In this document: positions 1-24,642 of the stretch, in pieces | Numbering within the stretch: position 1 is the first letter of the stretch | How the letters are laid out: each line of letters begins with the position of its first letter | Virus record (IMG/VR): IMGVR_UViG_3300021438_000070 | Coordinates: 1 to 24,642 of that record | Length of the DNA stretch: 24,642 nt | Strand: one strand, 5' to 3' | Source of the DNA: a virus | Position numbers and translations under genes: made by a program | Notes under the pieces: model-generated | Told to the model about the DNA's origin: nothing | What the model saw: only the letters and a program-made list of their open reading frames with translations | Database searches by the model: none

Positions 1-290
1 ACTGTAAGTTCTGCTGTACCTGAACCTGCTGTCACTGCAATTTTAATTGCTGAAACAGGGAATGCATAGTTACCATCAGCATTTGCTGATAGAGATGCAA
101 TCGTTGGGTGATTATACCAAGTTGTCACACCACTTGAAGACCATACTGGATCAAATGAATGTTGTACAGTATATGTCACAGTGCCAGTTACTTTTACACC
201 AAAACCAACATTAAATGGAGTTGAATCCAAATTCATTGGGATGGTTGAACTAGAACCTACGCCTGTTTGTGATACTATTTGCTGTCTCAT
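1..290 (-). CDS. Phage virion-associated protein, 3' end outside window (partial)
   Basis: Reading the minus strand from the ATG at 290 gives 96 codons open to the window edge, beginning MRQQIVSQTGVGSSSTIP. A GGAGC ribosome site lies about 7 bases upstream of the ATG. The protein is rich in Thr, Ser, Val and Gly with short beta-prone stretches and no charged coiled coil, as is common for head or tail proteins. It is the last visible gene of the minus-strand structural run, 43 bases after the 334-861 gene. The family looks like a phage protein of unknown function commonly found beside capsid genes; I cannot name its role. The C-terminus is missing from the window. Confidence 0.8.
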   Translation of the reverse strand, partial: MRQQIVSQTGVGSSSTIPMNLDSTPFNVGFGVKVTGTVTYTVQHSFDPVWSSSGVTTWYNHPTIASLSANADGNYAFPVSAIKIAVTAGSGTAELT

Positions 291-310
291 ATTCTGCTCC
301 GATAAGAAGA

Positions 311-326
311 GGCGGGTTGCCCCGCC
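311..326 (-). other. Intercistronic GC hairpin
   Basis: A perfect 6-bp stem (GGCGGG/CCCGCC) closes a GCAA tetraloop when read on the minus strand. It lies between the stop of the 334-861 gene and the ribosome site of the next gene. A pyrimidine-rich stretch follows but no clean U run, so it may be an attenuator or an mRNA-stabilising end, not a full terminator. Confidence 0.55.
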
Positions 327-333
327 ATCTTAA

Positions 334-861
334 TTAGTTATTTGTGTAACCAGAACCGTAAGCAATGATAGAACCATCAATGTTACGTGCAGTATATTCA
401 ACAGAAATTGTACCAGCTAAAGTACCAGTAATTGCTGTTCTAGCCCATGTAAATGTTAAAGTTACATCAGATGTACCTACATTAGCTAATAATGCTGCAG
501 CTGCTTCAGTTGCTGCTGGAGTAAATGAAACTACACCGCCAGTTGTGTTAGCTGTGATAGTACCGATAGTAGTAGCGCCGATTGCAACAGTGATAACACC
601 AGCTGTTAAAGCTGAAGGAGCTGTTGTTTCAAATAATTTGATATTTGAGATAATTGAACCAGCTGGAACAACTACGTTAGTTGCTGTTGTTGATTGAACA
701 CCAATACCGTATGTAGTTACAGTTGCGTTAGCTGCTACGCTTGAGAATTGAACTTCTTGTGAAACTTGTGAAGCGCCAGTGTTGTCTGGAGCGATTGTAC
801 CGTCGTTTGTTGGGTTATTTCTTTTAAAAATACGAATCGGCGTGGTAAATGTTGATGACAT
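334..861 (-). CDS. Putative virion protein (head decoration or tail-associated)
   Basis: This 175-residue protein starts MSSTFTTPIRIFKRNNPTND and ends in a Gly/Tyr/Asn tail. The ATG at 861 is preceded by AAGGAAAA. The middle is almost entirely Ala, Thr, Val, Ile and Gly in alternating patterns, which suggests a beta-sandwich, with no catalytic motif, signal peptide or membrane segment. Its place directly downstream of the major capsid gene, separated only by a terminator and a putative phage promoter, suggests a separately expressed decoration, fibre-like or neck protein. I do not recognise the exact family; the structural assignment is inferred from context and composition. Confidence 0.75.
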   Translation of the reverse strand: MSSTFTTPIRIFKRNNPTNDGTIAPDNTGASQVSQEVQFSSVAANATVTTYGIGVQSTTATNVVVPAGSIISNIKLFETTAPSALTAGVITVAIGATTIGTITANTTGGVVSFTPAATEAAAALLANVGTSDVTLTFTWARTAITGTLAGTISVEYTARNIDGSIIAYGSGYTNN

Positions 862-955
862 GACTGTTTTCCTTGTCTTAGTGGTTTTCCCAACCTGTCT
901 CTAAGTCGTCTATCGGGAAGTGTCGATAGTCAGAAAGGGAAATTCTTCCTATCCC

Positions 956-965
956 TACTAATGCA
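956..965 (-). promoter_or_regulatory. GCATTAGTA motif, copy 1 (putative phage promoter)
   Basis: On the minus strand this reads TGCATTAGTA followed by GGGATAGG. The 9-base core GCATTAGTA occurs six times in the window, always between genes. Here it lies 95 bases upstream of the ATG at 861 and just after the capsid terminator, so it would restart transcription for the last visible structural genes. Promoter function is inferred. Confidence 0.65.
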
Positions 966-994
966 TAATATTTAGTTCTTTCGCCCTAAAAAGC

Positions 995-1023
995 AAAAAA
1001 GCCAGCATATAGCTGGCTTTTTT
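995..1023 (-). terminator. Rho-independent terminator after the capsid gene
   Basis: A perfect GCCAGC/GCTGGC stem with a 5-base loop is flanked by six A and six T residues, extending the helix and supplying a U tract on either strand. It begins about 20 bases after the stop codon of the major capsid gene. The nearest plus-strand gene is far away, so the relevant direction is minus. Confidence 0.9.
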
Positions 1024-1042
1024 GTTTACTGCGTTTTGAGTC

Positions 1043-1960
1043 TTATAGACCTGATGTACCGTAAATGTTACGAGCATCATGCCAACCTGTAGCATAACGT
1101 TCTGTAGCTTTATAGCGCATAGAATCAGTTTCGAAGTCGCCTTCCATAGATTTCTCCATTGGACGACGCATTACTAACATGAGACCATTTTCAGCGTCTG
1201 TTTGTACCCACCAAGCTTTAGAAGAGCTTAAACGAGTCACAACGTGTGTACCTTTTGGTAACATACCTGTTGACTTGATTGGGTTCAAATCGTTGTCTGC
1301 AGTACCTGAACGTAAAACTGACTTAAGAATAACTTCAGCTTGGAATTCAAGTGCTGGTGGAACAACTAATTGTTCTGCTTTTAATCTAATACGTTTGCCG
1401 TTGTTGTCAACTGCTGAACGGATTTGGATTAACATTTGCTCAACTGATGTTTGTGATAACGCAGCTGCAGTTGATAATTGGTTAGAGTAAGATCCACCAT
1501 TAGCAATTGGGTGTGCTGTGTTAATTAAAGTTACACCGTCACCACCTACGTAACCTGCTGTGAAAGCAAAGTTAAGTAAGTTAGCGCATAATGTTTCTTT
1601 AGTTTCAATCATTGATTGAGCTAAGTGTTTAGCAAATGTAGAACCGATACGGATATGATCACCGTCTTCCATCAAAACTTTAGTTAAAGCATATGCTAAA
1701 CCATAGATTTGGTAGATAAAACGTGTGATATATAATGTACCGCCTTGGTCGTAGCTTACTGGAGTGCCGTCAGGCATTGCAGGAGCTGCGTTCATACCGA
1801 AGAGCATTACTTCTTCATGGTAGTTACGTGGAATACCTTGGATTTGTTCTACAAAACCTTTCCACTCATCATCGCGTTGTTCATAAACGCCATCAAAGAC
1901 TTCGTTGATAATCGGTTCGACTACCGCACGAAAGTCCGTACTTCTCATTGGGGTTGCCAT
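1043..1960 (-). CDS. Major capsid protein
   Basis: The 305-residue product begins MATPMRSTDFRAVVEPIINE and has the make-up of an HK97-fold major head protein: an acidic N-terminal arm, a long mixed alpha/beta body, a late segment with NPIKSTGMLPKGTHVVTR, and an aromatic and charged C-terminus (ATERYATGWHDARNIYGTSG). The segment near residues 140-150 with NTAHPIANGG resembles the NTAHP signature of Mu-like and related major head subunits. The ATG at 1960 follows AAGGAA. Upstream are the scaffold and head genes, and a strong terminator follows, as expected for the most highly expressed virion gene. The protein self-assembles into the icosahedral shell. The fold subgroup is inferred. Confidence 0.88.
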   Translation of the reverse strand: MATPMRSTDFRAVVEPIINEVFDGVYEQRDDEWKGFVEQIQGIPRNYHEEVMLFGMNAAPAMPDGTPVSYDQGGTLYITRFIYQIYGLAYALTKVLMEDGDHIRIGSTFAKHLAQSMIETKETLCANLLNFAFTAGYVGGDGVTLINTAHPIANGGSYSNQLSTAAALSQTSVEQMLIQIRSAVDNNGKRIRLKAEQLVVPPALEFQAEVILKSVLRSGTADNDLNPIKSTGMLPKGTHVVTRLSSSKAWWVQTDAENGLMLVMRRPMEKSMEGDFETDSMRYKATERYATGWHDARNIYGTSGL

Positions 1961-1981
1961 CTAAGAGTTCCTTTCGTTACG

Positions 1982-2644
1982 TTACACTGACACTGAAGCG
2001 GCAGCGAACTGGTTATTAGAAATTTGTACTTGAACGATTGTGTAAGCATCACCCCATTGATTTGTGTTACCTGCTGGGAATGCTACTTCACGACCTAATC
2101 CAACTACACGCACTTGACCTTGATTACCTGTGCCTACTGGTGTTGCTAATAAAGCTGTAGTAGAGAAACCAGCGCCACCATTACCGATAGCAATGCCATC
2201 AGCTACTGTGTAACCAGTTGAAGTATCAAAGTTGTATTCAGTACCAATAGCGTTAGCTGTTGCTGAACCGTGTACTTGAGCTTCATAAACTAATGCTGGG
2301 TCAGCGAAGATCCAGAATACGATGTTTGTTGAAGCATCAAGTGTTAATTTTGATGCATATTTTGCTACTGAACGACGACCGTCTGAGTTTGTGTACTCTA
2401 CGCCGTCGAACACGCCGTATACCTTACCGCTTGCAGCAGTTTGGTTAGCGATTGTTAATTGACCTGTTGTTGTGATCGCTACAGGTTGGTACTGGAAAAA
2501 TGATTGACCAGTAGTTAAGCTGTAAGGAGCAGTGTATGTAGTACCAGGGACATATGTGTTAGTACCAACGAATGGTACAGCACGATCAAGTCCGCTAGGA
2601 TGATACGCTGGCTTCAGGCCAAAGGGTTGAAATGTTGCTGACAT
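1982..2644 (-). CDS. Putative head decoration or second capsid-associated protein
   Basis: This 220-residue protein begins MSATFQPFGLKPAYHPSGLD and is dominated by Thr, Ala, Gly, Val and aromatic residues in beta-like patterns, with few charges and no enzymatic motif. It ends only 21 bases before the major capsid start and has its own AAGGAAAG ribosome site. Position and composition suggest a structural protein assembled on or with the shell, such as a decoration or vertex protein. The family is one I associate with uncultured aquatic phages, without an experimentally known role. Confidence 0.75.
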   Translation of the reverse strand: MSATFQPFGLKPAYHPSGLDRAVPFVGTNTYVPGTTYTAPYSLTTGQSFFQYQPVAITTTGQLTIANQTAASGKVYGVFDGVEYTNSDGRRSVAKYASKLTLDASTNIVFWIFADPALVYEAQVHGSATANAIGTEYNFDTSTGYTVADGIAIGNGGAGFSTTALLATPVGTGNQGQVRVVGLGREVAFPAGNTNQWGDAYTIVQVQISNNQFAAASVSV

Positions 2645-2673
2645 ATTTGTCTTTCCTTTGTGATTGAAGATTG

Positions 2674-3231
2674 TTATTGAAATCGAATATTTTTATTATT
2701 CGCTTTTGCGGTTTCTTTTTCCATTTCCAATAAGCCGCCTTCAAGAACTGATCTGCCACCTTTTCTATTGTCCGCAGCATCACGAACTTGCGCTGTGATG
2801 TTACGTTGATGTTCGAGGGGATCCTCAAGGTGAAGCATTCTCATAACTTCTTGGTAAACGTCTTCTGGTAATTTAAAAAGAACCATTTCATTACAACTAA
2901 TACAGCCTTCAAACTTGCCTGAGCTCATCTTGCCTAGTCCTTCAAAGCCTTTACCTAATTCACCGGCTTTAACTGGCTCATAACCCAATGCCATACGTTT
3001 GTCGATACTGTCATATGTATTGGTTGTTGATAACCAACACAAGTGAAATCCCGGAATAACATCTTTCGGGAGATCTGGGAGTGCACTATTTGCCCATTTG
3101 TCTCTAAACGCTTCAAGGCGTTCACGACGTGCGATATCGTTCGGATCAGCAATTGTTGCTCTATCCATAACTTCTTGTGCTCGATCGGCCATGCGATCGT
3201 CTAAATCTCTTTTAATTCTAGTATTTGCCAT
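2674..3231 (-). CDS. Conserved phage head-module protein, unknown function
   Basis: The 185-residue product begins MANTRIKRDLDDRMADRAQE, is strongly charged, mostly helical in prediction, and ends in a Lys/Glu/Asn-rich tail. A central segment (about residues 60-120) has the Cys pair in GCISCNEMVLF and an aromatic PGFHLCWLS stretch. There is no clear enzymatic signature. It follows the scaffold stop by a few bases with an AGGATAA ribosome site, so the two are likely translated together. It could be an assembly factor or minor head protein; I do not recognise a named family. Confidence 0.75.
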   Translation of the reverse strand: MANTRIKRDLDDRMADRAQEVMDRATIADPNDIARRERLEAFRDKWANSALPDLPKDVIPGFHLCWLSTTNTYDSIDKRMALGYEPVKAGELGKGFEGLGKMSSGKFEGCISCNEMVLFKLPEDVYQEVMRMLHLEDPLEHQRNITAQVRDAADNRKGGRSVLEGGLLEMEKETAKANNKNIRFQ

Positions 3232-3236
3232 GATAA

Positions 3237-4259
3237 TTATCCTTTGTTAGCGCGATCATACGAAGCGTATGCGCGGATCATTTTATTTCGTTTATCTGTA
3301 TCATCCCATGCCCCAGCATCTTTAATTGCTTGGACTCGTTCACGTGATAACGTGATCGTGTTAGGTTTTGCTGATGATGTATTTGACACCCTGCTTGATG
3401 CAGTCGGCCCACCACGTTTTGGTGTGGATTGTGATTTTCCACTTGCTGTATAGCGGTGTGGTAATCGTGCCGATAATCGGTTGTCAAGTTCATCCCAGTA
3501 CTCAGGATCTGATGGATCCCAACCTTCGGATGCTAGATCTTGATCTATTACCTTGGCAATTCTACTATCTGTATCTCGTGCTTCTGGATCGTACCAAGAA
3601 TTTCTTTTTAACCATCTAGTCGCATTTTGTTGTACCTCAGATGAAACTGGATTCGGTACATTTTGCGCTACTGGTTTTTGTGTAGTTTCCAGTTGCTGTT
3701 TTTTAAAGTGTTGCAAATGTTGCAATTTTTGTTTTGCATCAGTCAATTGATCTAAATAGTCAATTTGAGCTGCAGGATCATTAGCTTGAGCTGATTGCAA
3801 CATCTTCATCTTCAAATATTCGACTCTTGTTGCTTCATCTTCGATAGTTTTATCGAGTTGAGCTAGTCTGAATGATGATTGATTGTTCTCAATCTGAGCT
3901 AAACGTTGAGCTAACTCTTCATTTCGCTTTTCAAGCGTTGTAATTTTGTTTCTTGCTGAAGCTTCACGTTGTTTTTGGAGCTCTTTTTTAAGTTTTCGCT
4001 CTTCACGACGTGCTTCGCGGATTCTTTCGCGATCTTCATCAGATTTATCATAAGATTCTTCGTCAGAATCGTCTTTTTCGTCGTCTAAGTCGTCTTTTTC
4101 ATCTTCATGATCGGAATTTGCTTCGACTTCGCCGCCTTTTTTCAGTTCTTTTTCGTCTTCATCACCAAAATCTTCTGGTGAATTTTCAACTTTGGCTAGA
4201 ATGGAGCCATCTTCTTGTTCCTTAATAGGAATATCTACTTCATTTTCTTTTTCTGCCAT
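3237..4259 (-). CDS. Capsid scaffold-like protein
   Basis: The 340-residue protein is very acidic over roughly residues 10-85 (runs of D and E), then forms a long charged coiled coil with many Arg, Lys, Glu and Gln (about 85-205), followed by a Trp/Asp-rich segment and a Ser/Thr/Pro linker. This is the usual layout of phage scaffolding proteins, which template shell assembly and then leave. I place the start at the ATG at 4259 (MAEKENEV), not the in-frame TTG four codons upstream, because GGAG lies 6 bases before that ATG. It sits between the co-chaperonin-like gene and the head genes. No protease domain is visible. Confidence 0.8.
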   Translation of the reverse strand: MAEKENEVDIPIKEQEDGSILAKVENSPEDFGDEDEKELKKGGEVEANSDHEDEKDDLDDEKDDSDEESYDKSDEDRERIREARREERKLKKELQKQREASARNKITTLEKRNEELAQRLAQIENNQSSFRLAQLDKTIEDEATRVEYLKMKMLQSAQANDPAAQIDYLDQLTDAKQKLQHLQHFKKQQLETTQKPVAQNVPNPVSSEVQQNATRWLKRNSWYDPEARDTDSRIAKVIDQDLASEGWDPSDPEYWDELDNRLSARLPHRYTASGKSQSTPKRGGPTASSRVSNTSSAKPNTITLSRERVQAIKDAGAWDDTDKRNKMIRAYASYDRANKG

Positions 4260-4281
4260 ATTTTTCTCCAAAATATATTAA

Positions 4282-4725
4282 TTAATCAACAAACGCTTTC
4301 ATTTTCTGCGCATGAGCAAAGCTTTTAATGCGAGAAATGATTTCACGAGCCTGTAATGTGATGAATACTACTGGAGCACCATCATCACCAGCATCCACAG
4401 TGAAGCGATCACCACCATACTTGATAGTTCTCACTAAGTCACCCTCTTTACACCACGCGCCTTCCGGCCAAGCTTCAAGAGTAAATGGATCCTTGTACGC
4501 CAAAGGTCCAATTTGGACTACCTTAGCTACAGTCTCATTAAACTTAATCGTTTGTTTCGTTTCGTCTACCAAGATAATCCCACCCTTGCTGGTTAACTTT
4601 TCTCGTCTTAATTGGACAAGTACTCGATCACCTGCAACTTCAATACCAGGATCTATCTCTGGAAAACATTCTTGTTCCGAACGTAAGTCCGGTTCATCTT
4701 TTGTGACAATATCAAATGCTGCCAT
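4282..4725 (-). CDS. GroES-like co-chaperonin
   Basis: The 147-residue product shows the Cpn10 layout. Residues 31-36 (AGDRVLV) match the opening beta strand, and a mobile-loop-like stretch follows with SKGGIILVDETK. The hydrophobic triplet Ile-Ile-Leu at about 50-52 is in the place that contacts GroEL in GroES family loops. VAKVVQIGP then matches the EVVAVGPG strand, and KEGDLVRTIKYGG matches the VKVGDKVLF strand. The N-terminus carries about 28 extra acidic residues and the C-terminus a basic tail. The ATG at 4725 is chosen because GGGAGG is 7 bases upstream; the longer TTG reading would overlap it. In T4 gp31 a phage co-chaperonin helps GroEL fold the capsid protein, and this gene lies beside the scaffold and capsid genes, which supports the same use. 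Confidence 0.85.
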   Translation of the reverse strand: MAAFDIVTKDEPDLRSEQECFPEIDPGIEVAGDRVLVQLRREKLTSKGGIILVDETKQTIKFNETVAKVVQIGPLAYKDPFTLEAWPEGAWCKEGDLVRTIKYGGDRFTVDAGDDGAPVVFITLQAREIISRIKSFAHAQKMKAFVD

Positions 4726-4752
4726 CCGGCAACCTCCCTTCAACTTTACAGT

Positions 4753-4947
4753 TTAGTTATTGTTATTTTCGTCATCTTCGGTCATGAGATTCTCAAGCAT
4801 ATTTAAAGCTGCTTGTAAACCTTGATGATTACCAACTAATCGTTGATAACTCTCAATGTTAATTGCATGACCTGCGGTTAACGCTTCCGCAATTCTTTGT
4901 TGCTCAGCCTTGATCAGGCCGATAAGTTCTGTGACAATATCTTTCAT
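4753..4947 (-). CDS. Small helical protein, unknown
   Basis: This 64-residue protein begins MKDIVTELIGLIKAEQQRIA and ends in a D/E/N-rich tail. It is almost entirely amphipathic helix with no membrane segment. The ATG at 4947 follows GGGAGATATGCA, so I prefer it to the upstream reading that starts seven codons earlier. It is the first gene after a GCATTAGTA motif, only 20 bases away, and heads the co-chaperonin, scaffold and capsid run. A role in head assembly is plausible but unproven. Confidence 0.7.
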   Translation of the reverse strand: MKDIVTELIGLIKAEQQRIAEALTAGHAINIESYQRLVGNHQGLQAALNMLENLMTEDDENNNN

Positions 4948-4966
4948 TGCATATCTCCCTTGCAAT

Positions 4967-4976
4967 TACTAATGCA
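4967..4976 (-). promoter_or_regulatory. GCATTAGTA motif, copy 2 (putative phage promoter)
   Basis: The minus strand reads TGCATTAGTA, 20 bases before the ATG at 4947 and directly after the 4979-5002 hairpin. If it is a promoter, the start site must lie within or just downstream of the motif, because the GGGAG ribosome site begins 7 bases after it. Confidence 0.65.
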
Positions 4977-4978
4977 TC

Positions 4979-5002
4979 AAATAGGGCTTTTCCGCCCTAT
5001 TT
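4979..5002 (-). terminator. Hairpin terminator after the 5004-5222 gene
   Basis: A perfect 9-bp stem (AAATAGGGC/GCCCTATTT) with a 6-base loop begins one base after the stop codon of the small gene at 5004. On the minus strand it is followed by a short T stretch and then by the GCATTAGTA motif. Confidence 0.75.
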
Positions 5003-5003
5003 A

Positions 5004-5222
5004 TTAATAGAAGTTACCGCCGTCGAGTTCGTTAAGGTTTTTGCCTGGACCAATTGGCTTAGCATTTTTAAGTTTAGCTTGAGCTGCGCCGATCTTCCAA
5101 TTGCCATCTCTGTGTGAGCCTGATGCGCCTGTATCAACTGGAGCATCTGGACCACCAGCATAGCCTGGCTTGCCTGTCATTTTATAAGCTTTACGAAAGC
5201 CTAATTCTTTTTCTAAAGACAT
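5004..5222 (-). CDS. Small phage protein, unknown, between portal and assembly genes
   Basis: The 72-residue product begins MSLEKELGFRKAYKMTGKPG and is rich in Gly, Lys, Asn and Pro, ending LDGGNFY. It looks largely disordered. AGGAAAT precedes the ATG at 5222, which is 9 bases after the portal stop, so it is co-transcribed with the portal gene. Glycine-rich basic peptides in this place may bind DNA or connect head parts, but I do not recognise it. Confidence 0.7.
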   Translation of the reverse strand: MSLEKELGFRKAYKMTGKPGYAGGPDAPVDTGASGSHRDGNWKIGAAQAKLKNAKPIGPGKNLNELDGGNFY

Positions 5223-5230
5223 GATATTTC

Positions 5231-8098
5231 CTATGTGGTTGGTTGTTGGGGTTCTTGAGGTGCTGCAGGTTGTTGCGCCTGTTGCATTTGTTGCTGTTGC
5301 ATTGCAGAATTGTGATCAATCTGCTGTTTTGCTAAGTCGACAATATATTGTCTTCTTTGCTGATCCACTTGTGCGGCTTGTTGAGCAGCTTGTTGTGCCA
5401 TCTGAGCTTGATGGTTAAATACTTGCTGTTCAATTTCTAAGCCATGTTGGCGGATATCTTGTTGAGCTTCATGAGAAGCCATCAATGCTGTTTGCTCTTG
5501 TTCATGTTGCATTGCCATTTCATCAGCAGTTAACTGCGCATGTGCGTTGATAGCTGCTACGCGCTCGCGTGATGAATTGTTAATGTCTGCCAAGGCAATC
5601 TGTGTAGCATTCTTTTGTGAATCAATCGTAGATTGAGTTTGGTACTTAGCTTGAAGTTCTGCCATCTGTTGTTGTAACTTAGCCACTTCAAGTTGATAGT
5701 TCTGTTTATCTTGACCCATTTCAAGTTGCATCTTAGCTTGAGCTTCTGCTGCCTTACGTTGAGTCTCAGCCATTTGTGTTTTGAGAATAACTTGAGCTGT
5801 TGGATCGTTAGCTGCCATTTGTTGCTGTTGTGCTTGTTGCATTTGTTGTACTTTTTGTGCCAAGCCAACAATTTGTTGTGAGTACTGTTGCATTAATGCT
5901 TGTGAATCTTGATCTACTAATTCAGAAGCGACTGCTAAAGCTTGTTGTGCTTCCAAGTCAATTGGTTTCTCTTCGTGCAAGCCAAATACATCTTTACCTC
6001 CCGCTGCTTGTGCAACATATGCACGCATTGATTGGAGATAATGTAATGTTAAGTGTTGCTTAATATGTTCTAGTGCCAATGGTGAGAATGTGGGTCCAAT
6101 CACTGGGCTACCACCGTAGGCTGGATTGTTTGCATATTCTAAATGGATCTTGATATGAGATAAGTGATCTTGATCAGGATATGCTGCTGCAGGACGACCC
6201 ATAGTCATCGCTACGTTTTCCAAAGCTGGATTTGCTTCTGCTGCACCTTGAGGATTTGGTAATACCTCATCAATCGCAGGAACTTTTAATTGTTTAAGTA
6301 TGCGGTGATATGTTTCTCTTAAGTTAAACATACCTGGAGGTGCTGCGTGCGCCATTTGTAATAGCGCTTGGTTTTGTGCTAAGCGTTGTGTTTCAGAGAA
6401 TATGTTAGGATCTGAAACTGGACGTACATCATTGTTGTATGCAAAGTCACGAACTTCGATCTCTTCACCACACTGATTGTCCATCTCATTGAGGTACCAA
6501 TGATTGATTCGTGAGATGATCGCTAATGATTTAGCTTGTGATCTATGTAATCTTGCATGGATGCTTGAGAATACTTTAGCACCTTGTTCGATTAATGCTT
6601 GTGTTGTTCCAACCGGAGTATTTGAATTAACATCGCCAATTTTTTCTTCGGCTGTTGTAACTACACCTTTAGCTGCACTTGTTAACCATCCTAGTAAATT
6701 GAATAGTGTTGGTGATGGTGGATTGAATGGCATAGGCATTGCAATCTTACGAACATCATCCACACCTGGCGCACCTTCAATCTCTATTACTTGCGTTGGC
6801 TCAATCCTGTCACTTTGTCCGCCAATTCGTCCGCCTTTAAGCTTAAGCATAGTCTGACTGTTGTTAATATGTGCTGCGTCCAAGAGAGCACGTAAAGCGC
6901 CAGTAAGAGCGGCGCTAAGACCGCCAATAAGGTGAGGAAGGCCAATAGCGTAAGCACCACGCCATGGAATGAATTTAAATTCCACGTACCAGTCCAATTT
7001 TTCAAGTTTTTCATCGTTCGATTCCCAATTACGATAGAGACCTAATACTTTTTCGCTAGACTCATCGATCATTAAAATGTAAGGAGCACGTTTACCTTCT
7101 GTGATTGGATCATCATCCAAACGCATAAAGCAAGTGATTTCATAAACTCTACGTAAGCCGTCAATATTTTCAGAAGGCATAGATTTACCTTCGATCTTAT
7201 TGTTAGCTTTTTCTGATTGTGTTTGCTCTGTGAGTGGAGCATCTGATGTCATGTTATAGTTTTCTATATCACGATAGATACCTTGCTCAATTCTTTGACG
7301 ATATACATCTTCTGTAATATCTTGTACTTCTGTGACACGTTGTGCTGTGTAAAAATTAGTTGATGAGTATGGTAGATAAATATTATCTATCGGAACCCAT
7401 TCGCATGTTGGACGTTTTTGTTCATTATCATAACGCCATTTGAGGAATTGTGATCCACCGAGTGGAAGTTGTGTGAGAAGTTGTTCCATCTCATCACGAT
7501 ACTCTTGTACTTGATCAGTAAGTTGCCAATTTAAGAATGATACTTTGCGATTAGCTGTATCTTCTTTAAGTGTGTCAGCATCTCCCTTGATGTTTGATCT
7601 TACAATACCGTCGGATGGTAATAGTTCTTTGGATGATGATGCAGCGAAGTCAACACATGACTCTGCCATAACTGGGTGGACGACTTTAGACGCGCCGTCA
7701 AAAGTGGCCCCGCCAGGCGCGTCCTTGCCTAAGCCAGTTCTACGTAAACCTTCTTCATATTGTTTATCGCGTTCTTTTCTGGATTCTTTATCGACATCAA
7801 TGTAATCAAGGTATTCAATCGCGATACTTTGTAACGTACCATCGTCAAATACTTCTGCTAAGTTTTCATAAAACTCAGGGTCTTCTTGTGGACTTTTCTT
7901 TTCTTCCAAATTAACAATGACTGAACCATCATCAAGTTCAATGACTTCTTGTTCTATCTCTGCTTCATCTAAATCGAGAGCTTCAGCAATTGCTTCTGTT
8001 TGACGCTCTTCGTCTAAAGAATCTTTAACTAACTCTTCGTGATCGTCGAGTGCTGGAAGGTTGCCGCCTTGCTGAATTGGAATTGTGGGTTGTGCCAT
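5231..8098 (-). CDS. Portal protein with long Gln-rich C-terminal extension
   Basis: At 955 residues this is long for a portal. The first ~115 residues are acidic, then about 115-650 look like a podovirus-type portal core with TFDGASKVVHPVMAESC, the aromatic LPLGGSQFLKWRYD, EWVPIDNIYLPYSS and a helix-rich clip and crown region. From about residue 745 to the end it becomes a Gln, Ala and Met-rich coiled coil (QQMQQAQQQQMAAND and similar), perhaps a barrel that extends into the capsid. The portal ring is the vertex through which terminase threads DNA. It follows the terminase gene after a GCATTAGTA motif. No good Shine-Dalgarno is visible before the ATG at 8098; the leader is AT-rich. Confidence 0.87.
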   Translation of the reverse strand: MAQPTIPIQQGGNLPALDDHEELVKDSLDEERQTEAIAEALDLDEAEIEQEVIELDDGSVIVNLEEKKSPQEDPEFYENLAEVFDDGTLQSIAIEYLDYIDVDKESRKERDKQYEEGLRRTGLGKDAPGGATFDGASKVVHPVMAESCVDFAASSSKELLPSDGIVRSNIKGDADTLKEDTANRKVSFLNWQLTDQVQEYRDEMEQLLTQLPLGGSQFLKWRYDNEQKRPTCEWVPIDNIYLPYSSTNFYTAQRVTEVQDITEDVYRQRIEQGIYRDIENYNMTSDAPLTEQTQSEKANNKIEGKSMPSENIDGLRRVYEITCFMRLDDDPITEGKRAPYILMIDESSEKVLGLYRNWESNDEKLEKLDWYVEFKFIPWRGAYAIGLPHLIGGLSAALTGALRALLDAAHINNSQTMLKLKGGRIGGQSDRIEPTQVIEIEGAPGVDDVRKIAMPMPFNPPSPTLFNLLGWLTSAAKGVVTTAEEKIGDVNSNTPVGTTQALIEQGAKVFSSIHARLHRSQAKSLAIISRINHWYLNEMDNQCGEEIEVRDFAYNNDVRPVSDPNIFSETQRLAQNQALLQMAHAAPPGMFNLRETYHRILKQLKVPAIDEVLPNPQGAAEANPALENVAMTMGRPAAAYPDQDHLSHIKIHLEYANNPAYGGSPVIGPTFSPLALEHIKQHLTLHYLQSMRAYVAQAAGGKDVFGLHEEKPIDLEAQQALAVASELVDQDSQALMQQYSQQIVGLAQKVQQMQQAQQQQMAANDPTAQVILKTQMAETQRKAAEAQAKMQLEMGQDKQNYQLEVAKLQQQMAELQAKYQTQSTIDSQKNATQIALADINNSSRERVAAINAHAQLTADEMAMQHEQEQTALMASHEAQQDIRQHGLEIEQQVFNHQAQMAQQAAQQAAQVDQQRRQYIVDLAKQQIDHNSAMQQQQMQQAQQPAAPQEPQQPTT

Positions 8099-8140
8099 AA
8101 GTTATATCTGTATGATTAATTGATAGGTAACACCTAAGCA

Positions 8141-8150
8141 TACTAATGCA
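8141..8150 (-). promoter_or_regulatory. GCATTAGTA motif, copy 3 (putative phage promoter)
   Basis: The minus strand reads TGCATTAGTA, 43 bases upstream of the portal ATG and 22 bases after the terminase stop. Only a weak 4-bp hairpin separates it from the terminase gene, unlike the other left-arm copies. Confidence 0.65.
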
Positions 8151-8171
8151 AAGGATTTAAAATATCCGCCC

Positions 8172-9611
8172 TTATTGCGCATAGGGGTTGACAAACTTTT
8201 TCTGGTGGTCGTCTGCGTAAGAATAATCTCTTGGTGGGAGATAATCGAGTTGTATCCATCCTGAGTCGCGCAAGACTCGTAACGCTTGTGATAGTGAATC
8301 TACATAGTCATCATGACCGCCTGCTTCTGGGAACGAACACACCTGACGCAAGAAACGTTTCGCCCAGTCTGCAAATTCGCCAGGACGTTCTGGATCTTCC
8401 GGAATAAATACTTTACCTTTAGCGACCAGTGGTGCTACAATATTAAGACGCTGCACTTTATCAGCACGACCTGGATTGTATCCCCTGACCTCGATGCCTG
8501 ATCCTTGTAATTCTTGGATGAGAGAAATACCTGCGGACTTATCTTCCATGAGAACAAGATCTGCTTTCCTTCCTTTTCCAAAATCATTATCTGCACCGTA
8601 CACCACTTCTTTAAAGTCGTCAATCACTTTACGACGCAACTCTGGATAAGCTAAGTGTCCATCCCAAGCGTCGAGTAAGATCACAGCCGTGCCTGCGTCC
8701 TCTTGTTCAAAGATGCCCCAGATGGTACACGCGGTCGGATCGTTCATTGTCTTTTCTGATGTCGCCGGATCGTATGACGCGATCACGTATTCTAAATTAG
8801 GCGTTGGCTTCTTCGCCGGCCACATTCTAAATTGTTTACGCTTGATGATACCTGCCTGTTCAGGATCTAAGATCTCACCATAAATTTCTTGGCGACCGAT
8901 GTCTGTACCATCGTACGTCTCTAATTGTTTGAAGAACGTTTGTGATAAATTCTCTTTGTTGTCGTACGATGACGCGTTGACGACATACACATCACCTCCC
9001 ACCTTCCCTTCGTTCAAATCAACAATCAGTTCTTTTGGTTTAGGTGTGGTTGTGATGATCTGCTGCACGCGAGGTATTCTTGGATCTTTGAGTCGCAGAG
9101 TAAACTGGACACCGTCGTATGCATCATCTAAGTATTCAAACGCACACAATTCGTCAAACCAGGCACCGTGGAATTGTTTACCACGATAACGTTCTGGTTC
9201 GGATGCTGGGATGCCTTGGATGAGTGATCCATTGGTCAAGGTGATTTCAAAGAGTGATTTATTGTAGTCCTTGATGAGGGACGGAGGTATGATGTTAAGA
9301 AGTCCTGAGTCCCCTTCAAAACATGTTGCACGAATATCATTCGACGTTGGTGCTGTCACTAACCAACGCGTATTGTTAAACTTCCATGCACGAATACCAA
9401 TCCAGTGTGATGCCGTGTGGGTCTTACCTGATCCCCGGCCTGCTAACATGAGGAAGGTATCATACTCGCCATCGTCTGGTTCACGTTGGTGTGGTAACGC
9501 TTGCATTTGCCAACGTACTTGCCATAGGGCAGCCTCAAGTTGTTGCTTTGGCCAGTGGCGGTTCTTTTCCGCGAACTGTTTTAATATGGCTTCTTGTTTT
9601 GCATTTAACAT
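8172..9611 (-). CDS. terL: Terminase large subunit (DNA packaging ATPase/nuclease)
   Basis: The 479-residue product carries the full two-domain motor. Walker A is GRGSGKT at 58-64, Walker B is GAWFDEL at about 149-155 with Asp153-Glu154, and the coupling motif is ITTTP near 186-190. The RNase H-like nuclease has acidic residues in ASYDPAT (Asp281), LMEDKSAG (Glu356) and GGHDDYVDS (Asp434-438). It pumps DNA through the portal and cuts concatemers. There is no intein inside it. The ATG at 9611 overlaps the end of the upstream intein-like gene by 7 bases, and AAGGA is about 12 bases away, so translation is probably coupled. No recognisable small terminase gene is in the window. Confidence 0.96.
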   Translation of the reverse strand: MLNAKQEAILKQFAEKNRHWPKQQLEAALWQVRWQMQALPHQREPDDGEYDTFLMLAGRGSGKTHTASHWIGIRAWKFNNTRWLVTAPTSNDIRATCFEGDSGLLNIIPPSLIKDYNKSLFEITLTNGSLIQGIPASEPERYRGKQFHGAWFDELCAFEYLDDAYDGVQFTLRLKDPRIPRVQQIITTTPKPKELIVDLNEGKVGGDVYVVNASSYDNKENLSQTFFKQLETYDGTDIGRQEIYGEILDPEQAGIIKRKQFRMWPAKKPTPNLEYVIASYDPATSEKTMNDPTACTIWGIFEQEDAGTAVILLDAWDGHLAYPELRRKVIDDFKEVVYGADNDFGKGRKADLVLMEDKSAGISLIQELQGSGIEVRGYNPGRADKVQRLNIVAPLVAKGKVFIPEDPERPGEFADWAKRFLRQVCSFPEAGGHDDYVDSLSQALRVLRDSGWIQLDYLPPRDYSYADDHQKKFVNPYAQ

Positions 9612-10600
9612 GCTTGTATGAATCCTTCACCAACTAAGATTGAATTATCATCGCCGTGTGTCTCGATATGAATACACATCTGCGGCTGAATGGGCTTGAT
9701 GTCTTTTATGTAACGTCGACCGTAATGTACTTTGACCGGTGGCGAGATCTGATGTTCCATGATGCGCGACTTGGTCCTGAAGAAGATTGCGTAGTCTTTC
9801 TTGTAGTCATCTGACGTGACGCTCGACTTATTGCCAAGAGATTCAACGAGACCTTGGATTTGTTTGACCGTGCCATAGTGCTTCGATGAAAATCTAAACA
9901 GATCACGTGTGGTGGAATATTGTCTTGACTTAGAATACATGATGCCTGAGAGAAGATCAAGTCTTTCTTCGACCGAGCCTAATAGATAGCTGTCTGGTAT
10001 TTCTCTTGGGACGTTGGGTGCCAGTTGTGATTCTATGGTGGGTAGAACAGTGAAGTACCGTTCACCATTGTCGCCGTGTTTGCCCTCGAAGATTTTGTAG
10101 CCCGCATCTTTAAACTTCTCATGGACATACTGAGATAGTCCTTTAGGCGGTAGCATTTTGTTTCTTGAGTTTCTATTGAAGAACCAGAAGCCAAAAATAA
10201 ATGGAGGGATGGCTAAGTACTGGTGTGGGAATTCTATGGGTTGGGTGGTGGGGATAGAGAACGCAGATCTGTTCCTCTTGTCTTTAAGAGACTGATCTTT
10301 TAAATTGTCCACCTTGGTAAAACGGAGTGGTCGTCTGAATTTCTTTTGGATGCCCTTGTACTCATCCAAGCGCTTACGATATTTTCTATCTTCTATCAAA
10401 AAGCCTAGATGTTTGTCACCTGCTATAGTGAGGTAGTCGTCAAACATAATCTCATAGCAATCTTCTGAGAAGTATTGCTGGACTAATTTGATCTTGGTTA
10501 ACTTACCATCCTTATTGAAAACATAATCACCCTCTTTTAATTTGGCGGCGGGTTTCCAATAGTCGTAGGTTAAAACTTTTTGTGTTGCTAATATAGCCAT
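9605..10600 (-). CDS. Stand-alone intein-like (Hint/LAGLIDADG) protein, apparently inactive
   Basis: The 331-residue protein aligns by eye with a complete intein. ATQKVLTYDYWKPAAKLKEG at 5-24 is like block A with GDYVF after it, and GDKHLGF at 61-67 keeps the block B His. PPFIFGFWFFNRNSR at 132-146 and RLDLLSGIMYSKS at 213-225 sit where LAGLIDADG helices lie, and MCIHIE...ILVGEGFIQAC at 308-331 is like blocks F and G. The expected first Cys or Ser, the C-terminal His-Asn and the acidic residue of both LAGLIDADG motifs are absent. There are no exteins: it has its own ATG and stop. It overlaps terL, a gene that often carries inteins. It is probably a domesticated relic; its present role is unknown. 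Confidence 0.78.
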   Translation of the reverse strand: MAILATQKVLTYDYWKPAAKLKEGDYVFNKDGKLTKIKLVQQYFSEDCYEIMFDDYLTIAGDKHLGFLIEDRKYRKRLDEYKGIQKKFRRPLRFTKVDNLKDQSLKDKRNRSAFSIPTTQPIEFPHQYLAIPPFIFGFWFFNRNSRNKMLPPKGLSQYVHEKFKDAGYKIFEGKHGDNGERYFTVLPTIESQLAPNVPREIPDSYLLGSVEERLDLLSGIMYSKSRQYSTTRDLFRFSSKHYGTVKQIQGLVESLGNKSSVTSDDYKKDYAIFFRTKSRIMEHQISPPVKVHYGRRYIKDIKPIQPQMCIHIETHGDDNSILVGEGFIQAC

Positions 10601-10602
10601 CT

Positions 10603-10620
10603 AAACTTAATCCTAAGTTT
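10603..10620 (-). promoter_or_regulatory. Hairpin presenting the ribosome site of the intein-like gene
   Basis: A perfect 7-bp stem (AAACTTA/TAAGTTT) closes a GGAT loop two bases upstream of the ATG at 10600. The loop and its first stem base (AGGAT) are the only good Shine-Dalgarno candidate, so folding could affect translation. Confidence 0.5.
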
Positions 10621-10870
10621 TAAAATTTGGTGCGAGCTACGACCTCAACCAGATGGACGCAATCGTTGTCTTAACTTACACCCTCGCACAGTGTAAGAGC
10701 ACCTTATCTACTATGCACCACGACCAAGATAAGGTTTAGTTTCGTGGAATCTCAAAAACCCCGTTGGGTGCGCATTGTTAAGAGGCGTTCAGGGTGTTGT
10801 TTTTTGGTCTTCTTATTAGGTTGGAAGATTCAACCATCTCTTTCTACACAATGGTAGGTGAGCAATATTT
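10621..10870 (-). other. Gene-free stretch with several stem-loops
   Basis: There is no credible gene in these 250 bases on either strand. Visible stems are a 7-bp stem at 10675-10681/10691-10697, a perfect 9-bp stem at 10701-10709/10727-10735 with a 17-base loop, a 5-bp stem at 10819-10823/10831-10835, and a possible long-range GGTGC/GCACC pairing from 10629 to either 10699 or the 17-base loop at 10715, the latter giving a pseudoknot. It lies between the pqqA transcript end and the intein-like and terL genes, so it could be an untranslated leader, a non-coding RNA or a packaging site. Strand is inferred from the neighbours. Confidence 0.45.
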
Positions 10871-10961
10871 AAAAAAAAAATAACCGCCAAGGTTGCGCTT
10901 GCTGTCGGATGGACCCATTGGTTGCTAAAGCTACCATCCTGGAGAGAGGCGTGGCGGTTAT
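10871..10961 (-). ncRNA. Structured RNA 3' of pqqA with terminal U tract
   Basis: On the minus strand a 10-bp closing stem (ATAACCGCCA at 10952-10961 with TGGCGGTTAT at 10880-10889) is followed by a run of ten T. Inside is a second stem, GGATGG/CCATCC (10934-10939 with 10907-10912). A U run directly after a stem is the form of a Rho-independent end, but the 62-base enclosed region is much larger than a plain terminator loop. It may be the 3' part of the pqqA transcript or a separate small RNA. It matches no RNA family I recognise and has no tRNA T-loop. Confidence 0.5.
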
Positions 10962-11034
10962 GTTATTGGCTTCTCCGACCCTACAACTTAACTACGGGAT
11001 CCTTATGGGCTTCAGCCATTGACCATTTATTATA

Positions 11035-11106
11035 TTACTTGTTCATTACGTACATAGTCACTTCAAAGCCAAAACGCATTTCTGTAGCTGCTGGAGTTGT
11101 CCACAT
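11035..11106 (-). CDS. pqqA: PqqA-like coenzyme PQQ precursor peptide
   Basis: The 72-base frame encodes 23 residues: MWTTPAATEMRF, then GFEVTMYVMNK. This matches the whole length and pattern of PqqA precursors, which typically read MWTxPxxTxxRxGFEVTMYxxxx. The Glu at 15 and Tyr at 19 are the E-x3-Y pair that PqqE (radical SAM, with chaperone PqqD) joins by a carbon-carbon bond; proteases and PqqB/PqqC then finish pyrroloquinoline quinone. AGGAG lies 7 bases before the ATG, and two GCATTAGTA motifs lie upstream. No pqqB-F gene is nearby, so the peptide would rely on host enzymes. PQQ serves periplasmic dehydrogenases such as methanol dehydrogenase. The match is by family memory, not by a search, but short length plus both key residues plus ribosome site make it strong. 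Confidence 0.9.
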   Translation of the reverse strand: MWTTPAATEMRFGFEVTMYVMNK

Positions 11107-11126
11107 AATATTTCTCCTAAAAAATA

Positions 11127-11142
11127 TACACATCATTGTGTA
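11127..11142 (-). promoter_or_regulatory. Hairpin with U run in the pqqA leader
   Basis: TACACA/TGTGTA forms a perfect 6-bp stem with an ATGA loop, followed on the minus strand by TATTTTTT and then AGGAG. It resembles a weak terminator or attenuator between the putative promoters and pqqA, or a 5' stabiliser. Confidence 0.4.
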
Positions 11143-11148
11143 CATTTA

Positions 11149-11158
11149 TACTAATGCG
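11149..11158 (-). promoter_or_regulatory. GCATTAGTA motif, copy 4 (putative pqqA promoter, proximal)
   Basis: The minus strand reads CGCATTAGTA followed by TAAATG, 43 bases before the pqqA ATG. It is the one copy with C, not T, before the 9-base core. Confidence 0.65.
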
Positions 11159-11203
11159 ATATTTTTATACATATGGCTGAGTAAAACCATGAATTCTCCA
11201 TAA

Positions 11204-11213
11204 TACTAATGCA
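11204..11213 (-). promoter_or_regulatory. GCATTAGTA motif, copy 5 (putative pqqA promoter, distal)
   Basis: The minus strand reads TGCATTAGTA, 55 bases upstream of copy 4, and follows the hairpin at 11217-11237. Two copies in tandem before one small gene is unique in this window. Confidence 0.65.
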
Positions 11214-11216
11214 AAC

Positions 11217-11237
11217 TTCGGGGCTTTTTGCCCGGAA
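11217..11237 (-). terminator. Possible hairpin terminator upstream of the pqqA promoters
   Basis: GGGC/GCCC with a 5-base loop, extended across one G-G mismatch by three more pairs. It sits directly before GCATTAGTA copy 5, repeating the hairpin-then-motif order seen at 995/956 and 4979/4967. There is no minus-strand gene upstream for it to end, so it may only insulate the promoter. Confidence 0.4.
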
Positions 11238-11253
11238 TTGGAAAAAATATAGT

Positions 11254-11519
11254 GTAAGTCCTTGATTCCATTAAGTTTGTCAGGGTACAAAAACGTTAAG
11301 TCATTGATTATAAAGACTTGTTACAATTCTGTTACAAAGTTGTGTCAGGGTACGACCTCTGTAACCCATTGATTATTAACAATTTGACAGGGTTGTACCA
11401 GTAGTTTGCACTTTTTTTACTTTTTTTAAAAAAAATAAAATAAAAAGATAGAGACAAAAGTGAAATTAAGGGGTACTACTAGTACTACTAGTACAAGTTG
11501 TTTAAAATCAATAACTTAC
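11254..11519. repeat. Inverted repeat arm A (partner of 18107-18374)
   Basis: The reverse complement of this stretch is collinear with 18107-18374 along its whole length. Exact shared blocks include 35 bases (11340-11374 with 18253-18287) and 18 bases (11443-11460 with 18166-18183). Within the arm are repeated words TGTCAGGGTAC and GTAAGTCCTTGATT or TAAGTCATTGATT, a tandem of ACTAGTACTACTAGTAC near 11478-11494, and a poly-T/poly-A centre around 11411-11440. No gene is present. Short repeated sites round an AT-rich core fit a replication origin, and paired inverted copies also fit a recombination site. Confidence 0.85.
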
Positions 11520-11875
11520 AATGCTTAAAAAATAGGCAAATAAAATTCTAGTAACTACAAAAAATACCAAATTAATTAATAAAATCAAATACTTAACCTT
11601 ACAAATAAGTCTTTTTTAAAAAAAAATTTTAGAAGTCGACTTTTCTATAAAACAAGGCGGTGTAAAAAAACTTGCTCTCTGTGGGGCCCCCGCGCCGCCT
11701 CCTTGTCAAGGGACCCAAAAGGGGTGATGGGGTTGACAGAAAGCCCCCCACGTAGTAAGCATGCTTATTGATTTGATTTGCCGGCGACGCGCCGCATTCG
11801 TAGTCAGCCGCATCACTACATCACCAGGACACTGCGACACCAGGACACCACACCACCAGGACATCAGTCCGGCTA

Positions 11876-11900
11876 AATGAGAATGAGTCTCATTCGCATT
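11876..11900. promoter_or_regulatory. Palindromic operator-like site (Fur-box-like)
   Basis: GAATGAG-T-CTCATTC is a 7-1-7 palindrome, within a longer AATGAGAATGAG...CTCATTCGCATT symmetry. The spacing and NATGAGAAT-type half-sites resemble Fur boxes. Binding by a host Fur protein is only a suggestion. Confidence 0.35.
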
Positions 11901-11948
11901 GAGGTAGCGCGCCGCATTAGCATACTATCACGCGCCGGTCAAGTAGCT

Positions 11949-11970
11949 AATAACCCTACTGCCAGTGTGG
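11949..11970. repeat. 22-base direct repeat, copy 1, able to form a hairpin
   Basis: AATAACCCTACTGCCAGTGT plus GG recurs exactly at 12018. With the bases that follow (GTATTAG) the ends pair as CTAATA(A)CCC/GGGTATTAG with one bulge, giving a stem of 9 pairs round a constant loop. Confidence 0.8.
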
Positions 11971-12017
11971 GTATTAGTATCGCTACCACATCAGCACACT
12001 GCCGTCAAGCCGTCCCG

Positions 12018-12039
12018 AATAACCCTACTGCCAGTGTGG
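12018..12039. repeat. 22-base direct repeat, copy 2, able to form a hairpin
   Basis: Identical to 11949-11970. Here the following bases are TTATTAG, so the stem pairs as AATAACC/GGTTATT without a bulge. The change in the flank that preserves pairing hints that the hairpin, not only the sequence, is maintained. Confidence 0.8.
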
Positions 12040-12271
12040 TTATTAGGTAGCGAGCCCGATAGCAAGAAGCGTGCCAAGCTGATAGACATATCTACAACGC
12101 ACCATAACGCACGATCATATTTTGAAGCCACGTTACCATTATGGGCGGGCAGATCGTGTGCCTATGTGGCTGGGAGGTGGGTTGGCGCACTGGATGCGTG
12201 CGCGAGAGACTAGGTGGGGAGGGCGCGACAAAGTGGTCAATTTGGGTGGGACTGCGCCCCCAAAAAAGTAT

Positions 12272-12300
12272 TTGACACCAATTAAAAGATCAACGACAAT
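12272..12300 (+). promoter_or_regulatory. Sigma-70-type promoter for ardC and the early genes
   Basis: A perfect TTGACA (12272-12277) is followed after 17 bases by GACAAT (12295-12300, 4 of 6 matches to the -10 consensus). A perfect TATAAT lies at 12309-12314 but has no -35 at the right distance. Either -10 gives a start 25-40 bases before the ardC ATG. Host RNA polymerase could use this immediately on infection. Confidence 0.6.
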
Positions 12301-12347
12301 GTCCTTGTTATAATTTATTTTAACCACCACGAAGGAGTAATAGCACC

Positions 12348-13130
12348 ATGAATAAGAAAACAATGCCATACGCAGAGCTACTCAAAGAAGCAGTATCAAA
12401 GAAGGGCGTGCTCAGCTCATGCTACTCACGCTTCCACCGCTATAGTTTTGCCAATCAGATATGGGCATGGAGTCAATCATGCGAGATGAATATACCTCTC
12501 GCACCGATCGCTACACTCAAGCAATGGAACGCAATGGGTCGCAAGGTTAAGAAGGGAGCGAGTGCGATCTTCTTAAACATGCCAGTCATGATCGACGTTA
12601 AAGATCCAATCACAAAAGAAAAGACCGGCGAGGTGAAGCAGTTATTCATACCACGCAAGAATTGGTTTTTCTTATCTCAGACCGAAGGCGATGACTACGT
12701 GCAAGAAGAAAAGATCGCAGAGTGGGACAAAGACCTCGCATTAAAGAATCTCAACATCGATGAAGTGCCATTCACATTGGCTGACGGCAATTGTCAAGGC
12801 TATGCAGAAGGTCGTAGCATCGCTATCAATCCAGTCGCAGTGCTACCTCATAAGACACGCTTCCATGAGATCGCTCACATCGTGCTAGGTCACACCCTCG
12901 AGCACAAGATGGCTGACAGCGAGCTCACACCTCGAGACATCCGCGAGGTCGAAGCAGAGTCAGTGGCTTACATCCTATGCCAAGTGTTAGGGCTCAAAGG
13001 CGAAGAAGAGTCACGCGGTTACATCCAGTCATGGCTCAAAGATAAAGACATCGAGGATGCAAGCGCACGCAAGATCTTTTCAACCGTCGATAAGATATTG
13101 AAAAGCGGTCAGAACGAGAATACAATTTAA
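12348..13130 (+). CDS. ardC: ArdC-like antirestriction protein with metallopeptidase motif
   Basis: The 260-residue product has an ArdC-type N-terminal domain (about 8-110) with YSRFHRYSFANQIWAWSQ, LKQWNAMGRKVKKGASAI and a GEVKQLFIPRKNWFFLSQT strand pair; this fold binds single-stranded DNA. The C-terminal part has a zinc metallopeptidase signature FHEIAHIVLGH (His173, Glu174, His177), and EVEAESVAYIL nearby supplies the third ligand, probably Glu202 or Glu204. ArdC proteins of plasmids and phages protect entering DNA from restriction. GAAGGAG lies before the ATG. Being first after the promoter and the control region, it is likely expressed at once on entry. Confidence 0.87.
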   Translation: MNKKTMPYAELLKEAVSKKGVLSSCYSRFHRYSFANQIWAWSQSCEMNIPLAPIATLKQWNAMGRKVKKGASAIFLNMPVMIDVKDPITKEKTGEVKQLFIPRKNWFFLSQTEGDDYVQEEKIAEWDKDLALKNLNIDEVPFTLADGNCQGYAEGRSIAINPVAVLPHKTRFHEIAHIVLGHTLEHKMADSELTPRDIREVEAESVAYILCQVLGLKGEEESRGYIQSWLKDKDIEDASARKIFSTVDKILKSGQNENTI

Positions 13131-13152
13131 TTTTAACCACCACGGAGAAAAC
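13128..13152 (+). repeat. 25-base junction repeat, copy 1
   Basis: TAATTTTAACCACCACGGAG plus AAAAC spans the ardC stop codon and the ribosome site of the next gene. It recurs exactly at 14171-14195. A shorter form, TTTTAACCACCACG followed by AAGGAG, precedes ardC (12318-12336), and TAACCACCATATG precedes 15828. Confidence 0.85.
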
Positions 13153-13153
13153 T

Positions 13154-13423
13154 ATGAAAACGAACCAAGAACGATTAAACTGGGATATGCAAGCTTTCGG
13201 CATGCCACGCGCCGAGCTTGATGAGATGATCAAAGACATGAGCCACGGCAACCCGCTCATGTTAGCGAGCGGTATGTTAAGCGATGCGCAAGAGCTTATC
13301 GGCGCAGAGCTCAATGAATTCAACAACGGATGGGTCGATGGCTTCACAGCCAACAAAGCCCGTCAATTGATGAATTGCGCTAAGGCAATCATCTTCGAGA
13401 TGATGGACAAGGAGCGTGCATAA
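13154..13423 (+). CDS. Small acidic protein, unknown
   Basis: The 89-residue product begins MKTNQERLNWDMQAFGMPRA and is Met-rich (about 11 Met), acidic and helical, with a central NPLMLASGMLSDAQ segment. It has no membrane segment or known motif. The GGAGA ribosome site is part of the repeated junction element. Its stop overlaps the next ATG. Probably an early host-interaction or DNA-metabolism accessory protein; I do not recognise it. Confidence 0.75.
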   Translation: MKTNQERLNWDMQAFGMPRAELDEMIKDMSHGNPLMLASGMLSDAQELIGAELNEFNNGWVDGFTANKARQLMNCAKAIIFEMMDKERA

Positions 13424-13920
13424 TGGACTTCATCACATCACAACAGCAACCCATTGAGACAGCCGGATCACACCTTATTGGTGTGGTAGTGGCATCCTAT
13501 GACATGCTAAAGACCGCATTCGGTGACGCGTGCGGTGGCGATGGCTACAAGACACAAGTCGAATGGGCTATCCAATTCGAAGACGGCACGATCGCAACCA
13601 TTTACGATTGGAAAGAAGGCGACTGCTATCACGGCGAGGGTCAAGGCACGCACTTTAGCAAAGTCGAAGAGTGGCATATTGGCGGATTCAATGGCAAGGC
13701 AGAGCTCAGAGTGCTCGAGGTGCTCACTGGCATTAAAGACATGGTCGATGCCGGCACACCGCTCGAAGATATACCGCCAAGGATTTTTACCGAGAATCAA
13801 AAAGAAGAGCTAAGACAAAGACTCATCGATCTCGATGTACAGATCGAACAGCTCCAAGTCGAACGCGATAAATTAGAAGATGAATACTATTCAATGGAAG
13901 GAGAATCAACATATGTCTAA
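13423..13920 (+). CDS. Conserved phage hypothetical protein with C-terminal coiled coil
   Basis: The 165-residue product has two parts. Residues ~18-105 contain VEWAIQFEDGTIATIYDWKE and a later WHIGGFNGKAELRVLEVL, a pattern I recall in small proteins of aquatic phages with unknown role. Residues ~123-160 form a charged heptad-like helix (EELRQRLIDLDVQIEQLQVE). It starts at the A of the preceding stop codon (TAATG). The first part may be a small beta-rich domain that accepts a ligand or peptide, but this is a guess. Confidence 0.75.
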   Translation: MDFITSQQQPIETAGSHLIGVVVASYDMLKTAFGDACGGDGYKTQVEWAIQFEDGTIATIYDWKEGDCYHGEGQGTHFSKVEEWHIGGFNGKAELRVLEVLTGIKDMVDAGTPLEDIPPRIFTENQKEELRQRLIDLDVQIEQLQVERDKLEDEYYSMEGESTYV

Positions 13921-14173
13921 ACAAGACTTAATCGAGTACACAACCGAGCACTTCGGAAAAGCGCAATCACTCGAGCTACACTTAAGCGCTAATTTTTATC
14001 CACCATTGCCAAGCTACGTTAAAAAGATATTTGTCGATGCATTCAATTTATATTGGAGTGGCATGACTGATATCAACGGGCTACAAAAAGAATTATCACG
14101 CGTGTACAAAGGCACGCTTGATCAATACGGCTTCTACAATTATCTCAACGAAGATGATCTTGTAGAGTATTAA
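13913..14173 (+). CDS. Small protein, unknown
   Basis: I take the ATG at 13913 (MSKQDLIEYTTEHFGKAQSL), giving 86 residues, because AAGGAG lies 11 bases upstream; the longer reading would run 33 bases deeper into the previous gene. The protein is aromatic-rich (about nine Tyr) and mildly acidic, without membrane segments. It overlaps its upstream neighbour by 8 bases. Not recognised. Confidence 0.72.
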   Translation: MSKQDLIEYTTEHFGKAQSLELHLSANFYPPLPSYVKKIFVDAFNLYWSGMTDINGLQKELSRVYKGTLDQYGFYNYLNEDDLVEY

Positions 14174-14195
14174 TTTTAACCACCACGGAGAAAAC
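14171..14195 (+). repeat. 25-base junction repeat, copy 2
   Basis: Exact copy of 13128-13152, again running from a stop codon through GGAGA to a few bases before the next start. Exact identity across a non-coding junction means recent duplication or strong selection on the leader. Confidence 0.85.
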
Positions 14196-14198
14196 ATT

Positions 14199-14642
14199 AT
14201 GATCACAATTTTAGAGATGTACAAAGACCGCCTTCAAAAAGAGTTAGCGATCCAGTGTGTGAATGACACTGAGACAATTCTGCACGATCTTGATTGGTGG
14301 GGAGGTTTAGATCTTCCGGAGGGCTACGCGTTCGATTTCAATGTTTATGAAGTCGATGATAAATTGAAAGCTGTCGCATATTTCTGCGATCAGCGAGATG
14401 ATCTCGGCGTGCCTTCATCATCCTATTCACACAGCATCGATCTCGAAGTGCCACAATTTTTGGTGGATCAATACCAATTAAGAAAAGCATCGAGCGAAGA
14501 TAAAAGACTAAGCATCGTCGCATGGAGCGTCGTAGTCGAATGGTCAGACGGCACGAAGCAAGAGCTTATGGATGTACCAAGCCATATCAGCCAAGACATT
14601 GACGAATGGCTCACACAAGTGGAGGACGAAGAAAATGAGTAA
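14199..14642 (+). CDS. Acidic hypothetical protein
   Basis: The 147-residue product begins MITILEMYKDRLQKELAIQC and is rich in Asp and Glu with several Trp. A DNA-mimic-like negative charge is noticeable but not exceptional. It has no clear motif. The ribosome site comes from the 25-base junction repeat. The last 8 bases overlap the next gene. Confidence 0.72.
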   Translation: MITILEMYKDRLQKELAIQCVNDTETILHDLDWWGGLDLPEGYAFDFNVYEVDDKLKAVAYFCDQRDDLGVPSSSYSHSIDLEVPQFLVDQYQLRKASSEDKRLSIVAWSVVVEWSDGTKQELMDVPSHISQDIDEWLTQVEDEENE

Positions 14643-14805
14643 TTTAAAAAAGTACAAAGCACGCATTTTTTATAACATGTTCGAAGACGTTGAGCTTGAA
14701 GCTGAAAACTATGATGAAGCGAGATCGAAGGCATTCGAGCTTGGCGGTACTGGTACAACTCACACGAGCTATGACTTCATGGAAGTGAATGAGGTGACAT
14801 CATGA
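14635..14805 (+). CDS. Small protein, unknown
   Basis: 56 residues from the ATG at 14635 (MSNLKKYKARIFYNMFEDVE), chosen because GGAGG lies about 9 bases upstream inside the preceding gene. The beta-strand YKARIFYNMFEDVELEAENY followed by a helix DEARSKAFEL resembles small phage proteins with a single alpha/beta unit. It overlaps both neighbours by a few bases. Confidence 0.7.
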   Translation: MSNLKKYKARIFYNMFEDVELEAENYDEARSKAFELGGTGTTHTSYDFMEVNEVTS

Positions 14806-15017
14806 GCACCAATAAACAACTCGAAGTACTAGCAAAGCTCGGGCTTGATATCATGGACGAAGAGCCACAGCTCACACTCCACAGCATCAAGCAACACGCT
14901 TCAACACTAGGATATGACTTTTCAGACGAAGACTGTCATTATATTATCAACACATCATACACTGGCGAATCAGTCGAACACGCCGTGGATGATTTTTTAA
15001 GAGCATTCGAGGGATAA
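14802..15017 (+). CDS. Small acidic helical protein, unknown
   Basis: 71 residues, starting in an ATGA overlap with the previous stop. MSTNKQLEVLAKLGLDIMDE is followed by two or three short helices and a cluster of Asp and Glu (DFSDEDC). No motif recognised. Translational coupling with its neighbour is likely. Confidence 0.7.
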   Translation: MSTNKQLEVLAKLGLDIMDEEPQLTLHSIKQHASTLGYDFSDEDCHYIINTSYTGESVEHAVDDFLRAFEG

Positions 15018-15019
15018 TC

Positions 15020-15310
15020 ATGAGCTTACTACAAGAGATGGAAACACACGGGCTAGCTGACTGCGAATTCAATCGCAAGCTTCTAGCGGAAGAGTACGAA
15101 GTGCAAGAGTGGACACTCTGCGACGGATGGACTAATACATGGTCAACGTACGATGATGAAGGCAATCAAGTACCAAGTACTTTTACATCGTTCGAAGGCG
15201 CACAAGCTGAGCTTAATGACTTCTTTTATCAATGCGAAGAAGCCGTTGCAGATGGCAACATGGAAGACGTTCCGGATCGTGAAGACTTTCGCATCGTGAA
15301 AGTCGCGTGA
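15020..15310 (+). CDS. Conserved phage/plasmid hypothetical protein
   Basis: 96 residues. The pattern VQEWTLCDGWTNTWSTYDDE...FEGAQAELNDFF...REDFRIVKV is one I recall from small proteins of mobile elements, where a strand with W-T-L-x-D-G-W is followed by an amphipathic helix and a terminal strand. The function is unknown. It starts two bases after the previous stop; its TGA overlaps the ATG of the next micro-gene. Confidence 0.75.
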   Translation: MSLLQEMETHGLADCEFNRKLLAEEYEVQEWTLCDGWTNTWSTYDDEGNQVPSTFTSFEGAQAELNDFFYQCEEAVADGNMEDVPDREDFRIVKVA

Positions 15311-15372
15311 TGGAGCAACTCTTATTTTTTATTTTTGTTATTTTTTACATTTTACTTTGCAACCATATATAA
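15310..15372 (+). CDS. Membrane micro-peptide (20 aa)
   Basis: Too short for usual gene finders. It encodes MEQLLFFIFVIFYILLCNHI, essentially one transmembrane helix, beginning in a TGATG overlap with the upstream stop. The same junction style links the established neighbours. It could be real or a by-chance frame in an AT-rich gap. Confidence 0.45.
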   Translation: MEQLLFFIFVIFYILLCNHI

Positions 15373-15381
15373 AGGATCGTT

Positions 15382-15540
15382 ATGAATATATTAAACAAAT
15401 CGAAGTACTTAAAAGGCAAAGAGCTCAGAAAGGTTACTGAGCTCAATGCACACATGCACAAAGCTGAATCGATGGACAAGCTCGCTTGGATCGTGATCGC
15501 TATTTGCATCTTCTTATTTGTTATCTTTGGAGGGTACTAA
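15382..15540 (+). CDS. Small single-pass membrane protein (52 aa)
   Basis: Start ATG at 15382 follows AAGGATCGTT. A basic N-terminal half (MNILNKSKYLKGKELRKV) leads through an amphipathic stretch to one hydrophobic segment at about 34-49 (LAWIVIAICIFLFVIF). Its stop is one base before the next start region, with GGAGG for the next gene inside its own end. The size and charge are like small holin- or inhibitor-type membrane proteins; no evidence for lysis here. Confidence 0.7.
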   Translation: MNILNKSKYLKGKELRKVTELNAHMHKAESMDKLAWIVIAICIFLFVIFGGY

Positions 15541-15541
15541 A

Positions 15542-15778
15542 ATGATCAATTTAGAACTCTCATGGGATCAGACTGAAAAGATCGTCGCAGAAGCCCTTAA
15601 AGAGTCCATACGGCTCGAATTAAGGTTCGAAGATGATCCAGTAAGGGTCGATGCCTATAAACTCGTCCTAAGTGATTATATGCTCGCTAAAGACTTCCAA
15701 AAATTCATGCATGATCTCGCTAAAAAAGAATCCAAGTACAATGCAAAAAGACTTGCAGAAGCTGGTAACGGATTATAA
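15542..15778 (+). CDS. Small phage protein, unknown (SWDQ-type)
   Basis: 78 residues from the ATG at 15542, chosen for GGAGGG about 7 bases upstream. The sequence INLELSWDQTEKIVAEALKE followed by a charged helix that ends in KESKYNAKRLAEAGNG resembles a recurring small protein of aquatic phages whose role is unknown. Mostly alpha-helical, no membrane segment. Confidence 0.72.
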   Translation: MINLELSWDQTEKIVAEALKESIRLELRFEDDPVRVDAYKLVLSDYMLAKDFQKFMHDLAKKESKYNAKRLAEAGNGL

Positions 15779-15783
15779 AAGCA

Positions 15784-15792
15784 TGCTATAAT
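15784..15792 (+). promoter_or_regulatory. Extended -10 promoter
   Basis: TGCTATAAT is a consensus extended -10 (TGn then TATAAT) in the gap before 15828. No good -35 is visible at 16-18 bases. It would separately drive the 15828 gene through to the sigma factor and glycosyltransferase. Confidence 0.5.
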
Positions 15793-15827
15793 CTAATTTT
15801 AAACTTAAATAGAAAGGTAACCACCAT

Positions 15828-16097
15828 ATGAAAACATTAAAAATCGTTGATGAGTTAGGCATCGTAAACACTCAACTCAAAGCCCTCGAAGAGACAGCTC
15901 GTAAGCTCAAACAAGAGCTCATAGCTCGTGGCATTGGTATATACCAAGGCAAAGATTATTTTGTCGAGGTACAGCACTACGATAAAGAAGTCATCTCTCC
16001 AAAGCTCGTACGTGAGCTTGCAGACGAAGACTTCGTTAAAGATGTAACACAGATCCAATCTGTCGACGCCGTCGTCGTAAAACCATTATCAATTTAA
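15828..16097 (+). CDS. Small coiled-coil-start phage protein, unknown
   Basis: 89 residues: an N-terminal helix (LGIVNTQLKALEETARKLKQ) followed by a small alpha/beta region (YFVEVQHYDKEVISPKLVRE). This layout of a short coiled coil and a strand-helix-strand is typical of an uncharacterised phage family often placed in replication or recombination operons. The leader carries GGTAACCACCATATG, related to the repeated junction element. Confidence 0.72.
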   Translation: MKTLKIVDELGIVNTQLKALEETARKLKQELIARGIGIYQGKDYFVEVQHYDKEVISPKLVRELADEDFVKDVTQIQSVDAVVVKPLSI

Positions 16098-16110
16098 GGG
16101 GAGTCGTGGA

Positions 16111-16128
16111 GGGCGGAGCAATCTGCCC
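16111..16128 (+). promoter_or_regulatory. Hairpin with GCAA tetraloop before the 16145 gene
   Basis: GGGCGGA/TCTGCCC forms a 7-bp stem (one G-U) closed by a GNRA loop, with TTTTT following after 8 bases. It lies in the leader if translation starts at ATG 16145, or within the coding region if the GTG at 16106 is used. Confidence 0.45.
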
Positions 16129-16144
16129 GAAGCGATTTTTAACT

Positions 16145-16333
16145 ATGAGTAAATTTTCAGTACAACGCCGTTATGTCATCACGGATCTATTTGAAGAACC
16201 CATCCGCGCATTCTTTACCAAAGACGAAGCTCTTCCATACCTCACACCACAGACAAAACTTATCGTACTACCTAAGCAACTATCCGGTTATAAACTAGCA
16301 GTCACACTTGTGAAAGGAGATCCACCATTTTGA
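16145..16333 (+). CDS. Small protein upstream of the sigma factor, unknown
   Basis: 62 residues from ATG 16145 (MSKFSVQRRYVITDLFEEPI). No good ribosome site precedes this ATG. An alternative GTG at 16106 has AAGGGGAG close by but would put a 7-bp hairpin inside the coding region and add 13 unlike residues. Basic, with alternating strands; not recognised. It overlaps the sigma-factor start by 4 bases. Confidence 0.62.
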   Translation: MSKFSVQRRYVITDLFEEPIRAFFTKDEALPYLTPQTKLIVLPKQLSGYKLAVTLVKGDPPF

Positions 16334-16902
16334 GTGATACCACAGACACACTGACAGAGTACTTGCAGTCACTTTACGGCATCGACATATTGCCATTGAG
16401 TGAAGAGCACGAGCTCGCAAAAAGAATCGCCACAGGCGATCAAGAAGCCTTAGAAAAGCTCGTGAAGCATAACCTTCGATTCGTGGTCTACGTCGTGCGC
16501 AAGATGACGGCGTGGGGATACGGCAAGATGCCCGTCGAGGATCTTCTAGCGATGGGTAACGAGCAACTACTTATCGCCGGACGTCGATGGACGCCAACGA
16601 ATAACGCACGCTTTGCGACCTATGCTCGATCATTCATCGAGAAAGGCGTACGCCGTGAGCTTGATAACACCGCTAACATCATAAGACTGCCGGTCAACAT
16701 CATGGAAGCGATCAAGAAGATGAACTACACCGAGAAGACACTATTGCAGAAGCTCGGACGTAAACCACGCGAATCAGAGCTAGCAACTGAGCTTGGCGTT
16801 GAAGAAGAACGCGTGCGCCAATTGCAGAGCTATCTATCGAGAGAGCCGGTGTCACTCGACCATATCAACGACGAAAAATTTTTGGAGGAACAAGATGAGT
16901 AA
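16330..16902 (+). CDS. Short sigma-70-family factor lacking region 4
   Basis: 190 residues from a TTG start with GGAG about 9 bases upstream. No in-frame ATG occurs until about residue 59, so TTG is well supported. Region 1.2 is at about 7-38 (LTEYLQSLYGIDILPLSEEH), region 2.1-2.2 at about 40-87 (HNLRFVVYVVRKM, MPVEDLLAMGNEQLLIAGRR), 2.3-2.4 at about 91-120 (ARFATYARSFIEKGVRREL, IIRLP) and region 3 at 124-172. The protein stops soon after EPVSLD, so the -35-binding region 4 is absent. In housekeeping sigma the melting residues are Trp-Trp in YATWWIRQ; here they are Ser-Phe (YARSFIEK). T4 gp55 is a known sigma without region 4 for late genes, which fits the one-block GCATTAGTA motif. Confidence 0.85.
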   Translation: MSDTTDTLTEYLQSLYGIDILPLSEEHELAKRIATGDQEALEKLVKHNLRFVVYVVRKMTAWGYGKMPVEDLLAMGNEQLLIAGRRWTPTNNARFATYARSFIEKGVRRELDNTANIIRLPVNIMEAIKKMNYTEKTLLQKLGRKPRESELATELGVEEERVRQLQSYLSREPVSLDHINDEKFLEEQDE

Positions 16903-17734
16903 AAAATTTAAATTAAAAAATAGATCGATTGGGGTGGCGCAACCTAAATTTTCTGGGAAAAATGAATCGATTGGGGAGTCATTATCAAAAAATTTGGGTA
17001 AACCAGCCTCATTATTTGTGGCAACTCCAATGTATGGTGGTCAGTGTACGGGACATCATGCGGTAGGTCTGGCACAAATTGTCACGATGTCATTTCAGAA
17101 GAATTTAAGAGTCTTCTATTCATTCATGATGAACGAATCACTTATTACCAGAGCACGAGATTCTTTAGCGCACGATTTTATAAAGTCTGACTACACGCAC
17201 CTATTATTCTTAGATGCTGATATTGGGTTCAATGCGTTTGATATTCCTGCCATGATCGAAGCTGATAAGGACATCATATGTGGATTGTATCCAAAGAAAG
17301 AGATCAACTGGCTCAAAGTTAAAAAAGCAATCGACAGGGGTGTCGTTGGCAAAGATTTGGAACGATACACGGGAGAGTTTGTGGTTCGTCTGGTTAATGC
17401 AGAACATACCACAGGATTGATGAACGAGCCTTTGGAAATAGAATGCGGTGGCACTGGATTTATGTTAATCCATCGCCGAGTATTTGAGGGACTACTTGAC
17501 AAGGTGCCAACATATACCAGCGACATGTACATCGCAACTGATACGATTCGTGAGAAGAAGATCATACATCAATTCTTTGATACATCGATCTGCCCTAAGA
17601 CCAACAATTTACTATCAGAAGATTATCATTTCTGTGCACTGGCACGTGAGCATGGCTTTAAAATATTCGCAGCACCCTGGGCTAAGCTAACACATACAGG
17701 GGCATATACATTTAACGGGGAGATAGTAGAATGA
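16895..17734 (+). CDS. GT-A fold glycosyltransferase
   Basis: 279 residues from ATG 16895, with GGAGG 7 bases upstream. After a ~36-residue Lys/Ser-rich lead with two K-N-x-SIG repeats, the Rossmann-type opening LFVATPMYGGQCTGHHAVGL is followed by a strand with a DxD motif in LLFLDADIGF (Asp107-Asp109) and ICGLYPKKE, then late GGTGFMLIHRRVFE. These are hallmarks of nucleotide-sugar-binding GT-A enzymes related to family 2. It could modify phage DNA, virion proteins or the host surface; the early-region place favours DNA or host modification. It overlaps the sigma gene by 8 bases and its base use is more AT-rich than genes at 12-16 kb. Confidence 0.82.
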   Translation: MSKKFKLKNRSIGVAQPKFSGKNESIGESLSKNLGKPASLFVATPMYGGQCTGHHAVGLAQIVTMSFQKNLRVFYSFMMNESLITRARDSLAHDFIKSDYTHLLFLDADIGFNAFDIPAMIEADKDIICGLYPKKEINWLKVKKAIDRGVVGKDLERYTGEFVVRLVNAEHTTGLMNEPLEIECGGTGFMLIHRRVFEGLLDKVPTYTSDMYIATDTIREKKIIHQFFDTSICPKTNNLLSEDYHFCALAREHGFKIFAAPWAKLTHTGAYTFNGEIVE

Positions 17735-18003
17735 GTGACAAGTTAAGATCCGCGGTTGAAAAAGAACTGCAAGCAAAGAAAGGAACTGCATACCCAACTG
17801 AAATACTGGCAACGAATGGTGAGATGCAGAAGATTGAATTCCACGATGACGATGGCAATTTTATTATCGAGGCAATCTGGGATTCGAGAGACACGCATAC
17901 AACTGAGAACTACGATGCGTTTAGAAAGTGGGCTTATAACATTATGCGAGACAAAGGATACAAAGTTATCCTATCTGAAAATAGACGATTAAGACTTTTA
18001 TAA
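17731..18003 (+). CDS. Small protein, unknown
   Basis: 90 residues in an ATGA overlap with the glycosyltransferase stop. Starts MSDKLRSAVEKELQAKKGTA with a polar helix, then a strand FHDDDGNFIIEAIWDSRD and a basic tail. No catalytic motif recognised. Likely co-translated with the glycosyltransferase. Confidence 0.7.
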   Translation: MSDKLRSAVEKELQAKKGTAYPTEILATNGEMQKIEFHDDDGNFIIEAIWDSRDTHTTENYDAFRKWAYNIMRDKGYKVILSENRRLRLL

Positions 18004-18019
18004 AATCAAGGATAATAAA

Positions 18020-18118
18020 ATGAAAGAAAAGACACAATGGAAGGTTGCAGTATGGTTTATGATAGTGTTTTGGACGTACTTCGCTTTAAGGATAATTTTA
18101 CCCTTTGTAAGTCCTTGA
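18020..18118 (+). CDS. Membrane micro-protein (32 aa)
   Basis: Begins MKEKTQWKVAVWFMIVFWTY: a short basic start followed by one hydrophobic helix and ending PFVSP. AAGGAT precedes the ATG. Its last four codons lie inside inverted repeat arm B. It is the last plus-strand frame before the repeat. Confidence 0.55.
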   Translation: MKEKTQWKVAVWFMIVFWTYFALRIILPFVSP

Positions 18119-18374
18119 TTTATAACACATTGTCACAGTAGTACTAGTAGTACTAGTAAAAATGACTTTTGTCTCTATCTTTTATTTTTATTTTTTTTTA
18201 AAAAAAAGAAAAAAAGTGTAAACTACTGGTACTACTATGACAAAGTGTTTAAAATCAATGGGTTACAGAGGTCGTACCCTGACACAAAATTGTTTCTAAA
18301 TTGTAACAATCTTTTAAAATCAAGGACTTAGCTAAAAACGTACCCTGACAAAGTGTTTAAAATCAATGACTTAT
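18107..18374. repeat. Inverted repeat arm B (partner of 11254-11519)
   Basis: Collinear with the reverse complement of arm A. It begins GTAAGTCCTTGATT and ends AATCAATGACTTAT, so each arm also has inverted ends. Between them are GTAGTACTAGTAGTACTAGT, a poly-T/poly-A centre (about 18180-18215), ACTACTGGTACTACTATGAC, and two full units of GTACCCTGACA with an AATCAA(T/G)G-NNTTA word. Apart from the end of the 18020 frame no gene is present. Possible origin, repressor-binding array or recombination site. Confidence 0.85.
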
Positions 18375-18417
18375 GATACTTTTGTGCTTAAATATTAATC
18401 AGATGTAAAGGTAAATT

Positions 18418-18963
18418 ATGAAGAACTTCAAACTTATTGGCATACTGACAGACGTCCAAGCTGTCAAGAAAGAGATCGAGGACCATAACATATGGTGGAA
18501 CTGGATGTCAGTCCGCAAAAAAGGATTCTCATCCCGCCATATATACGTCAATGACATCGTGCTACGATTCCAATCACTCGTACTGGAAGACCAACCCAAG
18601 ACCAATATGAATGATGGCTTAGAGTGTGTGAACTACTTTGTACAGGTCAAATTCCCAAAGACCATGGAGCTAGTAAAAAAATTGGCAGCCGGAAAGACCC
18701 TAGGCAGAATTATGATCGCATCCTTAGGCCCGAATGATACGATATCATCTCACGTTGACGAAGGCGCATACTGCCAGATCTATGATCGGTACCATATTGT
18801 CATACAGACCAATCCGCTTGTAAAATTCAAGTGCGAGGATGAAGAGGTACACATGGCCGAGGGGTCAATTTGGTGGTTTGATAATAAAAGAGTACACTCA
18901 GTAGAAAATCGTGGTAATATACCGCGAATACATATTATCTTGGATATTAAAAGGGGAGCATGA
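18418..18963 (+). CDS. Aspartyl/asparaginyl beta-hydroxylase-like 2OG-Fe(II) oxygenase
   Basis: 181 residues with a jelly-roll dioxygenase core. Expected iron ligands appear as HVD (His112, Asp114) in ISSHVDEGAYCQIYDRYHIV and the distal His160 in WWFDNKRVHSVENRG, with Arg170 in PRIHIILDI as the 2-oxoglutarate anchor. This order and the WWF(D/N)...HSVEN phrase are those of the aspartyl/asparaginyl hydroxylase family seen in many aquatic phages. It would hydroxylate a protein side chain using 2-oxoglutarate and O2. AAAGGTAAATT precedes the ATG. It is the first gene after arm B. Confidence 0.85.
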   Translation: MKNFKLIGILTDVQAVKKEIEDHNIWWNWMSVRKKGFSSRHIYVNDIVLRFQSLVLEDQPKTNMNDGLECVNYFVQVKFPKTMELVKKLAAGKTLGRIMIASLGPNDTISSHVDEGAYCQIYDRYHIVIQTNPLVKFKCEDEEVHMAEGSIWWFDNKRVHSVENRGNIPRIHIILDIKRGA

Positions 18964-19085
18964 TGGAACTAAGATGGATCGTCAGACACTACGGTGAGTT
19001 TAAAGACCAACCCATATTGCAGTATAGAACATCGCCCAAAGAAGAATGGCAAGATGTACCAACCACTATTGTGTCAATGAAATGA
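18963..19085 (+). CDS. Small phage protein (40 aa), unknown
   Basis: Starts within the previous TGA (TGATG) and encodes MELRWIVRHYGEFKDQPILQ, ending in EEWQDVPTTIVSMK. The layout ELRW...LQYR...EWQDVP is a recurring small phage beta-strand protein of unknown role. It ends in an ATGA overlap with the next frame. Confidence 0.65.
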   Translation: MELRWIVRHYGEFKDQPILQYRTSPKEEWQDVPTTIVSMK

Positions 19086-19174
19086 AACTACAAGCCGTCC
19101 TCGAAGGCATCATCGTTTTTTGTATCCTATGGTTCATAGGAGGAATTGTTAAATTTGCATGGAGTTTAATGTGA
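19082..19174 (+). CDS. Membrane micro-protein (30 aa)
   Basis: Begins MKLQAVLEGIIVFCILWFIG with one hydrophobic helix across about residues 5-27. It starts in the preceding stop (ATGA) and ends in a GTGA overlap with the next start, as do its neighbours, which supports it being translated. Confidence 0.55.
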   Translation: MKLQAVLEGIIVFCILWFIGGIVKFAWSLM

Positions 19175-19356
19175 AACATAAATGGGTCAAGAGAGCAGAA
19201 GAATTATTTAAAGGTAGATGGATTGAGTTTAAACCACCATTTCCCAGCACTTTTGTATTTCCAGATTATGTTTATAAACAATGGAATCAAGATTTAATTG
19301 ATAATTATGGGTGGACTAAGAAAGAACTCAAACAAGGTTGGAGGTATAAAAAATGA
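19171..19356 (+). CDS. Small phage protein with HKW start
   Basis: I choose the GTG at 19171, giving 61 residues beginning MKHKWVKRAEELFKGRWIEF. GGAG lies 7 bases upstream, and the HKW-x-(K/E) opening matches the genes at 20108 and 20364. The alternative ATG four codons earlier has its ribosome site about 15 bases away. Aromatic and basic; no motif. Confidence 0.65.
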   Translation: MKHKWVKRAEELFKGRWIEFKPPFPSTFVFPDYVYKQWNQDLIDNYGWTKKELKQGWRYKK

Positions 19357-19535
19357 AAATCAAACAAATATCCACAGGAGACAATGACTCACTTGAAGAT
19401 ATAATGATAGCTATCATGAACCTTAAAACAGAAGATGGTAAATTAGTAGGCATGAGAGATTCTTATAAAGCCATTAAACAATTTATGGATTTATACTTAT
19501 TAACTAGCAATCCTATGGGGAATATAAATGGATAA
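19353..19535 (+). CDS. Small protein (60 aa), unknown
   Basis: Starts in an ATGA overlap with the previous stop and overlaps the next gene by 8 bases. MKIKQISTGDNDSLEDIMIA leads into one helix and a Met-rich tail. Not recognised; supported chiefly by the overlap pattern on both sides. Confidence 0.6.
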   Translation: MKIKQISTGDNDSLEDIMIAIMNLKTEDGKLVGMRDSYKAIKQFMDLYLLTSNPMGNING

Positions 19536-19998
19536 CAAAACAAAAGAGTCACTTGAAATATTGCATGAAAGACTAGATCAATTAGAAAAAACTGTAGATC
19601 ATACCGCAAAGGCATTAGAACAACACACAAGAGTTGGATATAAAACGTCGTCTAACTTTGTTTCAAACTTTGAAAGTTTATTTAAATGGCAGAAAGAAGT
19701 AGACGAGTCGATACATAGATTAGAACAAGACTATCATAGAAATGTTCGTGATTGGAGTCAAACGGTAAGTGAGCGAGCATCTAAAGATAAGTCTTTTGTT
19801 GATTGTTTAAGAGACGAACTTAAATATGAAATCATTAGAGAGTTTTTAAAAGAGACTATTGAAATATCAACCCAAGACATAAATATGTTAGAGTCTAATA
19901 AACAGTTAAAGGCATTTCAAAAAGAAGATTTAAGAATGAATTATAGAGTGCGTAATGCAAGTCAAGAGTTATTAGAATATGTAGGAGAAGATAAATGA
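19528..19998 (+). CDS. Coiled-coil protein, unknown
   Basis: 156 residues almost fully charged and helical, starting MDNKTKESLEILHERLDQLE. Long heptad-like stretches run from about 5-45 and 60-110. No enzyme motif or membrane segment. Codon use is AT-rich. It could be a chaperone-like or spacer protein of the phage; the function is unknown. Confidence 0.68.
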   Translation: MDNKTKESLEILHERLDQLEKTVDHTAKALEQHTRVGYKTSSNFVSNFESLFKWQKEVDESIHRLEQDYHRNVRDWSQTVSERASKDKSFVDCLRDELKYEIIREFLKETIEISTQDINMLESNKQLKAFQKEDLRMNYRVRNASQELLEYVGEDK

Positions 19999-20111
19999 TC
20001 AGTCAGTGGGTGGCAGATGTTTGTGTATTAGGTCTTTTATTTACAGGACTTGCTGTGTGTTGGGCATTGCTATATGTACTATATAAATTAATAAAGGATC
20101 TAACAAAATGA
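19995..20111 (+). CDS. Membrane micro-protein (38 aa)
   Basis: Begins MISQWVADVCVLGLLFTGLA and contains one transmembrane helix (about 8-31) with a Lys-rich C-terminus. It starts in the preceding TGA and ends in an ATGA overlap with the next gene, the same dense coupling as its neighbours. Confidence 0.55.
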   Translation: MISQWVADVCVLGLLFTGLAVCWALLYVLYKLIKDLTK

Positions 20112-20371
20112 AACAACATAAATGGCATAAAGAAATAGAAAATTTACAATATGAAATTGCTGAAATGGTATCAATGTTAAAAGGATGGAGTGAAGCATAT
20201 CCAACAAGTATATTTCCTGAAATTACTCAAGATGATATTAATTTTATAAATTCAAACAACCCTAATTTATCTGCAAAGTTTTTTGCTCATGTAGGAAGAC
20301 ATTTTATTAAAAAAGGTTTTGAACCTTCCATTAAACTATTAGAAAAAATAGGAGAAAATTTAGATGACTAA
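20108..20371 (+). CDS. Small phage protein with HKWHKE start
   Basis: 87 residues beginning MKQHKWHKEIENLQYEIAEM. The first seven residues are nearly the same as in the next gene, then the two diverge. The rest is a helical, weakly acidic protein. It overlaps the following gene by 8 bases. Confidence 0.68.
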   Translation: MKQHKWHKEIENLQYEIAEMVSMLKGWSEAYPTSIFPEITQDDINFINSNNPNLSAKFFAHVGRHFIKKGFEPSIKLLEKIGENLDD

Positions 20372-20693
20372 ACCTCACAAATGGCATAAAGAAATAAAAG
20401 CATGGGCTGATGGTGCAGAGATTGAGTATTGGAATGATGAAAGGGAAACATGGTCAAGTATATTTGTAGGAAGTCAACCAAGATGGTATGAAGATGTGAA
20501 ATACCGCATTAAACCACAACCTATGCCTAAAGGTTTCCCTGCAAATAAAACGCCAACAGGTATAAAAGAGCCACAATATTTGTATGTGTATCAAAGTTAT
20601 GAAGAAACAACTTTTGGAGACATTAAAATCATAAGTCAAAAAAGAACACCTATAAATGCAACTTGTATAGGCAAAATAAAACTTGAAGACTAA
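20364..20693 (+). CDS. Conserved phage protein (HKWHKEIKAWADGAEIE family)
   Basis: 109 residues beginning MTKPHKWHKEIKAWADGAEI, then EYWNDERETW and a W(Y/H)EDVKYRIKP strand. This pattern is a widespread small phage family in which a helix with KAWADGAEIE is followed by an aromatic beta hairpin; its role is unknown. It directly precedes a GCATTAGTA motif and the primase gene. Confidence 0.8.
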   Translation: MTKPHKWHKEIKAWADGAEIEYWNDERETWSSIFVGSQPRWYEDVKYRIKPQPMPKGFPANKTPTGIKEPQYLYVYQSYEETTFGDIKIISQKRTPINATCIGKIKLED

Positions 20694-20701
20694 CTTAAAT
20701 T

Positions 20702-20711
20702 TGCATTAGTA
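20702..20711 (+). promoter_or_regulatory. GCATTAGTA motif, copy 6 (plus strand, before primase)
   Basis: TGCATTAGTA is followed at once by AGGAAGACA and the ATG at 20721. It is the only plus-strand copy. If a start site lay 6-7 bases downstream, as at a normal -10, the mRNA would lose its ribosome site, so the start must be within the motif or the element does something else here. Confidence 0.6.
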
Positions 20712-20720
20712 AGGAAGACA

Positions 20721-23042
20721 ATGAACAACACCACTACAAAGCCAAACAGCTTGTCAGTCCAATTTGACAAGATACCGCTCGACCTCAAAAAAGTACACAG
20801 ATGGGTACTCTGGCGTTTAGTCGAGGTGGGCGACGAGACCTCCAAGCGTTGGAGTAAACTGCCAATGCAGGTCAATGGCCAATCAGCCTCATCGACCAAT
20901 CCAGCAACGTGGACAGACTTCAACTCAGTCCAATATGAGTATCAGAACAATCCAACAAAATGGGATGGTGTTGGCTTCGTGTTTTCTGACGCAGACAACC
21001 TCGTTGGCATAGACCTAGACGACTGCTTAGATCCAACTACACATCAATTCACCAACCCAGCATCAGAACAAATTGCTCTGCGACTCAACGGGTACATGGA
21101 AGTGTCACCCTCTGGCACAGGCGTTAAGATATTTACCCGTGGCAACTTCTCCAACGCACACGTAGATCACTCGATTGGACTCGAGGTTTATTCTAAGGCA
21201 CGGTACTTCACCGTCACGGGTCACTACATCTCAGGCTCAGTCCCCACGGAAGAACAAGACTTAACTCCCATCATACCGCCGAGACAACTCAACAAAACAG
21301 GCGACGCATTTGCGGATTACACACCGCCCCTTGAAGGCTACGACATCCATCGCGTTGAGACAGAGATCCTCAGCCAACTCGATCCAGACTGTCACTACGC
21401 AGACTGGCTCAAGATAGGCGCGATACTGCACCATCAATTCCAAGGTGACATCGAGGCCTGTGAGATGTGGGATAGATGGTCAGCACAGTCGCACAAGTAC
21501 CAATCGACTGGCATCAACTCATGCGAATCCAAGTGGAGAACGTTTAAGGGTTCGGGCGCCACGCTCCGCTCCTTACTCTTCAATATCACGCAAAAGGTGA
21601 AGGCACAAGCGCTCGCCAGTGGAGAGACGATCCTCGATAATAATACCATGGAAAATGCGCGTGTGTTCCTCGACAACTTCTACGCGTCCGAAGAAGGTTA
21701 CAAATTAGTACACTACGCGGATGATTTTTATCAGCACGTCGCAACACACTACGAAGACATCGAAGAACAAACGATCCGTGCTAAGTTATATACATTCTTA
21801 GATAAGTGCAAGAAGATGGGGAAGAAGAATGCCATCATGCCGTTCAACCCAACACCCGCTGTGGTGTCGGCCGTATTAGATGCGGTGAAATCCATCGTGC
21901 ACTTACCGAATCATCCCAACACAAAACCACCGATCTGGTTCGAAGAGTACCGCGCCAATAAACCACAGGCATCTAAATTGATATCATTACAGAACGGGTT
22001 ATTTCATGTAGAACAGAACGTCATGATCCCACACTCGTTAGGATTCTTTACACAGAACGCACTCGCATTTAGCTATGACAAGGACGCAGACTGTCCAGTG
22101 TGGCACGCATTTTTAAAATCATTATGGGAGAATGATCATGAGTCAATCGAAACGTTGCAAGAGATGTTTGGATACATTTTATCGGGCGACACACGGCAGC
22201 AGAAATTCTTTAACATCATTGGACCACGTAGGTCTGGCAAAGGCACTATCAATAAAGTGTTGGTATCACTCCTTGGTCAGCATAATACGGTGGCGCCCGA
22301 ACTGGGTGAGCTATGCGACACTTTTGGTCTCCAGCCTTGGTTGGGTAAACTTCTTGCTTCTTTTACTGATGCGAGGGCACCAGAGCGTAACCGAAATGCT
22401 GTTGTTTCTCAACTCCTTCGCATTGTGGGGGGCGATACTGTTACCGTCAATCGAAAGAATAAAGAGTCGTGGAACGGATACCTACCGACACGCATTGTCA
22501 TCTACTCCAACGAGGTCTTACAACTCACGGAGAACTCGAACGCGCTCACAGGCCGAATGATTGTATTAAGAATGACCGAGTCATTTTATAATCATGAAGA
22601 CACAGAGTTATCACGTAAGCTCGATGCTGAATTGTCAGGCATCTTTAACTGGGCGATGGAAGGATTGAAGCGTAGACTTGCACGCGGTGGTCACTTCTTA
22701 CAACCTAAGTCGGGTGCGTCTTATTTAGAACTAATGGAAGAGATCGGCAATCCAATAGGATCGTTCGTTGAAGATACATTGATCTTTGATCCAGATGCAT
22801 CGGTACCAAAAGATGAAGTCTTTGCATGCTTCTCACACTGGGCATTGAAAAGAAAACTTAGCCCAGGCACTGAGCTTGCATTCAAACGTAGATTCTTAGC
22901 AGCAACGCAAGAGCATCGTATTGAGATTGGGCTTGATAGAACCAACGGTGGACGTAATCATATCTATAGAGGTGTACGACTCAACGACAGAGCTCAAGCA
23001 CATGTAAACAACAATATCATTTCAGACGGAGATATATACTAA
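20721..23042 (+). CDS. Primase-helicase (PrimPol plus D5/P4-like SF3 helicase)
   Basis: The 773-residue protein has an N-terminal primase/polymerase domain with WDGVGFVFSDADNLVGIDLD at about 90-100, the acidic active-site strand, and YMEVSPSGTGVKIFTRG downstream. A middle segment has HYADWLKIGAILHHQFQGD, the pattern of primase-associated linker domains. The C-terminal helicase carries Walker A NIIGPRRSGKGT at about 498-509, a Walker B-like LASFTDARAPERNR, and the sensor RIVIYSNE. It opens DNA and makes primers for replication initiation. It is the main replication enzyme visible and follows the single plus-strand GCATTAGTA motif. Its stop overlaps the next ATG. Confidence 0.9.
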   Translation: MNNTTTKPNSLSVQFDKIPLDLKKVHRWVLWRLVEVGDETSKRWSKLPMQVNGQSASSTNPATWTDFNSVQYEYQNNPTKWDGVGFVFSDADNLVGIDLDDCLDPTTHQFTNPASEQIALRLNGYMEVSPSGTGVKIFTRGNFSNAHVDHSIGLEVYSKARYFTVTGHYISGSVPTEEQDLTPIIPPRQLNKTGDAFADYTPPLEGYDIHRVETEILSQLDPDCHYADWLKIGAILHHQFQGDIEACEMWDRWSAQSHKYQSTGINSCESKWRTFKGSGATLRSLLFNITQKVKAQALASGETILDNNTMENARVFLDNFYASEEGYKLVHYADDFYQHVATHYEDIEEQTIRAKLYTFLDKCKKMGKKNAIMPFNPTPAVVSAVLDAVKSIVHLPNHPNTKPPIWFEEYRANKPQASKLISLQNGLFHVEQNVMIPHSLGFFTQNALAFSYDKDADCPVWHAFLKSLWENDHESIETLQEMFGYILSGDTRQQKFFNIIGPRRSGKGTINKVLVSLLGQHNTVAPELGELCDTFGLQPWLGKLLASFTDARAPERNRNAVVSQLLRIVGGDTVTVNRKNKESWNGYLPTRIVIYSNEVLQLTENSNALTGRMIVLRMTESFYNHEDTELSRKLDAELSGIFNWAMEGLKRRLARGGHFLQPKSGASYLELMEEIGNPIGSFVEDTLIFDPDASVPKDEVFACFSHWALKRKLSPGTELAFKRRFLAATQEHRIEIGLDRTNGGRNHIYRGVRLNDRAQAHVNNNIISDGDIY

Positions 23043-23419
23043 TGTGGAATACCCTAGCAGAATTTAAACAATGGTGGCTTGACTTAAGACATTTAAGACC
23101 TCCGTTCAAAGATCCAATCCATGTCACAGAAACTATGTACGAGATGGTCATATTTAAAGAGGGGCGATATCAGGTGCGTTTGTGCATTTGTAAAGCAGAC
23201 TCCGAAAATAAGATAAGGCTAATTGACGGTGCAGAACAAATCATTATCTATGTATCAGGTAACTTGACATTTAATGAAGATTTATCACAACATCAAAAAG
23301 CAACACCAGACGGAACTTATCATATATTATTAGGCGTAGAGATTAAACCACCGTACGATACGGTAAAGGCCAAAGACGAAGCGGGAACGTTTATGATCTT
23401 TGAAAAACTTGGAGAATAA
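23042..23419 (+). CDS. Cupin-like protein lacking metal ligands (paralogue of 23422)
   Basis: 125 residues beginning MWNTLAEFKQWWLDLRHLRP. It aligns along its length with the next gene: EF-W-W-L...(R)PPFKD...F(K/R)EG(R/K)(Y/F)QV...HILLG...F. Where the neighbour has HSHPDVDSSFIYLGG this copy has LIDGAEQIIIYVSG, so the metal-binding His pair is absent, as is the later PHRLR His. It may be a binding partner or a decayed duplicate. It overlaps the primase stop by one base. Confidence 0.72.
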   Translation: MWNTLAEFKQWWLDLRHLRPPFKDPIHVTETMYEMVIFKEGRYQVRLCICKADSENKIRLIDGAEQIIIYVSGNLTFNEDLSQHQKATPDGTYHILLGVEIKPPYDTVKAKDEAGTFMIFEKLGE

Positions 23420-23421
23420 CA

Positions 23422-23916
23422 ATGAACTGGAATAGCGTAGAAGAATTTCAAAACTGGTGGTTAAATAATGGTAAACCCATTCGACCACCATTTAAAGATG
23501 CTGCATTTACCACAGATATTGCATACTCACTATGCTTATTCCGTGAGGGTAAATTTCAGGTAGAACTTTATATCTCAAAACCAAATACACAAGCGCCTAT
23601 GCATTCGCACCCTGATGTAGATTCAAGCTTTATTTACCTTGGCGGCAATCATGAATTTGGAGAACCTGACGGATCATTTAGAGATTTGAAAGATGTACAA
23701 AAAGAAAATCCTGCCAATGGAGCGCACATCTTATTAGGCACAACACTGTTAGCGTTATCTGCAACTCCGCATCGATTAAGAGTCGGCCCCGAAGGTGGCT
23801 CATTCTTAAGCTTTGAGATGTGGCGCGAAGATAAGCCAACATCGGTGACAGTACACTGGGATGGTGAACCTGTCGGTGAAGAACATATTGAAACAATGAA
23901 TAGACATCATGCTTGA
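23422..23916 (+). CDS. Cupin-like metal-binding protein
   Basis: 164 residues. The motif APMHSHPDVDSSFIYLGG (His61, His63) and a later SATPHRLRVGPEGG (His117) are as in cupin-fold sensors or dioxygenases. The N-terminus (MNWNSVEEFQNWWLNNGKPI) is shared with the preceding paralogue. It may bind a small molecule or act as an oxygenase or isomerase; no substrate can be told from sequence. Together with two iron-oxygenase genes it adds to a metal-enzyme group in this arm. Confidence 0.75.
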   Translation: MNWNSVEEFQNWWLNNGKPIRPPFKDAAFTTDIAYSLCLFREGKFQVELYISKPNTQAPMHSHPDVDSSFIYLGGNHEFGEPDGSFRDLKDVQKENPANGAHILLGTTLLALSATPHRLRVGPEGGSFLSFEMWREDKPTSVTVHWDGEPVGEEHIETMNRHHA

Positions 23917-24043
23917 ACTACTTGTAGCATTTTCGTTGTATCATAACAAGGCCAGCTATCTATGGTGGATTGCATACATCATAGTCATGCTTATTGAAAT
24001 ATTGCAAGACTTAAAAGAAAAAGGATACTACGAAAATGAATGA
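23909..24043 (+). CDS. Small membrane protein (44 aa)
   Basis: Begins MLELLVAFSLYHNKASYLWW, with a hydrophobic stretch at about 18-31 (YLWWIAYIIVMLIE) and a charged tail. It overlaps the cupin stop by 8 bases and the next gene by 8 bases. AT-rich; function unknown. Confidence 0.55.
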   Translation: MLELLVAFSLYHNKASYLWWIAYIIVMLIEILQDLKEKGYYENE

Positions 24044-24642
24044 ACCAAATTTTGAACTACTATTCCCCACACCCGTGATGTTTAATCATATGGAGCGAGA
24101 TTTCACACAAGCAGAACTTGACTACGTGCAATCACACAACGCACCAGATAAAACAAACCGCAACGTGGGTAATGTAACTTCGAACAACAACTACATATTG
24201 AATGAACCTGAGATGAAAGAATTGCACGACATTATTTTAGCAAACGTGCAACTTTACATTGACAAGGTCATAAAGCCTAAGTATGAAGTAAAGCCATTTA
24301 TCACACAATCATGGCTCAACTATACAAGGAAAGGTGAATTCCATCATAAACATGAGCATCCTAATAGTTTTATCTCTGGTGTGTTATATATTAATACCGA
24401 TTCAACTAAAGATAAGATTACATTTCATCGATCAGGCTACAAACAAATTCAATTAGCAACTGACAACTTTGATATATTTAACTCTGATTCTTGGTGGTTC
24501 AATGTAAAAACTGGCGGTATTGTACTATTTCCTTCATCACTCACGCACCATGTAGAAGATGTAATTGCTGATGAAACTAGAATTAGTTTAGCTTTCAATA
24601 CCTTTATCAAAGGCACTATCGGTGACAACCGATCACTTACGG
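24036..24642 (+). CDS. 2OG-Fe(II) oxygenase, 3' end outside window (partial)
   Basis: From ATG 24036 (AAAGGA upstream) 202 codons are open to the edge. It begins MNEPNFELLFPTPVMFNHME, then shows QSWLNYTRKGEFHHKHEHPN (iron-site His near 104-108), SFISGVLYIN, GGIVLFPSSLTHHVEDV (His171/172) and TRISLAFN (Arg182). This is the jelly-roll layout of the putative 2OG-Fe(II) oxygenase family common in cyanophages and other aquatic phages. The reaction is oxidation coupled to 2-oxoglutarate; the substrate is unknown. It is a different family from the 18418 enzyme. Confidence 0.83.
   Translation, partial: MNEPNFELLFPTPVMFNHMERDFTQAELDYVQSHNAPDKTNRNVGNVTSNNNYILNEPEMKELHDIILANVQLYIDKVIKPKYEVKPFITQSWLNYTRKGEFHHKHEHPNSFISGVLYINTDSTKDKITFHRSGYKQIQLATDNFDIFNSDSWWFNVKTGGIVLFPSSLTHHVEDVIADETRISLAFNTFIKGTIGDNRSLT

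Follow-up and report, generated by a model that had tools for sequence, protein, structure and literature searches.

An intact pqqA gene on a phage contig and a putative PQQ-regulon control region common to phage and host copies

The pqqA frame and its genomic setting

Does a frame of only 23 codons on a viral contig encode the precursor peptide of PQQ, and what would a phage gain from it? The frame (11035..11106, minus strand; 23 codons plus stop; peptide MWTTPAATEMRFGFEVTMYVMNK) lies in the window, as we call the whole 24,642-nt stretch that was analysed, and an earlier note made from the sequence alone had read it as PqqA from end to end. Profile searches bear this out, with both curated cut-offs passed and both models covered over their whole length (PF08042, Pfam PqqA: 40.3 bits, cut-off 21.1, profile positions 1–19 of 19; TIGR02107, NCBIfam equivalog: 38.8 bits, cut-off 20, profile positions 1–21 of 21); a six-frame search of the record with PF08042 returned 38.1 bits. 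A degenerate PqqA pattern matched once in the window, with 0 matches expected in shuffles. The two residues from which PQQ is formed, Glu15 and Tyr19, are in place at the spacing of the PqqA family, as the note had claimed, and the ribosome site it had proposed corresponds to a Shine–Dalgarno AGGAG just upstream of the gene (11114..11118, minus strand). The observation of an intact phage pqqA is confirmed.

Within its 24.6 kb the contig encodes a recognisable terminase, portal, capsid and primase, as expected of a genuine phage genome. No frame for pqqB-E was seen in the ORF list of the window, which is a fragment, in agreement with the note's remark that no pqq operon is nearby; adjacency to pqqBCDE, typical of PqqA and not required of it, is not found. 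Between pqqA and the terminase large subunit (8172..9611, minus strand) lies a 331-aa Hint/intein-like protein (9605..10600, minus strand). It is free-standing and conserved across the lineage, its frame overlaps the start of the terminase, and its PHROG matches are intein-bearing terminases. Two imperfect 42-nt direct repeats (11278-11384, plus strand, TGTCAGGGTAC...CATTGATTAT) are situated between the divergent gene arms, possibly representing early promoters, operators or an origin. A GroES-like cochaperonin (4282-4743, minus strand) and an ArdC-like antirestriction protein (12348-13130, plus strand) are also encoded.

Occurrence, retention and descent

A peptide identical to that of the window occurs in Methylophilaceae genomes, the comparison that the earlier note had called for, and is also encoded, without annotation, by P19250A, a phage with a host of this family (tblastn: 100 % identity). 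On the strength of this identity and of the relatives described below, we infer a Methylophilaceae host for the window contig. By tblastn against 50,697 phage records, pqqA was found in nine of the nine cultured Methylophilales phages located there (P19250A, Venkman, MEP301, MEP401, MEP402 and four Melnitz isolates), a count that leaves out HIM624-A, Venkman EXVC038S and MEP431-434, which are absent from the phage collection. The same search matched one spring-water phage contig, and a second, diverged PqqA query added no further phage from these records; the two queries together match only the nine cultured phages, the spring-water contig and one mislabelled bacterial contig. The nine cultured phages span several unrelated genome types, and the gene is never annotated as such in them, as the note had foreseen for so short a frame. 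Five phage records list nothing at the match; in the Melnitz and spring-water records the sole feature beneath it is a hypothetical protein, which lies on the opposite strand in the two that were opened.

Two records, CAKLQF020000010.1 and CAKLQH020000055.1, are filed as 'Acinetobacter phage MD-2021a'. The former carries a complete pqq operon and looks bacterial-chromosomal; we rejected it as an instance of phage pqqA, and it served as positive control in the search for pqqB-E.

Scanning IMG/VR with the degenerate PqqA pattern returned at least 120 contigs, and a sub-pattern representing ~13 % of those contigs again returned at least 120. By extrapolation from the sub-pattern, the IMG/VR total is probably ~950 or more contigs with pqqA, some of which may not be viral. 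No pqqB, C, D or E was detected by tblastn in 225 viral pqqA loci (120 + 105 among the matches listed), whereas the same search found pqqB-E in 22 host loci and in the mislabelled MD-2021a contig.

On a lineage tree built from relatives of the terminase large subunit, one clade with full support has pqqA upstream of the terminase gene in all 17 members that could be scored; none of the 35 scorable members of its sister clade has it, and this distribution needs one change. The frame is therefore kept in close relatives, as the note had wished to see, with one exception: L267, which falls inside the pqqA clade and whose upstream sequence is too short to score, has no pqqA in the 2.1 kb available. 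Terminases of the pqqA clade differ by up to ~12 % in protein. In the sister-clade members inspected, the next gene is directly preceded by an unrelated conserved frame of ~101 residues with no Pfam or PHROG match. This frame (YQIQGALE...LRVLVCDLYNFE) precedes the Hint-like gene at L272:4768-5076 and stands in the same place in L288, L293, L299, L316 and L276.

Viral copies with a host-type core have a pS of 0.53 and a pN of 0.067, figures that indicate purifying selection on viral pqqA. The exact peptide of the window is encoded by 20 distinct DNA sequences in viruses and 57 in hosts, and five viral pqqA coding sequences are identical to host ones at the DNA level. A megablast comparison of the window with P19250A detected DNA similarity nowhere but at 11026-11149, a segment made up of the gene and the sequence just upstream of it. 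The selection figures and a control element common with the host correspond to what defines an auxiliary metabolic gene, namely host derivation together with selection.

The PQQ box, the proposed promoter and the leaders

Phage and host pqqA copies carry a common cis element, TCATGAWWWTCATKAG, newly described here and named the PQQ box; no earlier description was found in the open-licence literature. De novo motif discovery, run separately on hosts and viruses with a custom EM script (sequences dereplicated at 85 %, some relatedness being left), returned TcATGAattTcaTTAG in 95 % of 116 host upstream regions and TcATGATTTTcctTAg in 81 % of 119 viral ones. A host-trained matrix scored at least 10 bits in 63 of the 119 viral pqqA upstream regions, as against 1.0 % of 1203 other gene starts. 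With the other genes of the same contigs as control, this amounts to an odds ratio of 112, although this ratio and the p values are only descriptive, since relatedness partly remains and the data had already been seen when the threshold was set at 10 bits. Of another viral set outside the training data, 26-34 % had a box. About one-third of viral pqqA copies have no box at 8 bits, some of them having another structured leader instead.

Boxes that are exact or have one mismatch precede pqqA in host genomes and, in four genomes, pqqB; one box in Methylophilus is positioned between mxaF and mxaJ (gene names read from the sequence by eye). Box matches in host loci L378, L371, L363, L379 and L380 also precede genes for a small secreted protein and a TonB-dependent receptor, which are possible further members of a PQQ regulon. 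In hosts, the distance from the box start to a TATAAT-like hexamer is mostly 60 bp; a second stretch, less strongly conserved, follows ~22 bp downstream of the first. In viruses, the hexamer is found at 37-38 or 59-61 bp from the box start, so that phage promoters with a single box stay in register with the proximal position of the hosts. Phage and host copies have in common the order of box, -10 in the same register and leader hairpin.

A box matching the host motif at the host spacing to the -10 was found across the set. Within the window, the candidate activator site is TCATGGTTTTACTCAGC (11176..11192, minus strand; 12.6 bits), of the kind common to host pqqA and pqqB promoters. It is followed by a putative -10-like region (11145..11155, minus strand) in which ATTAGT (11155-11150) overlaps TATAAA (11150-11145); ATTAGT is a non-canonical -10, conserved in the lineage, at +37 bp from the box start. 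A stronger chance match to the box occurs at 15023, so the box is not unique within the window and its support rests on comparison across genomes. The earlier note had proposed two putative phage promoters upstream of the gene. A sigma-70 scan recovered one minus-strand candidate (11335-11307), but matches in the region were no more numerous than in shuffles (3 found, 3.2 expected), so that this claim held only in part. Judged by the sequence evidence, the promoter fits the description of a host-type PQQ-regulon promoter better than that of a phage promoter, the box at 11192-11176 being better supported than the sigma-70 candidate. The window phage also encodes a sigma-70-like factor of its own (16330-16902, plus strand), which could drive pqqA and counts against the involvement of a host activator.

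The 5' untranslated region of the window's pqqA contains an inverted repeat, TGTACACAATGATGTGTATA, forming a leader hairpin (11125..11144, minus strand; leader z -2.1). Viral and host pqqA leaders (n = 109 and 105) are both better folded than the leaders of other phage genes (mean z of -1.24, -1.40 and -0.36, respectively; p 3.5e-8, to be read as descriptive), and a search of Rfam assigned the pqqA leaders to no family. After the gene, a terminator-like hairpin is predicted (10870..10961, minus strand), comprising a 10-bp stem (ATAACCGCCA/TGGCGGTTAT) and then ~10 U; the overall folding energy of this region is no better than that of shuffles. The hairpin makes pqqA look like its own transcription unit. 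Two sub-threshold matches to the Rfam abiF RNA also fall after pqqA (10758-10794 and 10882-10958, minus strand; 31.9 and 26.2 bits, cut-off 37). Such matches are absent near pqqA in the relative L254, suggesting that they may have arisen by chance in terminator hairpins.

In some phage and marine host copies, the box is replaced by a second leader type, TCAAG-NNNN-A(C/T)(C/T)T ... TC-NNNN-(T/C)GA, with examples upstream of pqqA at L080:623-696, L042:808-881, L086:6016-6089, L145:2375-2448, L204:2608-2681 and others. Its 6-bp helix is paired in 98.8 % of cells, and its covariation score of 0.777 compares with 0.273 in shuffles (reached in 0/500), all slid controls being far lower; one unpaired base in the L042 row of the alignment was entered wrongly, as G for A, and falls outside the helix that was counted. 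This leader has no Rfam match and no earlier description that we found in the open-licence literature, and we regard it as a candidate new cis-regulatory RNA.

Proposed role and relation to known systems

What is observed is an intact, selected and widespread gene with no pqqB-E near it and with a box, spacing and leader hairpin common with hosts. We think it likely that this is a functional pqqA of a Methylophilaceae phage that tops up PqqA under host PQQ regulation and so sustains methanol oxidation. A phage metabolic gene feeding the host PQQ pathway, as the earlier note had suggested, is also the best reading of the profile match and of the retention in relatives. Activator binding, transcription in infection, cross-linking, higher PQQ and a benefit to the phage would then be expected as follows. 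Binding of the host activator of PQQ genes to the box at 11192-11176 would bring in host RNA polymerase, and PqqA peptide would be made in a burst from a short transcript that has the 5' leader hairpin and a terminator of its own. The remaining steps would fall to host enzymes, with PqqE/PqqD joining Glu15 to Tyr19 and PqqB/C completing the synthesis of PQQ. Methanol dehydrogenase has PQQ as its cofactor, and PQQ-dependent methanol oxidation would in this way be kept running during infection. Each PQQ made consumes PqqA; the phage would add dosage of the substrate gene and leave the enzymes to the host. We counted 1-12 pqqA copies per host in ten genomes, and Methylophilaceae are described as having 3-12 pqqA copies, the remaining pqq genes being usually present once (PMC4109929). 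With pqqA the one pqq gene that is multi-copy in hosts, extra PqqA is the likely lever.

Among the alternatives, the peptide could be a decoy or regulator that occupies PqqD/PqqE or titrates host control, slowing PQQ synthesis. Small phage proteins often inhibit host enzymes, and no pqq enzyme genes accompany the phage pqqA. However, the phage peptide has stayed identical to host substrate forms over its full length, Glu15, Tyr19 and the C-terminus among the rest, and a decoy would need neither the cross-link pair nor a host-type promoter, which makes this reading unlikely. We consider it quite improbable that host pqqA and its promoter were picked up by chance as a passenger whose loss is still to come. 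Gene and control region do match host copies, to the point of DNA identity in the five coding sequences noted above, and L267 is without pqqA in its available sequence; against this, pN is much smaller than pS in the viruses, the gene is present in unrelated phage lineages, and it has been retained across a clade with terminases as divergent as those described here. Related radical SAM enzymes act in other systems of ribosomally made, post-translationally modified peptides, the class to which PqqA belongs, so a phage or accessory enzyme of this family might instead turn the peptide into some other modified product. This is very unlikely, as the peptide equals host PqqA with no divergence of its core and a non-exhaustive inspection of the window's frames revealed no radical SAM gene. 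A chance open frame without function, for which only the length of 23 codons speaks, is refuted by the profile matches, the pattern search against shuffles, the clade retention and the purifying selection.

The reading as a functional, host-regulated pqqA may extend further, although we put this forward tentatively: methylotroph phages as a rule would carry a pqqA minigene with a host PQQ-regulon control region, driven by a host activator that senses methanol or PQQ demand, while the second leader, found on phage and marine host copies, would be a structured RNA not described before, perhaps a sensor of PQQ or of a related signal. PQQ supply is a candidate bottleneck when phages infect the methanol oxidisers that abound in lakes and along coasts. 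The gene is too short for gene callers, yet it is present in every cultured Methylophilales phage examined and in many environmental phages, and it offers a clear case of a phage metabolic gene with a control element common to a host regulon. Cultured phage-host pairs exist for P19250A, Venkman and MEP301. A text search of the papers on Venkman, MEP301 and MEP401/402 returned no mention of PQQ, and the Melnitz paper names it only as a medium ingredient.

Phage pqqA is not new as a kind, since it was reported in 2020 in the Lake Baikal population VP_266, together with methanol dehydrogenase (Coutinho 2020, PMC7678222); pqqA is also listed among viral genes in reservoir sediments (PMC13188868), and other reports may exist outside the open-licence literature. 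The Baikal paper states that P19250A carries none of its auxiliary genes (PMC7678222), which does not hold for pqqA, present there without annotation and with a peptide identical to the window's. VP_266 resembles the case described here in having a viral pqqA in a predicted Methylophilaceae phage with the same proposed role, and differs in being a T4-like phage that also carries methanol dehydrogenase (PMC7678222).

Compared with Methylophilaceae PqqA (PF08042, TIGR02107), the phage gene has an identical 23-residue peptide and the same box, -10 spacing and type of leader hairpin, and hosts likewise have stand-alone pqqA copies away from pqqBCDE. It differs in its phage location, in that no pqqB-E was detected in its vicinity, and in usually having one box rather than two. 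With auxiliary metabolic genes such as psbA and pmoC, phages provide part of the main pathway by which the host gains energy. Phage pqqA likewise supplies a component of host energy metabolism; unlike psbA and pmoC, it gives a consumed peptide substrate rather than an enzyme, and it does so with a control element common with the host.
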